Assembly (NCBI GenBank): GCA_022072085.1
Contig: JAJVII010000018.1
Location: forward strand, 62,001 to 126,000
Direction of reading: 5' to 3'
Length of the DNA stretch: 64,000 nt
Source: Phycisphaerae bacterium
Lineage (GTDB): Bacteria; Planctomycetota; Phycisphaerae; JAJVII01
Shown here piece by piece: positions 1-64,000 of the stretch. Below the pieces are notes generated by a model that worked only from the letters and a program-made list of their open reading frames with translations, searched no databases and was not told where the DNA came from. Each line of letters starts with the position of its first letter. Positions within the stretch are counted from its first letter, which is position 1. Both the position numbers and the translations under genes were made by a program.

Positions 1-1083
1 TGGGACGGCCAGGCCCTGACGCTGTGGCTCCAGTCGGCTGACGGGACGTTCCCGGCGGCGGCCGCCGCCGGGGCCGACCTGCCCGACGGATGCCTGGCGC
101 TGGCGGCGCTGGACGCCGGCGTCGCGGGACGCGCGGGCCTGCTGGTCTCGACGGCCCGTGGGCCGGTGCTGCTGGCGCCGCAGAAGGAGGGCGCGTTCAA
201 GGCCGCCCCGCTGGACGGCGGCGCCGATCGCGCCGCCCTCGGCCAGCCGGGCGCATGCCTGCTGGCTGACTTTGACGGCGACGGCGTCGCCGACGTGCTG
301 GAGGCCTTCGCCGAGTCGGGCCTGTTCTACAAGGGCAAGGGCGCCGGCGCCTTCGCGCCGGCGGCCCGGTGCGGCGTCGCCGCCGGCAAAGGCCGCTGCG
401 TCGCGTGGGCAGGCGACTTCGACGCCGACGGGCGGCTGGACATCTTCATGTCCGGCCCCGACGCCTGCCGCCTCTGGCAGAACCTGGGCGAACTGAAATT
501 CCAGGAGACCTTCGCGGCCTCCGGCGAGACGGCCTACATCGTCCAGCCCAAGGCCGTCTGCGGCCAGACCTGCGACATCAACAACGACGGCCGGCAGGAC
601 CTGCTGGTCGGCTACGCCAAGGGCATCCCGCTGATCTTCTTCAACCGCGGGTTCCGCAGCTTCGGCAAGGCGCTGGAGATCACCGAAGACAACATCATCC
701 CCGAAGCGGAGCCCGGCGTGCAGGCCGCCGTCGTCGAGGACTTCACCGGCGACGGCGCCCAGGACCTGGCGGCGGTGCTGACCACCGGCGAGGTCCGCGT
801 CTTCGTCCGCAGCGCCGACAACCCCGACCTCTGCGCCGCCGTCCGGGCCGCGCTGCCGATGGGCAAGGGACCGGTCGGCCCGGCCACCGTGACCGGCTGG
901 GCCGGCACGCGCTGCCTGGGCGCCTGGAGCGTGACCGCCGGGTCGCCCGGAGCGCTGATCGCCCGCGGCCGCGCGGGCAAGATCACCGTGAAGTGGTCCA
1001 TGCCCGGCGGCAACTCAAAGCCGCAACAGCAGGAGGTCACCGCGGCCGACAAGCCGGTTCGGCTGGAACTGGTCGCCCCCTGA
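1..1083 (+). CDS. FG-GAP/VCBS-repeat exported protein (C-terminal part)
   Basis: The reading frame is open from base 1, so the true start lies upstream of the window; the first internal GTG near base 166 is not the start. The visible 360 residues contain repeated calcium-loop motifs of the FG-GAP/VCBS type, for example DFDGDGVADV, DFDADGRLDIF, DINNDGRQDLL and DFTGDGAQDL, each followed by a short beta-rich stretch. This is the pattern of a seven-bladed integrin-like beta propeller that binds calcium and is normally extracellular. The C-terminal module (GPVGPATVTGW to the stop) resembles the end of the lipoprotein gene at 51758-53647, so the two look like paralogues. No catalytic motif is visible; a role in surface binding is inferred only. 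Confidence 0.8.
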   Translation, partial: WDGQALTLWLQSADGTFPAAAAAGADLPDGCLALAALDAGVAGRAGLLVSTARGPVLLAPQKEGAFKAAPLDGGADRAALGQPGACLLADFDGDGVADVLEAFAESGLFYKGKGAGAFAPAARCGVAAGKGRCVAWAGDFDADGRLDIFMSGPDACRLWQNLGELKFQETFAASGETAYIVQPKAVCGQTCDINNDGRQDLLVGYAKGIPLIFFNRGFRSFGKALEITEDNIIPEAEPGVQAAVVEDFTGDGAQDLAAVLTTGEVRVFVRSADNPDLCAAVRAALPMGKGPVGPATVTGWAGTRCLGAWSVTAGSPGALIARGRAGKITVKWSMPGGNSKPQQQEVTAADKPVRLELVAP

Positions 1084-1190
1084 CCGCGCCCGTCACGCCA
1101 TCCGCCGCCGCAATAACGGCGCCCCGCCGGGCCGCCCGTCGGATATCATTTCCTGGGCGGGGACGCATCCCCCGGTGCAACAGAGCGACG

Positions 1191-2588
1191 ATGAAACCAC
1201 GCGAGTTGGCAAATCTCGGTGTGCCGCGCGGCGACGCGATGAAGATCGCGGGCGAGTGCGTCCGATCCGCTGCCGCCGCGGGCATGGACAAGGCCGCCAT
1301 CCGCGCCGCGGTCGGCAGGGCCGTCGGCGATCCGGCTGCCCACCGCGACGACGCGCACTTCGGCCCGCTGGCAGCCGCCGTCGGCTTGGCCCGGCAGGCC
1401 CAGGCGCAGTTCACGCCGCGCCCCGAGCCGGCCCCCTGGCGGCAGTGGGGCGAGGACCTTGAGCCGACCGCCGTCGATCAGCTCCGCAACGCCTGCAAGC
1501 TGCCCGTCGCGGTGGCCGGGGCGCTGATGCCCGACGCCCACCAGGGCTACGGCCTGCCGATCGGCGGGGCGCTGGCGACCGACAACGCGGTCATTCCCTA
1601 CGCCGTCGGCGTGGACATCGCCTGCCGCATGAAGCTGACCGTGCTGGACCTGCCGACCTCGGCCATCACCGGCCAGCGCGACCGGCTGGTCAAGGCGATC
1701 GACGCCGAGACGCGCTTCGGCGTGGGCGTCGAGTTCCGCAACCGTCGCCGGCACGACGTCATGGACGCGGACTGGTCGGTCACCGACGTGACGCGAGCCC
1801 AGAAGGACAAGGCCTGGGCTCAGCTCGGCACCAGCGGCAGCGGCAATCACTTCGTCGAGTTCGGCACGCTGACGCTGGAGCGTGACGAGCTGGGACTGGC
1901 CGCCGGCGTCTACCTCGCGCTGCTCTCGCACAGCGGCAGCCGCGGCGCGGGGTCGGCCGTCGCCGACCACTACAGCAAGCTGGCGATGCGGCTGCACCCC
2001 GAGCTGCCGCGCGAGCTGATCCACCTGGCCTGGCTGGACCTGGACAGCGAGCCGGGCCGCGAATACTGGGCGGCGATGCAGTTGATGGGCCGCTACGCCG
2101 CCGCCAACCACGAGTTGATCCACCGCCACGTGGCCAAACATCTCGGCGCCGGCGTGCTGCTGGACGTCGAGAACCACCACAACTTCGCCTGGATCGAAAC
2201 GCACGGCGGGCGACGGGTGATCGTGCATCGCAAGGGGGCGACGCCGGCGTCGGCGGGGGTGCTGGGCATCATTCCCGGTTCGATGGGGACCGCGGGCTAC
2301 GTCGTCCGCGGGCGCGGGCAGCCGGAGTCGCTGAACTCCGCCAGCCACGGGGCCGGCCGCAAGATGAGCCGCACCGCCGCCAAGGCCCAGTTCACCTGGC
2401 ACGACGCGAAGAAGTTCCTCGCCAGCCGAAACGTGGACCTGATCAGCGCCGGGCTGGACGAAGTGCCGATGGCCTACAAGGACATCGAGACGGTGATGGC
2501 CGCCCAGTCCGACCTGGTCGAATCGGTCGCGCGCTTCGACCCGCGCCTGGTCAAGATGGCCCCCGCCGGCGAACGGCCGGAGGACTGA
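1191..2588 (+). CDS. rtcB: RtcB-family RNA ligase
   Basis: This 465-residue protein matches the RtcB family, Mn2+/GTP-dependent ligases that join RNA 2',3'-cyclic-phosphate (or 3'-phosphate) ends to 5'-OH ends in tRNA splicing and RNA repair. Metal-site motifs are visible: GVDIACRM (Asp142, Cys145), GSGNHFVEFG (about 217-226), LSHSGSRGAG (245-254) and NHHNFAW. The guanylylated histidine is expected at His386 in SASHGAGRKMSR, preceded by HRKGAT and PGSMGTAGYV, with DEVPMAYKDI near the end. The family consensus has GVDIGCG, so ACR is a small departure. The protein is longer at the N terminus than the 408-residue E. coli enzyme. The ATG at 1191 begins at the conserved domain; the same frame stays open far upstream, but that part overlaps the preceding gene and is a shadow. 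No rtcA or archease gene is seen nearby. Confidence 0.93.
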   Translation: MKPRELANLGVPRGDAMKIAGECVRSAAAAGMDKAAIRAAVGRAVGDPAAHRDDAHFGPLAAAVGLARQAQAQFTPRPEPAPWRQWGEDLEPTAVDQLRNACKLPVAVAGALMPDAHQGYGLPIGGALATDNAVIPYAVGVDIACRMKLTVLDLPTSAITGQRDRLVKAIDAETRFGVGVEFRNRRRHDVMDADWSVTDVTRAQKDKAWAQLGTSGSGNHFVEFGTLTLERDELGLAAGVYLALLSHSGSRGAGSAVADHYSKLAMRLHPELPRELIHLAWLDLDSEPGREYWAAMQLMGRYAAANHELIHRHVAKHLGAGVLLDVENHHNFAWIETHGGRRVIVHRKGATPASAGVLGIIPGSMGTAGYVVRGRGQPESLNSASHGAGRKMSRTAAKAQFTWHDAKKFLASRNVDLISAGLDEVPMAYKDIETVMAAQSDLVESVARFDPRLVKMAPAGERPED

Positions 2589-2614
2589 GCGTTCGGACCG
2601 CTGCGCTGCCAGGG

Positions 2615-5242
2615 CTACTTGGCCTGGGCGGCGACCTGGGCGGCCAGGTCCAGCAGCTCGGCGTCGGCGGCGAACTGGCCGGCGATCGACCAGCGGTTGA
2701 TGTAGGCGTAGCCGCGGTCGTACCAGTCTCGGATGAAGGTCTGGCCTCGCTGCTCGAGGAATGCGTTCACTTTGCCCGCCAGTTCATCGCTCATCTTCTT
2801 CTGGTTCAGGGCGTTCTGGAGAAAGAGGACGGCCTCGGCGATTTCCGTGCCCTCGCGGAACTCCTCGAACCGCTCGGTCGAGATCGCCCCGTTGTCGCCC
2901 GGGGCCAGGATCGCCCGCTGGGCGTCGTTGGGCCCTCCGGTCCCTCGGCCGTTGCCCAGGCAGTAATATCGCCCCGGGCGGCTGGCGTTCTCGACGGGGA
3001 ACAGGTCGCCGCCGAAGTCGCCGACGCCGTCCATGCCGCGCATGACGACTTCCTCGGGCAGGTTGTGGATCACGTTCAGCGGCGAGAAGTCGCGATGCCG
3101 CGTGCGAGCCGTGTCGCACCAGAGGCTCGGCCGCGGGCCCAGCAGGGCCTTGTAGCCGCGCTGGCTCAGACGCCCCTCGGTCCAGACGCAGACCGAGGTC
3201 TTGATCGGCATCGATGTTTCCTTCTTCGTCCCGCCGAACCGCCCGCCCAGCGTGCCGTTGTGCGCCGTGTAGGACCAGACGCCCTCGGGCCAGAGGCGGT
3301 ACGCGATATCCACGATCTCCGGCTTGACCGGGTAGCAGTAGCTGTTGTGGCCGAAACTGGCGGCGTCCAGCCAGCCGCGGTCGGCCAGACGCTTGAGCGT
3401 CGCGTCGACCACCGGCTTCCAGAACTTGTAGCTTTCTTCGGTGCCGAAGGTCGGCTGCTCCAGGTCTTCGATCTTGCCGGTGGCCGGGTCCAGCAGCGAG
3501 ACGAACTTGGCCTGGGCGTTCTTGCCGTCGCGACCGACCTCGCCCCAGCAGTTCAGCCGCAGGGGCATCGGCTTGCCGGCGCAGCGGGCGACGAGGTCGA
3601 GATACTTGTCGAACACCGAGAAGTCGTAGTCGTAGCTCCCGTCGCCCTTGCGGATCCAGCGGATCATCGTCTCGCTGTTGCCCATCAGGCCGTAGAAGTC
3701 CGTGCCCAGGTTGATCGGCACCTCGTGCGAGTTGACCTCGGCCAGCAGCTTGAGCGAGTTGGCCATCAGCTCGAAGTGCCGGTCCGACCAGAGCGGCACG
3801 CCATAGTGCTTGGCCACCGCCTCCTGCGACAGGAAGATCAGGTGGTGCTGACGGAAATCCTTGGGGTCGGGCAGCGTCCAGCCGCTCACGTTCACCCGCA
3901 GCGGCGCCTGCACCGGCGGCAGACCGGCCGCCTGCACCGTCACCGTGCCGTTGTAGGCGCCCGCCTGCGCGTCGCGCGGCGTGCGCAGCGTGAACCAGAG
4001 CGACGCCACCGCGCCGGCCGACAGCGTCTTGCGGGCCCCGCGAGGAAGGGGCGCCTTGCTCACGGGAATCTGCGCGGGGATCTCGTCCACCAGCCCGTTG
4101 AAGCGATGTTCCGGCGTCCAGCAGTTCTTCGGCAGGGCCGGCCGCGCGTAACGCACCTGCACCGCCGACGCGGGGATCGCGGCGCCCGATCCCGCAGCCG
4201 GCTTCAGATCGCTGACGGTCACCTTCAGCCCGTCGATGGCCTGGTCGCTGCTGACGGCCAGCCGCCCGGAGAAGACGCCGTTGCGGGGCGAGTTGATCGT
4301 GATCGGCCGAAGCTCCTCGCCCGGGTCGCCGTAGTCGAACACGTCGACCGTCTCGAACGGGGCGACGTTCCAGACCTGGATGCCCCTGGGACGGGAAATG
4401 TTCGCCTGCACGCCCTGCCCCGCGGCCGAGGTGAGCCGCAGCTCCTTGAGGCCCGCGTAGGCCCAGATGCCCGGCACGACGTACATCCCGCCGACGGGCT
4501 CGCGCCTGGCCTTGACGGCGCCCTCGTTGATCGGGGCACGGTGAATCTCCAGCGCCAGCACGTTGCCACCCTTGCGAAGCTGGTCGGCCGGCACGGCGAT
4601 CTCCAGTCGACGATAGCGCCGCTCGAACGCGGCGTCGTCCTTCAACTGCCCGTTTGCATCGGTCTGGAGAAACATTCCGTCAGGCAGGCAGTAGAGGTCG
4701 TCGGGATACTTGTCAGCCAGCGTGTCGGGCGCGACCGGACCAGCCGGCATGTTGCCCCGCGCGATCTCGCGACCGTTGAGGTGGACCACCACGCCGCCGA
4801 CATACTCGACCGACAACTTCAGGCCGGTCGCCCTGGCTGGATCGTCCACCTGCACCTTGGCGCGGAGGCAGATCATCGAGTTCACCGTCGCGGTGTGGCG
4901 GGCGGCGTGGCTTCGGCCGGTCGCCCCGCCGGGCGGAAGTTCGACCGGGGCCGTCTGGCGGTCCCACGCCGAGTCATCGAACTCGGGCTTGAACCAGTCA
5001 GCCGGCGGCAGCGTGGACTGGAAGTCGGGGATCGGCGTCGGCTCCTTGGCCATCGGCTCCAGGGCGGTGCGCAGCTTCCCGTCGGCCTGCATCACCACCG
5101 GCGTGCGGAAGACCATGAATGCGCGGAGGCGGCTGTCCTGGTTGAGGATCACCGTGCCGCCGGGGGCCGGGGCGTCGTCGGCGCGGACCGCCGGGCAGAT
5201 CGCGGAAAGCAGGCACAGAGCGGCGAGGGTCCATGTCTTCAA
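2615..5242 (-). CDS. Secreted DUF4091-type glycoside hydrolase-like protein (paralogue A)
   Basis: An 875-residue exported protein with a signal peptide (KTWTLAALCLLSAICPAVRA, cut near ADD). A galactose-binding-like beta-sandwich follows at about 80-240, with FDDSAW, VVVHLNGREIA and LRKGGNVLALEIHR; then comes a central region with WIRKGDGSYDYDFSVFDKYL. The C-terminal DUF4091-like part contains AILAPGDNGAISTERFEEFR. DUF4091 proteins resemble GH123-type enzymes, but the catalytic pair is not evident here, so hydrolase activity is inferred from the family. The start codon is TTG at 5242, chosen because AAGGAG sits seven bases upstream and the signal peptide begins there. It lies about 120 bp downstream of the PPC-domain gene on the same strand. 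Two paralogues occur at 38758-41322 and 58132-60753. Confidence 0.8.
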   Translation of the reverse strand: MKTWTLAALCLLSAICPAVRADDAPAPGGTVILNQDSRLRAFMVFRTPVVMQADGKLRTALEPMAKEPTPIPDFQSTLPPADWFKPEFDDSAWDRQTAPVELPPGGATGRSHAARHTATVNSMICLRAKVQVDDPARATGLKLSVEYVGGVVVHLNGREIARGNMPAGPVAPDTLADKYPDDLYCLPDGMFLQTDANGQLKDDAAFERRYRRLEIAVPADQLRKGGNVLALEIHRAPINEGAVKARREPVGGMYVVPGIWAYAGLKELRLTSAAGQGVQANISRPRGIQVWNVAPFETVDVFDYGDPGEELRPITINSPRNGVFSGRLAVSSDQAIDGLKVTVSDLKPAAGSGAAIPASAVQVRYARPALPKNCWTPEHRFNGLVDEIPAQIPVSKAPLPRGARKTLSAGAVASLWFTLRTPRDAQAGAYNGTVTVQAAGLPPVQAPLRVNVSGWTLPDPKDFRQHHLIFLSQEAVAKHYGVPLWSDRHFELMANSLKLLAEVNSHEVPINLGTDFYGLMGNSETMIRWIRKGDGSYDYDFSVFDKYLDLVARCAGKPMPLRLNCWGEVGRDGKNAQAKFVSLLDPATGKIEDLEQPTFGTEESYKFWKPVVDATLKRLADRGWLDAASFGHNSYCYPVKPEIVDIAYRLWPEGVWSYTAHNGTLGGRFGGTKKETSMPIKTSVCVWTEGRLSQRGYKALLGPRPSLWCDTARTRHRDFSPLNVIHNLPEEVVMRGMDGVGDFGGDLFPVENASRPGRYYCLGNGRGTGGPNDAQRAILAPGDNGAISTERFEEFREGTEIAEAVLFLQNALNQKKMSDELAGKVNAFLEQRGQTFIRDWYDRGYAYINRWSIAGQFAADAELLDLAAQVAAQAK

Positions 5243-5362
5243 GGGGATTCTCCTTGCGCGGGGTCAGTCGTTTCACAATGCGGCGGGTGTAGAAGCTACC
5301 CGGCCTGATGCCACAGTTTCAACCCCCTGGCGGACCGGCGGAGCCGCGCATACCGGCTGACT

Positions 5363-7672
5363 TCAGGGCTGCCGGACGGCCGTCGGCTCGGCCAAGACGA
5401 GGAAGGGGATCGCAGGCACGGTCCCCAGCGCCACGCTCCTCGGCTTGGGCGGCGGCTGGCCTTCCTCTGCGGCGGGAGTCACGATCTGGGTCGCGAGCAG
5501 GATCAGGTTGCCGCGCGTGCCCCCTTTGGCGGCGGTCGCGTCCACGGCAAAGATCACATCGACGCTGCCCTTGGACGGCGCGAGCTTCGCGATCGACACG
5601 CCGGGCGGCGGGTCGCTCAGTTCGAAGCGAATCGCCTCGGCCGCCACGTTTGCCGGCAGCTTCACCGTCAGCCGACCGCCCCGCCCCGCGGCCAGCTCCA
5701 GGGGGTGGTCCACGTCGGCGGCCGGCCGCAGCGGCGTCGCCGCCCAGCGCACCGGGGCCACGTCCGCGACCCACGCCGACGCGACGACCATGTGGTGGTA
5801 AATGAACGCCTGCATCATGTTGTCGGCGGCCGTCGCCTCGCGGACGATCTTCCGCCCGTCCACTTCGGCTTCGCCCACCAGCTTCAGCGCCATGGTGCGG
5901 TCGTTTGTTCGCGCCGGCAGCGTCAGCGTCAACTGAATGCTCTGAGCGCCGGCCGGCACCCAGTCGCCCGACAGCGTGAATCCCGCCGGCGCGTCGACCA
6001 GGCGCAGGCGGATGTTGCCTGCCAGTCCGTCGCGCCGCACGGCGCAGACGGTGATCGCAACGGTGTCGCCGCCGCGGCCGTTGACCGCCGACGGGGCGAC
6101 GCGCAGCTCGAAGTCCGGCTGCGGTCGGCTGACCCGCAGGCGGTAGCCGTAGGCGTCACCGCCGGCGCGCTGGGCGTCGGTCAGCGTCAGCAGGTAGTCG
6201 CCATCGGCGGGCGCGGCGAACGTCAGCAGCGAGTCGGCCTGGTGCGTGACCAGCCCGGCGCCCTTATCCTCGTGGTCGTCGTTGAGGGCGAGCGTCCTGC
6301 CGGCTGCGTCGGTAAGCGTCAGCAGCGAGTCCAGCGGCGAGCCCAGCCGCCGGGCGGCGACCTCGGCCACCACGCGATCGTCCTTTCGCAGGTGCAGCCG
6401 GAAGGTGTCGCGGTCGCCGGGGCGGCCAATGAGGCCGTTGACGACGACAGGCAGCGTCAGGGCCGCGGGAGCGGCGTCGTCGGACTCGCGCTCGTTGATC
6501 TCGGGCAGGTCGCCGACGGCGAACGACAGGACGTTGGACCGCCTGCCGTCGGCTGTCGCAACGCAGAAGGGCTGACGGTCCGCGGCGGCGGCGGACAGGT
6601 CGATGTCGACGTGGTCAGCCGGCAGGTTCACGCCGGTCAGCGCGACCCGCGCCTGCGATCCGCGCCGCCCGCCCAGGGGGAACGCGGAAGTGACCCAGGG
6701 CAACTCGCCCAGGCTGACGCGGTAGACGAAGTCCTCGCGGCCGCGGTAGATCGCGTCGCGAATCTCCAGCGCGTATTCGCCGTCCGCCGGGATGCGGCAG
6801 ATCAGCACCGGGTCGGGGTCGAAGCGGTAGTCGTCGTCGAAGGCGACCTCGCGGCCGGCGGCGTCGTAGAGCGTCGCGGTCGCCTGGAACCAGCCGGGCA
6901 CGGCGTCGGCGAGGTAGGGCATCAGCCGGCGGGCCGCGACGGCGGCGACGATCTGCTGGCCCTTCTTCGCGGCGAAGGTGAAACGGTCCACGTCGCCCGG
7001 CTCGATCTGGCCGTTGATCACGACCGGCAGCGCGGGCACGCGCGTGGAAATGGCGGCGGTGTTATTCGGCTCGCCCTCGCGCATCTCCCCGAGCAGGCCG
7101 ACCTCCAGCCGCAACGGATTGGACAGGCCCCGCGGCGTCCACAGCCGCAGTTCGCGCGGGCCCGGCTCGGCGTCGGGTGCGAAGGTCATCCGCACGGTCA
7201 CGGACTCGGCCAGTTGCGGGTTGGGCTGCCGCTTGGGGTCGCTCCGTTCACGCATGTAGCGGGCGAACGCCTCGAGCTGCTTGTCGGTGATGCCCTTCTC
7301 TTTGGCCATCGTCCGCACTAGGTCGGCGATCGCCTGGCGGCTGGGGGGCGTGCCGCCCTTGGCCTGCTCGATGAGCTTCTTGCGGGCCTGCTCGGTGATC
7401 TCGCGAATCTCGGTCTGTTCCTTGCCGTTGGGCGGGCGCATGTAATCAACCACCGCGCCGCTGACGCCCAGGCCGGATATGCGGACCTCGGCCGCCGCGC
7501 CGAGGAACTGCCCGCCGACGGTCACGTCCACGGTCGTGCCGCGCTGCCCGCCAGCCGGGTAGACGAAGCCGATCTGCGGCGACTGTCGGCCAACCTGCCC
7601 CTGCGCCGCGGCGCCCGTCGCCAGCAGCGATGCCGCCGCGACCCACGCGATGCCAATCCGCCTGCGTCCCAT
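5363..7672 (-). CDS. PPC-domain (pre-peptidase C-terminal) secreted protein
   Basis: This 769-residue protein has a signal peptide ending near ATGAAAQG. An IPT/TIG-like beta domain follows at about 30-75 (GFVYPAGGQRGTTVDVTVGG), then a charged helical segment at about 80-130. Two pre-peptidase C-terminal (PPC) domains follow, each opening with an acidic EPNNT or ERESDDA motif and containing PGDVDRFTF or PGDRDTFRL. The C-terminal third is beta-rich. PPC domains are secreted beta-sandwiches, and in planctomycetes proteins of this layout usually sit beside DUF1501 and DUF1549/DUF1553 genes, as here. The ATG at 7672 is preferred over the GTG at 7678 because GGAGGT lies just upstream and would overlap the GTG. 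Only about 15 bases separate it from the DUF1501 gene, so the genes are probably cotranscribed. Function is unknown. Confidence 0.85.
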   Translation of the reverse strand: MGRRRIGIAWVAAASLLATGAAAQGQVGRQSPQIGFVYPAGGQRGTTVDVTVGGQFLGAAAEVRISGLGVSGAVVDYMRPPNGKEQTEIREITEQARKKLIEQAKGGTPPSRQAIADLVRTMAKEKGITDKQLEAFARYMRERSDPKRQPNPQLAESVTVRMTFAPDAEPGPRELRLWTPRGLSNPLRLEVGLLGEMREGEPNNTAAISTRVPALPVVINGQIEPGDVDRFTFAAKKGQQIVAAVAARRLMPYLADAVPGWFQATATLYDAAGREVAFDDDYRFDPDPVLICRIPADGEYALEIRDAIYRGREDFVYRVSLGELPWVTSAFPLGGRRGSQARVALTGVNLPADHVDIDLSAAAADRQPFCVATADGRRSNVLSFAVGDLPEINERESDDAAPAALTLPVVVNGLIGRPGDRDTFRLHLRKDDRVVAEVAARRLGSPLDSLLTLTDAAGRTLALNDDHEDKGAGLVTHQADSLLTFAAPADGDYLLTLTDAQRAGGDAYGYRLRVSRPQPDFELRVAPSAVNGRGGDTVAITVCAVRRDGLAGNIRLRLVDAPAGFTLSGDWVPAGAQSIQLTLTLPARTNDRTMALKLVGEAEVDGRKIVREATAADNMMQAFIYHHMVVASAWVADVAPVRWAATPLRPAADVDHPLELAAGRGGRLTVKLPANVAAEAIRFELSDPPPGVSIAKLAPSKGSVDVIFAVDATAAKGGTRGNLILLATQIVTPAAEEGQPPPKPRSVALGTVPAIPFLVLAEPTAVRQP

Positions 7673-7687
7673 GGCCACCTCCGCTGC

Positions 7688-9037
7688 CTACAGGATTTCC
7701 TTCAGCCGCCCGCCGCTCTTGACGCCCTCGCCGGCCGGTTCCATCACGCGCGTCGGGAGCCCCAGCGGGTGCGGCAGCGTCGCCTCGCCGTCGATGCCTA
7801 GCAACTCGTAGACGCCGGCGATGACGTCGCGCGGCCAAACCGGGCGGTCCTTGACTTCCTCGCCGCGGGCGTCGGACTCGCCGACGACGCGGCCGCCCCT
7901 GAAGCCGCCGCCCGCGAGCACCGAGCAGAACGCCTTGCCGTAGTGCCCGCGCCCGCCGTTCCAGGGCGGCTCCCACTGCACGCGCGGCGTTCGGCCGAAC
8001 TCGCCGGTCCACCAGACGATTGTGCTGTCCAGCAGGCCGCGGTCGGAGAGGTCGGCCAGCAGCGTCGCCATCCCCCTGTCCAGGTCCGGCAGCATTCGGC
8101 GCATTGTCTGGAAGTGCTGCTTGTGCGTGTCCCAGCCGGGGTAGTTGATCGTCACATAGGGCACGCCCTGCTCCACCAGCCGACGGGCGGCCAGGCAGGA
8201 TTGGCCGAACGTGCTGCGGCCGTAGCGGTCGCGCAGCTCCTGCTTCTCCTGCGTGAGGTCGAAGACCTTGCCCGCGTCGCCGAGGATGAGGCCGTAGGCC
8301 TGCTCGCGGGCGGCCCGGGCGGCGGCCACCTGGGCGTCGTCGCGCATCGCCCCGCCGAGCGTGTCCAGCCCGGCGGCCAGGTCGCGGCGGGCCCGCTGGC
8401 GCTCCGGCGTGATGCCGGCAGCCACGACGCCCTCGACCGCGAACGGCGTGCGGGCCGGGTCGCCGCCGGTGGCGAACGGCATGTACTTCGTGCCCAGGAA
8501 GCCGGCTTCGCTGAAGCGGCCCTGCGGGCGCGTCAGGACGATGTACGGCGGGATCAGCCCCTTGTATCCGGCGCGGAGGCCCTTGAAGGAGCTCACCACC
8601 GCCCCGACGGTCGGGTAGACGATCCGCCCGCCGGGCTCGCGCCCGGTCTGCACCATGTAGGCGGCCGTCTCGTGCCCGTTGATGCCGTGGGTCATGCTGC
8701 GGATGATCGAATACTTGTCGGCCACCTTGGCCAACTCGGGCAGGAGTTGGCAGATCGTCACGCCGTCGGCGTTGGTGGCGATGGGCGAATCGAACGGACC
8801 GGTGTAGTCGCTGCCGGCTTTGGGCTTGGGGTCGAAGGTGTCCAGGTGCGCCGGTCCGCCCCACATCCATATCTGGATGACGGAGCGCGCCTTGGCGGCG
8901 GGCTTGGGCGCCGCTTCGCCGGCCGCCCACAGCGACCGCGCCAGCCCCGTCCCGCCCAGCGCCGCCCCGGCCCCGGCGGCCATTGCCCCCCTGATGAACC
9001 CGCGCCGCGAAATGCCGCCCGCGCCTCGCTCGTTCAT
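7688..9037 (-). CDS. DUF1501 domain protein with Tat signal
   Basis: A 449-residue protein with a twin-arginine signal (SRRGFIRGAMAAGAGAA). The body is typical of DUF1501, a family related to the sulfatase/alkaline phosphatase fold and very common in planctomycetes: QIWMWGGPAHLDTFDPKP near the mature start, SMTHGINGHETAAYM, PYVTINYPGWDTHKQHF, and a C-terminal block with WWTGEFGRTPRVQWEP and GRGHYGKAF. Family members are predicted exported enzymes of unknown reaction. It lies between the DUF1549/1553 and PPC-domain genes, the usual planctomycete association, and has GAGG upstream of its ATG. No residue expected for the family is obviously missing. Confidence 0.9.
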   Translation of the reverse strand: MNERGAGGISRRGFIRGAMAAGAGAALGGTGLARSLWAAGEAAPKPAAKARSVIQIWMWGGPAHLDTFDPKPKAGSDYTGPFDSPIATNADGVTICQLLPELAKVADKYSIIRSMTHGINGHETAAYMVQTGREPGGRIVYPTVGAVVSSFKGLRAGYKGLIPPYIVLTRPQGRFSEAGFLGTKYMPFATGGDPARTPFAVEGVVAAGITPERQRARRDLAAGLDTLGGAMRDDAQVAAARAAREQAYGLILGDAGKVFDLTQEKQELRDRYGRSTFGQSCLAARRLVEQGVPYVTINYPGWDTHKQHFQTMRRMLPDLDRGMATLLADLSDRGLLDSTIVWWTGEFGRTPRVQWEPPWNGGRGHYGKAFCSVLAGGGFRGGRVVGESDARGEEVKDRPVWPRDVIAGVYELLGIDGEATLPHPLGLPTRVMEPAGEGVKSGGRLKEIL

Positions 9038-9108
9038 GCCATCACCTCATCCCAGCCGGTCGCCCCAAGCCGGCCGGCCTTCCATTCGCCATTCGGTTTT
9101 CATCATTG

Positions 9109-9133
9109 ATTCGACATTCGACATTCGACATTC
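9109..9133. repeat. Short tandem repeat (ATTCGAC)n
   Basis: About three and a half copies of the 7-mer ATTCGAC fill the spacer between the DUF1549/1553 gene (ends 9137) and the DUF1501 gene (starts 9037). Related ATTCG words occur just upstream (9081-9096). It is one of several short intergenic repeat families in this window. Confidence 0.8.
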
Positions 9134-9136
9134 CCC

Positions 9137-10726
9137 TCAGTGCCGGTACTGGAACTCCGTGCTGTTGACCAGCGCCCACATCACATCGCCGAGCACGTTG
9201 CCGCCCTTGCCGCGCGTGGCGTCGGTGTAGACCTTGATCGCCCGCAGTTCCTCGCCCGTCGGGTAGCGCGACAGGACGGTCAGATACAACTCGTCCATCG
9301 CCTGGCCGGGCTTCTGGCGGGCGGTCCGGCCGATCGCTCGCATCGTCGGCCCGCCCTCGATCTTGTTGCGCACGTGGCTGGAGTTGAGCAGGTGCAACTG
9401 CTGGTCGGCTGAGGTCGCGTTGTTCCGCTCCGACGCCAGGCCGGTGTCGCGCGGCGGTCGGCCGAACAGATCCAGGAACGAACTCGTGATGCTGCCGTCG
9501 GGCAGCGCGATCGAGCGCATCTCGCGCGGGACCCAGGTGAAGGGCTCGGGGATGCGGCTCTCGTACTGCTCGTCGGTGCCGGTGATCTGACAGAGGGCGT
9601 CGATGAGCACCTCGGCTTCAAGCCGCCGCAGCCGATAGGCCGCGAACAGTTCGGGCCCCGCGGCCTTGCCCGGCCCGGGCACGGACGAGAGCTGGTAGGT
9701 CGTCGAGTTGAGGATCAGCCGATAGAGGTGGACGCTGTCGAACTTCGACTTGACCAGCTCGGAGGCCAGCCAGTCCAGCAGCTCGGGATGGCTGGGCGGG
9801 TTGCCGGCGCGGAAATCGTCGGGCTCCTGCACCAGCCCGCGGCCCATGAGGCGATACCAGATGCGGTTGGCCTGGCAGCGGGCGAACCAGGGGTTGTCCG
9901 GCGAGACGAGCCAGTCGGCGAAGGCCTCGCGCGGGTCGCCGTCGGCGGCCAGCTTCACGGTACTGCCGTCGGGCAGCAGGGCCGACGCGACCGGCGGGCT
10001 GGCCGGGTTGAAGTTGAAGTAGACGATCTCCTCCTTCCACTCGTCGGTGGACTTGTAGCCGACGCGGGAGAAGAAGGCGGCCAGCCCGGCGGCGCGGTCC
10101 GCGGGCCAGTCCGTCATGCGGTCGCCCATGAACGCCAGGGCGGCCGACTTGGCCAGGGTCGCCGGGTCGCGGCTCTGGACCGCGCGGTAGAAGTTCACCT
10201 GCCCGACGCGGAAGTTGCTCCCGCTGGCCGTCAGCAGCTCGCGGGCAAACCGGTCGTAGGGCATGCCGTCGGCCAGCGCGGTCCGCACCCAGCGGTGATA
10301 GGCCTGCACCGCGTTGGGCCAGAGGTTGATCGGGAACTCCGACTTGATCCGCAGCAGGTCGCCCCACTGCATCGCCCGGTAGTCGGCGAAGCGCGGGTCG
10401 GCCAGCAGGCGGTCGATCAGCCTGGCCCGGCGGTCGGGGGCGCGATCGGCAAGGAACGCCCGGGCCTCGGCCGCCGTCGGCAGCGTGCCGGTGACATCCA
10501 GGTAGACGCGGCGGACGAAGACCGCGTCCGAACAGACGCGGGCGGGCGAAACGCCCTCGGCATCGAGCCTGGCGAAGATCAACTCGTCGATGCGGTTGGC
10601 CGCCGCGGGCTGGCCGGCTCTCTCGTAGATCGTGATCGTCGCCTCCGGCTGGGTCGTCGGGGCGCTGACACCCCAGGCGGGCGCAGCAGCCAGCAGCGCG
10701 ATCAGGCCTGTCATCCACGCCTTCAT
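9137..10726 (-). CDS. DUF1549/DUF1553 protein (planctomycete PSD1-type)
   Basis: A 529-residue exported protein with a signal peptide (MKAWMTGLIALLAAAPAWG). DUF1549 covers about 45-230, with RIDELIFARLDAEG, RRVYLDVTGTLPT and WGDLLRIK. DUF1553 covers the second half, with NPWFARCQANRIWYRLMGRG, SHPELLDWLASELV and YRLILNSTTYQLSS. These domains are typical of planctomycete secreted proteins and are normally paired with DUF1501 proteins, as here. Unlike many relatives it has no cytochrome c (CxxCH) domain, so it is a short version. The frame is open to 11971, but the part above 10726 is a shadow of the next gene. The ATG at 10726 overlaps the stop of the upstream FkbO-like gene in an ATGA, which implies translational coupling. 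Confidence 0.88.
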   Translation of the reverse strand: MKAWMTGLIALLAAAPAWGVSAPTTQPEATITIYERAGQPAAANRIDELIFARLDAEGVSPARVCSDAVFVRRVYLDVTGTLPTAAEARAFLADRAPDRRARLIDRLLADPRFADYRAMQWGDLLRIKSEFPINLWPNAVQAYHRWVRTALADGMPYDRFARELLTASGSNFRVGQVNFYRAVQSRDPATLAKSAALAFMGDRMTDWPADRAAGLAAFFSRVGYKSTDEWKEEIVYFNFNPASPPVASALLPDGSTVKLAADGDPREAFADWLVSPDNPWFARCQANRIWYRLMGRGLVQEPDDFRAGNPPSHPELLDWLASELVKSKFDSVHLYRLILNSTTYQLSSVPGPGKAAGPELFAAYRLRRLEAEVLIDALCQITGTDEQYESRIPEPFTWVPREMRSIALPDGSITSSFLDLFGRPPRDTGLASERNNATSADQQLHLLNSSHVRNKIEGGPTMRAIGRTARQKPGQAMDELYLTVLSRYPTGEELRAIKVYTDATRGKGGNVLGDVMWALVNSTEFQYRH

Positions 10727-11874
10727 GGGCGGGCCTCCCTGGCCGGGACGGGCCCGGCTGCCAACTCCACTTCGAACAGCAGGTCCGGGCGGCAGACGTC
10801 GCCGACCATCGTGATCGCGGGCCAGCCGGGATTCCCGCCGCGGGCCAGGAACGCCCGCTCGACCTCGGGCGTGCGGCAGTAGACCAGCGCGGTCAGCACG
10901 TCGGCGTCGTCGCAGCCGGCGTCGGCGAGCAACGCCCGCACGTGGCGGATCGTCGCGTCGATCTGGCCGTCGATGTCGCCGACGCACTCGGTCCGCCCGG
11001 CCCGGTCGATGGCGGCGGTTCCCGAGACCATCAGCGTCCGCCCGCCGGGCATGGGCACAACGGCCGCCCGGCTGAAGGCCGAGCCGTAGGCGTAGGCGGA
11101 GTTCTGCTGGCCGCCGGCTTCGAGCAGCTCGATGCGGCCGGCCCGGCCGGGCAGTGCGATCAGGTCCAGCCCGCAGGCGGCCCCGTTCGCGATGCCCAGG
11201 CCGATGCCCGTGCTGGCCGGCAGGCGCGGCCGGCCGTTGCCGTCGGCGATGAGCCCCTCGCGGCGAAAGAAGGCGTTGCGGGCGGCGTTCAGGTCGGCAT
11301 ACCAGTCGCAGACGTCCAGCAGCCACAGCCACGTGCGGGCGACCGCGTGCATGTCCGTGCCGCATTGGCGGAGGAAGCAGCCGGCGCAGTGGAACATCCG
11401 CTGGGCCTGTCGGCCGGGCGGGACCTCGCCGCCGGGGCTGACTTCGCTGAGCGCCAGCCAACGGTCGCCGCCGATCCGCAGGTCGCGGGCGAAGCAAGCG
11501 TCGGGCGAATCGGCCTTCCCCCAGCAGCCGACGGGGACCGGGGCGGCGTCGGAGCGGACGGCGTGAATCTGAATGCCGGCCAGCAGGCCCGTATGGCCCG
11601 GGGCCACCAGCACCCGCGTCGGGCGGACCGCGTCGTCCAGTTCGCCCAGGGCGGCGCGGGCGGCCAGCACGTCGGGCATTGCCTCGGGCGACGCGAATAT
11701 CCGCTCGCTGAAAAGGCGTCCGCCGGCCGAGACCAGCGCGCCGCGGGCGGCGGCGTAAAGGTCGCGGGCCTGCCCGGCGCAATCGCCGGGACCGTCGGGC
11801 GTGAGGGTGAGGTAGAGATCGCTGGCGCTCGGAGCAGCCAGGGCCCGGAGGCGAACGGCCGGTGCGGAAATCAT
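10723..11874 (-). CDS. FkbO/Hyg5-like Rid-superfamily protein
   Basis: This 383-residue protein looks like the FkbO/Hyg5/XanB2 chorismatase-like branch of the Rid (YjgF/YER057c/UK114) superfamily. The mid-section ARTWLWLLDVCDWYADLN and LPASTGIGLGIANGAACGLD matches that layout as I remember it. The C-terminal third looks like a Rid domain (TLMVSGTAAIDRAGRT, DVLTALVYCRTPEVERAF). True chorismatases hydrolyse chorismate, but I cannot confirm the catalytic residues, so the substrate is unknown. The start at ATG 11874 is supported by GGAGGAGAGG just upstream; the longer frame to 11946 has no such signal. No signal peptide is visible, which is odd for a gene leading a row of secreted-protein genes. 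Its stop codon overlaps the start of the DUF1549/1553 gene. Confidence 0.7.
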   Translation of the reverse strand: MISAPAVRLRALAAPSASDLYLTLTPDGPGDCAGQARDLYAAARGALVSAGGRLFSERIFASPEAMPDVLAARAALGELDDAVRPTRVLVAPGHTGLLAGIQIHAVRSDAAPVPVGCWGKADSPDACFARDLRIGGDRWLALSEVSPGGEVPPGRQAQRMFHCAGCFLRQCGTDMHAVARTWLWLLDVCDWYADLNAARNAFFRREGLIADGNGRPRLPASTGIGLGIANGAACGLDLIALPGRAGRIELLEAGGQQNSAYAYGSAFSRAAVVPMPGGRTLMVSGTAAIDRAGRTECVGDIDGQIDATIRHVRALLADAGCDDADVLTALVYCRTPEVERAFLARGGNPGWPAITMVGDVCRPDLLFEVELAAGPVPAREARP

Positions 11875-12045
11875 GGTGCCTCTCCTCCGAGCCGCCGCCC
11901 GGGAACGTCTTGGCGAGCAGTCCTGCCGCCTCTTGGTTAAACGCAAGAGGAAGGGATGAAGTTACAGGCAAATCGGACGCAGGGCCGTCGGCCGACCGTG
12001 GATCTGGGCCTGAAGGAGGCCGATTGGTGTGTGGCTGATTGCCAG

Positions 12046-12075
12046 TTGCGCGGCCGGGCGGGTTGGCCGTATAAT
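12046..12075 (+). promoter_or_regulatory. Candidate sigma-70 promoter
   Basis: TTGCGC at 12046-12051 and a perfect TATAAT at 12070-12075, 18 bases apart. Transcription would start near 12082, about 50 bases before the ATG of the NHL-type gene at 12133. This is the best -10 box in the window. Confidence 0.6.
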
Positions 12076-12132
12076 GCCACCGGCGTTCGGCCAGCCGCGT
12101 AGGCCGGACCGGCGCCGCCTGGAGCAGCAGCC

Positions 12133-14712
12133 ATGAATCGAACGTTTGCGGGCATCATTGCGGCGACGAGCGTCACACTTGCATTTGCTGTAGCCATGGA
12201 ACCGGCGGCGGCCGTGGCCGCCCAGCCGGCCGCTTTCGCCACCAAACCGGCGGCAACAGGCGCCGATGGCGGCGCGGTGATCACCTTTGCAGCCGCGACC
12301 GACACCGACGTGGAGGTGGCGGTCCTGAACGCAGCCGGCCGGGTGGTCCGCCACCTCGCCGCGGGGCGCCTTGGCGCCAACGCCCCCGCACCGCTCCAGA
12401 AGGACTCGTTGCGGCAGCAATTGACATGGGACGGCAAGGACGACCTTGGCAAACCGGCGCAGGGCGGACCGTTCAAGGCCCGCGTGGGGCTGGGCGTGAC
12501 GCCGACGTTCTCAAAGACGATCGTGGACAACCCAGCCGCGATCGGCAGCGTCCGGGGCTTTGCGGTCGGCGCCGGCGGCGAACTGTTCGTGCTGCACAAT
12601 CACGGTTCGATCCACCCCGATGACAACAGCGGTTTCTGCGCCGTATACGGCCGCGACGGCAAGTATCTTCGCACCATCCTGCCCTACCCCGGCGCCACGC
12701 CCGGGGACAAACTGCCCGGCGTGCGGCAAATCGCACTGCCTGACGGGTCGGCTGTGCCGTTCCTCTACGACGCCGAGTTGCGGTCGATCGTCCCGGGCAC
12801 CGGCGAGTTCATCCTCCACCAGCCCGCGGCGACGCGCGACGGCCGCTTTGTCTTCATCGGCCACCAGGAAATCATCGGCACCCAGTCGCGTTACAACCAG
12901 GGCGGCGTACGCCAGATCGTCGTGCTCAACCGCGACGGCTCCATGCCCCCGGGCGGTCCCCTGCGCACCATCCTGGCCGACAACAGCCGGTGCGGCGGCA
13001 GCCTGGCTGTCGCTCCTGACGACAAGACCTTCTACGCCGCCGACATCAGCACCGGGTCCGGAAAGACGCTCAAGGTCGCCCATTGCGTCTACCGCTTCAC
13101 GCTGGACGACAAGTCGCCCACGCCCTTCATCGGCGTCCCCGACACGGCCGGCAACGGTCCGGACCGCCTGAACGACCCCAACTCCGTCTCCGTCGACGAC
13201 AAGGGAAACCTCTACGTCGCCGATACGGGCAACAATCGCGTCGCCGCGTTCGACTCGGCCGGCAAGTTCATCGGCGAGTTCAAGGTCGACCACCCCGACC
13301 GCATCGCGGTCAACGCCCGCACCGGCGCCATCTACGTTACCGCCGGCAAGGAGACGCACGAGCTGCTGCGGTTCGACTCGATCAAGTCCGACCAGCCCGC
13401 CTGCCGCGTCAAGGTTCCCTGGTTCGTCAAGGGCGCCTCGCACGATACGACGATCCTGGCCGTCGACGCCGGCGCCGACCCGGCGATCGTCTACTACGGC
13501 ACCGCCCGGTCGCAGTATCTCGGCGACTTCAAGGTCCTCCGCATCGCCGACAAGGGCGACGTGCTGGCCGAGCTTCCGAGCATCAGGAAACTCTCCGGTC
13601 CCGACCTCGCGGGCCAGCTCCTCATGCTCACCATGGACCGCGTCCACGATCGCCTGTTCTTCGACGAGTCGGTCTACGACCCGGCCACCGGCAAGATCGA
13701 CGAGGGGCTGGGCAAGGTCGTCCGCAAGCGCGACAGCATTTCGGGCGTCGGCACCAAGGGCGGCAACGGGTCAGCGGGGCTGGACGGACGCATCTACCTG
13801 ATGGGCTACTCCACCTGGATGAAGCGCTTCGACTGGACGATGAAGCTCGATCCTTTCGCCGACGGCAAGGACGGCGTCTTCATCAACGGCGGCGGCTCGG
13901 ACGGCGGCGGACCGGACGCTCCCGGCTCGCTGCGGCTGCGGGCGCGCGGCGTGACAGCCGACCCGGCCGGCAACATCTACGCCCTGTGGCAGAGCCCGGC
14001 CAAGAACGCCTCCAACTATCTCGCCCTGCACGCGCCGACCGGCCGAATCGTCAACGCCGACCTGGTCTCCTCCTGCATGCGGGGCCTGGAGTCGGTCCGC
14101 CTGGACTATCAGGGCAACATCTATCTGATGGTCAGCGTGCGGCCGCGCGGACTGGTCGTGCCCGACGACTTCAAGAACGAGAAGTTCCCACCCGGCTGGT
14201 CCTACAAGGTCAACGCCCATCAGATGAATTGGTACGAGTTGCTCTACGGCTGCATGGTCAAGTTCGGACCCGGGGGCGGGTCGATCGTCGCGGGCGACGA
14301 CGGGCAGAAGATGGAATACGGCCTGCCCTCCAAGAAGACCCTCGTGTCGATCAAGGACGCCCAGTGGGTTCGCTTCGGGGCCAGCCCGGCAGCGAGCTGG
14401 CGGCACCCCTATCCCGACTGCTGCGACTGCGAGAGCGCCCAGTTCGACGTGGACGGCTACGGGCGGAGCTTCTTCCCCGACTGCGGGCGATTCCGCGTGG
14501 GGATGCTCGACTCGGCCGGCAACGACCTGGGCCACTTCGGCCAGTACGGCAACTGCGACGACCAGGGAGCGGGCACGAAGATTCCGATGTACTGGCCCTA
14601 CACGGTGGCCGCCGACAACGACGGCACGATCTACGTCGGCGACCGCCTCAACCGGCGGATCATCGAGGTGAAGCTCGTCCCCCAGGCCCAGGAATCGGTC
14701 GCCTTGCCGTGA
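12133..14712 (+). CDS. Exported NHL/beta-propeller protein with FlgD-like N-terminal domain
   Basis: An 859-residue protein with an N-terminal signal sequence (IIAATSVTLAFAVAMEPAAA). A FlgD-like sandwich follows at about 50-125 (VEVAVLNAAGRVVRHLAAG, LTWDGKDDLG). The body has NHL-like repeats, for example NDPNSVSVDDKGNLYVADTG and NNRVAAFDSAGKFIGEF, which form a beta propeller. Near the C terminus is DCCDCESAQFDVDGYGRSF, then GRFRVGMLDSAGN; the same block (CSCWNCRF, RSFVPE, RCRVAVLDSNGN) is found in the paralogue at 48673-51639. The close cysteines may bind metal, which is inference. It probably acts outside the cytoplasm, perhaps in carbohydrate recognition. The gene stands alone, with its own promoter and purD downstream. 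Confidence 0.8.
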   Translation: MNRTFAGIIAATSVTLAFAVAMEPAAAVAAQPAAFATKPAATGADGGAVITFAAATDTDVEVAVLNAAGRVVRHLAAGRLGANAPAPLQKDSLRQQLTWDGKDDLGKPAQGGPFKARVGLGVTPTFSKTIVDNPAAIGSVRGFAVGAGGELFVLHNHGSIHPDDNSGFCAVYGRDGKYLRTILPYPGATPGDKLPGVRQIALPDGSAVPFLYDAELRSIVPGTGEFILHQPAATRDGRFVFIGHQEIIGTQSRYNQGGVRQIVVLNRDGSMPPGGPLRTILADNSRCGGSLAVAPDDKTFYAADISTGSGKTLKVAHCVYRFTLDDKSPTPFIGVPDTAGNGPDRLNDPNSVSVDDKGNLYVADTGNNRVAAFDSAGKFIGEFKVDHPDRIAVNARTGAIYVTAGKETHELLRFDSIKSDQPACRVKVPWFVKGASHDTTILAVDAGADPAIVYYGTARSQYLGDFKVLRIADKGDVLAELPSIRKLSGPDLAGQLLMLTMDRVHDRLFFDESVYDPATGKIDEGLGKVVRKRDSISGVGTKGGNGSAGLDGRIYLMGYSTWMKRFDWTMKLDPFADGKDGVFINGGGSDGGGPDAPGSLRLRARGVTADPAGNIYALWQSPAKNASNYLALHAPTGRIVNADLVSSCMRGLESVRLDYQGNIYLMVSVRPRGLVVPDDFKNEKFPPGWSYKVNAHQMNWYELLYGCMVKFGPGGGSIVAGDDGQKMEYGLPSKKTLVSIKDAQWVRFGASPAASWRHPYPDCCDCESAQFDVDGYGRSFFPDCGRFRVGMLDSAGNDLGHFGQYGNCDDQGAGTKIPMYWPYTVAADNDGTIYVGDRLNRRIIEVKLVPQAQESVALP

Positions 14713-14763
14713 CGTGACGCACCGGCCCCTTGCGGAAGTCGATATTTCGCCGACGGCTATGAG

Positions 14764-14790
14764 TTGACACGGGACGCCGGGGCTGATAAT
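14764..14790 (+). promoter_or_regulatory. Candidate promoter of purD
   Basis: A perfect TTGACA at 14764-14769 and GATAAT at 14785-14790 with a 15-base spacer, about 100 bases before purD. The short spacer is a weakness; the overlapping TAATTC would give 17 bases but a poor -10. Confidence 0.5.
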
Positions 14791-14892
14791 TCACCCGTCT
14801 TCGCCGCGGGACCGGACGGACGGGCCGGCGACGCGACCCCTCACGGGGCGCGAGCGGCGGGTAACGATGCGCTGGCACGATCGAGGTGAACG

Positions 14893-16161
14893 ATGAAGGT
14901 GCTGCTGGTGGGGTCGGGCGGACGGGAACACGCAATGGCCTGGCGGATCGCCGCTTCGCCGCTGTGCGATCGGCTTTTCGCGGCGCCGGGCAATCCCGGG
15001 GTCGCCCAGCACGCCGAGTGCGTCGACATCGACGCCGAGGACGTCGACGCCGTCGCGAAATTCGCGATCAGCAACCGGATCGACCTGACGGTGGTGGGCC
15101 CGGAAGACCCGCTCGCGGGCGGGCTGGTGGACCGGATCGAGGCGGCCGGCCTGAAAGCCTTCGGGCCGGTCGCGGCGGCAGCGCGGCTGGAAGGCGACAA
15201 GGCCTTCGCCAAGCACCTGATGCGGCAGCACGCGATCCCGACGGCCGAGGCCCGCATCTTCGACGACTTTGAAACCGCGACCGAATACGTGCTGACGCGG
15301 ACCGAGCCGCTGGTGGTCAAGGCGGCCGGGCTCGCCAAGGGCAAAGGCGCCTACGTCTGCAACGACCCTGAGCAGGCCCTGGACGCGGTGCGTGAGATCA
15401 TGAAGGACCGCGTTCACGGGGCAGCCGGCGACCAGGTGGTGATCGAGCAGCGGCTGAGCGGCCCGGAGGTCAGCGTGCTGGCGTTCACCGACGGGCGGAC
15501 CATCTACATGATGGAGAGCGCCCAGGACCACAAGGCCGTCGGCGAAGGCGACACCGGCCCCAACACCGGCGGCATGGGGGCCTACTGCCCCGCGCCGGTC
15601 GCGACCGACAAGGTGCTCGGCCAGGTCGAACGCGAGGTGCTCGTGCCGGTCGTCGACGCGATGCGCCGCGCGGGGGTGACCTACAAGGGCATCCTCTACG
15701 CGGGCATGATGCTCACCCCCGGCGGGCCGCGGGTGCTGGAATTCAACTGCCGCTTCGGCGACCCCGAGGCCCAGCCCATCCTCATGCGGCTCAAGAGCGA
15801 CCTGCTGGCCACGCTGCTGGCGGTCGCCAACAACCGGCTGGACGAAGTGACGCTGGAGTGGGATCCGCGGCCGGCGGTCTGCGTGGTGATGGCCAGCGGC
15901 GGCTACCCGGGCAAGTACGCCAAGGGCAAACCGATCGCGGGCATCGAGGCCGCCGAGTCCGAGCCGGACGTGAAGGTTTTTCAGGCCGGCACGAAGCGGG
16001 CCGGCGGACAGGTCGTTTCCAGCGGCGGGCGCGTGCTGGGCGTGACGGCGCTGGGCAAGACGATCCGCGACGCCCAGAAGCAGGCCTACGCCGCGGTGGA
16101 CAAGATTCACTTTGAGGGCGGCTTCTGCCGCCGCGACATCGCCGCAAAAGCAATCAAATAA
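14893..16161 (+). CDS. purD: Phosphoribosylamine--glycine ligase
   Basis: A 422-residue cytoplasmic enzyme that ligates glycine to 5-phosphoribosylamine with ATP, forming GAR in purine synthesis. It opens with the glycine-rich LLVGSGGREHAMAW. The ATP-grasp region has VVKAAGLAKGKGAYVC, GPEVSVLAFTDG, QDHKAVGEGDTGPNTGGMGA, and GILYAGMML followed by EFNCRFGDPEAQ, all diagnostic of PurD. The length is normal. The ATG at 14893 follows GAGGTG. The TAA stop lies two bases from the inverted repeat that frames the four-helix-bundle gene. It is not in a pur operon here. Confidence 0.97.
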   Translation: MKVLLVGSGGREHAMAWRIAASPLCDRLFAAPGNPGVAQHAECVDIDAEDVDAVAKFAISNRIDLTVVGPEDPLAGGLVDRIEAAGLKAFGPVAAAARLEGDKAFAKHLMRQHAIPTAEARIFDDFETATEYVLTRTEPLVVKAAGLAKGKGAYVCNDPEQALDAVREIMKDRVHGAAGDQVVIEQRLSGPEVSVLAFTDGRTIYMMESAQDHKAVGEGDTGPNTGGMGAYCPAPVATDKVLGQVEREVLVPVVDAMRRAGVTYKGILYAGMMLTPGGPRVLEFNCRFGDPEAQPILMRLKSDLLATLLAVANNRLDEVTLEWDPRPAVCVVMASGGYPGKYAKGKPIAGIEAAESEPDVKVFQAGTKRAGGQVVSSGGRVLGVTALGKTIRDAQKQAYAAVDKIHFEGGFCRRDIAAKAIK

Positions 16162-16250
16162 GAAGTGCTGAGTGCAAAGTGCTGAGTGCGGAGTGCTGAG
16201 TGCGGAGTGCTGAGTGGGGAGTGCTGAGTGCTGAGAGAGGGTAAGCCGGC
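16162..16250. repeat. Left (GTGCTGAGT)n array and inverted-repeat arm
   Basis: About six direct copies of a GTGCTGAGT-type 9-11-mer run from the purD stop to the start of the four-helix-bundle gene. The outer 26 bases (16164-16189) are perfectly repeated in inverted orientation at 16657-16682. The inner end carries GAGAGAGGG, which serves as the ribosome-binding site of the gene at 16251. Together with the right arm this makes an inverted-repeat-framed unit of about 520 bp. Confidence 0.9.
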
Positions 16251-16631
16251 ATGGGGCAGCACGGAAGAATCGAGCGTTTCGAGGACCTGATCGCCTGGCA
16301 GAAGGCCCGGCAGATGACTCGGAACATCTACCAGTGCACTTGTCGCAAGCCGTTCGCAGACGACTGGGATCTGGTCAGGCAGATTCGCCGGGCCGCGGTG
16401 TCGGCCATGTCGAATATCGCCGAAGGTTTCGAGCGGAGCGGCCGAAAGGAATTCCAGCAGTTTCTCTCGATGGCCAAAGCATCCTGCGCCGAGGTCCGCT
16501 CCCAGATCTACGTCGTCCTCGACCTTGGCTACGTGGACCCGCAGGAATTCGACGCGCTGATGCGCGGCGGCGAGGAACCGGCTCGCATCATAGGCGGACT
16601 CCGCGCCTCGATCGCAAAGCTGGACAGCTAA
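16251..16631 (+). CDS. Four-helix-bundle (23S rRNA IVS / S23-like) protein
   Basis: A 126-residue protein of the four-helix-bundle family (TIGR02436-like), recognised by FEDLIAWQKAR near the N terminus, then QIRRAAVSAMSNIAEGFER, EFQQFLSMAKASCAEVRSQ and VVLDLGYV. The family includes ORFs of intervening sequences in 23S rRNA and the Avd accessory proteins of diversity-generating retroelements; it binds nucleic acid in the latter. No reverse transcriptase or rRNA lies nearby, so its role here is unknown. The gene fills the space between two arms of an inverted repeat and takes its ribosome-binding site from the left arm. Such framing suggests it moves or is maintained as a unit. Confidence 0.9.
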   Translation: MGQHGRIERFEDLIAWQKARQMTRNIYQCTCRKPFADDWDLVRQIRRAAVSAMSNIAEGFERSGRKEFQQFLSMAKASCAEVRSQIYVVLDLGYVDPQEFDALMRGGEEPARIIGGLRASIAKLDS

Positions 16632-16641
16632 GCCGGACTCT

Positions 16642-16684
16642 CCCTCTCAGCACTCAGCACTCAGCACTTTGCACTCAGCACTCC
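16642..16684. repeat. Right inverted-repeat arm
   Basis: Copies of AGTGCTGAG on the minus strand. Bases 16657-16682 are the exact reverse complement of 16164-16189. The arm also encodes the last residues (VLSAKC) and the TGA stop of the neighbouring GNAT gene, so it has become part of that gene. Confidence 0.9.
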
Positions 16685-18289
16685 CCGCAGGTCCAGGCGC
16701 ATCTTCAGGCCGTCGGCGCCGGGGGCGTAGTAGTCCTTGAGCAACTCCTCGATGACGAAACCGGCCCGGCTGTAGAGCGTGATGGCCGGCGTGTTGTCGG
16801 CCCGAACCTCCAGGCGCAGCCGGGCGATGCCCTCGCGCCGGCAGGCGGCGATCACGTCGTTCAGCAGCAGCCGCCCGTAGCCCCGGCCGCGGTGGGCCGA
16901 CCGCACGCAGAGGCTGTACAGCCGCCCGACCAGCCCGCAGCGCGTGCGGCGGCGCAGCAGCACAGCCGACGCGACCACCTCGCCCTCGTTGCGGATCAGG
17001 TGCGTGCTGGCCCGCGGGCAGGCGAGCAGGTAGCGGAGCTGGCGGCGGTTGAACTTGTCGTCGTCGTTGAAGCTCTCGTGTTCGAGTTGCCAGAGGGCGT
17101 CCAGGTCCTCGCGGTTGGCCAGCGGGCAGGCGGCCGTCGGCAGCGGCGCCGGCGCGGGACGAATCCGCTCGATCGGCTTGACGCCGAAGGCATCCGACGT
17201 GGTCGCGATCGGCGGTCTCAGTTGCGGCGCATCCATCAGCGCACCTCGTTGCGGGCCGACGCTCACCGGCACAATCACCGGCGCAGCCGGCCAGAGGGTG
17301 AACTTGAACCGCCGGGCGGCCGGGCGATAGCTCTCCTTCACCCGGGCCAGGTTCTCGATGTCCCAGTCGTCGCCGGCGTTGCACCAGGGGCGATCGGCCC
17401 AGTACTGGCGGCAGAACTCGCTGTAGATGTAGTTGGCAGACCCCTCGTAGTCGCGGTCGGCCTTCTCGATCAGCACGGAGAAGGCGTCACGCCCCAGCGA
17501 TTCGCCCAGCGTGAAGCCGACCAGGCGGTCGTCAGCGTAGAGCACCATGCCGCGCAGCCCCATGTCGCCGTGCAGGCGCACGGCGCTGGTGCAGGCGATG
17601 ATGTCGTCACAGCGCTTGGCGTTGGGGTCGGCGCCCTGCTGGGCGGCGCGGTCGCGGACCTGCTCGTTCCATGTCTCCAGCATCGCCAGGCAGGGCCCGA
17701 CGTGGGCGTCGGTGAAGGACTCGGTGCGGGCGGCGTAGCGGCGGGCGAACCGGTTGCGGGCCTGGCGCTTGGCCTTGAGGTCCGAGCCCTCCAGCGAAAT
17801 CAGCCGCTCGGTCTGGTAGAGGTAGTCGCCGCTGTTGGGGTGCCGCCGCCAGCCGGGCATGGGGAACCGCCGCAGCCAGGCCTCGTTGACGTATTCGAGG
17901 CAGGTGGCGGCCGGCCGACCGACGCGACCGTTGTGCGTGCGGCACAGGTCGATGGCGTCGTCCAGGGCGCCCAGCAGGTCGCCGTCGCCGAAGGGCGGGC
18001 GGAGGACCGTCAGAGCGCCGTCAGCCAGCGCGAACTGGCAGAAGCATCCGCGCAGCACCGCCCAGTAAGGACGGAAAGGCCCCGCCCAGATCAGGGTGTT
18101 GGCCAGCGTGTAGTCCGAAAGCGGCTCTTCGACGGACAGAAGGAAAGAGTTGAGGACCGCACCGTCGTCGAGGGTCAGGGGCCGAAGCCCCAGCCCAGGT
18201 AAAGGATCGTCGTCCACGGTCTTTTTGAATCGACCTCCCAAAGGGTATGCGAAAACCGCCCGACCCGGTTGTCGAGCGGCCTGACGCAT
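16661..18289 (-). CDS. Fusion of a lysyltransferase-like (DUF2156/FemX-like) domain and a GNAT acetyltransferase
   Basis: About 542 residues. The N-terminal 300 residues resemble the DUF2156/phosphatidylglycerol-lysyltransferase C-terminal group (tandem GNAT-like folds; LKAKRQARNRFARRY, NYIYSEFCRQYW, ARVKESYRPAARRFKFTLWP). The C-terminal 150 residues form a RimI-like GNAT domain with the acetyl-CoA loop SAHRGRGYGRLLL and RADNTPAITLYSRAGF. The first half may transfer an aminoacyl or acyl group, the second an acetyl group from acetyl-CoA; substrates are unknown. The ATG at 18289 is chosen because the upstream TTG at 18325 coincides with a possible -35 box; neither has a strong ribosome-binding site. 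The last six codons and the stop come from the repeat arm, so the original end has been replaced. Confidence 0.75.
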   Translation of the reverse strand: MRQAARQPGRAVFAYPLGGRFKKTVDDDPLPGLGLRPLTLDDGAVLNSFLLSVEEPLSDYTLANTLIWAGPFRPYWAVLRGCFCQFALADGALTVLRPPFGDGDLLGALDDAIDLCRTHNGRVGRPAATCLEYVNEAWLRRFPMPGWRRHPNSGDYLYQTERLISLEGSDLKAKRQARNRFARRYAARTESFTDAHVGPCLAMLETWNEQVRDRAAQQGADPNAKRCDDIIACTSAVRLHGDMGLRGMVLYADDRLVGFTLGESLGRDAFSVLIEKADRDYEGSANYIYSEFCRQYWADRPWCNAGDDWDIENLARVKESYRPAARRFKFTLWPAAPVIVPVSVGPQRGALMDAPQLRPPIATTSDAFGVKPIERIRPAPAPLPTAACPLANREDLDALWQLEHESFNDDDKFNRRQLRYLLACPRASTHLIRNEGEVVASAVLLRRRTRCGLVGRLYSLCVRSAHRGRGYGRLLLNDVIAACRREGIARLRLEVRADNTPAITLYSRAGFVIEELLKDYYAPGADGLKMRLDLRGVLSAKC

Positions 18290-18295
18290 TGCCAG

Positions 18296-18325
18296 ATAAT
18301 GTACCTCGGCTTTTGGCGGCGTCAA
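18296..18325 (-). promoter_or_regulatory. Possible promoter of the GNAT-fusion gene
   Basis: On the minus strand TTGACG (18325-18320) is followed after 18 bases by CATTAT (18301-18296). The predicted transcription start would fall at about the ATG at 18289, giving a leaderless mRNA. Weak on its own. Confidence 0.3.
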
Positions 18326-18387
18326 GAGGATGCCGCCGGCCCCCTGTTACATGCGCGTCCGGCAGGCGCCGCCCGCCAAGGCCCTGC

Positions 18388-18774
18388 CTAGTCCAGATCG
18401 AGGTGCACCGGACGGTCGAACTGGATCGCGAACGCCGAGCAGGCCTCCTCGCAATGCCCGTGGACCCGCACCACCTGCCCGGTCAGCCTGACGTGCTCGA
18501 TCAGGAACGTGTCAGCCGTTGTTCTGGGCAGGGCGAGGGTCAGGGCGATGTCCTGTCCGGGACGGGGGCGGTGGATCGTCCCGTCGGGCAGTTCGGTCAC
18601 CTGGACCAGGGCCCCGCCGTCGGAGAGGTTGAGGGTGCGACCGGCCAGCCCGCCGATGCGGCAGGCCATCGCGTCGCTCGGCCCGCTGTCCTGGCGCTGC
18701 CAGACGTCGCAGACCAGGGGAAACCGGCGGTGTTCACGTCTGTTGGTCGTCCGCGTCATCGTTGCGGCGGTCAT
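18388..18774 (-). CDS. PilZ-domain protein
   Basis: A 128-residue protein that is essentially one PilZ domain. The c-di-GMP-binding signature is present: RREHRRFPL near the start (RxxxR) and NLSDGGALVQV (D/N-x-S-x-x-G) in the middle, with QFDRPVHLDLD at the end. PilZ proteins respond to cyclic di-GMP; this window also holds a diguanylate cyclase at 44566-45414. The start overlaps the 3' end of the NYN-nuclease gene by about 40 bases, so the two are probably cotranscribed. A second Met (18759) could be the real start. Confidence 0.87.
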   Translation of the reverse strand: MTAATMTRTTNRREHRRFPLVCDVWQRQDSGPSDAMACRIGGLAGRTLNLSDGGALVQVTELPDGTIHRPRPGQDIALTLALPRTTADTFLIEHVRLTGQVVRVHGHCEEACSAFAIQFDRPVHLDLD

Positions 18775-19501
18775 GGCTCAACTCCTTCCCCGCGCGAGTT
18801 CTCCGCGAGTTGCGTTTCTTCAAAGGTGAAATATCGCGAAAGGCCCGGCCGATTTCCGCATCCAGGCTGCGACGCGGATGCGGATCGACCGTCGGTGGGC
18901 TGGGCGAGAGTGGATCGGCGACTGCTGGGCGTTCATCAGGCTGAGACCTACGGATCCCCTCGTCCCCAGCCCGCTCACCTTCCATTATATCGTGCTGTTC
19001 GGGGTCGCGGTCCAGTTGAAAATATCGGACCCAGCGGTCAATTTCGTCGTCGGTCCCGCCCAGCCCGCCGCTCTTGGCGGCCGGTTCGGCGGCCCGGCGG
19101 GGGCGCGGCCGCTCCAGCCAGTCGGCCAGCCGGGCGGCAAAGGCCTCTGAATCCAGCACTTTCACCCGCCGCCGGCGGACCTGGCGGGCCAACGCCCGGT
19201 CGCTGGTCACCACAGTCAGGCGCCGCGGCTCGGTCGAGTCGGCGACAAGTTGCTCGATGACGGCATCGGCCGACCGCGAGCGGCTGTAGATGCGGGTTGA
19301 CGCCGATGCCGGGCGGGACTCGTAACCGGGCTCCGGGCCGTCCAGCACGACGGTCATGGGCCGTCCGAGCCAGCGGGCGAAGTCGTCAAGGGCCGTCGCC
19401 AGGTCGGCGCGGGAGATCCCAGCCAGCGGATGCTCGTGCCGCTGCTCGACGGCGGCGTACCAAAGGTTGTTGCAGTCAATGACAAGCATGCGGGGCTCCA
19501 T
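18734..19501 (-). CDS. NYN-domain (YacP-like) RNase-family protein
   Basis: A 255-residue protein. Its first 150 residues match the NYN/PIN-like YacP family: MLVIDCNNLWYA (metal-binding Asp), TVVLDGPEPGYES, RSADAVIEQLV, and TVVTSDRALARQVRRRRVKV followed by SEAFAARLADWL. YacP-like proteins are putative ribonucleases with a Mg2+ site of conserved acidic residues. The last 100 residues are charged and low in complexity, without recognisable domains. The end overlaps the PilZ start. Confidence 0.85.
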   Translation of the reverse strand: MEPRMLVIDCNNLWYAAVEQRHEHPLAGISRADLATALDDFARWLGRPMTVVLDGPEPGYESRPASASTRIYSRSRSADAVIEQLVADSTEPRRLTVVTSDRALARQVRRRRVKVLDSEAFAARLADWLERPRPRRAAEPAAKSGGLGGTDDEIDRWVRYFQLDRDPEQHDIMEGERAGDEGIRRSQPDERPAVADPLSPSPPTVDPHPRRSLDAEIGRAFRDISPLKKRNSRRTRAGKELSHDRRNDDADDQQT

Positions 19502-19602
19502 CGTCGAACCGCCGCCCCATACTCCAGTCTATCCCGCAAATATGAAGAGTCGATGAGACGCGATCCCCCGCACTGCCCCTCGCCCCCATGGCCGCAGGCC
19601 CC

Positions 19603-20880
19603 CTACAGCTCCCACTTCACCTTGCCTTCGAGGATCGTCGCGACGGCTCGGGCGGGGAGCTTCCAGCCGTGGTAGGGGCAGTTGCGGCTCTTGCTCTTCC
19701 AGCCGGTGATGTCCACGGTGTAGTCGGCTTCGGGGTCGATCAGCGTCAGGTCGGCCGAGTTGCCCGGGGCCACCGCGACGCGCGGGCGGCCGATCACGTC
19801 GCGCGGCGCGTCGGTCATCATCCGCAGCATCTTCGGCCAGCTCAGGTGGCCGGGCTCGACCAGGGCCTTGGCAAACAGCCCGACCGCGCACTCCAGGCCG
19901 ATGATGCCCATCGGCGCAGCGACGAACTCGATCTCCTTCTCCTCGGCGCGGTGCGGGGCGTGGTCAGTGACCAGGCAGTCGACGGTCCCGTCACGCACGC
20001 CGGCGATCAGGGCGGCGACGTGGTCCTGGCTGCGCAGCGGCGGGCTCATCTTGAAGTTCGTGTCGTAGTCGCTGATGGCCTCGTCGGTCAGCAGCAGGTG
20101 GTGCGGGCAGACCTCGGTGGTGACGGCCAGCCCCTCGGCCCTGGCCTGGCGGACCAGTTCGACGCCGCGCTTGGTGGAAATGTGCGCGACGTGGTAGCGC
20201 CCGCCGATCGAGCGGACCAGCTCGATGTCGCGGGCGATCATGATTTCCTCAGCCAGCGCCGGCAGGCCCGGCAGGCCCAGACGCGTGGAATGGTAGCCCG
20301 AGTGCATGCAGCCGCCGCCGAGGGTCGGCTCCTCGCAGTGCTGGATGAGCACCTTGCCGAAGGGTTCGAGGTAGCGCAGGGCCTTGGCCATCACCGACGA
20401 CGACGCCACGCCCACGCCGTCGTCGCTGAACCCGACCGCCCCGCCGCGAACCATCTGGGCGAACTCGGCCAACTCCGCTCCGGCCCGTCCCTTGGTGATC
20501 GCACCGACCGGCCAGACGCGCGCCGCCTTGGCCCGCAGCGCCTGACGGTAGACCGACTCGATCGCCGTCTCGGTGTCCAGCGGCGGGGTCGTGTTGGGCA
20601 TGCAGGCGACATCGGTGAACCCGCCGGCCAGCGCGGCCTGGCCGCCCGACAGGATCGTCTCCTTCTCCTCCCCGCCCGGTTCGCGCAGGTGGACGTGGAT
20701 GTCAACCAGGCCGGGGGAAACCAGCAGGCCGGTCGCGGCGATGACCTGCTCGCCGTCAGCCGGCGCCAGCCCGGCCTTGACCTCCACGATCTCCTTGTCG
20801 CGGATGCGGACGTCGGCCTTGCGGAGCTTGCCCGCGACCGTGTCCACCACCTGCCCGTTCTGAATCAGAATGTCAGCCAT
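19603..20880 (-). CDS. pyrC: Dihydroorotase
   Basis: A 425-residue class I dihydroorotase that interconverts carbamoyl-aspartate and dihydroorotate in pyrimidine synthesis. Metal ligands are in DIHVHLREPGGEEKETI (the HxH pair); later motifs are MPNTTPPLDT, HISTKRGVELVR, TEVCPHHLLLTDEAI and VTDHAPHRAEEKE, the last with the catalytic Asp. All key residues are present and the length is normal. It is the last gene of a minus-strand run after pyrR, pyrB and a small membrane protein. AAGGGAAG precedes the ATG. Confidence 0.96.
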   Translation of the reverse strand: MADILIQNGQVVDTVAGKLRKADVRIRDKEIVEVKAGLAPADGEQVIAATGLLVSPGLVDIHVHLREPGGEEKETILSGGQAALAGGFTDVACMPNTTPPLDTETAIESVYRQALRAKAARVWPVGAITKGRAGAELAEFAQMVRGGAVGFSDDGVGVASSSVMAKALRYLEPFGKVLIQHCEEPTLGGGCMHSGYHSTRLGLPGLPALAEEIMIARDIELVRSIGGRYHVAHISTKRGVELVRQARAEGLAVTTEVCPHHLLLTDEAISDYDTNFKMSPPLRSQDHVAALIAGVRDGTVDCLVTDHAPHRAEEKEIEFVAAPMGIIGLECAVGLFAKALVEPGHLSWPKMLRMMTDAPRDVIGRPRVAVAPGNSADLTLIDPEADYTVDITGWKSKSRNCPYHGWKLPARAVATILEGKVKWEL

Positions 20881-20911
20881 GCGATACGCTTCCCTTGTTC
20901 GGCGTCTGCTG

Positions 20912-21412
20912 TCATACGCCGGCCAGCCGCTTGAGCGACGAGATCGCCGCAGCCGATACGCCCGCCGCGACGGCCACGCAGATCGCCACGGCCGCTGCGC
21001 CAGCCAGCCGGATCGCCCACCGCCTCAGCCAGTCCGCCAGCCGGGCGAGCAGCGTCGGCGGGGACGACTCCCCCTCGCGACGCCACCGGGGCGCCAGGCT
21101 GGGCGCCAGCAGGCGGAAGACCCACTGCACCGCCGCCCGCCAGGTCGAAAGCACTCCCACGACGGCCGCCACCCCCGCAACCATGTAGGGCAGCCAGCCG
21201 AGCATGCCCTTCTCGCGCAGCGCCGGCACGTCCAGCAAGTGGGCGAAGGCATATTTCATCGCCAGGGCCGCGCCCATGCCGACTGCCATGATCGCCCACC
21301 CGACGAGGACCACACATCCGGCCGAATACTCGGCTGGACGCGGCGACGGCACTTCGGTGGGCGTTGACGTCGCGGCTGTCTCCACGCGGACTCCCGTGTC
21401 TTCCAGACTCAC
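20912..21412 (-). CDS. Small membrane protein inside the pyr operon
   Basis: A 166-residue protein of no recognised family. Three hydrophobic segments are visible: about 33-55 (GCVVLVGWAIMAVGMGAALA), about 75-95 (LPYMVAGVAAVVGVLS) and about 138-158 (LAGAAAVAICVAVAAGVSA), so it is predicted to sit in the inner membrane. The start is GTG at 21412, overlapping the pyrB stop as GTGA, which implies translational coupling. Its position between pyrB and pyrC suggests cotranscription, but a role in pyrimidine metabolism is not shown by the sequence. Confidence 0.75.
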   Translation of the reverse strand: MSLEDTGVRVETAATSTPTEVPSPRPAEYSAGCVVLVGWAIMAVGMGAALAMKYAFAHLLDVPALREKGMLGWLPYMVAGVAAVVGVLSTWRAAVQWVFRLLAPSLAPRWRREGESSPPTLLARLADWLRRWAIRLAGAAAVAICVAVAAGVSAAAISSLKRLAGV

Positions 21413-22404
21413 TTCCCGTTCACAGCCAGCGCCGCCTGGTGGACCAGGTAGAGCACCGCCATCCGCACGGCCAGGCCGTTGGTCACCTGGCGCAGGATGC
21501 CGGAGTGCGGCCCGTCAGCCACCGCGCTGTCCAGCTCCAGCCCGCGGTTGATCGGGCCGGGGTGCAGGACCAGCAGGTCGGGCCTGGCCAGCCGCAACCG
21601 CTCGGCGTGCAGCCCGAACAGGCGGCTGTACTCTTCGACCGACGGGAACGCGGCGCTCTGGAGCCGCTCGAACTGAATCCGCAGCATGTTGACCACGTCG
21701 CACGCGGGCAGGACGGCGTCGAGGTCATGGCTGATTTCCGCGCCGAGCTGGCGCATCTGGTCGGGCACCAGCGTCCGCGGGCCGACCAGGATGATGCGGG
21801 CGCCCAGCTTGCGCAGCGCGAAGATGTTCGAGCGGGCGACGCGGCTGTGGGCGATGTCGCCGACGATCGCGACGGTCAGCCCCTCGACCTTCTTCTTGAT
21901 CTCGCGGATGGTGAACAGGTCCAGCAGGCCCTGCGTGGGATGCTCGTGGGCCCCGTCGCCGGCGTTGACGACCGAGCAGCCGACCTTGCGGGCCAGAAGG
22001 TGCGGCGCCCCGGCCGCCGCGTGCCGCAGCACCATGATGTCCACGCCCATCGCCTCGATGTTGCGGGCCGTGTCCACCAGCGTCTCGCCCTTGTTGACGC
22101 TGGAACTCTTGCCGGTGAAGTCGATGACGTCGGCGCTCAGACGCTGGGCCGACAGCGTGAAACTCGTCCGCGTCCGCGTGGAGTCCTCGAAGAAGAGATT
22201 GACGACGACCTTGCCCCGCAGCGCCGGCACCTTCTTGATCGACCGCGTCGAAACGCTCTTGAACCCGGCGGCCGTGTCCAGCACGTGCAGCAGTTCAGCC
22301 GGCTCGAGGTCCTCCAGACCCAGCAGGTGCTTTCGCCCCCAGACGAAGCCGGAAGACCGCCCGCTCCGCCTCCGCACCGCCGTTGTCGTGGTTTTGTCGG
22401 CCAT
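21409..22404 (-). CDS. pyrB: Aspartate carbamoyltransferase catalytic subunit
   Basis: A 331-residue enzyme that joins carbamoyl phosphate and aspartate. The carbamoyl-phosphate site FFEDSTRTRTSF, the NAGDGAHEHPTQGLLDLFTI block, GDIAHSRVARSN and HPGPINRGLEL are all present and diagnostic of PyrB. The N terminus has about 20 extra basic residues before the conserved domain. No pyrI regulatory subunit is seen, and control by PyrR from the first gene of the operon is likely. Confidence 0.96.
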   Translation of the reverse strand: MADKTTTTAVRRRSGRSSGFVWGRKHLLGLEDLEPAELLHVLDTAAGFKSVSTRSIKKVPALRGKVVVNLFFEDSTRTRTSFTLSAQRLSADVIDFTGKSSSVNKGETLVDTARNIEAMGVDIMVLRHAAAGAPHLLARKVGCSVVNAGDGAHEHPTQGLLDLFTIREIKKKVEGLTVAIVGDIAHSRVARSNIFALRKLGARIILVGPRTLVPDQMRQLGAEISHDLDAVLPACDVVNMLRIQFERLQSAAFPSVEEYSRLFGLHAERLRLARPDLLVLHPGPINRGLELDSAVADGPHSGILRQVTNGLAVRMAVLYLVHQAALAVNGK

Positions 22405-22424
22405 GATGTTCCTCGCCGGAAGTT

Positions 22425-22500
22425 CGGGGGTCGGGGGCCAGGGGACGGGGGTCAGGGAAATGCCTCTTCACCGATCCCTGAGCCCTGATCCCCGACCCCT
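22425..22500. repeat. G-rich inverted repeat between pyrR and pyrB
   Basis: A G-rich run (GGGGGTCGGGGGCCAGG, then GGGGGTCAGGGA, 22426-22458) is matched by a complementary TCCCTGA...CCCCGACCCC run (22475-22500) that reaches the pyrR stop codon. In the mRNA of the operon it could form a long hairpin between pyrR and pyrB. No U-run follows, so it is not a standard terminator. Confidence 0.6.
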
Positions 22501-23065
22501 ACTTCAGATAGACCCGATCCGCTCCGTCGGTCTCGGCCAGGTCGAGGTAGACCCGTCGCGAGTCGCTGGGCGACAGCTTGAGCGTCTTGCCCACGAAGTC
22601 CGGGCAGATCGGCATCTCGCGCCCGCCGCGATCCACCAGCACCGCCAGCCGCACCGCCGCCGGACGACCGTAGTCCATCAGCGCGTCCATCGCCGCGCGG
22701 ATCGTTCGGCCGGTGTGCAGCACGTCGTCCACCAGCACCACGCAGGCGTCGTCCAGGTCGAAGTCGATCACCGTCGCGCGGACCTGCGGCTGGATCATCC
22801 GCTTGCTCACATCGTCGCGATAGAGCGTGATGTCCAGCGTGCCGTGGAGCAGATCGCCGCGGCCGCCCTCGGCCAGCCGTTCGATAAGCCGGGCGGCCAG
22901 TTCGTCGCCGCGGCTGCGCAGGCCGATGATGGCCACCGGGCAGTCGCCGGGCAGCGCGCCGGCGATCTCGCGGCAGAGGTGGTCCATCGCCCGCTTGACG
23001 CCCGCGGCGTCGAGCAGCGTCTCTTCCGAGCCGGCGGAACCGGAGTTGTCGGCTTTCTTTGGCAT
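22499..23065 (-). CDS. pyrR: PyrR: pyrimidine regulator / uracil phosphoribosyltransferase
   Basis: A 188-residue PRTase-fold protein. The PRPP loop CVVLVDDVLHTGRTIRAAMD is intact, followed by LAVLVDRGGREMPICPDFVGK, typical of PyrR. In Firmicutes PyrR binds pyr mRNA leaders and causes attenuation when UMP is high; many homologues also have weak uracil phosphoribosyltransferase activity. The first 20 residues (KKADNSGSAGSEE) are non-conserved. It heads the operon pyrR-pyrB-membrane protein-pyrC. The leader upstream holds possible hairpins, but I cannot define an anti-terminator pair. Confidence 0.92.
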   Translation of the reverse strand: MPKKADNSGSAGSEETLLDAAGVKRAMDHLCREIAGALPGDCPVAIIGLRSRGDELAARLIERLAEGGRGDLLHGTLDITLYRDDVSKRMIQPQVRATVIDFDLDDACVVLVDDVLHTGRTIRAAMDALMDYGRPAAVRLAVLVDRGGREMPICPDFVGKTLKLSPSDSRRVYLDLAETDGADRVYLK

Positions 23066-23521
23066 GCGGGCTTCAGGATATCCGCCGGTGAAGGATTTGC
23101 AAGGGCCGCCGCCAATTCCCGCAGGCCTTTCGATTCTGGATTCGCCTCATGCGGCTGGACGCCTGGGCACTCCGCGGCAATCTCCCGAATCTCGCGGCTC
23201 CGGCCTTGGCCAAGTCCGGAACCGGAGATTCCGAGGTTCCGCCCGGCGATGTCGCTTAGGCCTGGAGGCGCGCAACCGGATACAAGAGGGGCGACACTCT
23301 CGAAATAGCCAACCAGTCAAAGCACGCTTCGATGGCGGCCGACTTTATTATTTTAACTAACTACACACCATCGCTTTATACAATAGTTTTTATTACTAAA
23401 AAATATTTGCCGACTGCCGAGAAATGGTGTATATTTGGTCCTAGATACAAGAAGCGGTGGGTGGCTGGCTTAGCGAACCCTCCGCAAACGACCTCAAGAC
23501 ACTACCCAGGGAGGCACCAGG
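23066..23521. other. Divergent intergenic region with an AT-rich island
   Basis: This 456-base gap separates pyrR (minus) from the sigma factor gene (plus). The half next to pyrR is GC-rich and holds nested palindromes at 23198-23227 (CTCCGG...CCGGAG around CTTGGCCAAG), which could fold in the pyrR leader. Bases 23338-23450 are very AT-rich for this genome and carry the sigma-gene promoter. No gene is seen. Confidence 0.6.
23407..23435 (+). promoter_or_regulatory. Candidate promoter of the sigma factor gene
   Basis: TTGCCG at 23407-23412 and TATATT at 23430-23435 with an optimal 17-base spacer, inside the AT-rich island. The predicted start near 23442 leaves an 80-base 5' UTR before the ATG at 23522. 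Confidence 0.6.
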
Positions 23522-24529
23522 ATGAACTTCAACACTTCCAGTTCGTCTTCGGCCGTCGAATCAGTTGCGGCCCTCGTAAATCCGAAGCTGCCCCACTTGA
23601 AGGTCCATGCTCGCACGCTGGAACGCCTCAGCGATCACGAGCATCACCTTCTGTTGCAGCTTCGCCGCGAGCCGCTGGACTACGTCAACAGCCCCAGCTT
23701 CAAGAGCCGAGCGGCCGAGGCCGAGATCATGGCCCCGGTCGAAATGGAGGGCGGCCGCCCGATTCAGCGTTTCATCCAGGCGGCGGCCGACCCGATCGGC
23801 GACCCCGCGGACCTGGACATCCCCGAGGGCGCCGTGCTGTCCGCCGGCCAGGAGCGGGCGCTGTTTCTCCAGTACAACTACTGCCGCTATCGCTACGTTC
23901 GGCTGATCCACCGCAACGGCAGCAAGCCGCTGGGCGTCAAGCGGCTGCGGTTGATCTTCCAGTGGTTCGCCCGGGTGCTGGACCTCCGCGACCAGCTCGT
24001 GAACGCGAACATGCCGCTGGTGCTGGCGATGGCCAAGCGGACGCGTCTGAGCAACGTGGACTTCTCCGAACTCATCAGCGAGGGCAACATGGCCCTGCTG
24101 CGGGCGATCGAGAAGTTCGACGTGTCGCGCGGGTTCAAGTTCTCGACCTACGCCTGTCGGGCGATCCTCAAGGCCTTCAGCCGGGCGAGCATGAAGCAGA
24201 GCCGCTACCGCCAGCGGTTCCCCGCGGAGTTCGACCCGGACATGGAGAAGAGCGATTTCCTGGAGACCAAGCGGGCCGACCTCGAAGCCGACTGCGTCGA
24301 TCAGCTCCGCGAGATCATCGTCCGCAACGCCGCCGACCTGAACGAGGTGGAGCAGACGGTCATCCGCGAGCGGTTCGCGATCAGCGAGTACGTCGAGGAG
24401 ACGACGCCCAAGACGCTGGAGGAAGTCGGCGCGATCATCGGCGTGACCAAGGAGCGCGTCCGGCAGATTCAGAACAAGGCCCTGACCAAGATCAAAGAGG
24501 CCCTGGAGAACGAGTTGCTGGTGGCCTGA
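23522..24529 (+). CDS. Sigma-70 family RNA polymerase sigma factor
   Basis: A 335-residue sigma factor. Region 1.2-like sequence (LSAGQERALFLQYNY) lies at about 107-121. Region 2 covers about 165-225 with VNANMPLVLAMAKR, ELISEGNMALLRAIEKFDVS and RGFKFSTYACRAILKAF. Region 4 near the end has KTLEEVGAIIGVTKERVRQI and QNKALTKIKEAL, a clear helix-turn-helix. Region 1.1 is missing and region 3 is reduced, so it is an alternative rather than the main housekeeping factor; it resembles a lineage commonly found in planctomycetes. GGGAGGCACCAGG is the ribosome-binding site. It has its own promoter and terminator, so it is monocistronic. Confidence 0.93.
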   Translation: MNFNTSSSSSAVESVAALVNPKLPHLKVHARTLERLSDHEHHLLLQLRREPLDYVNSPSFKSRAAEAEIMAPVEMEGGRPIQRFIQAAADPIGDPADLDIPEGAVLSAGQERALFLQYNYCRYRYVRLIHRNGSKPLGVKRLRLIFQWFARVLDLRDQLVNANMPLVLAMAKRTRLSNVDFSELISEGNMALLRAIEKFDVSRGFKFSTYACRAILKAFSRASMKQSRYRQRFPAEFDPDMEKSDFLETKRADLEADCVDQLREIIVRNAADLNEVEQTVIRERFAISEYVEETTPKTLEEVGAIIGVTKERVRQIQNKALTKIKEALENELLVA

Positions 24530-24585
24530 CGATACGGGTATCGGGAGAGGTTCGTTCAGCCATACGTTTCAGTTTCAGTAGTGAG

Positions 24586-24617
24586 CCCCCGGGCGCCTTT
24601 CCGGACCCGGGGGTTTT
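24586..24617 (+). terminator. Rho-independent terminator of the sigma factor gene
   Basis: A perfect 8-bp stem (CCCCCGGG / CCCGGGGG) with a 12-base loop followed by TTTT, 57 bases after the sigma factor stop. Confidence 0.85.
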
Positions 24618-24648
24618 CATTGCGCCGGCGGGAAGACGGGAGGGCATC

Positions 24649-24822
24649 CGCAGATTACGCCGATTGGTGAGAAATGAAGAACAGAGAACCGCGAATTCAC
24701 GCGAATGAACTCGAATGAGAAGGAGTGAGATTTCTGATTCCTGATTTCGGATTCCGCATTCGCGTCGATCTGCGGTTCTCTTCCCTGAATCTGCGCAATC
24801 TGCGCAATCTGCGTAATCTGCG
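24649..24822. repeat. Nested inverted repeats with an (AATCTGCGC)n array
   Basis: No gene is present in the 301-base gap 24618-24918. CGCAGATTACGC (24649-24660) is inverted at 24811-24822. Inside it, 24684-24707 (GAGAACCGC...ACGCGAATG) is inverted with a few mismatches at 24757-24780. The right side contains four copies of the 9-mer AATCTGCGC/T (24788-24822). The layout resembles the framing of the four-helix-bundle gene but encloses no ORF. Confidence 0.75.
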
Positions 24823-24918
24823 AATGAGTTCTCTTCTCCGTGTCCTTTGCAGCGAAGGCTTCTCTTACTTGACCCGATCGTCGCACCCGCATCCAGGGGT
24901 GTAGCCGTCCCGACTGCA

Positions 24919-26031
24919 CTATTTCCGTCGGCTGGATTGGATGCGTTGGCGGATTCGCTCCAGGGCGTCGGAGACGGCGTCGGGCGTGCCTTGCTGCTGT
25001 GGCGGCGGGGGCGGGGGCGGCGGAACAGGCGCGGACTCCTGGACCGCCGGCGCCGACGGTCTGACCGGCGGGGTCTCGCGCAGCGGCGGGCGCCGCGGCG
25101 GCACAGCCGGCTTCTTGCGCTGGGGCTTGATCTGGCGCTGCGGAGGTCGCGGGCGCTCGATCCTCTGCGGCGGCGGCGGTGCGACCGGCTCGACGCGCTG
25201 GACCGTCGGCCGCTGCGGCGCCCGCGACGCCTCGACCGGCTCGTCGTTGAGCACCTGGCTGAGGTCCAGGTCCGCCCCCCCGGCGGCCGGGTCGTTGCGC
25301 GACACGCGGGTCTGCGTCAGCGGAGGAACGTAGCCGGCCGACTCGCCCACCGGCGCGACCGCGGCCACCGACGGCGGCGTCCATTCCGGGGCGCCCTCCT
25401 CCTCGGTCGGCACGCCGATGGTCACCCGCCCTCCCCCGGGCCGACGCGCCCGGGCAACGATCTTCAGCGGCCCGTCGGTCGCTTCGTAGAGATCGCCGGG
25501 CGACACCCGGTCCGAGCCCGTGCTGCCGGACGCGCCGGCCGTCATCGGCCCGGACTGGAGCCACTCCGACATCGCCGGTCCGCTGAGCGTCCGCCGCCAC
25601 AGCGCCGTGCCGACGTCCACCCGCTCGACGAAGTCGATCGGATCGTCGAAGACGACGTCCTGCACCGCCTGGCCGTGATAGCTCGCCGCCGCCAGGTTGC
25701 ACGAGCGCACGCCGTCGCCCAGTTCGCCGTCCAGCTTGAAGGCGTCGGTGTCAACCAGCCGCCAGGGGTCGAAGAAGAACAAGTCGGCCAGCCGCGGCAG
25801 GGCCTTGGGCGACAGCTTGTAGAGATCCTCCAGGCGGCCTTCGTAGACCAGTTCCATGCCCTGGAAGCGGAGGTGGTCCGACGGCGCCGCCAGCCAGCCC
25901 CACTGGCGGCTGGCCACCAGGACCATCTTGATTTCGCCGGCCTGATTGAAGCAGGGGAAGACGGCCTGGCAGGCAACGACACTGTTGCTGCAAATCCAGG
26001 CGATGTCCTGAAGCTTGTATTGTTCGACCAT
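24919..26031 (-). CDS. Hypothetical protein with proline-rich C terminus
   Basis: A 370-residue protein of no family I recognise. The first 160 residues look globular (QDIAWICSNSVVACQAVF, LADLFFFDPWRLVD, ASYHGQAVQDVVFDDPIDFV). The segment 160-240 is mixed, and from about 270 to 360 it is rich in proline, arginine and glutamine, ending in a short charged helix (SDALERIRQRIQSSRRK). There is no signal peptide or membrane segment, so it is probably cytoplasmic. The ATG at 26031 follows GGGGGCAGGCAC. Another in-frame ATG at 26076 is less likely because the conserved-looking part starts at VEQYKLQD. Confidence 0.7.
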   Translation of the reverse strand: MVEQYKLQDIAWICSNSVVACQAVFPCFNQAGEIKMVLVASRQWGWLAAPSDHLRFQGMELVYEGRLEDLYKLSPKALPRLADLFFFDPWRLVDTDAFKLDGELGDGVRSCNLAAASYHGQAVQDVVFDDPIDFVERVDVGTALWRRTLSGPAMSEWLQSGPMTAGASGSTGSDRVSPGDLYEATDGPLKIVARARRPGGGRVTIGVPTEEEGAPEWTPPSVAAVAPVGESAGYVPPLTQTRVSRNDPAAGGADLDLSQVLNDEPVEASRAPQRPTVQRVEPVAPPPPQRIERPRPPQRQIKPQRKKPAVPPRRPPLRETPPVRPSAPAVQESAPVPPPPPPPPQQQGTPDAVSDALERIRQRIQSSRRK

Positions 26032-26077
26032 GTGCCTGCCCCCGAACCGGCGCCGTTGAACGAAGTCCCACCACAAC

Positions 26078-26104
26078 AGTATCGAACCGCCGCCGCGGCG
26101 GCAA
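26078..26104 (-). promoter_or_regulatory. Possible promoter of the proline-rich protein gene
   Basis: On the minus strand TTGCCG (26104-26099) and GATACT (26083-26078) with a 15-base spacer, about 45 bases upstream of the ATG at 26031. The same GATACT box occurs in the LRR-gene promoter. Confidence 0.35.
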
Positions 26105-26197
26105 CCCCCCGTGCGTTACACTTCGCGAGCGAGTCTGTAACCGCGCCCCTGCACCGCCCGCGTAACTGTGAGACCGCGACTCCGCCGCCCCCGCGGC

Positions 26198-28384
26198 TTA
26201 CTTCACGTTCGCCCGGCGTCCCAGTTCGTATAGCCCGTCGATGGCGGCGTCGCGCAGCGAGGCGTCGTCCATCAGGCCTGCCAGCCGCCGGACCCGGCCC
26301 GCCGTCGCACCGGGCAGGCAGCCGAGGGCCGTCGCCGCGGCCATGCGGACCGGCTTGGGCTGGTCGGATGCCAGCTTCGCCTCGACCTTGGCGATGAACG
26401 GACTGCCGGAGATGACCTGCGGCGAAAGGTCCGCCAGCGCCGCGACGGCCGCCGCCTGCACGTAGATGTCCTTGTCGTCGCAGCACGCCAGCAGCGGCCG
26501 GGCCGCGGCGTCGGCGGGCGGTCCGCCGATCTGGGCCAGCGCCTCGCATGCCCCGTAGCGGACCTCGCTGTCGGGCGAGCCCAGCGCCTCGATCAGCGGC
26601 TGCACCGCGGGCGTCCCGATCCGCGCCAGCGACAGCCCGGCCGCCATCCGCACCAGTCGCTCCTTGTCGCCCAGCGCCTTGACCAGCGCCGGCACGGCGA
26701 CCGACGCCGCCGGCCCGATGCGGCCCAGGGCGGCTGACGCCTCGCGGCGCACCAGCCGATTGTCGTCGCTCAGCATCGTCACCAGCGGCTTGACCGCCGC
26801 CGGTCCGATCGCAACGAGTACGGCGAACGACTTGCTGCTGAGGCCGGCCGACGCCTGGCGCCTGGCGTCCAGTTCGGCGTATCTTTCCAGGGTCTTGGCG
26901 ATCAGCTTCTCGGTCTCGGCCCGGCGGGCCGGGTCCTTCTCGCCGGCGGCCTGGGCGCGGAGCTGGTCGGCTGCCGCCATCATGCGGTCGGCGTCGGCCT
27001 GGTATCGCGGACCGGCTGCCGACTCGCTGGCGACGATGCCGGCGAGCATCATGGTCGCCGGCTCAGCCGACGAGCCCAGCAACTCCAGCGCATCCAGGCA
27101 GGCGCTGCGCAGGGCCGGCGGGTAGTCGTTGGTCAGATGCCGCACGAGGGGACTGACCGACGTGGACGCCGCCTTGGCGCCCAGCATCCCCAGCAGCTGG
27201 GCCCCGGCGCCGGCCAGCAGGGGGTCGGGGTCGTCCAGCAGCTTGACGGCCGGGGGCGCGGTGGTCGGCCCGATGGCCGCCAGCGTCGCGACGACCAGGC
27301 CCGGCACCGGCCAGGCGCGGTCGCGCAGCAGCTTGAACAGCCGGTCGGTCGCCGGCGCCGCCGCCGGTCCCATCGCCCGCAGCGTCTCAACGGCCGCCAC
27401 GCGGCGTGTGCCCATCGGCTTGTCCAGTTGCTCGATCACCAGGTCCAGCGCCGGCGCCGCCGCGGGCCCCAGGCGGATCAGCGCCCGCTCAGCCGCCTGA
27501 TGCGCGTAGAGCGGTCCCAGCACCTCCGGCCCGGTCTCACCGGTCGGGGCCTCGGGCGGGTCCTGGGACCAGGCGATCTCGATCAGCCTGGGGACTGCCG
27601 GCCCAGCCGCGGCGCCCAGCCCGCCCAACGCCTTGGCAGCCGCCATGCGACGGCGCCAGTCCTTGTCGCTCAGCCAGCCGATCAGCCTGGGAGCGGCGTC
27701 CGCAGCGTCCGGGCCGATTCGGCCGATCGCCTCGGCGACGCCCATGAGGACCGCGGGCCGATCGTCGCGCAGCCCGGCCAGCAGCGCCGGGACCGCCGCC
27801 TTGCCGACGGCCGCCAGCGCGGTCACGACCGGCTCGTCCAGCCCCTCGCCCGGCTTGGACAGGGTCGCGACGAGGGCCTCGCCCGTCTCGGCGGCCCGCG
27901 AGCCCAGCCGGACGATCAGCATGGCCGCGGCGATCCGCAGCGGCGGGGGCTGGTCCGGATCGAGCTGCTGCCGCAGTTCGCGCAGCAGCGCGGCGTCGGG
28001 CGTCAGCCCCTCGGCGAACTGCCAGATCGCCCGCAGCACGTAGATGCGGAAATACGGGTCACCGTCGTTGATGCCCTTCCTCAGCGCGGGCAACGCCGCC
28101 GGTCCGATGCGCCCCAGCGCCTGGCAGGCCGCCTCGCCCAGGTCGGGCTCCTTCATCACCTTCACCAGGGCCGGGGCCGCCGACGCGGCTGCCGGTCCCA
28201 GTCGGCCCAAGTCGCGCACGGCGGCCAGGCGGACCTTCGCGTCGGCGTCCAGCAGATGGGCGGCGATCGGATCGACGGCGGCCTTGAGGGCGGCCTGGAG
28301 GCCGTCGTCGGCCTGCGCCGGGGCGGCGGCGAACAGGAGAGTCGCGATCGGGATCGCAAGCGACGCGGCGGCGAGTCGTTTCAT
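26198..28384 (-). CDS. Exported HEAT-repeat protein
   Basis: A 728-residue protein with a signal peptide (MKRLAAASLAIPIATLLFAAAPAQA). It consists almost wholly of PBS-lyase/HEAT-type helical repeats, with recurring units like VRLAAVRDLGRLGPAAASAA, GEAACQALGRIGPAALPAL and VRREASAALGRIGPAASVAV, about fifteen copies. A charged helical break lies near residues 450-540 (ADQLRAQAAGEKDPARRAE). HEAT repeats form a protein-binding solenoid; secreted versions are frequent in planctomycetes, with unknown partners. The ATG at 28384 opens the signal peptide; the frame continues to 28489 without a better start. A -10-like TACAAT lies on the minus strand at 28432-28427. Confidence 0.88.
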   Translation of the reverse strand: MKRLAAASLAIPIATLLFAAAPAQADDGLQAALKAAVDPIAAHLLDADAKVRLAAVRDLGRLGPAAASAAPALVKVMKEPDLGEAACQALGRIGPAALPALRKGINDGDPYFRIYVLRAIWQFAEGLTPDAALLRELRQQLDPDQPPPLRIAAAMLIVRLGSRAAETGEALVATLSKPGEGLDEPVVTALAAVGKAAVPALLAGLRDDRPAVLMGVAEAIGRIGPDAADAAPRLIGWLSDKDWRRRMAAAKALGGLGAAAGPAVPRLIEIAWSQDPPEAPTGETGPEVLGPLYAHQAAERALIRLGPAAAPALDLVIEQLDKPMGTRRVAAVETLRAMGPAAAPATDRLFKLLRDRAWPVPGLVVATLAAIGPTTAPPAVKLLDDPDPLLAGAGAQLLGMLGAKAASTSVSPLVRHLTNDYPPALRSACLDALELLGSSAEPATMMLAGIVASESAAGPRYQADADRMMAAADQLRAQAAGEKDPARRAETEKLIAKTLERYAELDARRQASAGLSSKSFAVLVAIGPAAVKPLVTMLSDDNRLVRREASAALGRIGPAASVAVPALVKALGDKERLVRMAAGLSLARIGTPAVQPLIEALGSPDSEVRYGACEALAQIGGPPADAAARPLLACCDDKDIYVQAAAVAALADLSPQVISGSPFIAKVEAKLASDQPKPVRMAAATALGCLPGATAGRVRRLAGLMDDASLRDAAIDGLYELGRRANVK

Positions 28385-28521
28385 CTGGCGGCCCTGCCAT
28401 GAGGATCGGGTGCGTTCGAGCGCGCCATTGTATCGCACATTCGCCCGCGCGGGCAGAGTAATGAGCCCTGCATGAGGAGTGCATGCCACGGCGGCGGAAC
28501 TGCTTCTGCAATTCAGTTTGC

Positions 28522-28546
28522 CGCTGAGACGCAGAGGCGCTGAGAG
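28522..28546. repeat. CGCTGAGACGCAGAGGCGCTGAG intergenic repeat
   Basis: A short repeat built from the words CGCTGAGA and CGCAGAGG, in the gap between the HEAT gene and the frameshifted small gene. Words of this kind are scattered in many planctomycete genomes (from memory). Confidence 0.45.
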
Positions 28547-28570
28547 AAAGAACCCGGATGAACGGAGAGG

Positions 28571-28877
28571 TTACGGGGCGTCGGGGGACTGCTCGATGCG
28601 GCGGTAGTAATCCTTCACGGCGGCCTCATGGCGCGGCGGGATCTCCTGCTCGCAGATGGCCTCGGCTGCCGCGTCGCGGGCCGACTGCGCGGCGTCGGGT
28701 GAGCTGCTTGAGCGCGTCGGTCTGCTGAAACTCCTTGCCACTGCCGAAACACTCGAGGTCGTCGGCCAGTTCGCCCAGCTTACGGATCGCCTCGCGGCGG
28801 ACCTGCGGCGGGGCGAGGCGGTCCAGTTCGCCCGCAGCCGCCGAGAGCTTCGCGTCGCCCAGTGCAAGTCGGATCAC
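28571..28877 (-). pseudogene. Frameshifted small gene coupled to the nitroreductase
   Basis: Two overlapping minus-strand frames join into one protein of about 101 residues if one base is removed. The first part starts at GTG 28877, whose GTGA overlaps the nitroreductase stop, and reads IRLALGDAKLSAAAGELD to DALKQLT. The second part, in the next frame, reads DAAQSARDAAAEAICEQEIP to EQSPDAP and a stop at 28571. The break lies in the G triplet at 28697-28699 (CTCACCCGAC on the coding strand), where deleting one C restores QLTDAAQ. The family is not recognised; it is helical and charged. Either a recent inactivation or a sequencing error. Confidence 0.7.
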
Positions 28878-29386
28878 CGGCAGCCGAAGCGGTTGTAGTG
28901 GGTGACCTCGGCGGGCGCGGGCTTGGCCGGGCGGGCAGGGATGGCAACGGGTCGGCCGACGGGCGTCAGGCTCCAGATGCGCAGCCCGCCGGGCACGCCC
29001 AGCTCCCGGCGGAGCAGGTCTTCGCTCCGCCGCAGGGCGCCTTCGACCCAGCAGCCGGCGTAGCCGAGCGCCGTCGCCGCCAGCAGCATGTTCTGCATGG
29101 CCGCGGAGGCGTCCTGCACCCAGAACTCCATGCCGAAGTCGGTCGCCCGCGGCTCGACCAGCAGGACGATGGCCGCCGGCGCCCCGGCCAGCGCCCGGCT
29201 GACGGGCCTGATGCGGTCCATGAGCCCCGGGTCGTCGATGATGACGTATTGCCGCAACTGGAGGTTGCAGCCGGAGGGGGCCTCGACCCCGGCAGCCACG
29301 ATCCGCTGGAGCGTTTCGCGCGGGACGGGCTCGGGGAGATACTGCCGGACGCTGCGCCGCGTGTCGATGGCTTCGAAGAATTCCAT
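28874..29386 (-). CDS. Nitroreductase-family protein
   Basis: A 170-residue member of the FMN-dependent nitroreductase fold. The N terminus has the family motif EAIDTRRSVRQYLPEPV, then APSGCNLQLRQYVII (the FMN-contacting region), and the middle has DASAAMQNMLLAATALGYAG. The C-terminal part is short (VGRPVAIPARPAKP), as in the smaller members. It probably reduces a nitro or quinone group, or acts in cofactor chemistry; the substrate is unknown. ATG 29386 is supported by AGGAG ten bases upstream; the longer frame to 29560 lacks any such signal. The stop overlaps the GTG of the frameshifted gene. Confidence 0.9.
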   Translation of the reverse strand: MEFFEAIDTRRSVRQYLPEPVPRETLQRIVAAGVEAPSGCNLQLRQYVIIDDPGLMDRIRPVSRALAGAPAAIVLLVEPRATDFGMEFWVQDASAAMQNMLLAATALGYAGCWVEGALRRSEDLLRRELGVPGGLRIWSLTPVGRPVAIPARPAKPAPAEVTHYNRFGCR

Positions 29387-29458
29387 GCCGGGCTCCTGAT
29401 TGGAATTGTCCGCATCTCGGATACTCCATGGCCGTTCGCTTGGCAAGCCCGCAACCGC

Positions 29459-29487
29459 TGGGCAGGTGAGGCGCAGCCGGTTAGAAT
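29459..29487 (+). promoter_or_regulatory. Possible promoter of the PcRGLX/YetA-like gene
   Basis: TGGGCA (29459-29464) and TAGAAT (29482-29487), 17 bases apart, about 85 bases before the GTG at 29575. Confidence 0.3.
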
Positions 29488-29574
29488 CGCGGAACATTGT
29501 CCGGCTGCGGCGGCTTGGGGGTTGTTGTGGAGCACGCGACCAGACGAGACAAACTCTCATTCGGAGAACTCACC

Positions 29575-32172
29575 GTGGAGAACACAAGGGCATCTGGCTG
29601 GCTGGGCGCAATGGTCGGTCTGTTCGTCGGGCTGTCGGCGGGCGCGGCCGCCCGGGCGATGGACGTGGCGCTGAAGGTCGAGGAGCCGGCCGGCGTCGCC
29701 CGGGTGGCCGACCCCTGCCGCAGCGGCATCCCGCTGGTCCCCGGCGCGGTCATTGACGAGAAGAAGCTGAAGCTGACCGACGACAAGGGCGCCGAGGTCC
29801 CCGCGCAGTTCCGCGTGATCAACCGCCGACCGGCCGGCGACATCGAGTGGGTCTGCGTCGACTTCCTCGCGGACGTGCCGGCCAAGGGGACGGCGGTCTA
29901 TCACCTGACCGACGGCGGGCCGGCCAAGCCGGTCGAGCCGGGGGTGAAGCTCGAAGAGACCGACGACGCAATCACGGCCGTCACCGGCCCGCTGAAACTG
30001 GTGATCTCGAAGAAGAAGTTTCAGGGCATGGGAGAGGTGTCGATCGACCCGGACGGCAGCGGCAACTTGAAGTTCGTGCCCGCGTCCGCCGGCGGGGCCC
30101 TGGTCATCAAGGGCGTGGACGGGCAGGTCTACCGCAGCGACGTCAACGCGACGGCGCCGCTGAAGGTGTCGGTCGAGGAGTCCGGCCCGCTGCACGCGGT
30201 GATCCGCATCGACGGCCAGATGACGTGCATGACCAAGGACGGCAAGGACTACACCTATCCGACCTACAACCAGAAGACCAAGGAGGTGAAGGTCGACGGC
30301 GTGCGCGGGGCCAACCGCGACGGCTCGCTGGGCTTCACCGTGCGCATCCACCTGTGGAAGGGCCAGAGCTGGGTGCGGACGTTCGTGACGATGATCAACC
30401 TGGACGGCAAGACCAACAACTGGACCGAGCAGCGGGTCCAGTTCGGCGACTACTTCGGCGAGACCTGCCAGCGCGACGGCAACTACCTGGTCGATGCGGT
30501 GAACTTCGACCTGAACCTCAAGCCGGCCGGCGACCTGAAGTATCGCATCGGCGGCGGCGTCGAGGGCAGCGAGGTCCACTCCGGCGACCTGGCCTCCGGC
30601 GGCAGCGTCGTCCTGCACCAGGACAGCTCAGCCGGGTGGATGTGGCAGGCGACCACCGGCAAGGTCTTCGACGAGCGGCTGGCCAAGAATATCACATTCA
30701 TGAAGAGCAAGGACCAGAAGAAGCCCTACTACGAATATGACGCGTACCAGTTCGAGCTGCTGACCAGGCGCGACGGGTGCAGCTTCATGGGCTACCGCGT
30801 CTGGACCGGCGCCAAGGAACTGGCCCCCAGTTCCACCTCCAGCTTCGCCGACCTGGGCAAGGAGTCGGGCGAGGGGATGCGGGCGCCCGGCTGGATTCAG
30901 GCCGACGACGGCCAGGTGACCGTGACGGCCGGCTGCCGCTGGTTCTGGCAGACGTTCCCCAAGAGCCTGGAGCTTCGCGCCCCCGGGCAGTTGAGCGTCG
31001 GCCTGTGGTCGCAGTACTGGCCTCGGGGACACGTCTTCGAGGGCCACATTCACCGCACGCACGAGCTGGTGTTCGACTTCAACGCCTCGGGCAAGGGGCT
31101 GGACCCCAACAGCCGATTCCTGGCGTTCTCGCAGCGGCTGATCGCGACGCCCGACGCCCGGCACAACCTGGCCAGCCGCGTCTACGGCGACTTCATGCTG
31201 CCCAACCCGACGGACTGGCCCAACTACGAGATGGCCTCGCTGGCGGCCGTCGTGCCGGGCCTGGACCCCAAAGTCAACCCGAGCTGGGCGTCGGGCATGG
31301 AGATCGAGCGAGAGAAGTGCGAGAACTATGACACCTGGAAGTTCGGCGACAGCAACAAGGACAGCTGGCACTATTTCGGGCAGTATCAGGAATTGGACGT
31401 CCCTTACGGCCTGATGGTGCAGTACGCCCGCACGGGCGACCTGCGATTCTTCCGCTTCGCCGAAGAGATCGATCGGTTCCTGCTGGACATCCCGGCCTAC
31501 GGCGGCGGCTACGGGCACCAGATGGGCGAGCCGAGCCACTACTACGCCTACGGGCCTCTGCTCTACGCCGACGCGGCCGCCGAGCCGTTCCTGCGCGACG
31601 CGATCGTGCACAGTCACAGGATCGTCCACCCCGCGCCCTGGCACATGCGGTCGCTGGCGATCGTAATGTGGTCCAACTGGGCGCTGGCCAACGGCTTCGG
31701 CGACGCCGACGGGGCCTATCGCAAGGGCATGGACAGCGCCCTGGCGTACTGGGACAAGGTCTACAACAAGCAGACGCACGACATCGGCGGGTTCAACCAC
31801 AAGGACCAGGTCTTCATGCTGGGCATGGGCTCGGACGCGATGGGCCGATACCTCGAATCCAACCCGGCCGACAAGGTCCGCCGCGAGCAGCTCGTCGAGG
31901 TCTTCCGCAAGTGGATGAAGGACGGAAACCACCCCGACAAGACGACGGCCAACGGCTTCGCGTATGCCTACCGCTTCAGCGGCGACCCGGCGTTCCTCGA
32001 TTTCGCCGCCAAGAACATCTGCGTCGATTCCAAGTTCCCGACGGTCTATCGCACCGGCGTCTGCTCAGCCAAGAACTGGTCGGAGACCGTCTCCAGCCAG
32101 CGGCTGATCCAGGTCTTCCTGCACGACTGGGACAAGCGGCAGCACCCGGAGCGATACAAGGACCTGCCGTAA
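29575..32172 (+). CDS. PcRGLX/YetA-like secreted protein (possible PL26-type lyase)
   Basis: An 865-residue exported protein with an N-terminal signal (GAMVGLFVGLSAGAAARA). The layout fits the PcRGLX/YetA family: a RIFT-barrel N domain (VADPCRSGIPLVPGAVIDEK, WVCVDFLADVPAKGTAVYHL), a central beta-sandwich (VRIHLWKGQSWVRTFVTMIN) and a C-terminal alpha/alpha toroid (QYQELDVPYGLMVQYARTGD, GEPSHYYAYGPLLYADAAAE). In fungi this family includes exo-rhamnogalacturonan lyase (PL26), so polysaccharide cleavage is a reasonable inference; the catalytic residues were not checked. GTG at 29575 has GGAG nine bases upstream and starts just before the signal peptide. A terminator follows. Confidence 0.78.
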   Translation: MENTRASGWLGAMVGLFVGLSAGAAARAMDVALKVEEPAGVARVADPCRSGIPLVPGAVIDEKKLKLTDDKGAEVPAQFRVINRRPAGDIEWVCVDFLADVPAKGTAVYHLTDGGPAKPVEPGVKLEETDDAITAVTGPLKLVISKKKFQGMGEVSIDPDGSGNLKFVPASAGGALVIKGVDGQVYRSDVNATAPLKVSVEESGPLHAVIRIDGQMTCMTKDGKDYTYPTYNQKTKEVKVDGVRGANRDGSLGFTVRIHLWKGQSWVRTFVTMINLDGKTNNWTEQRVQFGDYFGETCQRDGNYLVDAVNFDLNLKPAGDLKYRIGGGVEGSEVHSGDLASGGSVVLHQDSSAGWMWQATTGKVFDERLAKNITFMKSKDQKKPYYEYDAYQFELLTRRDGCSFMGYRVWTGAKELAPSSTSSFADLGKESGEGMRAPGWIQADDGQVTVTAGCRWFWQTFPKSLELRAPGQLSVGLWSQYWPRGHVFEGHIHRTHELVFDFNASGKGLDPNSRFLAFSQRLIATPDARHNLASRVYGDFMLPNPTDWPNYEMASLAAVVPGLDPKVNPSWASGMEIEREKCENYDTWKFGDSNKDSWHYFGQYQELDVPYGLMVQYARTGDLRFFRFAEEIDRFLLDIPAYGGGYGHQMGEPSHYYAYGPLLYADAAAEPFLRDAIVHSHRIVHPAPWHMRSLAIVMWSNWALANGFGDADGAYRKGMDSALAYWDKVYNKQTHDIGGFNHKDQVFMLGMGSDAMGRYLESNPADKVRREQLVEVFRKWMKDGNHPDKTTANGFAYAYRFSGDPAFLDFAAKNICVDSKFPTVYRTGVCSAKNWSETVSSQRLIQVFLHDWDKRQHPERYKDLP

Positions 32173-32207
32173 GGCGCGGAGCGGTTCGCTAGCAGCCACC
32201 GTTAACT

Positions 32208-32240
32208 GAGCCCCGGGGGAAGACTCCCGAGGCTCTCTTC
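32208..32240. terminator. Bidirectional terminator between convergent genes
   Basis: GAGCCCCGGG (32208-32217) pairs with CCCGAGGCTC (32226-32235) with one mismatch, between the convergent genes ending at 32172 and 32284. The pyrimidine-rich tail CTCTTC follows on the plus strand. Confidence 0.6.
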
Positions 32241-32283
32241 TCCATGCGGTCGAGGCCTCTCGGGCGAGCCCGGTTACCGGCGG

Positions 32284-33867
32284 TCAAAACAGCGCGTCCA
32301 TGCCGAGCGTGTCGGCCGTCCTCGTCCGCCAGCGAATGGCTTCCTCGGCCCGCAGGAAGTCGATGGGGTTGTAGTCGTCGCGCAGAACGAACGCGCCGTC
32401 CAGGTTCGGCGTGACGGTCAGTTCCTCGATGGCGTAGAGCACCTCGGCGCCGCGGGCCACGCCCAGGGACTCCATCCAGCCGTTGTTGAACTCGATCGGC
32501 CGATCGGCTGCGAACAGCGTGATCGTCTGCACGTCGTCGGAGTGTTCGCCCCTGACGGCCCGCACGTGCCGGAACACCTTGCTCAGCGTCAGGTAGAGGC
32601 AGGCGAACGCCTTGCCCGTCGGCGCCCCGATGTAGTTCATCGCCAGCACGCCGCCGGGCTTGAGCACCGCCCGGGCCGACTCGAACGCCTCGCGGCTGGC
32701 CAGGTGGAAGGGGAACACGTCGCCGGAGTAGGTGTCGATCACGCAGAAGTCGTACTTGCGCGTACAGCGGTCGAGATACTGCCGGCCGTCGGCGGCCTCG
32801 GCCCGTCCCGTGAACGAGAAGAACTCGCCGGCGGTGCGGATGATCTCGGGGTCCAGATCGACCGCGTCGATGTCCATGTCGTAGAGCTTGAGCATCGAGG
32901 CGGTCATGCCGCCGGCCAGCCCGATCAGCAGTACGCTGGAGGCGGCCGGTGCGTCAGTCATGTAGGGCAGGAGCTCCTGGTAGTAGCTGTTGGACAGGCA
33001 TTCCCCCTTGCGCAGCCGGTCGAGGTCCGCCGGCGTGCCCGTCTGCACGATGCCGTCGACGACCAGCAGCCGATAGTCGCCCTTCTGGAGCACGCAGATG
33101 TGGCCGTAGGCCGAGTCGCGGACAGCCAGTATCCTGACCGTCTCGCCTTTGGGCGTGGTGTAGGTGGCCCCGACCTTGCCCGCGGGCGCCGGCAGCAGGC
33201 AGAGCCCCACCGGCACAACGACAGCCGGCACGCCCTTGAAACGCAGCCGCGTCAGCAGCCCGACGACGCCCGTCGCCGCCAGGACGACCGCGGAAATCGC
33301 AAAGCCCGTCGAGGTCCCGAAGCCGGGAATCAGCCACAGGCCCGTCAGCAGCGTGCCGGCCACGCTGCCGAGCGTCGAGATGGCGTAGACGCTGCCGGCG
33401 CGGATTCCCACGCCGCGGCCACCCTGCCCGATCGGGCCCGACGCCGGGTCCGGCCCGCCGCCCTGGCAGAGCATTCGGATGATCGACGGGCTGACCATCC
33501 CCAGCAGGACCAGGGGGAGGAAGAAGATGATCGTCGAACTGGCCAGCGCCCCGCCGCGGATGCCGAACGCCGCGTAGCATCGGCGGATGACGAACGTGAG
33601 GTGCGGGCAGGCCGACAGCAGCCCCGCCGCGATCAGCAGCAGGCCGTAGAGCAGCTCCGGGCGCGGGAAGCGGTCGGAGAGCCACCCGCCCACGAAGTAT
33701 CCCACCGCCAGCGACAGCAGGGTGACCGAGATCATCGCAGCCCAGACGATCACGCTGCCTCCGAAGGCGACGCTGAGCATGCGGGCCCCGAGCAGTTCCA
33801 TCGCCATCACCACCGCGCCGCAGACGGCCGCGGTGATCAGCAGGAGCAAGGCGGAGAATCGACTCAT
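32284..33867 (-). CDS. Membrane-anchored spermidine synthase-like (SpeE-fold) protein
   Basis: A 527-residue protein. The first 220 residues hold about seven hydrophobic helices (LLLITAAVCGAVVMAMELLG, FGGSVIVWAAMISVTLLSLA, STIIFFLPLVLLGM). The second half is a SpeE-like methyltransferase fold with the SAM-type loop LLIGLAGGMTASML, acidic DIDAVDLDPEIIRTA, and FCVIDTYSGDVFPFHL containing the Asp expected in polyamine synthases. Fused membrane/SpeE proteins are widespread in bacteria, usually of unknown substrate. The ATG at 33867 has GAGG upstream. It follows the propeller gene at 33907-36300 with a 39-base gap, so both are likely cotranscribed. Confidence 0.85.
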   Translation of the reverse strand: MSRFSALLLLITAAVCGAVVMAMELLGARMLSVAFGGSVIVWAAMISVTLLSLAVGYFVGGWLSDRFPRPELLYGLLLIAAGLLSACPHLTFVIRRCYAAFGIRGGALASSTIIFFLPLVLLGMVSPSIIRMLCQGGGPDPASGPIGQGGRGVGIRAGSVYAISTLGSVAGTLLTGLWLIPGFGTSTGFAISAVVLAATGVVGLLTRLRFKGVPAVVVPVGLCLLPAPAGKVGATYTTPKGETVRILAVRDSAYGHICVLQKGDYRLLVVDGIVQTGTPADLDRLRKGECLSNSYYQELLPYMTDAPAASSVLLIGLAGGMTASMLKLYDMDIDAVDLDPEIIRTAGEFFSFTGRAEAADGRQYLDRCTRKYDFCVIDTYSGDVFPFHLASREAFESARAVLKPGGVLAMNYIGAPTGKAFACLYLTLSKVFRHVRAVRGEHSDDVQTITLFAADRPIEFNNGWMESLGVARGAEVLYAIEELTVTPNLDGAFVLRDDYNPIDFLRAEEAIRWRTRTADTLGMDALF

Positions 33868-33906
33868 GATGTCAGCCTCGAAGGAGAGGGCTCGCACCGC
33901 AGCCGG

Positions 33907-36300
33907 TCAGGGCTTGATCCCGTCCAGCCGCAGCAGACCGGTGTAGGTCGACAGCCACATCCGCTGCGACTGGGGGCTCCACGACAGGCAGATGGGGTAG
34001 AAGATTTCGCGGACGTAGTAGCGCGGCTTGTCGCCGCCGGCGGCCCAGAGGAAGTTGCCCTGCGACTTGTCCATGTGGCCGGTCTTCTGGAGTTGCTTGA
34101 ACAGCCACGGAATCTTTTCGGCCGGCGGCGCCTTGGCCAGATCGTTCGGATCGGCCTTCGTCCAGTGCTGGCCGTCGAAGCCGGCGGCGTCCCAGTCCTC
34201 GCTCTTGAGGCCCGCCAGTTGCACGGGCATCGCTCCCAGGGCGGCCGGCTCGCTGGTCGCGAGGATCAAGTCCGGGCCGATGCGCACGATGCGGGTGATG
34301 CAGCGGTCATCAAGCACCACCTGCGGCTCGAACAGGCCGCTCTTCACGTCCAGCCGCGTGATCAGCCCGCGGTCCGAGCCGATGTAGACGTATTGCCCTT
34401 CGTCGAGGATCGCCGTCGCCCGCCAGTACCAGCGATGGGGCAGTTCGACGGTCTTGCGCCATCGGGCGGCCGCCTCGTCGAACCAGCCGATGCAGCCCTC
34501 GGTCAACGCCCAGGCTCGGCCGGCGGCGGCCAGCAGCCCCAGCACGTTGTCCTGCCCGATCGCCTCAAACGAAACGTCCTTGAGCATCGAGTCGCTGGCG
34601 ATCAGCTCGCCGTTGGAGATGTTGAGAATCTGCGGCTGCTCGCCCTGGAGGTCGAGCTGCTCGGGGGCGTGGACGAAGCCGGCCTGCCACGCACCGTCGG
34701 CCGGCCGCGACGCAACCTGGTTCACGCAAGGCCAGTACCCCCCGAAGAACGTCCGCGGGACCAACCGCGTGATCGCGAACAGCCGGTCGCCTGTGGGGCA
34801 CAGCTCGGTCATGCCCTGCGGGCAGATCGTGTCCGGCCGGCTGGCGCCGTCCTGGCCGCAGATCAGCCGCTTTTCCAGGTCCGGCGACGCCAGCGGGCAG
34901 GTCTGCCACCTGCCCTCGCTGAAGCGCAGCAGGACGAAGCCGGTCGGCTGGAGCACCTTCCGCTCGACGTAAGTCATGCCCGGGTGAACGCCGCGGGTGG
35001 CATACTTGCCCTCGACCGTCGCGACCCAGACGCCCTTGGCGTCGGCGGCCAGGCAGGCGGTGTTGGCCGTCGAGTGCCCGTCGATCGTGCCCAGGTCGGT
35101 CCACGCCCCCGACGCCAGGTCCATGCGGGCCAGTCCGCCGCCGGAGGGGTCCTCGCCCGCGGCGCCGGGCACGGGGTCGGCCGCCACCCACGCGGCCGCA
35201 TCGGTGAGCAGCAGTTGGGCGTATCGTCCGCGGCAGCCGGGCGGCGGAGTGTGCACCTCCGTCTTGCCCGTCGCCGGGTCGTAGTCGTTCAACCCGCGGG
35301 GGGTGAGGAACCACAGCTTGCCGGCGTGGGCCTTCATCGTGCAGGCGGCGACGGCCAGCTTCTTCCACGCGCCGTCGGCCAGTTCGTAGATGTCGCCGTA
35401 GCTGCCTGCGTAGAGGCGGTCGCCGATGGCCGTGGGGCTCTCGATCAGCCCGCCGACGCGTCGGTCCCAGTGCGGAACCCAGATGCCGTCGCTGACCAGC
35501 CGGGCGATCCGCCCCGCCGTCGGCAGGGCCGCGAGCTTCTCGGCCCTGAACGGTTTGCCCGTCAGTCGAAACGTCCCCGTGTCGGCGATCAGCCAGGCGG
35601 TCCCACCGGTGACGGCCAGGCGGCCATAGGCGAAGCGGACCTCGGGCACGTCGGCGATGCGGCCATCGGCGATGTCCATTATCGCCAGGCCGGCGCGGTG
35701 GGCGATCCAGAGCGTCGTGCCGTCGCTGGCGACCTGGTAGACCAGACGGTCGGGCAGGCCGTCGGCCAGCCCATAGGTCCTGACCAGCTTGCCGTCGCCC
35801 AGGCCGACCTGGAAGACGCGCGTGTCGCTGGCGGCCCACAGGCAGCGGGCGTCAGCCGACCACGTCGTCAGCCCCTCCTTCAGTGCGTAGTAGCGCCCGG
35901 TAACCGGCGTCGCCCCCTTGAGATCCTTGGGGTCAGCCGAGTTCACCGTCGCCGGCAGCACGACGCAGGCGTTGCAGCGGCTGTGCCGCCAAAGCTCGTG
36001 GGCCTCGGTCTTGTCCGACGCCGTGTAGCTGACCACCGTCAGCACCTTGCCGCCGTCGCGCTCGGTCACGACCGCGCGGACCTCGACGCTCTGGCCGCGC
36101 ATGACGTGCAGGCTCTGACTGCGCGGGTCGTCGGCCAGCCTGTAGACCGTGCCGTCGGAGGCCTTGAGGATCGGCGCCTTGTCCTGCGTGCCGATCTGAC
36201 CGCTGATCGAAACGGTCGCCGGCCCGGCCTGGTCGGCGGTCGCTATCGCCGGGACCATGAGGGCAAGAAGGAGGCAGAGCGGGAGGGCAAAGCGGCTCAT
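33907..36300 (-). CDS. Large exported propeller-like protein
   Basis: A 797-residue protein with a signal peptide (MSRFALPLCLLLALMVPAIATA). A small beta domain follows at about 30-110 (SISGQIGTQDKAPILKAS, VEVRAVVTERDGGKVLTVVS), and then one or two beta propellers whose blades show repeated short WxxD or GxxW motifs (DARCLWAASDTRVFQVGLGD, GTTLWIAHRAGLAIMDIADG, VYIGSDRGLITRLDV). There are no catalytic motifs. It resembles two-component-regulator propellers of sensor kinases, but there is no kinase domain. It lies upstream of, and probably in an operon with, the SpeE-like gene. AAAGGA sits eight bases before the ATG. Confidence 0.72.
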   Translation of the reverse strand: MSRFALPLCLLLALMVPAIATADQAGPATVSISGQIGTQDKAPILKASDGTVYRLADDPRSQSLHVMRGQSVEVRAVVTERDGGKVLTVVSYTASDKTEAHELWRHSRCNACVVLPATVNSADPKDLKGATPVTGRYYALKEGLTTWSADARCLWAASDTRVFQVGLGDGKLVRTYGLADGLPDRLVYQVASDGTTLWIAHRAGLAIMDIADGRIADVPEVRFAYGRLAVTGGTAWLIADTGTFRLTGKPFRAEKLAALPTAGRIARLVSDGIWVPHWDRRVGGLIESPTAIGDRLYAGSYGDIYELADGAWKKLAVAACTMKAHAGKLWFLTPRGLNDYDPATGKTEVHTPPPGCRGRYAQLLLTDAAAWVAADPVPGAAGEDPSGGGLARMDLASGAWTDLGTIDGHSTANTACLAADAKGVWVATVEGKYATRGVHPGMTYVERKVLQPTGFVLLRFSEGRWQTCPLASPDLEKRLICGQDGASRPDTICPQGMTELCPTGDRLFAITRLVPRTFFGGYWPCVNQVASRPADGAWQAGFVHAPEQLDLQGEQPQILNISNGELIASDSMLKDVSFEAIGQDNVLGLLAAAGRAWALTEGCIGWFDEAAARWRKTVELPHRWYWRATAILDEGQYVYIGSDRGLITRLDVKSGLFEPQVVLDDRCITRIVRIGPDLILATSEPAALGAMPVQLAGLKSEDWDAAGFDGQHWTKADPNDLAKAPPAEKIPWLFKQLQKTGHMDKSQGNFLWAAGGDKPRYYVREIFYPICLSWSPQSQRMWLSTYTGLLRLDGIKP

Positions 36301-36499
36301 GGCGTGTCCTTTCCGGGGCGTGAATCCAGCCGGCCCAACGCCGGCGATCAGCCGGCGCTTCTTGAGTTAGAATAACGCGTGGCCGTCGCGGGGCAATTCC
36401 GAATTGCCTCCCCCGTCGGCCCGCAACCGGGCGACCGGGCGCGTGTTCCAACAGGGTAGTCGCCGGCTGACCCACGTCCGCGCCATCGAAAGGCACGCC

Positions 36500-38662
36500 A
36501 TGAAGCACGCTTTGATTGCGGTAGCCGTGATGACCTGCGCCGCAGTCGCCCAGGCCGATCCGCCGCCCGCGGGCCACTGGCAGACCGTGTGGCAATACGC
36601 CTGGAAGGACCACGCCGCCGGCTTCGACCCGGAGAAGATTTCCGTGGTCGTCAACGTGGACCGCACGACCGGGGACGCCTACGTCGCCGGCTGGGGCATG
36701 GGCGTCTGGAAGAGCGTAGACGGCGGCGAGACCTTCGTCCGCATCGACGGCGAGAAGGTCACCGGCCCCAACTGCGGGCCGATCGCGGGCAACGCCCTAG
36801 TCGTCAGCCCCGAGGGTGGAAAGATGGCCCTGTTCAACATGAACAACCAGCCCGGCAAGTCGGGCTACTCGCTGGACGGCGGCAGGACGTGGCAGACGCT
36901 AGAGGACGTCGGGCGGAACTGGGATTTCGGCTCGATGGACTTCGCCAGCAGGACGATGATCGGGGCCCGGCACGAATTCAGCACGCTGCACGCCAGCCGC
37001 GACGGCGGACAGACCTGGACGCAACTGGACAAGTCGCGCGTCAGCCCGATGATCACAGGCCTGGGCGCAGTCGGCCCGGGGGTGCTGCTGGCGGCGACCG
37101 ATCGCCAGATCGAACGCAGCGCCGACCTGGGCAAGAGCTGGGAGAAGGTCTCGGACCTGGGCGCCTTTGGGCCGGTCCAAAGCCTCAAGGGCCGGCTCTG
37201 GCTGCTCTCGGGCCCGCGCGACAAGGGAGAGCGCCGGCTCATCGTCAGCGACGACAACGGCAAGACCTGGGCGGCGCAGGGCAGCCCGGTCCCGAAGCAC
37301 GCCTACTACGGGCCCTTCTTCGGCAAGGACGAGAGCCACGTCGTCGTCGTCACCGACGCCGGGTTCTACGAATCGACCGACGCCGGCAAGAGCTGGAAGC
37401 TGGCAGCCGGCCTGCCCGACAACCACCGCATCGACGGGTGGCAGAGCGGCGCCTGGGACCCGGTCCACGACGTGTTCTACGCGACCACGCGGCAGCGGGC
37501 GCTGATGGAGTTCCGCCGCGGCGGCAGGGACGTCGTCGCCGGCCCCGAGGCCCCCCTGCCCGATTCCAGACGCATGATCCACATCGAGTCCATCGGCGGG
37601 CGGCCCAGACTCCGCGTGCTCAACGTCTACGGCGTCGACGTCGTCGGCGACTACGTCTACGTCAGCTCCGAGGACGGCGTGGTCTACCTCAAGCGCGACG
37701 CAGCGACGGGCAAGCCCGAGCTGGTCGGCCAGGTCGGCGACCCGCGCGGCGGGACGGTCGGCATCTGCGGCGTCGGCCGTCGCGCCTACGCCGTCACGCC
37801 GCACGACGGGTACCGGCGGCTGAGCTGGCATGGCCTGTCGTGGTACGAGATGGACGCCGCGACCGGCAAGCCCACCCGCCAGCGCGAGGTCGAGTGCCCG
37901 GCGTCGCGGCTGATGATCGCCTCGCCCGACGGCCGCGACCTCTACCTGCGCTCCTGCCGCGACAAGCAGGACAAGCTGTTCTGGTATCGCGTCGGCGACG
38001 ACGGCCTGCCGGCCCGCGGCGGCGAGGTCGCCGGCAAGGGCATCGGCGCGTCAGCCCACAACGACTACCCCGGCCTGATGGTCATGTCGCCCGACGGGCG
38101 GTCCATCTACTGCGCGTCGGCCGACGACTACGCCGTCGCCGTCGTGCAGCGGCAGCCCGACGGGAAGATCGCCTACACCGGCAGCGTCGACCTGACGCCG
38201 GTGGCCAAGCGGATCGAGGGCAATGACGCATACCTCTGGCTGTCGCTGGCCGTCTCGCCCGACGGCAAATACCTCTACGCCGCGGTCCGCAACGGGCCGG
38301 ACGAGCAGAACTTCTACGGCATCTTCAAGCGCGACGCCAAGACTGGCGGCCTGACCTTCCAGGAGAGCGTCAGCGGGGTCAAGGATCCGCTGGCCAACCT
38401 CCGGGCGTGGTCGGTCCTATTCGACGCGGACGGGCGGACAGGCTGCCTCGGCAGCCTGGTCGGGCCGTTCATGACCTTCACCTATGACTCGGCCTGCGGC
38501 CATCTCACCGACGCCGCGGCCGTCAGGGGCACGCTCAATCACGGCTCGCTCTGGCTGGCCCGGGACCCGGCCGGCGTCTTCTACGCCGGCGGCGGCGACT
38601 ACGGCATCGCCGGCTGGATGCTGGACGTGATGAAAGCAACGCCGGCCGACGGAGCGAAGTGA
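36500..38662 (+). CDS. Exported protein with Asp-box propeller and lactonase-like propeller
   Basis: A 720-residue protein with a signal peptide (MKHALIAVAVMTCAAVAQA). The first half carries six Asp-box (BNR) motifs: SVDGGETF, SLDGGRTW, SRDGGQTW, SADLGKSW, SDDNGKTW and STDAGKSW, as in sialidase/VPS10-type propellers. The second half has YVTN/lactonase-type blades (VSPDGKYLYAAVRNGPDE, MSPDGRSIYCASADD). Asp-box folds occur in sialidases and xyloglucanases, but no catalytic Glu/Asp pair is clear. The ATG at 36500 follows GAAAGG and matches the signal peptide. The DUF4091 gene starts 95 bases downstream, so cotranscription is likely. Confidence 0.82.
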   Translation: MKHALIAVAVMTCAAVAQADPPPAGHWQTVWQYAWKDHAAGFDPEKISVVVNVDRTTGDAYVAGWGMGVWKSVDGGETFVRIDGEKVTGPNCGPIAGNALVVSPEGGKMALFNMNNQPGKSGYSLDGGRTWQTLEDVGRNWDFGSMDFASRTMIGARHEFSTLHASRDGGQTWTQLDKSRVSPMITGLGAVGPGVLLAATDRQIERSADLGKSWEKVSDLGAFGPVQSLKGRLWLLSGPRDKGERRLIVSDDNGKTWAAQGSPVPKHAYYGPFFGKDESHVVVVTDAGFYESTDAGKSWKLAAGLPDNHRIDGWQSGAWDPVHDVFYATTRQRALMEFRRGGRDVVAGPEAPLPDSRRMIHIESIGGRPRLRVLNVYGVDVVGDYVYVSSEDGVVYLKRDAATGKPELVGQVGDPRGGTVGICGVGRRAYAVTPHDGYRRLSWHGLSWYEMDAATGKPTRQREVECPASRLMIASPDGRDLYLRSCRDKQDKLFWYRVGDDGLPARGGEVAGKGIGASAHNDYPGLMVMSPDGRSIYCASADDYAVAVVQRQPDGKIAYTGSVDLTPVAKRIEGNDAYLWLSLAVSPDGKYLYAAVRNGPDEQNFYGIFKRDAKTGGLTFQESVSGVKDPLANLRAWSVLFDADGRTGCLGSLVGPFMTFTYDSACGHLTDAAAVRGTLNHGSLWLARDPAGVFYAGGGDYGIAGWMLDVMKATPADGAK

Positions 38663-38757
38663 CCGCCCCGTCCGCCCGCCGCCCGTAACCGGGAATCGGT
38701 GTCGGGGTTTCACCAGCATTGTCTTTCCCAATGCGGCCCACGGACCCGGAGCATCGC

Positions 38758-41322
38758 ATGACTCGACGCCTGATCGCTTCCCTTGCCACGATGCTCGTCC
38801 TGCTGCTCGCGGCCTCCGCCTCCGCCGACGACGCGGCCGCGCCGGACGGACGGACGCTGCTGACCGCCTCCAGCTACTGGCAGGCCTTCGCGGCGTGCAG
38901 CCCGCAGGTCGTCAGCCCCGACCTGGCCGCCGGCAAGGACTTCGCCAAGAACATCCACGCCTTCTTCGGCCGCGAGGCCGCCTCGCCCGCACCACCGGCC
39001 GACTGGGCCGGCGCCGACTTCGACGACGCCGCCTGGCTGCGGACGATGGGCCCGTTCAATTCGCTTCCGGACGGCTGCAAGGTGCTCTACCTCCGCCGCC
39101 GCCTCAACGTCGCCGACCCGGCGGCCGTCTCGAACCTGACGCTCTCGCTGGACTACGCCGGCGGCGCCGTCGTCTACCTCAACGGGCGCGAAGTCGCCCG
39201 CGCGGACATGCCGGCCGGACCCGTCGACGCGACGACGCCGGCGACCGTCTTTCCGCTGGAGGCGTTCGTCGAAGCCGACGGCGAGATGATCCCCGTGCCC
39301 TACAGCGTTTCGCAGCGGATTCAGAAAGGCGACAAGGAACTGGCCGCCCGCGTCGCCCGCCGCAAGCGGCATCTGGCCCCCACCGCCCTGCCCGCCGACG
39401 CCCTGCGCAAGGGCGCTAACGTGCTGGCAATCGAGCTGCACCGCAGCGATCTGCGCCCCGAGTTCGCCCTATGGGGCACGCGGCAGCTCAACGGCTGGCC
39501 TCAGATCGAACTGACCGGCGTGCGGCTGTCGGCTGACGGGACGGGCATCGCCCCGGCCGTCGCCAGGCCCGCCGGCGTGCAGGTCTGGAACGGGGACTGC
39601 CACCTCCGCACGCGGGTCGCCGAATACGGCGCAACCGGCACGGGCCCGGGGCCGATCACGCTGGCCGGCGCCCGCAACGGAACCTTCGCCGGCAAGGTGA
39701 TCGTCGGCTCGGACAAGGAGCTGGCCGCCGTTAAGGCCGAGCCCGGCGCGCTCGCGCGGGCCAACGGGCCGGGGACGATCCCGGCTGACGCGGTGCAGGT
39801 CCGCTACGCCGTGCCGACGGGCGCCGACAACAACGCCTGGCTGGAGCCGATGAGCCCAGCGGCCCCCGACAAGGTCGCCGTCGCCGGCGGGCACGGCGGC
39901 GGGGCGATGGTCGAGGTCTGGGTCATCGTCCGCGTGCCGGCCGACGCGGCCGCGGGCGACTACGCCGGCACGCTGGCGATGAGCGTCGGCGGCGCCAAGG
40001 TCGCCGACGTGCCGGTGAAGCTGCACGTGGCCGACTGGATCCTGCCGGCGCCGCGCGACTGGCACACCTTCACCGGCGTCTACCAGTCGCCGACCGACAT
40101 CTCCTACACCTACGACGAGCCGATGTGGAGCGAGCGTCACTGGAAGCTCGAAGAACGCAGCCTGTCGCTGGTCGGCGAACTGGGCAGCCAGATGGTCCAG
40201 ATTCCCGTCGTCGACATGACGCGGCTGGGCAACGAGGACGGCTGGCTGACGTGGGTGAAGAAGGACGACGGGTCGTACGACTACGACTGGACGGTGATCG
40301 ACCGCTACCTGGGGCTGGTGAAGAAGCACCTGGGCGCGCCGCGGTTCGTCGTGCTGCACGTCTACCACCCCAGCGGCTGGGGCGGGGACAAGACGCAGCA
40401 GGAGAACACCGTGACGGTGCTCGACCCGAAGACCGGGCAGAAGTCTCACGTCCAGGTCCCCGAGTTCGGCGGCGACGAGGGCAGGAAGTTCTGGACGCCG
40501 GTGATGGTCGGGCTGCGCGAGCACCTGGCCAAGGTCGGCATGGGCGACTCGCTGGTGATGGGCAGCCTGACCGAGGGCAACCCGCCGGACGCGGTGTTCA
40601 AGATGTTCGCCGACATCCTCGGGCCGGGCGTGCGATGGCTTCGGCTGAGCCACCGCCAGCAGGGCCGCCTGGAGCAGGCCGAACCCCTGCCCTCGGGCGG
40701 CCAGGTGTTGCCGCACGTCTTCACCTACGTGCCGGGCCTGCCCGATCCCGACGGGCCGGTTGTGCTGGTGAACAAGCCGTACTGGCCTCGCGTCGCGTAC
40801 TACCGCGACTGGGGCAAGAACAGTCGGCCGCTGATGGAGTTTCGGCTGACCGCGATGAACACGCTCTACCGGCGGCTGCCGGGGTTCACGCACCTGTGCC
40901 TGGATTTCTGGCCGGTCAAGCAGGGCCGGCGCGACCGTGGCGGGCTGCTGTGGGGCCGCTGGCCCCGCGCGGGCAACTACCCCGGCGACCCCGAGCCGAC
41001 CTGGCTGACCTGGCCGGCGCCCGACGGCGCCGAGCCGGTGGCCGCCTTCCACGCGATCCGCGAGGGCATGCAGGAGGCCGAGGCGTTCTGGGCGATCTCC
41101 GAGGCGCTGGAGAAGAACGCGGGCGGCCTGGGCGACGAACTGGCCGCCCGATGCCGCAAGGCGCTCCAGGACGAACTGAAGCTCTGCGCCTATCCCAGCC
41201 CTCTGCGGTGGAACTACCTGCACGACGGCCGAACGCCGTACACCTGGCAGGACCTTTCGCGCGACGCCTACGCGCTGGCCGGCGAGGTCGCCCGGGCCCA
41301 GGCCCCCGCGCCGGGCAAGTGA
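38758..41322 (+). CDS. Secreted DUF4091-type protein (paralogue B)
   Basis: An 854-residue exported protein with signal MTRRLIASLATMLVLLLAAS. It has the same plan as the genes at 2615-5242 and 58132-60753: FDDAAW, VVYLNGREVARADMPAGPV and ALRKGANVLAIELHRSD in the N-terminal sandwich, YNGTV-like AGTLAM and LPAPRDW in the middle, then KKDDGSYDYDWTVIDRYLGL and LHVYHPSGWGG. This copy keeps GSLTEGNPPD, the region where GH123-like enzymes have acidic residues, but catalysis is unproven. GGAG precedes ATG 38758. It converges with the UroD-family gene, 24 bases away. Confidence 0.82.
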   Translation: MTRRLIASLATMLVLLLAASASADDAAAPDGRTLLTASSYWQAFAACSPQVVSPDLAAGKDFAKNIHAFFGREAASPAPPADWAGADFDDAAWLRTMGPFNSLPDGCKVLYLRRRLNVADPAAVSNLTLSLDYAGGAVVYLNGREVARADMPAGPVDATTPATVFPLEAFVEADGEMIPVPYSVSQRIQKGDKELAARVARRKRHLAPTALPADALRKGANVLAIELHRSDLRPEFALWGTRQLNGWPQIELTGVRLSADGTGIAPAVARPAGVQVWNGDCHLRTRVAEYGATGTGPGPITLAGARNGTFAGKVIVGSDKELAAVKAEPGALARANGPGTIPADAVQVRYAVPTGADNNAWLEPMSPAAPDKVAVAGGHGGGAMVEVWVIVRVPADAAAGDYAGTLAMSVGGAKVADVPVKLHVADWILPAPRDWHTFTGVYQSPTDISYTYDEPMWSERHWKLEERSLSLVGELGSQMVQIPVVDMTRLGNEDGWLTWVKKDDGSYDYDWTVIDRYLGLVKKHLGAPRFVVLHVYHPSGWGGDKTQQENTVTVLDPKTGQKSHVQVPEFGGDEGRKFWTPVMVGLREHLAKVGMGDSLVMGSLTEGNPPDAVFKMFADILGPGVRWLRLSHRQQGRLEQAEPLPSGGQVLPHVFTYVPGLPDPDGPVVLVNKPYWPRVAYYRDWGKNSRPLMEFRLTAMNTLYRRLPGFTHLCLDFWPVKQGRRDRGGLLWGRWPRAGNYPGDPEPTWLTWPAPDGAEPVAAFHAIREGMQEAEAFWAISEALEKNAGGLGDELAARCRKALQDELKLCAYPSPLRWNYLHDGRTPYTWQDLSRDAYALAGEVARAQAPAPGK

Positions 41323-41346
41323 CGGCACAGCAGCCGGCGGCACGCA

Positions 41347-42435
41347 TCACCCCCGGGCCGCCTCGATCATCGCCACGACGTTTTCGACCGGCGTGTCGGC
41401 CTGGAGGTTGTGCGAGCCGCCCAGGATGAACCCGCCGTCGCAGCCGATCTGGTCGATCATCCGCCGGGTGTGGTCGGCCACCTGCTGCGGCGTTGCGTGG
41501 ATGAGGAAGTCCTGGATGTCCAGCCCGCCGTGGAAGGTCAGCTCGCGGCCAAACTCTCGCTTCAGTTCGAACGGGTCCATGCCCTCAGCCAGCGGCTGGA
41601 CGGGGTTGAGAATCTCCACGCCGATTTCGATCAGGTCGGGGATGATCGCCCGCACCGACCCGCAGCAGTGATAGCGGACCTTCGCGCCGAAGGAACGAAA
41701 CAGATCGCAGAACCGGGCGACCCGTGGCCTGATATGTCGCCGCCACATCGCCGGCGAGATCAGCAGGCCACGCTGGCTGGCGACGTCGTCGTTGTATTCG
41801 AAGATGACGAACTGCCCGCCGCCGGCCTGAAGCGTCCGACGGGCCCGCACGAGCAGGAAGTCGATGATGCGGTCCATCAGCCGGCAAGCCATCTCCGGCT
41901 CGCCGGCCAGGTCGGCCAGGAACAGGTCCATGCCCCGCACGAAGTGAGCGATCTCGAAGAAGCCGCGGCTGTGGCCGGCGGTCGCCTTGTCGCGCCCGTC
42001 GGCCAGGTCGGCTGCGATGCGGCCACAGTCCCAGTCGTCCGGCGACGGCCAGGGGTGGGCGTCGATGTCAGCCGCTGTCCGCGCCGCCGCCAGCGGCGGT
42101 CGGCCGGCCAGGTCGACGTAGCTGCCGAACGCCGTGCGGACCACCTTGAACGGCACGCGGTAGATGTCCAGGTAAAGCCCGTCGGCGGTGACTTCGACGG
42201 TGGGGTCGGCGTAGTGGATCGGCGACGCGGTCCGCCGGAACTCAGGTCGGACACCGGCGAAGTCGTAGCCGCACCATTCCAGCACGGCCGCGTCGTCGGC
42301 CAACCCCAGCCGGCTGCGCAGCGCCGCCAGCACCTCCGGGCAGAAGCGCGGGCCGATCGGCACGCGGTCGGGCCGGCGATGCTCGACCGCCGCCAGCACC
42401 CGCTGCCGCGAGGTCATTGAGGAGGGTTCCGTCAT
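41347..42435 (-). CDS. Uroporphyrinogen decarboxylase-family protein
   Basis: A 362-residue protein with a UroD-type TIM barrel. The start (SRQRVLAAVEHRRPDRVPIG) and the block YHCCGSVRAIIPDLIEIG then NPVQPLAEGMD are typical of the MtaA/CmuA/UroD superfamily. The HxC..CGS portion fits a zinc site of methyl-transferring members rather than haem synthesis, so it is not hemE by content. Members of this family often lie beside carbohydrate-degrading genes in planctomycetes and Lentisphaerae (from memory). GTG 42438 and ATG 42435 are adjacent; ATG is preferred because GGGAG lies eight bases before it. It follows the protease-like/WD40 gene by about 80 bases. Confidence 0.88.
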   Translation of the reverse strand: MTEPSSMTSRQRVLAAVEHRRPDRVPIGPRFCPEVLAALRSRLGLADDAAVLEWCGYDFAGVRPEFRRTASPIHYADPTVEVTADGLYLDIYRVPFKVVRTAFGSYVDLAGRPPLAAARTAADIDAHPWPSPDDWDCGRIAADLADGRDKATAGHSRGFFEIAHFVRGMDLFLADLAGEPEMACRLMDRIIDFLLVRARRTLQAGGGQFVIFEYNDDVASQRGLLISPAMWRRHIRPRVARFCDLFRSFGAKVRYHCCGSVRAIIPDLIEIGVEILNPVQPLAEGMDPFELKREFGRELTFHGGLDIQDFLIHATPQQVADHTRRMIDQIGCDGGFILGGSHNLQADTPVENVVAMIEAARG

Positions 42436-42516
42436 CACGCGTTCTCCCGGCCGGGCGCAGCCGTGCGGGCCATTTCCACAACCGGCAGCCGCGCCGCCGC
42501 CGCGGGCACGCCGGGG

Positions 42517-44340
42517 TCACTCGTGGGGGAGGTCCCACACCACGATGCCGGAATTGGACGTCAGCATCATGCGGTGCCCGTCGGGCGAGAAGGCCGCGTC
42601 CCACTCGCCGTAGAACATCCAGAAGCAGGTCCCCGAGGCGACGTCGTACAGCCGCATGTGCCTGCTCGTGAACTGGCCGGATCGGAGGGCGAAGCTCGCG
42701 CCGTCCGGCGAGAAGAGCGACCCGAGTGTCTGCCGGGCGTCGCTCGGGCCGTTGGGCAGCGTGTAGCGTCGGCGGCAGGAGGGGAAGTCGTAGACGGCCG
42801 CCATGTCCTTGCCGCTGTAGCCGTCGAGCACCAGCGTCTTCTCGTCGGGCGACACCGACGCTCGACCCTTCGCATAGCCGTGCTTGAGCTGGTCGGGATC
42901 CAGGTCGGGGGTCAGCGCCTTGACCAGCTCGCCGGTCTTGGGGTCCCACAGGTGCAGCACCTCGATTTCGTTCCGCTGCTTGTTCAGCCACAGGCCGACG
43001 GTCAGCAACTCACCGCTCCTGGGCATGAACAGGCACTGGTAGAGTTCGCCGACGAGCTGGTGCTTGCCGGGGACCACCTGGGCGACGAGTTTGCCGTCGG
43101 CGGCGTCGTGGATGCTCATCTCGACAGTGTTGCTCAGCTTGTTATCGAGCCGCCAGGACTTGTCCCTCGGCCCGACGCGCAGGGCGATCAGCTTGCCGTC
43201 GGACGAGTAGGCGGCGTCGTCAGCCGGCGGCAGCTCGAACCAGGCCGCTCCCTTCTCCATGTTCCAGACGACGGTCTTGCCCTGGAGTCCGCCAAACGTC
43301 CACATCGCCGTCGCCGCCAGCAGGAACTTGCCGTCGGGCGAGAATCGCATCAGCCGCACGCCGCCGGCCTGTCCGGTCAACGTCGCCTCTTCCTTGCCCG
43401 TGGCGCTGTCCAGCAGGATGATCTCGCTTCGGCCGGTCGACCCCGAGCCGAGATGGCGCACCACGGCGATCTTCTGGCCATCGGGGCTGAACGTCGAGCC
43501 GCCGCCCAGGAAGCTGATGCTCTTGCGCAGGCCGGCGACCGGCCCGTCCGGGAGCGGATACTCGACCCACATCTGCGGGAACTCCGCCGGCGCGAACGTG
43601 ACGACCGACGCGGCGGCCGAGCGGAGGATGTCGTCGAGCGAGTGCTCCATCGGCGCCCCGCCGGTGGTGAAGGGAATTTTGTTGGCGGTCAGGAACGCGG
43701 CCGCGGCGCGGATGTCCAGCGCGCAGGCCTTCTCCCACGGGTGGTCGGTGAGCCTGGCGTTGAACAGGCCCACGACGTCGCCGTGGCAGTCGAACAGCAC
43801 TGCCCCGTCGAGGCCCGGATTGGCCGGTCCGTTGAGCGTGAGCACGTTCTTGCGCTGGTCAGCCGACACGGGCCCGAAGCGCGGGAACAGGGCCACGTCG
43901 CCCTGGGTGAAGAGCTTGCCGGTGTTGTGCTTCACGACACCGCCCAGCAGGCAGAGGTTGTCGTCCTTGTGGCTGCGATCGCTGTCGGCAAACGTCGCCC
44001 GGGCGTATCCCTGGCCGGGCAGCTTGAAGACCGCCAGGTCCAGCGCCGCGTCGGCGGCGACGAACTTGGCCACCTCGCGCTTGCCGTGGACGATCAGGGC
44101 GACCTCGCCGCGGCCGGCGACCAGGTGGGCCGGCGTGAGCACGTGGCCGTCCGGGTTGACAACCACGCCGTTGCCCAGGATGTTGGGCAGCGGCTTGGGC
44201 GGCGGGGCCGCGACGACAGCGCAGCAGCAAACGCAGAGCGTCGCCCACGCGGCGGCAACCGTCGCCAGGCGCTGCCGGCTGCGAACCTCATCGACGATAC
44301 ATTCGGACGGACGACGGCTCTGGGGGCGCCGAATCTTCAT
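42517..44340 (-). CDS. Degenerate trypsin-like protease fused to a WD40-type propeller
   Basis: A 607-residue protein with a possible N-terminal membrane or signal segment (LATVAAAWATLCVCCCAVVA). Residues 55-220 look like an S1C trypsin fold: NGVVVNPDGHVLTPAHLVAG contains the expected His72 and DAALDLAVFKL the expected Asp101. The catalytic-serine loop, normally GNSGGP, reads NPGLDGAVLFD, so Asp178 replaces Ser. The fold is therefore probably inactive. Residues 230-607 have WD40-like repeats (FSPDGQKIAVVRHL, FSPDGKFLLAATAM, VSPDEKTLVLDG, FSPDGHRMMLTSN) making one propeller. ATG 44340 has GGAGG ten bases upstream. Downstream of the GGDEF gene on the same strand. Confidence 0.8.
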   Translation of the reverse strand: MKIRRPQSRRPSECIVDEVRSRQRLATVAAAWATLCVCCCAVVAAPPPKPLPNILGNGVVVNPDGHVLTPAHLVAGRGEVALIVHGKREVAKFVAADAALDLAVFKLPGQGYARATFADSDRSHKDDNLCLLGGVVKHNTGKLFTQGDVALFPRFGPVSADQRKNVLTLNGPANPGLDGAVLFDCHGDVVGLFNARLTDHPWEKACALDIRAAAAFLTANKIPFTTGGAPMEHSLDDILRSAAASVVTFAPAEFPQMWVEYPLPDGPVAGLRKSISFLGGGSTFSPDGQKIAVVRHLGSGSTGRSEIILLDSATGKEEATLTGQAGGVRLMRFSPDGKFLLAATAMWTFGGLQGKTVVWNMEKGAAWFELPPADDAAYSSDGKLIALRVGPRDKSWRLDNKLSNTVEMSIHDAADGKLVAQVVPGKHQLVGELYQCLFMPRSGELLTVGLWLNKQRNEIEVLHLWDPKTGELVKALTPDLDPDQLKHGYAKGRASVSPDEKTLVLDGYSGKDMAAVYDFPSCRRRYTLPNGPSDARQTLGSLFSPDGASFALRSGQFTSRHMRLYDVASGTCFWMFYGEWDAAFSPDGHRMMLTSNSGIVVWDLPHE

Positions 44341-44565
44341 GGCACGGGGACCTCCGGTGCAAGGGCGTAAATCGAGTTGCGACGATCCTCGGGATCTCCG
44401 CGAGCGACGCACGGAACTGACGTGACGGCGGCAGTGTAGCACCAAACCTGCGCGCGAGGAAGACGCCACCCCGCGCATGAAACGGGCGGCCGCGTGGGCC
44501 GCCCGGACGGATGCGTCATGGCATGGTTCGCGGCGTCTCAGACCCGCCGCGGGCACGGCCGGCGG

Positions 44566-45414
44566 TCAGGCCGTCTGGGCGATGCGCAGGTAGGGGCTGG
44601 ACCCGGCGACGCGGTTGCGGCCCTCGGCCTTGGCCGAGTAGAGCGCGGCGTCGGCCTTGGCAATGGCCTCCTGCGTGGTCCAGTTGGAGTGCCCGCGGCT
44701 GATCGAGAACCCGATGCTCGCGCCGATGGGGAACTTGCGGCCTTCGAAGTCGGCCGGGCGGGTCTCGATCAACTCTCGCAGTTCGTTGGCGATCTGGGCG
44801 ATCTTGTCGGCGTCCGGGTCGACCAGGACGATCAGGAACTCGTCGCCGCCGTAGCGAGAAACGATGTCGCCGCCGCGAAGGCGGCTCTTGAGCAAACCGG
44901 CCACGTGCGAGAGCACCGCGTCGCCGGCCTGGTGTCCGTGCTTGTCGTTGATTTCCTTGAAGTGATCCAGGTCGACCATGATGAAGCCGACGTAGTAGTC
45001 GTTGTCGCGGGCTCGCTGGGCGCCGTATTCCAGGAGGGAATCGGCTTCGCGCCGGTTCAGCAGGCCGGTCAGCGGATCGGTGGCGGCCTGCTCCTTGAGG
45101 GTCACGTTCTGCTCCTGAAGCACGCTCTGGCGATTACGCATCAGGTGCATCGCCCGCAGCACGCCCAGGAGCACGACGCCGAAGCCCGGGGCGGCCATCC
45201 GCGAAAGGATCGACGTCAGGCGGCCGTCGTGCACCCCGAAATACTGCCGGGCGATCTGCACCAGGGCCGGTACCAGGACCAGCCCGACGCCGATGCAGAA
45301 GATCATGCGGGTCAGGCCATTGCCCCTGGACTTGCCCAGGAGCCGGACGGCAAAGAGACTGGCCGCCAGAGCCACGATCAGTTGGATCACGCGTTCAGTC
45401 AGGATATCGGACAT
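44566..45414 (-). CDS. GGDEF diguanylate cyclase with membrane N terminus
   Basis: A 282-residue membrane protein. Three hydrophobic helices occupy about 10-26, 35-55 and 77-92, followed by a short coiled-coil linker and a GGDEF domain at about 115-275. The active-site GGDEF is intact at residues 189-193 and an RGGD inhibitory (I) site lies at 180-183, so it should make cyclic di-GMP and be product-inhibited. ATDPLTGLLNR begins the domain normally. It can supply c-di-GMP to the PilZ protein encoded at 18388-18774. GAGGAGG precedes the ATG at 45414. Confidence 0.95.
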   Translation of the reverse strand: MSDILTERVIQLIVALAASLFAVRLLGKSRGNGLTRMIFCIGVGLVLVPALVQIARQYFGVHDGRLTSILSRMAAPGFGVVLLGVLRAMHLMRNRQSVLQEQNVTLKEQAATDPLTGLLNRREADSLLEYGAQRARDNDYYVGFIMVDLDHFKEINDKHGHQAGDAVLSHVAGLLKSRLRGGDIVSRYGGDEFLIVLVDPDADKIAQIANELRELIETRPADFEGRKFPIGASIGFSISRGHSNWTTQEAIAKADAALYSAKAEGRNRVAGSSPYLRIAQTA

Positions 45415-45453
45415 GAGCGCCTCCTCACCTGGCAAACAGCATCAGCCCCAGCT

Positions 45454-45482
45454 AATATCGGATTGATATCCGGGCGGGTCAA
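45454..45482 (-). promoter_or_regulatory. Candidate promoter of the GGDEF gene
   Basis: On the minus strand TTGACC (45482-45477) and GATATT (45459-45454), exactly 17 bases apart, giving a start near 45447 and a 5' UTR of about 33 bases. Confidence 0.6.
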
Positions 45483-45563
45483 TTTAACAATTCTTCCGAA
45501 ATGTGAGCCGCCCCAACAGGGCCCGGCGCGGCCTGCTATCGGCGGAAGCTTCGGTGCGTGCGG

Positions 45564-45728
45564 TCAAACCGGTTCGGGGTACAACCCGCTGGCGACCAGC
45601 CACTTGCGATAAGAATCGAGGCCCGTTGGCGGCTCGCCGGCGGGGTAGTGGTTGCGGCCCGGGCCTCCGGGGCCCGTCCACTCGATCACCAGAAATCGCG
45701 GGCTTTTCTGCTGACGCCCGGCGTCCAC
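45564..45728 (-). CDS. Possible small protein of unknown function
   Basis: A 54-residue frame beginning at GTG 45728 (an ATG at 45794 is also in frame). It reads FLVIEWTGPGGPG, then PTGLDSYRKWLVASG and a stop after LYPEPV. The third codon positions are mostly G or C, as in the genuine genes around it, and the composition is protein-like rather than arginine-rich as in shadow frames. No clear ribosome-binding site and no known family, so it may be a relic. Confidence 0.3.
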   Translation of the reverse strand: MDAGRQQKSPRFLVIEWTGPGGPGRNHYPAGEPPTGLDSYRKWLVASGLYPEPV

Positions 45729-45756
45729 GGGCGCGCACGATAGAACGCCGGCGGGG

Positions 45757-45784
45757 TTGACCCGGCTGTGGCGTCGGCGAGAAT
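45757..45784 (+). promoter_or_regulatory. Candidate promoter of the glycoside hydrolase gene
   Basis: TTGACC (45757-45762) and GAGAAT (45779-45784), 16 bases apart, with a predicted start about 20 bases before the GTG at 45812. Confidence 0.5.
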
Positions 45785-45811
45785 GAACGGCCACCCTTGT
45801 GGAGGCCGCAC

Positions 45812-48679
45812 GTGATCCGGAAGCTCCACGCGTTCGCCGTCGTCGCCGCGCTGCTTGCCGCGGCCGATCCGCCCGCTCTGCCCGCGGCCCGCGGCGACGA
45901 CGCCGCGCCGACCCAGGTGCAGCGCGACGACTTCTCGACTTACCCCGAGGGCGGCGAGCCGACGCCCGCCTGGCAGACGACCACTCCGTTCTGGGAGGTC
46001 CGTGGCGGCGAGCTGGTCAGCGACGACGCCCGCGAGCGCGGCTTCGCGGTCTTCGACAGGTGTCCGCCGGGGTCCGACATCGCCGTCGAGGCCGACGTGA
46101 CCGTGGGCAAGGTCATCGGGCGGGAGTGGAAGATCGCCGGCGTCGCCGTCCGGGCCGACGCCGACAACTACTGGCACCTGGCTCTGGTCGAAGGACCCGA
46201 CCAGAGCGGCCGCGGGCACTTCGTCGAACTGGTCGAGATGCTCGACGGCAACTGGCTGGCCCAGAACACGGCACCGACGCGCCTGAAAGGGACCGACTAC
46301 GCCGGGCTGAACTTCCAGTGGCGCGTGGGGCAAACCTACCGCCTGGCGCTGACGCTGTCGGCCGACCGCGTCGCCGGCCGCGTCACCGACGCCGCCGGCA
46401 AAGTCGTCGCGAGCCTGGCCTACGCCCGCGACGCGAGGGTGAAGTCCGTCGCCTCGGGCTTTGCGGCGCTGGACAACGCGGGCCTGCTCTCGCAGTTCGA
46501 CAACGTCGCCGTTCGCGTCAATCGCGCCGTGCCGCGCCCCCCGCCGCCGGCTGGGCGGAAGTATCCGCCCGTCGACGTCGCGGGCCTCGGGGGCGTGAGC
46601 GGCAAAGCCACAGGCTTCTTCCACGTCGAGCCGGTCGACGGGCGGCAGTGGATCATCACCCCGGGCGGGCGCGGGTGGTTGATGATCGGCACCGACCACG
46701 TGAACTACAACGCCCACTGGTGCGAGAAACTGGGCTACGCGCCCTACCACCGAAACGTTGAGAAGCAGTTCGCGAACGAGGCCGCGTGGGCGGCCGACTC
46801 GGCCGACCGCCTGAAGCGGTGGGGCTTCGCCGCGCTGGGCGCGGGCTGCTCAGATTCGATGCGCTACCGTGGCCTGGGGCACACCATCTTTCTCTCCTTC
46901 GGCGGGGGCTTCGCCGGCTACAGCGACATCGTGCCGCAGGAGAACTGGACGGGCCTGCCCAACGTCTTCAGCCCCAAGTTCCGCCGCTTCTGCGAACACC
47001 GGGCCGAGGAACGCTGCACGCCCGGCGACCCCTGGCTGGTCGGATACTTCATCGACAACGAGCTGGAGTGGTACGGCAAGAGCCACCGGGAGGAGGGCGT
47101 CTGCGAGGAGGCCTGGAAGAAGCCGGCCGACCATGAGGCCAAGACCGCCCTGGTCGCGCTGCTGAAAGAACGACACGGCGACATCGCCTCGCTCAACCGC
47201 GCCTGGGGCACGGCGTTTGCGGACTGGCCGGCTGCGCTGGCGGGCATGACCCCGCCGCCGGCCCGGAGCGATGCCGCCCGCGCCGACGCGGCCGCCTTCC
47301 TGGACCTGGTCGCCGAGACCTACTTCGCCACCGCCGAGGCCGCGATCCGCAAGGCCGACCCGAACCACATGATCCTCGGCTGCCGCTTCGCCGGCGGCGC
47401 GACCGACGGACTGTGGAGGGCAGCCGGCCGGCACTGCGACATCGTTACCGTCAACGTCTACCCGCGGGCGGACATGGAACGACTGACGCTGCCCGGCGTC
47501 GAGGCGGACCTGCGGCGGTGGCACGATCTGTGCGCCCGCCCGCTGGCCGTCACCGAGTGGAGCTTTCCCGCGCTGGACAGCGGCCTGCCCTGCCGCAATG
47601 GCGCGGGCATGCGGGTGGACACGCAGTCCCAGCGGGCGCTATGCGTCGCGATCATGCAGGATCTGCTGCTGCGCCAGCCGTTCGTGGTCGGGTCGGACTT
47701 CTTCATGTGGGCCGACGAGCCGGCGCAAGGCATTTCCTCGACCTTCCCCGAGGACTCCAACTACGGCCTGGTCGACGAGCACAATCGGCCCTACGACCGG
47801 CTGACCCGCACGTTTGCCGGCGTCAACGCCGAGGCCTTCGCGCTGCACTCCGGGCAATTGACGCAGGCCAGCGCGATCGCCGGGCTGGCAGCCGACGCCT
47901 CCCCGGCGACCCAGCCCGACGAGCCCCTGCCCGCCGGAGCGAAGGTGACTTTCAGGAAGATCGGCGCCGGGTTCGAGGCCGACAGCGGGCGGCTGAGGCT
48001 GGTCAAGAACGAGTCCGACGGCGACGCCATCGACCGGATCGAACTGGATGGCCGCCCGGTCGGGCGATTCGCCCCGATGATCTGGCAGCGGACCGACGGC
48101 AATCACTGGGTCGATCCCGACCGCGTCGACAGCGTCGCCGACAGCCGCCTGAAGGACGGCTCGCTGGTGCTGGAAGTCGTACTGAGCCGACCCGGGGAGG
48201 CAGCCGGCTTCCGCGCGTGCTACAGGCTGACCCTCCCGCCGGGGGCGACCTGGTTCGCGTCGCGGCTGCTGTGGATCGAGAACACCGGCCAATCGGCCTG
48301 GACGCTGGCGGGTTATTATCACTCGCCGCGCATGGGACCCGGCGACCAGCCGAGCAAGGCGGAGCCCGTCGCGCCCGCGCCCAACTACTGGGTTCCCATC
48401 GGTGCGTGGTACGACCCCGCGTCCTCGACGTTCCTGGGCGTGACGGCCGAGCCGGAGTCGGACATCCGGATCATCTTCTGGAAGGACGAGGGCGCCCGCC
48501 AGCATCCCGACGCCTGGCGCGACGTCGGCGTGAAGCTGGAACCAGGCCAGCGCTACGGGCAGGACGAGCCGACGGTCCATATCTTCGCCGCCCGCGGGTC
48601 GAAGAATGCGCGGCCCTGGGCGCGGGTCATCGCGCAGGCCCGCCGCCTGAGGGGGCGACCGGCTGAATCATCTCACTGA
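45812..48679 (+). CDS. Secreted GH42/agarase-like glycoside hydrolase with N-terminal lectin-like domain
   Basis: A 955-residue exported enzyme. After a signal (LHAFAVVAALLAAADPPALP), residues 40-225 form a jelly-roll, LamG/DUF1080-like domain (FSTYPEGGE, RADADNYWHLALVEG). A TIM barrel follows (about 240-690): WLMIGTDHVNYNAHW, LKRWGFAALGAG, then PWLVGYFIDNELEWYG with the likely acid/base Glu after Asn, and LAVTEWSFPALD with the likely nucleophile Glu. This matches clan GH-A enzymes close to GH42 and agarase-type families. The C-terminal 250 residues are a beta-sandwich (TLPPGATWFASRLLWIEN). The GTG at 45812 is chosen because GGAGG lies six bases before it. The end overlaps by seven bases the end of the convergent NHL gene. 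Confidence 0.82.
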   Translation: MIRKLHAFAVVAALLAAADPPALPAARGDDAAPTQVQRDDFSTYPEGGEPTPAWQTTTPFWEVRGGELVSDDARERGFAVFDRCPPGSDIAVEADVTVGKVIGREWKIAGVAVRADADNYWHLALVEGPDQSGRGHFVELVEMLDGNWLAQNTAPTRLKGTDYAGLNFQWRVGQTYRLALTLSADRVAGRVTDAAGKVVASLAYARDARVKSVASGFAALDNAGLLSQFDNVAVRVNRAVPRPPPPAGRKYPPVDVAGLGGVSGKATGFFHVEPVDGRQWIITPGGRGWLMIGTDHVNYNAHWCEKLGYAPYHRNVEKQFANEAAWAADSADRLKRWGFAALGAGCSDSMRYRGLGHTIFLSFGGGFAGYSDIVPQENWTGLPNVFSPKFRRFCEHRAEERCTPGDPWLVGYFIDNELEWYGKSHREEGVCEEAWKKPADHEAKTALVALLKERHGDIASLNRAWGTAFADWPAALAGMTPPPARSDAARADAAAFLDLVAETYFATAEAAIRKADPNHMILGCRFAGGATDGLWRAAGRHCDIVTVNVYPRADMERLTLPGVEADLRRWHDLCARPLAVTEWSFPALDSGLPCRNGAGMRVDTQSQRALCVAIMQDLLLRQPFVVGSDFFMWADEPAQGISSTFPEDSNYGLVDEHNRPYDRLTRTFAGVNAEAFALHSGQLTQASAIAGLAADASPATQPDEPLPAGAKVTFRKIGAGFEADSGRLRLVKNESDGDAIDRIELDGRPVGRFAPMIWQRTDGNHWVDPDRVDSVADSRLKDGSLVLEVVLSRPGEAAGFRACYRLTLPPGATWFASRLLWIENTGQSAWTLAGYYHSPRMGPGDQPSKAEPVAPAPNYWVPIGAWYDPASSTFLGVTAEPESDIRIIFWKDEGARQHPDAWRDVGVKLEPGQRYGQDEPTVHIFAARGSKNARPWARVIAQARRLRGRPAESSH

Positions 48680-51639
48680 GAACCCGGAGGCGACGGACGC
48701 AGCAACACCGTTTCGGTGGCGTGGTAGTCGAGCTTGACGCTGAGAATGCGTCCGTTGCCCGGGTCGGCGATGAACAGGCGGCTGTCGGTCAGCGTCGCCA
48801 GGTAAGGGGCGTAAGAGAGGGCGACCTCGTCGCCGCCGACGGCGTGCGGGTCGGCCGGCCCGCCGTCGCGGATCAGCGGCAGGCCGTCGTCGATGTTGCC
48901 GTAGCGCCCGACGCGGAGGATGAGGTTGCCGTTGCTGTCGAGCACGGCGACGCGGCAGCGGTCGACCTCGGGCACGAAGGACCGGGCGAAATCGTCCAGC
49001 GCGAAGCGGCAGTTCCAGCAGGAGCACAGCACGTTCTTGCCGCAGAAGCCGACCCCGCCGTAAAGCCACTGGGCGCCCTGGGCCCAGAAGTTCCCGCCGT
49101 AGAGCGTCGCCTCCGGCTGCGTCGTCGGGCGGTCGGCGGCGCCCAGCCTGACCGGCACGTTGCCGCGCGCCGAGTCGGTGACGACGCGGGCCTTCTGCGG
49201 CGTGAACTTCATCAGCGTGCCGGTCTTGATGTTGTGGTAGGGCTTACCGTCGATCATCCGCGTCAGCGTCGCCAGCAGATACACGTTGTCGTCGCGGTCG
49301 ATCGCCACGCCGAACATCTCGGTGATCCCCGGCGCCGCGTCGTCATAGAGCATGCGGCCGTGCTCGTCGAAGATGTGCACCTCGCCCCAGTAGTATCGGC
49401 CGGGGAAGAACCGCGGCGTGTAGAGGCTGCCCTTAGGCCAGGCCTTCTCGTCGGCGCCGGGCAGGCGCCGGGTCGGGTTGCCGTCCAGCGAGACGGGCTT
49501 TTCGTCGGTCCGCTTGTCCACCGGCGCCGGAACGTCCTTGGTGACGTAACAGGAGACGACCAGGTGGCCGCGCGGCGACAGCGACATGCCCCCCTTCTGG
49601 AGCAGCGTGCCGGAGTAGAGCGGGATCGCCGAGATCAGGTCGGCTGTTCGGCGCCCGGAGTCGAAGTCGGCCGACACATTCTTGCGCTCCTCGCCGTAGT
49701 CCCAGGGCACCTCGCGCCAGTTATTGGCCGGGTCGAACCGCCCGACCACCAGGTAGTCGCGGATGGACATCAGCCCGTCGCGGTCGAAGGCGATGTCGTC
49801 GGCGTCGAAGGGAATCTGGATCAGGCGCGGCCGCCAGGTCGCCGGGTCCAGCTCGACCATCTCGTGGAACATCTTGCCCAGCGGGCCGCTGTGTCCCTCG
49901 GCCAGGTAGACCCGCCCGTTGGCCGGGTCGGCGTAGAGCCGCTGCCGCCAGAACGCCGGCAGCCGCGACTTGCCCAGCGACTTGAGGGCGTCGGCGGAGA
50001 AGTCCTGCAACTCGACGAACCCCTCCTCCTTCAGCGCGTAACGGCGGATGCCGGCGCCGCGGATGTCCAGGTCCCCCGGCGTGTCGACCAGCCAGAGCGT
50101 CGTCGGCGTGGTGTGGAAGTCCAACTCGACATAATGCTCCAGCCCGCCGAAGTTGGACGCCAGCGGCGGACGCTCGACGTAGGGGCGCAGCCGCGTGCCC
50201 AGCGGCAACGGCCAGGCGGCCAGCCTGCGCGGATCGTCGAACGATTTGAATCGCGTCAGCGTCGCCGGGACAACGACGCGCGTGTCGTTGAGCACGCGGG
50301 CCATGTGCTCGGTCGCCAGGCCCCAGGAGAAGACGTATATCCCGCCGGTGGCCGGGTCGATGCGGACCCGCGTCGGCTTGTTCGCCGCGATCGCCTTGAG
50401 GAATCGGCCTTCGGGCGAGAAAACCTGCACGCGGTCGTTCATGTGGTCGGCGACGTAGACGCGGCCCTGCCCGTCGCAGGCGACGCCGACCGGGTCGTCG
50501 AACTGCCCCGGCCCGCCGCCGCGAGCATCGGGGGCCAGCGTGCCGGCGAAGGTCGTCATCTCCCCCTTGCCGTCGAACGGGATTCGCGTGACGCCCTGGA
50601 GGCACTTGTGGTAGTGGGCCGAGTTGTTCACGTGCATCGCGCAGCCCCAGAGGTAGCCGGTCATGTAGACCCATCGCCCGTCGGGGCTGAACGCGGCGCT
50701 GGTCGGCCCGACCTGGACAGGCCCCAGGCGGCGGTCGTAGGGATTGGGCTGGGGGAAGCTGACGGCCGGTCCTTCCAGCGGCAGCCCGCCGGTCGCGCCG
50801 TCGGCCGACAGGCGGTTCAGCCGCGTGAAGACCAGGGCGATTCGGCCGTCGCGGACGTCCATGGCCGTCGCGGCGCTGCCGAACGTCGAGGGCCCGCCGC
50901 CGTGGGCGCCGCCGGGACGCACGGCGCTCGAGCCGCTGGTGAGGAAGGTGGCCTGTGCATAGCCGGCCCGCAGCGGGAACCGCAGGCCGTCCTGCGGGAA
51001 GGTGTACCAGTCGAGCCCACGGACCTTGGCCAGGCGGTCGGCGGGGAAGGGGTAGATCGTCCGCAGGTAGCGGCCCTGGTGGTCGAAGAGCTGGAGGCGG
51101 TCCAGGCCTCGCCCCTCGAAGACGTAGACGCCCTCGGCCGCGGCGCGGATGAGGGGCGTGGGCGTGTTGATCAGCAGGGCCTCGCCGGACCAGGAGCCCA
51201 TCCGCCGCCGCGGATCCCAGAAGAGCGTGCGCTCGAAGCGCGGCCGCAGGCCCAGCGACACGCGCGCCGTCAGGGCGGCGCGGTCGGTCACGTAGCGGTC
51301 GCGGTCGTCCTTGCTGTCCCACACGATCGTCTGGGCAAGGGAGTTCTTCGCGAACGGCTCGGGCGCGTTGGGGCCCAGCACGCCGCTGGCCAGGTGGCGA
51401 ACGATGCGGCCGTCGGCGTCCTGGATGGCGACCGTCGCGTCGCAGCAGGCCTTTGACGCGAAGCGGATCGTCACCTTGTCCCCGTCGCAGCGGACGGTGG
51501 GCTTCTCGGCGAACTCGTATATGTCCTGGCGCTTGACGCGGAACTCGTCCAGCGTCCCCTCCTGCCCCGGGCAGGCGGCGGGCAGCATCAGGGCGCCCAG
51601 CAGCAGCGCGGCCCCGGCGAGATGTGTCGAAGGCGTCAT
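48673..51639 (-). CDS. Exported NHL/beta-propeller protein (paralogue of 12133-14712)
   Basis: A 988-residue protein with signal MTPSTHLAGAALLLGALMLP, perhaps a lipoprotein (PAAC). It has the same plan as the gene at 12133: a FlgD-like sandwich (VAIQDADGRIVRHLASG, TIVWDSKDDRDR), NHL repeats (DDPVGVACDGQGRVYVADHM, NDRVQVFSPEGRFLKA) and the C-terminal cysteine block CSCWNCRFALDDFARSFVPE followed by RCRVAVLDSNGN. Two or more close cysteines may bind metal. GGAG is seven bases before ATG 51639. It is third after the LRR and VCBS genes on the same strand; a 53-bp palindrome lies in its leader. Confidence 0.83.
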   Translation of the reverse strand: MTPSTHLAGAALLLGALMLPAACPGQEGTLDEFRVKRQDIYEFAEKPTVRCDGDKVTIRFASKACCDATVAIQDADGRIVRHLASGVLGPNAPEPFAKNSLAQTIVWDSKDDRDRYVTDRAALTARVSLGLRPRFERTLFWDPRRRMGSWSGEALLINTPTPLIRAAAEGVYVFEGRGLDRLQLFDHQGRYLRTIYPFPADRLAKVRGLDWYTFPQDGLRFPLRAGYAQATFLTSGSSAVRPGGAHGGGPSTFGSAATAMDVRDGRIALVFTRLNRLSADGATGGLPLEGPAVSFPQPNPYDRRLGPVQVGPTSAAFSPDGRWVYMTGYLWGCAMHVNNSAHYHKCLQGVTRIPFDGKGEMTTFAGTLAPDARGGGPGQFDDPVGVACDGQGRVYVADHMNDRVQVFSPEGRFLKAIAANKPTRVRIDPATGGIYVFSWGLATEHMARVLNDTRVVVPATLTRFKSFDDPRRLAAWPLPLGTRLRPYVERPPLASNFGGLEHYVELDFHTTPTTLWLVDTPGDLDIRGAGIRRYALKEEGFVELQDFSADALKSLGKSRLPAFWRQRLYADPANGRVYLAEGHSGPLGKMFHEMVELDPATWRPRLIQIPFDADDIAFDRDGLMSIRDYLVVGRFDPANNWREVPWDYGEERKNVSADFDSGRRTADLISAIPLYSGTLLQKGGMSLSPRGHLVVSCYVTKDVPAPVDKRTDEKPVSLDGNPTRRLPGADEKAWPKGSLYTPRFFPGRYYWGEVHIFDEHGRMLYDDAAPGITEMFGVAIDRDDNVYLLATLTRMIDGKPYHNIKTGTLMKFTPQKARVVTDSARGNVPVRLGAADRPTTQPEATLYGGNFWAQGAQWLYGGVGFCGKNVLCSCWNCRFALDDFARSFVPEVDRCRVAVLDSNGNLILRVGRYGNIDDGLPLIRDGGPADPHAVGGDEVALSYAPYLATLTDSRLFIADPGNGRILSVKLDYHATETVLLRPSPPGSQ

Positions 51640-51657
51640 CCGGGCTCTCCGAATTCT

Positions 51658-51710
51658 AAGAGCGTGTATGAAGACCTATGCGGGATCGCGTTGGTCTTCA
51701 TACACGCTCT
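51658..51710. mobile_element. 53-bp palindromic insertion (possible MITE-like element)
   Basis: A perfect 18-bp inverted repeat (AGAGCGTGTATGAAGACC, 51659-51676, and its reverse complement 51693-51710) with a 16-base centre. The flanking 123 bp exist without it at 54931-55053, so this is a clean insertion (or loss). TCTA flanks both sides, compatible with a 2-4-bp target duplication. It lies between the VCBS and NHL genes, in the NHL leader. Confidence 0.75.
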
Positions 51711-51757
51711 AAACGCGCCCCCCGGCTGCCTGTTTCGCCGCTTGCCGGCGCCGGGTC

Positions 51758-53647
51758 TCAGGGATCGGAGGGCGGGGAAAGGACCACGTCGGAGGGCTCC
51801 TTCACCACGAGGCCGCACGGACCGCCGCCCGGCCAACGCCACTTCAACGTGCAGACGCCAGGCCTTCGCAGCGGCGCAAAGGCGGCCTGCCAGGGCGTGC
51901 CGCCCTGCACGAGGTACGTGCCCGTACACACCGGGAATCCGGGTTCCGTTCCCGACGGGCCGCCCTGCCAGACGCTCACCGTCACCGGACCGGACCGGCC
52001 CGATGGAAGACGGATGGCCAGCCCCGGCGGCCTGCCCTGCCCGTCAGAACGTCCGTTCAGAAACCCAAACACGTGGCCATCGGCGCAGGCGACCGCCAGG
52101 TCAAGGCAGCCGTCACCGTCCAGATCGCCTGACGCCAGACGCATCGGGCGAGACTGCTCAGGCTGCGTCGTCGTGGAAGGCGGGATGTCAAGTTTCAGCG
52201 TGCCCTCGTCTGCCAGGCAGCGATAGCCCCGGTTGAAGTGGTAGCCCAGGGTCCCGCCGGCCGACAGAATCGCGATGTCGGTCCGGCCGTCGTGATTCAG
52301 GTCGGTCGCGATGCAGTCGGCAACTTCCCGCCCGAGCGTGTAGAGGCTGCCAGCCAGCCGGGCGACGGGCTGGAACTTCCCCCCGCCGACATTCTCCCAG
52401 AGCTCGTTGGTCCGAGCCCCGCACACGAACAGGTCAGGCCGGCCGTCGCCGTCGAAATCTCCGACGCACCAGCGCGGCGGGCGCTCCTGCCCGCCGGAGG
52501 TTACGACACACGGCGCAGGAACCCGGAACCCTCCTTTGCAGCCGCGCCACAGCAGCGATTCTCTCGGGCGAATCTGAAGAACGTCGACATAACCGTCGTC
52601 GTCCCAGTCAGCCACCACACAAGACCAGGCCTCGCCGACCGGCGCCTGGGCGGCCGGGTCACCCGGCAGCCGCGTGACCTGCCAGCCCTGTGCGGTCAAG
52701 GTGAGCAGGCGGGGCCAAGCCATGTCGGCCAGCAGGCCGGGCGACCCATCCTGCGACGGACCGACAGCCCAGAGCGCACGGCAGTCGCCCTCCAACGGGA
52801 TGTCAGCCGGCGCGTTGGACGCGACAAATTCCCCGGACGCGTCGGAGAGGCGTACCTTCAGCAACCGTCCATCCCAACTGGCCAGGTCAGCCCGACCGTC
52901 GCCGTTCAGGTCAATCAGAGCCATCGCACGGGAAGACGTGTCTAGACCAGCCGACAGGGTCCGGTCATCGAAGCGCCCGGCAGTCTTGTCATACCCCCAG
53001 AGGCGATCGCCGCCGGGACTTGCCGCCAGCAGCAACCCTCCTGACGCGGTCCCTCCGGACAGCGCCGAAATGGCGACCGCCGGCTGCCCGACCTGGCCGA
53101 CCGGCACGCGCCCCCGCCACTTGACGCCAACGGCAACCGGCACGTCCGCGTCGTCGTCGTGCAGAATGTAGTCGACCATCGGGATCAGCTTGTCGGCCGC
53201 TCCGGCCCAGGTCTTCGGCAGGCGCTGATCCCTGAATTCGGTGATTTCATAGCCCCGTCCGGCGACGGACTTGATCTCCATCCAGACCGTCGAGATCAAC
53301 ATGTAGGAGGACTCTTCCGCCTCGAAGAGCACCACGTCCTGACCTGCCGAGGCCGCCAGGCATTCGCGAGCATCTCTGGCGTCACCCGTCGCGGCGACGG
53401 CCAGCGAAAGGCCCACCTCCCGTGACTTGGGCCCCTTGAGAAACCGGGGCTCGGCCAGCCGCCAATGGTCGGCGTCGGCAGCCGCTTCGAGCTTGCCGGC
53501 GACAATGCGGCGGGCGTCGCGGACCAGTTCGACGGGAGTGAAGGAAGGATCGATCAGCGCCAGCGCGGGCCGGCCCATGCAGGCCGTCAGGCTCGCCAGC
53601 AGGCCGAGCCCGGCCAGAGCACGCGGACCTCGCAGGCGGGCGGGCAT
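51758..53647 (-). CDS. VCBS/FG-GAP-repeat lipoprotein
   Basis: A 629-residue protein with a lipoprotein signal (LAGLGLLASLTAC, lipid Cys at about 23), so it should be membrane-anchored outside the cytoplasm. A mixed N domain is followed from about 180 by FG-GAP/VCBS repeats: ALIDLNGDGRADLAS, VADWDDDGYVDVL, VGDFDGDGRPDLFVCG, ATDLNHDGRTDIAIL and SGDLDGDGCLDLAVAC. The C-terminal domain (SGPVTVSVWQGG onward) resembles the end of the partial gene at 1-1083. The ATG at 53647 lies one base after the LRR stop and has GGAGG inside the LRR gene, so it is translated from the same mRNA. Confidence 0.85.
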   Translation of the reverse strand: MPARLRGPRALAGLGLLASLTACMGRPALALIDPSFTPVELVRDARRIVAGKLEAAADADHWRLAEPRFLKGPKSREVGLSLAVAATGDARDARECLAASAGQDVVLFEAEESSYMLISTVWMEIKSVAGRGYEITEFRDQRLPKTWAGAADKLIPMVDYILHDDDADVPVAVGVKWRGRVPVGQVGQPAVAISALSGGTASGGLLLAASPGGDRLWGYDKTAGRFDDRTLSAGLDTSSRAMALIDLNGDGRADLASWDGRLLKVRLSDASGEFVASNAPADIPLEGDCRALWAVGPSQDGSPGLLADMAWPRLLTLTAQGWQVTRLPGDPAAQAPVGEAWSCVVADWDDDGYVDVLQIRPRESLLWRGCKGGFRVPAPCVVTSGGQERPPRWCVGDFDGDGRPDLFVCGARTNELWENVGGGKFQPVARLAGSLYTLGREVADCIATDLNHDGRTDIAILSAGGTLGYHFNRGYRCLADEGTLKLDIPPSTTTQPEQSRPMRLASGDLDGDGCLDLAVACADGHVFGFLNGRSDGQGRPPGLAIRLPSGRSGPVTVSVWQGGPSGTEPGFPVCTGTYLVQGGTPWQAAFAPLRRPGVCTLKWRWPGGGPCGLVVKEPSDVVLSPPSDP

Positions 53648-53648
53648 G

Positions 53649-54737
53649 TCAGCGGACCTCCAGCCCGGGCCGTAGCTGGGCCAGTTCAGCTTTCTGCGCC
53701 TTGGTGACGGTTAGCGAGGCGGGGGTGAGCAGATTGGCGCGGATTTTCGGGTCGGTCAGGATCAGCCGCTTGAGATGGGGCATGTTCTTCCTGTCGGCGA
53801 TCAGGGCCCGCAGGCCGGCGAGAGTGACCGTGAACTTCGCGTGTCCGCCGCCGCGGTATTCTATCGCCCAGCCCATCTCCGTGTGAGACAGGTCCAGTTC
53901 TTCGATGGCCAGGTCCCTGAAGTTGGCCAGGCTGGCGTCGCTGAGCGAGCAACTGCCGATCTTGAGGGCTTTCAGGTTCTTCAGCCGGGCCAGGGCGCTC
54001 ACGCCGGAACCCGTGATCGCCGGGCAGGAGCCGACTTCCAGCCGCTCAAGGGAAGCAATGCCCGCGGCGTTCACCAGCGCCACGTCGGTGATCGTCCGCG
54101 ACAGGTTCATCGTGAGCGTCTTGAGGTGCTTGAGGTCCTGAAGGTATCGGACCCCGACGCCCGTCGCATCGATCATCTCCAGTCGCAGCGTCTGCACGGA
54201 CTGCGACAGGTGGCCCAGGTAGAACAGGCACTCGTCATCCAGGTCCTCCAGGTCGTGGGTGGCCTCGAACTTCTCCAGCTTCTCGAATGCGGCGAAGTAG
54301 CGGTAGTCGGACGGATCCAGGCGGGTGTGCATCTTGCCGATGAACTTGGGCAGGGCCTTTCGCTCCGGCCCGACCGGCTCGCCACGCCGCCACATGGCCC
54401 CTGACCGCAGGTGGTAGCCGGGGTGAAGCGTCGTCATGGTCCGGATGTCCTCCACGGTGCGCTTCTGCCACGGCTGGACCCAGATGACGTTGCCCTCCTT
54501 GTCCTTGCCGCCCCACGTCATCGGCCATGTTCGCAGGAACGCCAGGGCCTCCTCGGCGGTCGGCTTGACGAACTCCAGGCGGGCCAGTCGGGCCTCCAGG
54601 TCGTCCGGCCGGGTCCGAGGGGCCGGTTCGCCGGCCTGCCGCCCTTCGTTGACAATGATGGGGGAATCCCCCTCTGACCGGCCGGGGGTCGCCAGACACA
54701 GGGTCGCCAGGATCGCCAGGAGGAATTGACGACGCAT
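53649..54737 (-). CDS. Secreted leucine-rich-repeat-like protein
   Basis: A 362-residue protein with a signal peptide (MRRQFLLAILATLCLATPG). The first third is unclassified; from about 180 it shows LRR-like units (LKHLKTLTMNLSRTITDVAL, GIASLERLEVGSCPAITGSG, LKNLKALKIGSCSLSDASLA). LRRs of this type bind proteins. The ATG at 54737 is supported by AAAGGAG seven bases upstream and by a promoter about 40 bases away. First of three genes on this strand. Confidence 0.82.
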   Translation of the reverse strand: MRRQFLLAILATLCLATPGRSEGDSPIIVNEGRQAGEPAPRTRPDDLEARLARLEFVKPTAEEALAFLRTWPMTWGGKDKEGNVIWVQPWQKRTVEDIRTMTTLHPGYHLRSGAMWRRGEPVGPERKALPKFIGKMHTRLDPSDYRYFAAFEKLEKFEATHDLEDLDDECLFYLGHLSQSVQTLRLEMIDATGVGVRYLQDLKHLKTLTMNLSRTITDVALVNAAGIASLERLEVGSCPAITGSGVSALARLKNLKALKIGSCSLSDASLANFRDLAIEELDLSHTEMGWAIEYRGGGHAKFTVTLAGLRALIADRKNMPHLKRLILTDPKIRANLLTPASLTVTKAQKAELAQLRPGLEVR

Positions 54738-54774
54738 GCGGTTGCTCCTTTCCAACAGGACGCTTCTGCCTTCC

Positions 54775-54803
54775 AGTATCGCCGTCAGGTCCCGGTTCTG
54801 CAA
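54775..54803 (-). promoter_or_regulatory. Candidate promoter of the LRR gene
   Basis: On the minus strand TTGCAG (54803-54798) and GATACT (54780-54775), exactly 17 bases apart, with a start near 54768 and a 30-base 5' UTR. Confidence 0.6.
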
Positions 54804-54855
54804 TTGCCACCCCAGGCACGGTCATTTCTTTGGCGACTTCGACTTCCAGGCGGCG

Positions 54856-54996
54856 TCATGGAACTCGTTGCCGCAGCGCGGAATCATGTCCCTGGTCATG
54901 CTCCGGATGGGCGAGTCGGCTACAAAGACAGGCGGCGGGCAGCATCGGAGCCGCCAGCAGCAGCGCGGCCCCGACGCGATGGGTCGCAGGCGTCAT
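54856..54996 (-). pseudogene. 5' stub of an NHL-protein paralogue
   Basis: ATG 54996 opens MTPATHRVGAALLLAAPMLP, nearly the same signal peptide as the NHL gene at 51639. The surrounding 123 bases (54931-55053) align without gaps to 51574-51749 except for the 53-bp palindrome. After residue 23 similarity stops and the frame ends 23 codons later, so the rest of the gene is gone. Confidence 0.75.
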
Positions 54997-55120
54997 CCGG
55001 GCTCTCCGAATTCTAAACGCGCCTCCCGGCTGCCTGTTTCGCCGCTTGCCGGCAGGAAAGGGCCGCCCCGGGTCGCGCCTCGCCGCCGGGTCCGGCAGCG
55101 GCGGCTGCCAGACGCCGTTC

Positions 55121-55252
55121 GTCGTCGAGGCCCCCGAGCCGACGACGCTGGGCCTGCTCCTGCTGGGCGGCCTGGGGCTGTGCGACGGCCTCCGCCGGCG
55201 GCGGCGGGGCTTGAACGCCGAGCCGCCCGGGCGTATTCTGCCCGGCGGCTGA
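55121..55252 (+). pseudogene. Orphan PEP-CTERM sorting tail
   Basis: The frame reads VVEAPEPTTLGLLLLGGLGL, then an arginine cluster (RRRRRG) and a stop at 55250-55252. PEP-CTERM tails are C-terminal signals for exosortase and should follow a large secreted domain. Here the sequence upstream is unrelated and arginine-rich, so only the tail of a lost gene remains. A 27-base stretch is identical to the tail of the intact gene at 62266-63792. Confidence 0.7.
55211..55239 (+). promoter_or_regulatory. Candidate promoter of the 55315 gene
   Basis: TTGAAC (55211-55216) and TATTCT (55234-55239), exactly 17 bases apart, overlapping the dead PEP-CTERM tail. Start near 55246 and a 5' UTR of about 70 bases. 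Confidence 0.45.
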
Positions 55253-55314
55253 TGCGGCGCCGTCCTCGTCTGCGCTGCCAGTCAGGCGAGCCACACCTTC
55301 CCCGGAGACATGCC

Positions 55315-57348
55315 GTGGCCCATCATCGCAATCGGTCGGTCGTTTGCTGCTTCGCGCTGATCGTCGCCCTGGCCGGCCTGCCGGCGCCGACGTCGCGTGG
55401 CGCCGACGACGCCCCCGCGCCCGCGCTGACGATGCGCCTGGACCCAGCCGACGGCCAGGCCCTCGCGGCCCCGGCGCCGGTCACGTTCGGCGTCGTCTTC
55501 CGCCCCGGGCAGATTCCCGCAGGCGCGTCGGCCGTTGTCGAACTGGACGGCAAAGCCGTCGCGGCCCAAGTCGACGCCAAACGACATTTCGCCGACGGCT
55601 CGCTCAAGCACGCGGTGGTTTCGATGGTCCTGCCGAGCCTGGCGGCGGATGGATCAGCCATGACCTTCGCCGCCGGCAAGTCACGGGCGGCGAAGATCGA
55701 CCCGGCCGAGGTCGCAAAGAAACTGCTCGCGGGCGACTTCGATGCGGCCATCCGCTTCAAGGTTCCCGAGGGCAAGACCGTGTCAGCCAGCGCGCGGAAG
55801 ATGCTCGAAGCCGCCGGCGACAAGGCGGCGCTCTGGCTTGGCGGGCCGGTCGCGGTCGAGTGGCTGCTCTCGGGCCCGCCGGTTGACGAACAGGGCGCCG
55901 CCGATGCGGACCTGAACGTCGCCTTCCACGTCCGCTACTACCCGGCCCTGGGGCTGGCCCGCGTGTCGGCGATCGTCGAGCTGTGCAGCGACGGCGGCAG
56001 CGACGGCGGGCTGAACTATGACGTGACGATCACCCGCGGCCGCGCCAAGCCCGAAGCCGTCTTCGAGCAGCAGGCCGTCGCCCAGCCGGACATGACCCGC
56101 TGGCGGAAGGTGTTCTGGGTGGGCGGCCAGCCGGCGGGCCTAGAGGTGCGCCACGACGCCCGTGCGATGGCGGCCGCGGGCGTGATCCCGCAGTTCGATT
56201 TCAGCCAGGACGTCGCACCGGCCAAGGTCGAGCTGCTCAAGCACTGGGAAGGCGCCAGGACCGGGCTGTTCCAGAACGGCCTGATCACGACCTACATGCC
56301 GATGACCGGCGGGCGCGGCGACCTGGGCGTGCTGCCGCAGTGGACGACGGTCTACCTGATGACGATGGACCCGAAGGTCAAGCGGATCGTGCTGGAGAAC
56401 GACGAACTGTCCGGCGGCATCCCGATTCACGCCCGCGAGCGAGCGACCGGCCGCGTGCCCTTCTACGCCGATCACAAGATGCTCTGGCTGTGCGACGGAC
56501 GGGCCGGGCGCTGGGGCACGCAGAAATGGCGGAGCAGGCCCAACCCGCCGCGCGCCGAGCCGCCGATCAAGAGCCTCTTCGTGCCCGACCCGGCGCACCT
56601 GCCCGGACTCTGCTACGTCTCCTACGTCGTCACCGGCGACTACTGGGACCTGGAGGAGAACTGGTTCTGGTCGACCTATGTGCTCTACAGCGACAACCCG
56701 GGCTATGCCCGCGGCGTGATCATCGGCCAGCTTCGTGGCATCGCCTGGAGCCTGCGGACGCTGGCGCTGACCGCTGCGATCAGCCCGGACGGCCTGCCCG
56801 AGACGGCCGAGTTCACCGCCCGGACCGACGCGGCCCTTGCGGCATTCCACAAGTGGCTCGACGACAAGGCCATGCCCCTGGGCATGCTCACGCCGCACTC
56901 CGGCGGCGGGGTCGTCAACTACGCCCCCTGGCAACACGACCACATGATCATGGCCACCGACGCGGCGGCTGAGGCCGGCTTCAAGGAGGCCGTCCGGCTC
57001 CGCTCGCGACTGCTGGAGTTCTCCATCGGTCGCTTCACGCACCCGGACGAGTTCGACCCGCACTTCGGCTGCGGCTACTGGTGGACGGTCGGCAAGAGCG
57101 AGCGCGAGATGACGGTCAAGACCTGGAAGGACCTGTTCGCGGCCAACTGCGAAGGCAAGAAGGCCGACATGGCCGACTACGCCGGCGGATACGCCGACCT
57201 GGCGATCGCGGCGACGTCGATCGGCGTGCGGGTGGGCCAGCCCGACGCCCGCAAGGCGCTGGATTTCCTCAAGGAGAACTCGCACGGCGTCTTCCCCGGA
57301 CGATCGCGCACGCCGGTCTTTGCCTACAGCACGGTCCCGGTCCGCTAG
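55315..57348 (+). CDS. Large secreted protein, RIFT-barrel/YetA-like
   Basis: A 677-residue exported protein with signal VVCCFALIVALAGLPAPTSR. The N-terminal part (TMRLDPADGQALAAPAPVTF, GVVFRPGQIPAGASAVVELD, FADGSLKHAVVSMVLPSL) resembles the RIFT-barrel domain of YetA/PcRGLX-like proteins. The rest is a mixed region then helical repeats (YARGVIIGQLRGIAWSLRTL), like an alpha/alpha barrel. It is similar in plan to 29575-32172 but not close in sequence. The start is GTG 55315 with GGAGA six bases before; earlier in-frame Mets fall in gene debris. It probably heads the operon ending in the regulator at 60781. Confidence 0.7.
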   Translation: MAHHRNRSVVCCFALIVALAGLPAPTSRGADDAPAPALTMRLDPADGQALAAPAPVTFGVVFRPGQIPAGASAVVELDGKAVAAQVDAKRHFADGSLKHAVVSMVLPSLAADGSAMTFAAGKSRAAKIDPAEVAKKLLAGDFDAAIRFKVPEGKTVSASARKMLEAAGDKAALWLGGPVAVEWLLSGPPVDEQGAADADLNVAFHVRYYPALGLARVSAIVELCSDGGSDGGLNYDVTITRGRAKPEAVFEQQAVAQPDMTRWRKVFWVGGQPAGLEVRHDARAMAAAGVIPQFDFSQDVAPAKVELLKHWEGARTGLFQNGLITTYMPMTGGRGDLGVLPQWTTVYLMTMDPKVKRIVLENDELSGGIPIHARERATGRVPFYADHKMLWLCDGRAGRWGTQKWRSRPNPPRAEPPIKSLFVPDPAHLPGLCYVSYVVTGDYWDLEENWFWSTYVLYSDNPGYARGVIIGQLRGIAWSLRTLALTAAISPDGLPETAEFTARTDAALAAFHKWLDDKAMPLGMLTPHSGGGVVNYAPWQHDHMIMATDAAAEAGFKEAVRLRSRLLEFSIGRFTHPDEFDPHFGCGYWWTVGKSEREMTVKTWKDLFAANCEGKKADMADYAGGYADLAIAATSIGVRVGQPDARKALDFLKENSHGVFPGRSRTPVFAYSTVPVR

Positions 57349-57373
57349 ACGCCGGCGTACGGAGGTCCGCCCC

Positions 57374-58024
57374 ATGCTGATCGACCTCAGCCATACCGTC
57401 GAGCACGGGATGGTCACCTATCGCGGCCTGCCCGCGCCGCTGATCTGCGACTTCATGAGCCGCGAGGCGTCGCGCGAGCACTACGCCCCCGGCACCGAGT
57501 TCCACATCGGCCGCATCGACATGGTCGCCAACACCGGCACCTATCTCGACTCGCCGTTCCACCGCTACGCGGATGGCCAGGACCTCTCGCAGATTCCGCT
57601 GACCTCGCTGGCGGACCTGGAAACGGTGGTCGTGCCGGCGCCCCCCGGGCAGCGGGCGATCGACGCCGCCTGCTTCGACGGGCTGAAGGTCGAGGGCAAG
57701 GCCGTCCTGGTCGCGACCGGATGGGACCGTCACTGGCGGACGGATCAATACTTCGAGGGCCACCCCTTCCTGACCCGCGACGCGGCCGAGCGGCTGCGCG
57801 ACGCCGCGGCGGCGCTGGTCGGCATCGATTCGCTGAACATCGACGACACGGCCGACCTGACGCGCCCGGCCCACAGCCTGCTGCTGGGCGCCCAGATCCC
57901 CGTCTGCGAGCACATGCGCGGGCTGACGCAACTGCCCGACGCCGATCTGCGGTTCTTCGCCGTGCCGGTGAAGGTGAAGAACTTCGGAACGTTCCCGGTG
58001 CGGGCCTTCGCGATCGCCCGCTGA
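57374..58024 (+). CDS. Cyclase-family (KynB-like) metal hydrolase
   Basis: A 216-residue protein of the cyclase superfamily that includes bacterial kynurenine formamidase. The start MLIDLSHTVEHGM, the metal motif NTGTYLDSPFHR (consensus HxGTHxDxPxH) and LLVATGWDRHW-like VLVATGWDRHW are typical. In the motif the first His is Asn and the second Tyr, so metal binding may differ; such variants exist in the family (from memory). The natural substrate is unknown. ATG 57374 has GGAGG eight bases upstream. The gap to the preceding gene is 25 bases, so it is in the same operon. Confidence 0.88.
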   Translation: MLIDLSHTVEHGMVTYRGLPAPLICDFMSREASREHYAPGTEFHIGRIDMVANTGTYLDSPFHRYADGQDLSQIPLTSLADLETVVVPAPPGQRAIDAACFDGLKVEGKAVLVATGWDRHWRTDQYFEGHPFLTRDAAERLRDAAAALVGIDSLNIDDTADLTRPAHSLLLGAQIPVCEHMRGLTQLPDADLRFFAVPVKVKNFGTFPVRAFAIAR

Positions 58025-58131
58025 CCGCCGCAGCGCACCCGCGACGACGGGGATTTGCCCGCCGGCTGGCGGCGCGGTAAGCTGCGTTCTTGCCGAACCC
58101 GTTGTCCTCATCATCGAAAGCGAGACCACCG

Positions 58132-60753
58132 ATGTGCCATGCCCGTCGCCGCGGAGCGGAAGTCTTCGCGGCTGTCGTTGTCGCCCTCTGCGCGCTCACG
58201 CCTCCCCTGTCGCAGCCGGCCCGCGCAGCCGACCCAGCGGCGGCATCGCCCGCGGGCGTTGCGCTGCTGACGCAGGAGAGCCCCTGGCGGTGGCACATCG
58301 CCATGCGCAAGCCGCTGATCCTGACCGGCAAGGCGGACGCGGCGCCCGAGTATCTGCCCATCGTCAAGCTCCACGGCGGCCGTGGCACGCCGGACATCCA
58401 GTTCCTGGACACCGCCCCGCCGGACGCGGCCTGGTCCGCAAGCGACTTCGACGACACCGACTGGCCGCGCAGCCGCGGCAGCATCGACGAACCCAACCTT
58501 TGCGTCGGCCTGCTCTGCCTGCGAGGCCGGTTCCAGGTGGCCGACCCGGCCGCCGTCACGTCGCTGAAACTGGAGATGAAGTTCCGCGGCGGCGTGATCG
58601 TCTATCTCAACGGAAAGGAGATCGCCCGGTCGCACCTGTCAGCCGGCGCCGTGAAGCTGACCGAGCCCGGCGAAGCCTACCCCGACACGGCCTGGGTGGA
58701 CGCCGCCGGCAAGGCGCTGCCCATCCCCCGGTTCGCCAAGGGCGACGAGGTCGCACGCATCGCGACGCGCGACCGCACGCTGCCGCCCCTGGACATCCCG
58801 GCTGATAGGCTGCGCAAGGGCACGAACGTGCTGGCCGTCGAGCTGCACCGCAGCGACTACCACCCCGCGGGGACCGGCTGGTGGGCGGCGGCCAACATGG
58901 TCCAGGGCATCACGCGGCAGTGGACGCCGGTCGGGCTGCTCGAACTGCACTTGTCGGCTGAGGGGAGCGGCGCCGCGGCGGCAAAGGAGGCCTTCGCCAA
59001 GCCGGCCGTCTGGACTGCGGACCTCAACAGCCGCATCGAGGACGTGCCGATGCCCGACTCGGACGAGTTGCTTCCGATGCGGATCGTGGGCGCCCGCAAC
59101 GGCGTCTTCTCGGGCATGGCCGTGGTCTCCAACGCCGGCCCGGTCAAGGGCGTCAAGGCCGAGGCCGGCGAGTTGAACGGGCCGGCTGGCAAAATCCCGG
59201 CGTCGGCGGTCGCTGCCCGCTACATGCTCTTCGCCCGCTGCCCGTCCGACTCGACGGGGGGCGGAAGAGGCGCTTACTACTTCAACCCGCTGACCGAACA
59301 GCCGCCGGGCGAGGTCGAGCCGCTGACCCGCGTCAAGTCGCCCTTTGCGGCCGTGCCGATCGTGCTGACCGTGCGCGTGCCGCGCGACGCCGTGCCCGGC
59401 GACTACGCGGGCGAGCTGCGCGTGTCGGCGGAGGGCCTGCCGCCGACGGCCGTGCCCGTGCGGCTGCACGTGGCCGACTGGACGCTGCCGGACCCGCTCG
59501 AGTTGCGGGCGCGGGTGGGCCTGTTCCAGTCGCCGACCTCCGTGGCGATGCACTACGGCGTGAAGGAGTGGTCCGAGGAGCACTGGAAGCTGCTGGAAAA
59601 GTCCTTCGCGATGCTCGGCCAGGTCGGCGCGGACATCGTCAACATCCCGATCGTGGAGCGGACGCAGTTCGGCAACAACGAGGGGATGATCACCTGGATC
59701 CGCAAGCCCGACGGGAGCTACGACCATGACTTCACAGTCTTCGAGCAATACCTCAAGCTGGTGAAGAAGCACCTGGGCTCGCCGCGCGTCGTGGCGCTGC
59801 ACGTCTGGCACCCGGGCACGTGGAAGGTCCGCGACCCGGACGAGGAGAACACCGTCACGCTGCTCGACGCAGCCACGGGCAAGCGCGAGCACTTGCAGGT
59901 GCCGGTCTTCGGGACCGAGGCGAGCAAGGCGTTCTTCAAGCCGGTGCTGGAGGGCTGCCGCCAGCGGCTGGCGAAGGAGGGAATGGACAAGTCGATGGCC
60001 CTGGGCATCCTCTGCGACGCGACCGCGCCGCCGGAGGTCTTCAAGGAGTTCGAGGAAATCGCCCCCGGAGCCGGCTGGACCCGCGGCTGCCACAGTGTGA
60101 CCTTCTCGCCTGAACCCTACCCGCTCAAGGGCGGCGGGGTCTGCGTCTATCACGAATTCTGCTACGGGTTGAGCCTGGCCGACCCGGCCAAGGGACTGCC
60201 TCGGATCTGGGAGGCCAACGGGCCCGGCGTCGCGTGGTTCCGCGGCGAGTACGATTACCGCCTCTGCCCGTACATCTACCGCACGATGATCGAGCGCGGG
60301 CTGGACTGCCGCACCAGCGGCGCCGGGCGGATGGGCCTGGACTTCTGGGGCGTGCCGGCCAACGAGGACGCCCGCAGGAAGGGACGCCTCGACTGCATCT
60401 TCAACCGCTGGCCGAACTCCTCGGTAGCCGGCCACGGCGACCCGACCATCACCTGCCTGGCCCACCCCGGGCCCGACGGGGCCCAGGCGACCGTCCGCTT
60501 CGAGCTGTTCCGCGAGGGGCTCCAGGAATCCGAAGCGATGATCCGCATCGCCGAGGCCCAGGACAAGCACGCCGACCGGCTGGGCAAGGAACTGACCGAC
60601 CGCTGCCGCAGAATCTTCGTCGATCGCATGAACATGTACCGCCTCAGCCAGGCGGTCTCGGAGGAGTTCTACGGCGGCTGGCAGAGCCGGTCGGCCGATC
60701 TCTACGCGACGGCTGCCGAGGTGGCCGGGAAGTTGAAGTCCGACGGCCAATGA
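58132..60753 (+). CDS. Secreted DUF4091-type protein (paralogue C)
   Basis: An 873-residue exported protein. Signal VFAAVVVALCALTPPLSQPA; N-terminal sandwich with FDDTDW, VIVYLNGKEIARSHLSAG and RLRKGTNVLAVELHRSD; middle LYVADW-like HVADWTLPDP; then RKPDGSYDHDFTVFEQYLKL and LHVWHPGTWKV. The C-terminal DUF4091-like part has AHPGPDGAQATVRFELFREG. Its relation to paralogues A and B is clear from these shared blocks. ATG 58132 starts the signal. The regulator starts 27 bases after its stop. Confidence 0.82.
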   Translation: MCHARRRGAEVFAAVVVALCALTPPLSQPARAADPAAASPAGVALLTQESPWRWHIAMRKPLILTGKADAAPEYLPIVKLHGGRGTPDIQFLDTAPPDAAWSASDFDDTDWPRSRGSIDEPNLCVGLLCLRGRFQVADPAAVTSLKLEMKFRGGVIVYLNGKEIARSHLSAGAVKLTEPGEAYPDTAWVDAAGKALPIPRFAKGDEVARIATRDRTLPPLDIPADRLRKGTNVLAVELHRSDYHPAGTGWWAAANMVQGITRQWTPVGLLELHLSAEGSGAAAAKEAFAKPAVWTADLNSRIEDVPMPDSDELLPMRIVGARNGVFSGMAVVSNAGPVKGVKAEAGELNGPAGKIPASAVAARYMLFARCPSDSTGGGRGAYYFNPLTEQPPGEVEPLTRVKSPFAAVPIVLTVRVPRDAVPGDYAGELRVSAEGLPPTAVPVRLHVADWTLPDPLELRARVGLFQSPTSVAMHYGVKEWSEEHWKLLEKSFAMLGQVGADIVNIPIVERTQFGNNEGMITWIRKPDGSYDHDFTVFEQYLKLVKKHLGSPRVVALHVWHPGTWKVRDPDEENTVTLLDAATGKREHLQVPVFGTEASKAFFKPVLEGCRQRLAKEGMDKSMALGILCDATAPPEVFKEFEEIAPGAGWTRGCHSVTFSPEPYPLKGGGVCVYHEFCYGLSLADPAKGLPRIWEANGPGVAWFRGEYDYRLCPYIYRTMIERGLDCRTSGAGRMGLDFWGVPANEDARRKGRLDCIFNRWPNSSVAGHGDPTITCLAHPGPDGAQATVRFELFREGLQESEAMIRIAEAQDKHADRLGKELTDRCRRIFVDRMNMYRLSQAVSEEFYGGWQSRSADLYATAAEVAGKLKSDGQ

Positions 60754-60780
60754 CCCCGGCGACAAGGTGAGAATCGCGGC

Positions 60781-61890
60781 ATGGCCCGCAAACGCAAGAC
60801 AGGCGCAAGCGCGTCGGACGACCTGACCCCCGAGCAGGCGGCGTCGCTGCTGCGCTCGCGTCTGCGGTTCTACCTGCCGGGTTCCAAGCTGCCCGGGCGG
60901 GCGGCGCTGGCCGAGCAACTCGGCGTAAGCACCTACGTTTCGCGCCGCGCGGTGGAGCTGCTGGCCGAGCAGGGGCTGCTCAAGCTCTCGTCGCCCGGCG
61001 GCGCGTTCGTCACGCCCAAGGCCGCCGCGGTGGAGGCCATCCGCGCCATCCACATCCTGGCCAGCGCCATGCCCAACCAGCACTTCCACGAGCAGGAATT
61101 CCTGCTGGGCGCCAAACAGGCGTGCCTCGCCGGCGGGCTGCGGTTCCGGGTGACCGAGCTGGCCGGACGTGCGATAACGCCCGACCTGCCCGACCAACTG
61201 GCAGCCGGCGAGGACCCGCTCCAGACCGGATGGGCGCTGCTGGATCGGGCCCCGCCGGATTCGACGCTGCGTTCGTGGCAGGCCCGCGGCGTGCCGGCGG
61301 TGCTGGTCAACGCCGAGGCCGGCGTCGAAACGCACACCATCCGCACCAGCGGTCGCGAGGCGATTCACCTGGCAACCGAGCGCCTCATCCTGCTGGGCCA
61401 TCGCCGCATCGCCTTCGCCGGCGCCGAGCCAGGGTTCTCCCCCATCGCGCAGTTGCGCTATGAAGGCTTCGAGCTGGCCATCGGCCGCCACGGGCTGGCC
61501 GACTCGTGCGAGTCGGTCCTTTGGGACGGCCGGCGGCAGTCGCGCGAGAAGATCCGCGGATTGCTGGCCGACCTGCTGGCCCGCCCGGATCGTCCGACCG
61601 CACTCGTGGTCGACAACCAACTCAACGGCTGCGACGCGCTGGCGGTCTGCGACGCGATGGGCCTGAAGATTCCCGCGCACGTCAGCGTGATCAGCGGGGG
61701 CATCGGCCGGCGGGTGATCCCGCCGATGGTCGAGCGGCTGACCCGCTACGACGAGGGGACCTCCGAAGAACAGAGCCACATGGTGGTGGAGTTCTTCGCG
61801 AACTACTTCAATCACCGCCAGCCAGTGCATCTTCTGCAAGGTACAAAGTTTGTAGACGCCGGCTCGATCGGCCCGCCGGACGGCGCATGA
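60781..61890 (+). CDS. GntR-type regulator with LacI-like effector domain
   Basis: A 369-residue cytoplasmic regulator. Residues 15-80 are a GntR winged helix-turn-helix (AASLLRSRLRFYLPGSKLPG, LAEQLGVSTYVSRRAVELLA). From about 90 a LacI/PBP1-type domain follows (TSGREAIHLATERLILLGHR, RIAFAGAEPGFSPIAQLRYE, DRPTALVVDNQLNGCDALAV). This domain combination suits a sugar-responsive repressor. It ends the operon 55315-61890, so it may regulate that operon or the PEP-CTERM gene downstream, where palindromes lie at 61975-62016. AAGGTGAG lies before the ATG. Confidence 0.92.
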   Translation: MARKRKTGASASDDLTPEQAASLLRSRLRFYLPGSKLPGRAALAEQLGVSTYVSRRAVELLAEQGLLKLSSPGGAFVTPKAAAVEAIRAIHILASAMPNQHFHEQEFLLGAKQACLAGGLRFRVTELAGRAITPDLPDQLAAGEDPLQTGWALLDRAPPDSTLRSWQARGVPAVLVNAEAGVETHTIRTSGREAIHLATERLILLGHRRIAFAGAEPGFSPIAQLRYEGFELAIGRHGLADSCESVLWDGRRQSREKIRGLLADLLARPDRPTALVVDNQLNGCDALAVCDAMGLKIPAHVSVISGGIGRRVIPPMVERLTRYDEGTSEEQSHMVVEFFANYFNHRQPVHLLQGTKFVDAGSIGPPDGA

Positions 61891-61974
61891 CCCGGCCACC
61901 CGCGGTCGGCATGTTGATTCTCGTGAACCCGTCCATTACTACACAACCACATATCTGACAATACATTACATATC

Positions 61975-62016
61975 ACACATCCCGTCACGGGCGAAATGTG
62001 TTGATAGCGGTCAACA
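61975..62016. promoter_or_regulatory. Palindromic candidate operator cluster
   Basis: TGTTGA-N6-TCAACA at 61999-62016 has perfect 6-bp arms. Just upstream ACACAT CCCGT C ACGGG CGAA ATGTGT (61975-62001) forms an interrupted palindrome. These lie in the AT-rich 375-base gap between the regulator and the PEP-CTERM gene. A TATAAA at 62071-62076 may be a -10 box but no good -35 is seen. Confidence 0.4.
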
Positions 62017-62265
62017 TACATGCTCTGCTCTCTGATTTAGACGTTGCCCAAGAGAGATTCCACAAAGCGTTATAAAAAAATGATTTAAGAAGACTCCGCA
62101 GGTCGGGAGTTGGCGATGGTACGCCGTTTGCTACTTAATTGATGTGATGGTTTTCCTCTGAGGCGCATGGGCGCCCCTCGGGGGTTCCTGATTGGCACAG
62201 CGGCTCATGAGAATAGAGAGATTCGCGTTTTGACTGAGGCCGGAGACGGCCAGGAGGTTCGAGTC

Positions 62266-63792
62266 ATGTCACAACGGAAACTGACCGGCGCGATGGGACT
62301 GGCGATCGTGATCGCAGCGGCGCGATTGCGGGTCGTTGTGGCGGCAATCAGTTTGATGGCGCTGGTTCTCTTGCCGGGAAGCGCAGCCTTCGGCGCGTTC
62401 ACAGCGGACAACTGGACGGGCGGTACGACGGACTTCAACAACACGGCCAACTGGTCGCTGGGCCATCTGCCGACCGCCCTGGGAGGCAGCGGCGAGCAGG
62501 GCGTGATCTCGGGCCTGACCTCCAACCAGCCGGTGCTGACCGCCCCGACTGCGGTCAACGCCCTCTTGTTCACCAACGGCGGGACGCTGTCATCCAACAC
62601 GGCTGCCGACATCCTGACTCTGGATCTGAGCGCGGCCAACGGAACGGCACTTACCGTGTCCACCACGACGAACATCTCGGCGAATCTGGCGGCCAGGGCC
62701 AGTTCGGCCGGCACGAAAGTGGTGACAGTCTCCGTCACAGGATCGAACAACGTCCTCACCCTCAGCGGCAATCTGACGCCCAACGGCGCCACATGGTCGC
62801 TCGGCGCCTCGGCAACCGATAAGATCGTGTTGTCCGGCAGCAACACCTTCTCCGGCACGCTGCTGCTGACGAGCGGCGTCATCGAGACAAACTCCAATGC
62901 CGCGCTGAACAACTGGAGCGGCTCGATTCAGTTGGGCACCAATGGCACGCCCGCCTCGGCGACCTTGCGACTCAACAATACCTTCTCGCTGACCCAGACG
63001 AACCTGATCATTACGGCCAAGTCGAACTCAACCGTGGACGAATACGTCGAGGTCGTCGGCAGCAACAGCCTGACGGTCGCCAACCTGAATCTGACCCAGG
63101 TCAACGTGTCCGGCGTCTCGGACGTCCAGTTTCACAAGACCGGCGCCGGGACGCTGGTCTTGACCGGCAACAACGGCACGGTCAGCAAGAGCGGCAGCGG
63201 CACGTCCTTTAATCCCACAGCCGGGATCAAGGTCGACGCCGGCACGCTGCTGGTCAACAACGCCTCGGGCTCGCCGACCGCCGCCTCCATCGGCTACAAC
63301 GTCAACAGCAACGCCACCTTCGGTGGCACCGGCGCGGTCACCGGCGCGGTCGACGTCAAGAGCGGCGGCCACATCGCCCCCGGCGCCAGCGTCGAGTCCC
63401 TGGGCGTCGGCTGGCTGCACCTGGAGGCCGGCAGCTACCTCGACGTCGAGTTCATCCCGTCGGCCAACGACACGATCAACATCGCCGCCCTCAACGGCCT
63501 GACTATCGACAGCGGCGCCCTGGTCAACCTCTACGTCGAGGGCTCGACGAATCCGTGGACCACGGCGGGAACCTACGCCCTGATCAACTACACCGGAACG
63601 TTGAACGGGGCGGCCAGCAACCTGTCGGTGGCCAACCCGCAGAACGGCCTGGACTACGAGTTCGCGACCGACGGCAGCACGGTGTATGTGACGATTTCGA
63701 GCGTGAGCGTCCCCGAGCCGGCGACGATGGGCCTGCTCCTGCTGGGCGGCCTGGGCCTGATCGGCGGGAGCGTCCGGCGGCGGCTGAATTGA
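62266..63792 (+). CDS. PEP-CTERM surface protein with autotransporter-like beta strands
   Basis: A 508-residue exported protein. Signal RVVVAAISLMALVLLPGSAA; body rich in Thr, Ser, Asn and Gly with autotransporter-associated beta-strand units (GAGTLVLTGNNGT, LSGSNTFSGTLLLTSG, AGTLLVNNASG) that predict a long beta-helix. It ends in a PEP-CTERM signal (VPEPATMGLLLLGG, then a hydrophobic stretch and RRRLN), expected to be processed by an exosortase not encoded in this window. AGGAGG eight bases before ATG 62266 settles the start. Codon use and composition (low GC for the window, Asn/Thr-rich) differ from its neighbours, as usual for this type. Confidence 0.9.
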   Translation: MSQRKLTGAMGLAIVIAAARLRVVVAAISLMALVLLPGSAAFGAFTADNWTGGTTDFNNTANWSLGHLPTALGGSGEQGVISGLTSNQPVLTAPTAVNALLFTNGGTLSSNTAADILTLDLSAANGTALTVSTTTNISANLAARASSAGTKVVTVSVTGSNNVLTLSGNLTPNGATWSLGASATDKIVLSGSNTFSGTLLLTSGVIETNSNAALNNWSGSIQLGTNGTPASATLRLNNTFSLTQTNLIITAKSNSTVDEYVEVVGSNSLTVANLNLTQVNVSGVSDVQFHKTGAGTLVLTGNNGTVSKSGSGTSFNPTAGIKVDAGTLLVNNASGSPTAASIGYNVNSNATFGGTGAVTGAVDVKSGGHIAPGASVESLGVGWLHLEAGSYLDVEFIPSANDTINIAALNGLTIDSGALVNLYVEGSTNPWTTAGTYALINYTGTLNGAASNLSVANPQNGLDYEFATDGSTVYVTISSVSVPEPATMGLLLLGGLGLIGGSVRRRLN

Positions 63793-63861
63793 AGCGATCG
63801 GCCGAGGCCCGGCTGATGCGGCGGCAAGTGAGAAATGAGGAAATCCGGGGAAAGGAAGACC

Positions 63862-64000
63862 ATGATGTGCAGCACACGGCGATTCGCACGCGTGACACTG
63901 GCTCTGGTCGGACTGACGGCGTTCATGCTGTCGGCCGGCGGCGCCGTCCAGGTTGAACTGACCACGGGCGATGCCGCTTTGCTGACGGCCAACTTCGGCG
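63862..64000 (+). CDS. Exported protein (5' part, cut by the window end)
   Basis: ATG 63862 follows AAAGGAAG and opens MMCSTRRFARVTLALVGLTA, continuing FMLSAGGAVQVELTTGD, a typical Sec signal followed by the mature start. Only 46 codons are in the window, so no family can be named; the neighbour with a PEP-CTERM tail suggests another surface protein. Confidence 0.7.
   Translation, partial: MMCSTRRFARVTLALVGLTAFMLSAGGAVQVELTTGDAALLTANFG

What the first reader, a model, noticed from the sequence alone, without database searches (positions are those of the whole stretch)
16162..16684. Four-helix-bundle gene boxed in by perfect (GTGCTGAGT)n inverted repeats
Seen: bases 16164-16189 are exactly inverted at 16657-16682; the left arm holds about six copies of the repeat and supplies the ribosome-binding site of a single 126-residue S23/Avd-like gene. 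The unit sits between convergent purD and a GNAT gene, two bases from the purD stop. Known: related four-helix-bundle proteins are encoded by rRNA intervening sequences and retroelement accessory genes. Inference: this could be a small mobile or self-amplifying unit that spreads without a transposase of its own, with the protein acting on its own repeat RNA or DNA.
Basis: partly seen in the sequence, partly recalled or inferred. Interest (0 to 1): 0.72.

Follow-up and report, generated by a model that had tools for sequence, protein, structure and literature searches.

The report
Tiny mobile element bounded by heptamer arrays
A 126-residue protein gene sits between mirror-image stretches of a seven-letter DNA repeat; the same layout, with a different repeat at each locus, surrounds most sampled genes of this protein family across bacteria and archaea, and in cyanobacterial plasmids the units are present or absent at the same sites, so they look like an overlooked kind of very small mobile DNA whose protein has no known DNA-cutting fold.

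Summary
The repeat is a heptamer, AGTGCNN (ten units left, five right, inverted), not a 9-mer. It flanks a PF05635/TIGR02436 (S23, Avd-like) gene. The genome has seven more such genes; all have 7- or 8-mer arrays with a different unit at each locus. Of 151 such genes sampled from many phyla, 79% have an inverted repeat across the gene, against 2% of 300 control positions. A later gammaproteobacterial set gave 20 of 27. Similar proteins tend to share units. Gene-less arrays scattered in a genome match that genome's own S23 units, not foreign ones, in a planctomycete and a cyanobacterium. Cyanobacterial plasmids show occupied and empty sites: two have exact 5-bp target duplications, one is compatible, others lack a clean one. 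The protein is under purifying selection (dN/dS 0.10-0.15), is structurally Avd-like, and occurs in genomes without a detectable reverse transcriptase.

Best reading: a minimal mobile element whose only protein recognises its own repeat arrays, which also spread as gene-less copies, analogous to REP/RAYT. Mobility and repeat/protein pairing are shown by comparison. How DNA is cut and joined, and whether S23 does it, is inferred. rRNA intervening sequences and cyanobacterial heptamer repeats probably belong to the same phenomenon.

The parts
16164..16240 (+). left terminal array: ten AGTGCNN heptamers plus AGAGAGG (ribosome-binding site for the S23 gene)
16251..16631 (+). S23 / TIGR02436 / PF05635 four-helix-bundle gene, 126 aa
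   Evidence: AlphaFold model pLDDT 93.6, PDB matches 2GSC, 2RLD, Avd 4DWL and 8UB7
16642..16683 (-). right terminal array: five AGTGCNN heptamers plus AGAGGGA, inverted; outer 26 bp identical to the left arm
14893..16161 (+). purD, whose stop codon abuts the left array; no S23 follows purD in 23 relatives
   Evidence: translation
9106..9137 (-). gene-less array of another unit (GAATGTC, the unit of the S23 gene in locus L008 elsewhere in this genome), directly after a stop codon

Best explanation
The unit is a minimal mobile element of about 0.5 kb: two inverted arrays of a family-specific heptamer enclosing one gene for an S23/Avd-like four-helix-bundle protein. Proposed cycle: the protein (probably a pentamer, as its crystallised relatives) binds its cognate heptamer array as single- or double-stranded nucleic acid, and with host replication or repair enzymes, or by an activity of its own, the array-bounded segment is copied into new, mostly intergenic sites. 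The staggered joint can leave a 5-bp duplication. The same machinery spreads gene-less arrays and hairpins of the same unit in trans, and arrays lengthen or shorten by replication slippage. In a transcript the two arms pair, which would let insertions into operons or rRNA be tolerated. Shown by comparison: the element anatomy, presence/absence at orthologous sites, target duplication in some cases, protein/unit pairing, cognate dispersed arrays. Inferred: that S23 is the recognition protein, in which form it binds, who cuts and joins, and copy versus cut.
For: Anatomy is general: IR score >=13 in 79% of 151 S23 genes against 2% of 300 control positions; 20 of 27 in a later gammaproteobacterial set; unit length 7 in 97, 8 in 15 of 117. 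Mobility: full and empty alleles in plasmids, with exact 5-bp duplications GTAAT and TTCTA, the two elements being of one family at different sites, and TAATG/TTATG compatible; further occupied/empty pairs; a truncated relic at one of these sites. Pairing: 22 pairs of proteins >=50% identical share a unit against 6.2 by permutation, 0 of 2000 permutations reaching it. Cognate solo arrays: own units against foreign units, G000 7, 0, 3, 9, 3, 8 versus mean 0.3, Sphaerospermopsis 22, 10, 8, 3, 2 versus 0.29; Mann-Whitney p 6e-8 and 3e-10. Published Xanthomonas GGGAATC repeats (PMC4692102): of the gammaproteobacterial S23 loci sampled, the one most like XCC0516 (60% over part) is flanked by GGGAATC, and that genome alone of 14 has dispersed GGGAATC arrays. 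Selection: dN/dS 0.10-0.15. No RVT_1 reverse transcriptase found in G042 (8 S23 genes), G059 (7), G067 (3), G064. Two hairpin copies in G000 share 44 bp at 98%.
Against: Clean target duplications in only two sites; one site shows a roughly 25-bp replacement instead (L410) and others have diverged junctions. No target duplication is visible around the window's own copy, and the nearest relative has a related array (GAATGCG) at the same place without the gene, so part of this locus may be old. No nuclease or recombinase fold in the protein. About 13% of S23 genes show neither signal at the thresholds used. The protein/unit correlation on mean similarity is weaker (8 of 2000 permutations).
Confidence: 0.7

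Rival explanations
1. Passenger model: the element is a MITE-like unit moved by an unrelated transposase in trans, and S23 is a cargo or repressor gene.
For: Inverted ends, short length and a 5-bp duplication look MITE-like.
Against: The ends share no sequence across loci, only period 7 or 8, and the unit goes with the S23 sequence; S23 is the only gene common to all. No single transposase is expected to recognise such different ends.
Confidence: 0.12
2. Retroelement helper: like DGR Avd, S23 works with a reverse transcriptase encoded elsewhere, copying the RNA of the element or arrays.
For: Structural similarity to Avd in DGR RNPs; the arms make a strong RNA stem.
Against: Four genomes with 1-8 S23 genes gave no RVT_1 match, though G042 and G059 are drafts at 96-97% completeness and divergent reverse transcriptases could be missed.
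Confidence: 0.1
3. Non-mobile RNA device: arms pair in the transcript as an RNase III site or autoregulatory stem; presence/absence reflects loss and recombination.
For: Same anatomy as rRNA IVS, where the stem is cut by RNase III and heptamer repeats precede S23p (PMC4990558); ribosome-binding site inside the array.
Against: Empty alleles flanked by exact duplications and the same family at two different sites need insertion; solo arrays of cognate unit around the genome are not explained. May coexist with mobility.
Confidence: 0.06
4. Ordinary heptamer microsatellites grown by polymerase slippage, with S23 adjacency fortuitous.
For: Unit number changes by two heptamers between two alleles of one element; heptamer repeats are common in many bacteria (earlier survey cited in PMC4679880).
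Against: Arrays are inverted across S23 genes about 40-fold more often than across controls; slippage does not create inverted arms or match units to the resident S23.
Confidence: 0.02

Closest known systems
23S rRNA intervening sequences (IVS) encoding S23p, e.g. Coxiella burnetii
   Same: S23/PF05635 ORF, inverted termini forming a stem, and in Coxiella tandem heptamers (GACAGAT) of variable number before the ORF (PMC4990558)
   Different: Here intergenic, not in rRNA; free-standing copies are shown to be inserted or absent, some with target duplications, and have cognate arrays dispersed in the genome
REP sequences and RAYT (IS200/IS605-like Y1 HUH transposases; from general knowledge)
   Same: Single-copy gene flanked by inverted short repeats whose gene-less copies are scattered through the genome
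   Different: S23 has no HUH or Y1 domain; ends are tandem heptamers with locus-specific sequence, not one conserved palindrome
Avd of diversity-generating retroelements
   Same: Same fold (4DWL, 8UB7) and distant homology
   Different: No reverse transcriptase, template or variable repeat beside it; solitary gene between arrays
Heptanucleotide STRR / long SSR arrays (Nostoc GGGGA(C/T)T, Xanthomonas GGGAATC, Beggiatoaceae TAACTGA)
   Same: Dispersed intergenic heptamer arrays, in Xanthomonas often as convergent pairs (PMC4692102; PMC4679880)
   Different: The parts of those papers searched do not mention S23; here the arrays are tied to resident S23 genes bearing the same unit

Membership tests
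S23 / TIGR02436 / PF05635 protein family | profile match above curated cut-off and fold | tested here: met
23S rRNA IVS | located inside a 23S rRNA gene | tested here: not met
   between purD and a GNAT-type gene
23S rRNA IVS | inverted termini enclosing S23 ORF | tested here: met
23S rRNA IVS | excision of the RNA by RNase III | not testable with these tools
   stem predicted only
REP/RAYT | HUH/Y1 transposase | tested here: not met
   only the S23 profile matches; fold is Avd-like
REP/RAYT | dispersed gene-less copies of the flanking repeat in the same genome | tested here: met
Diversity-generating retroelement | reverse transcriptase with template and variable repeats | tested here: not met
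   no RT beside the window gene; the single RVT_1 match in G000 lies on another contig (C54)
Classical insertion sequence or MITE | constant-length target-site duplication | tested here: inconclusive
   5 bp exact at two sites, compatible at one, not clean at others
Classical insertion sequence | transposase of a known nuclease fold | tested here: not met
Toxin-antitoxin or defence system | PADLOC match or partner gene | not tested
   solitary gene; PADLOC not searched

The most novel reading that the evidence does not exclude
S23/Avd-like four-helix bundles are themselves a new fold of DNA (or RNA-to-DNA) recombinase that recognises tandem heptamers, making S23 elements a new class of mobile DNA of which rRNA IVSs are the special case and to which cyanobacterial and xanthomonad heptamer arrays owe their spread.
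Probability: 0.35. Interest if true: 0.95.

Novelty: categorically new. Interest (0 to 1): 0.85.

Why it matters
It would tie three unexplained things together: abundant 'four helix bundle'/S23 genes of unknown function, selfish intervening sequences in rRNA, and dispersed heptamer repeats known in cyanobacteria since about 1990 (date from memory). It would add a mobile element class found across most of the phyla sampled, whose single protein has no known nuclease fold. It makes clear predictions: the repeat of a genome can be read from its S23 genes, and XCC0516 should be flanked by GGGAATC.

Tried and rejected
Unit as a 9-mer: rejected, spacing is 7 or 14. Reverse transcriptase as an obligate partner: disfavoured. 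Phage cargo: no S23 match in 50,697 phage records with the XCC0516 sequence. S23 loci with weak or no arrays as rRNA insertions: 14 such loci searched with Rfam, no rRNA found. Whole-plasmid comparison for gene-less array insertions: only the S23 element and one degenerate G-rich insertion turned up. Finding a Xanthomonas genome: none recognisable among 369 drawn. Literature: 10 searches found no paper linking S23 genes to heptamer arrays outside rRNA, but only open-licence papers are held.

Full report
What is in the window. Bases 16164-16189 and 16657-16682 are exact inverted copies. The repeat is a heptamer, AGTGCNN, with ten units on the left and five on the right. The two arms agree at both their outer and inner ends, so they look like one terminal inverted repeat in which the left side has gained about five units. 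Between them is one gene of 126 residues, PF05635 and TIGR02436. Its ribosome-binding site is the inner end of the left array. The left array starts two bases after the purD stop. The convergent GNAT-type ORF reads into the right array and takes its last residues and stop from it.

It is one of eight in the genome, all alike in layout and different in repeat. The genome has eight TIGR02436 genes. All lie beside 7- or 8-mer arrays, six between inverted heptamer arrays: GTGGCTA, GGCTAGR, GGGGATC, AGTGCNN, GATTTCN, GAATGTC. Two near-paralogues (L005, L006) use an octamer, with both arrays upstream, next to what in L006 is a tRNA-Pro gene.

It is general. From the own genome, class relatives and 80 loci of named genomes of many phyla, including Methanophagales archaea, 151 S23 genes had full flanks: 79% carry an inverted repeat across the gene, against 2% of 300 control positions in the same loci. 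Unit length is 7 in 97, 8 in 15 of 117. The coding-strand 5' arm is rich in G and poor in C, with a loose YAGKNNN pattern whose information exceeds that of shuffled units (3.59 against 3.10-3.34 bits). A later set of gammaproteobacterial loci, not used to set thresholds, gave 20 of 27.

Repeat and protein belong together. Among pairs of S23 proteins at least 50% identical from different loci, 22 share the unit at 85% or more, against 6.2 expected and 0 of 2000 permutations reaching it; the mean similarity test is weaker, 8 of 2000. Gene-less arrays match the resident S23 genes: in 0.79 Mb of the own genome with S23 loci masked, the own units occur 7, 0, 3, 9, 3 and 8 times against a mean of 0.3 for 87 foreign units, and the foreign units that do occur are mostly near-copies of own ones. 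In 0.4 Mb of Sphaerospermopsis there are 109 period-7 arrays against 7-15 for other periods, and its own units occur 22, 10, 8, 3 and 2 times against 0.29. The leading one, GGGGACT, is the reverse complement of CCCCAGT, the same repeat as the published Nostoc GGGGA(C/T)T (PMC4692102). The AGTGCNN pattern occurs 54 times in the own genome, at most 9 times in any other of 61, and is absent from 50. In Xanthomonas 186 GGGAATC arrays with 70 convergent pairs are published (PMC4692102). The best partial match to the Xanthomonas S23 protein XCC0516 by identity in our sample (locus L394, 60% over part, a broken gene) is flanked by GGGAATC, and its genome is the only one of 14 with such arrays elsewhere, including an inverted pair.

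It moves. Conjugative plasmids of Trichormus and Scytonema carry an S23 element in a gene cluster where 98%-identical plasmids of Tolypothrix and Nostoc linckia have none: empty AAAAAGTAATTAAC; full AAAAA[GTAAT]AAATCAG...S23...CTTT[GTAAT]TAAC. In Nostoc ATCC 53789 a relative of that element sits elsewhere: empty GG[TTCTA]GGTTATGC; full GG[TTCTA]AATCAGG...S23...GGA[TTCTA]GTTATGC. A third site fits with one mismatch, TAATG/TTATG. Other occupied/empty pairs have diverged junctions or, in L410, a replacement of about 25 bp, so the duplication is not universal in the surviving copies. One plasmid keeps a truncated relic at the first site, another a gene-less array pair at a different site. Between two alleles of one element the array differs by exactly two units. 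Two hairpins of GAATGTC units in the own genome share 44 bp at 98% in otherwise different surroundings.

The window's own copy. No S23 gene follows purD in 23 relatives with readable flank, so the gene is lineage-specific here. But the nearest relative, from another genus, has an array of a related unit (GAATGCG) in the same place, and two more distant ones have arrays of other units right after the purD stop. The ends of genes are common landing places or survivors, and part of this locus could be older than the gene.

The protein. It is under purifying selection between mobile copies (dN/dS 0.10-0.15). Across 157 sequences Q44, R47, S51, N55, E58 and E81 are at least 98% conserved, with S78 at 91%; the first five lie 3-4 residues apart on one face of helix 2. 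The model (pLDDT 93.6) matches 2GSC, 2RLD and the Avd of diversity-generating retroelements. No nuclease fold is recognised. Four S23-bearing genomes gave no reverse-transcriptase match.

Mechanism and confidence. I take the unit to be a minimal mobile element whose protein recognises its own heptamer arrays and moves them, with or without its gene, using host enzymes or an unrecognised activity. Shown: anatomy, insertion/absence at orthologous sites, some target duplications, protein/unit pairing, cognate dispersed arrays. Inferred: binding, catalysis, and movement in trans. The pairing of arms in RNA probably matters where the element lies in operons or in rRNA; in Coxiella the rRNA IVS has S23p, a stem cut by RNase III, and heptamers of variable number (PMC4990558). 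I therefore expect rRNA IVSs to be members of the same class, although the window element fails the defining location of an IVS. I rate the class categorically new because it meets the defining features of no mobile element I tested; a reader who regards rRNA IVS as the parent kind would call it a new variant. The library held no paper making the link (10 searches), but subscription papers were not searched.

Noticed in passing
window 9106-9137: A second, gene-less heptamer array (GAATGTC unit, that of S23 locus L008) lies directly after the stop codon of a minus-strand ORF.
   Followed up: partly
L235, L279, L282: S23 elements sit inside CRISPR operons of cyanobacterial plasmids: between cas6 and cas4 twice in different genera, and between cas10 and cmr3. 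Related plasmids lack them there.
   Followed up: partly
L005 and L006 (G000 C17, C48): Two paralogous S23 genes with an octamer, both arrays upstream of the gene, and shared sequence that in L006 includes the end of a tRNA-Pro gene.
   Followed up: no
L031 (G000 C14): A gene-less inverted pair of AGTGCNN arrays lies between tRNA-Glu and tRNA-Lys genes.
   Followed up: no
Dolichospermum flos-aquae CCAP 1403/13F plasmid NZ_CP051207.1: 35 places in a 69-kb plasmid match one S23 element query, suggesting a plasmid crowded with arrays.
   Followed up: no
G040, G016: The backwards control pattern of AGTGCNN (CGTGANN) itself gave 10 and 2 hits in two same-genus genomes, perhaps another resident unit.
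   Followed up: no
L279: In Pseudanabaena galeata the inner arrays on both sides read AAAAGCY in the same direction, with a shorter inverted part outside; a departure from the usual layout.
   Followed up: no
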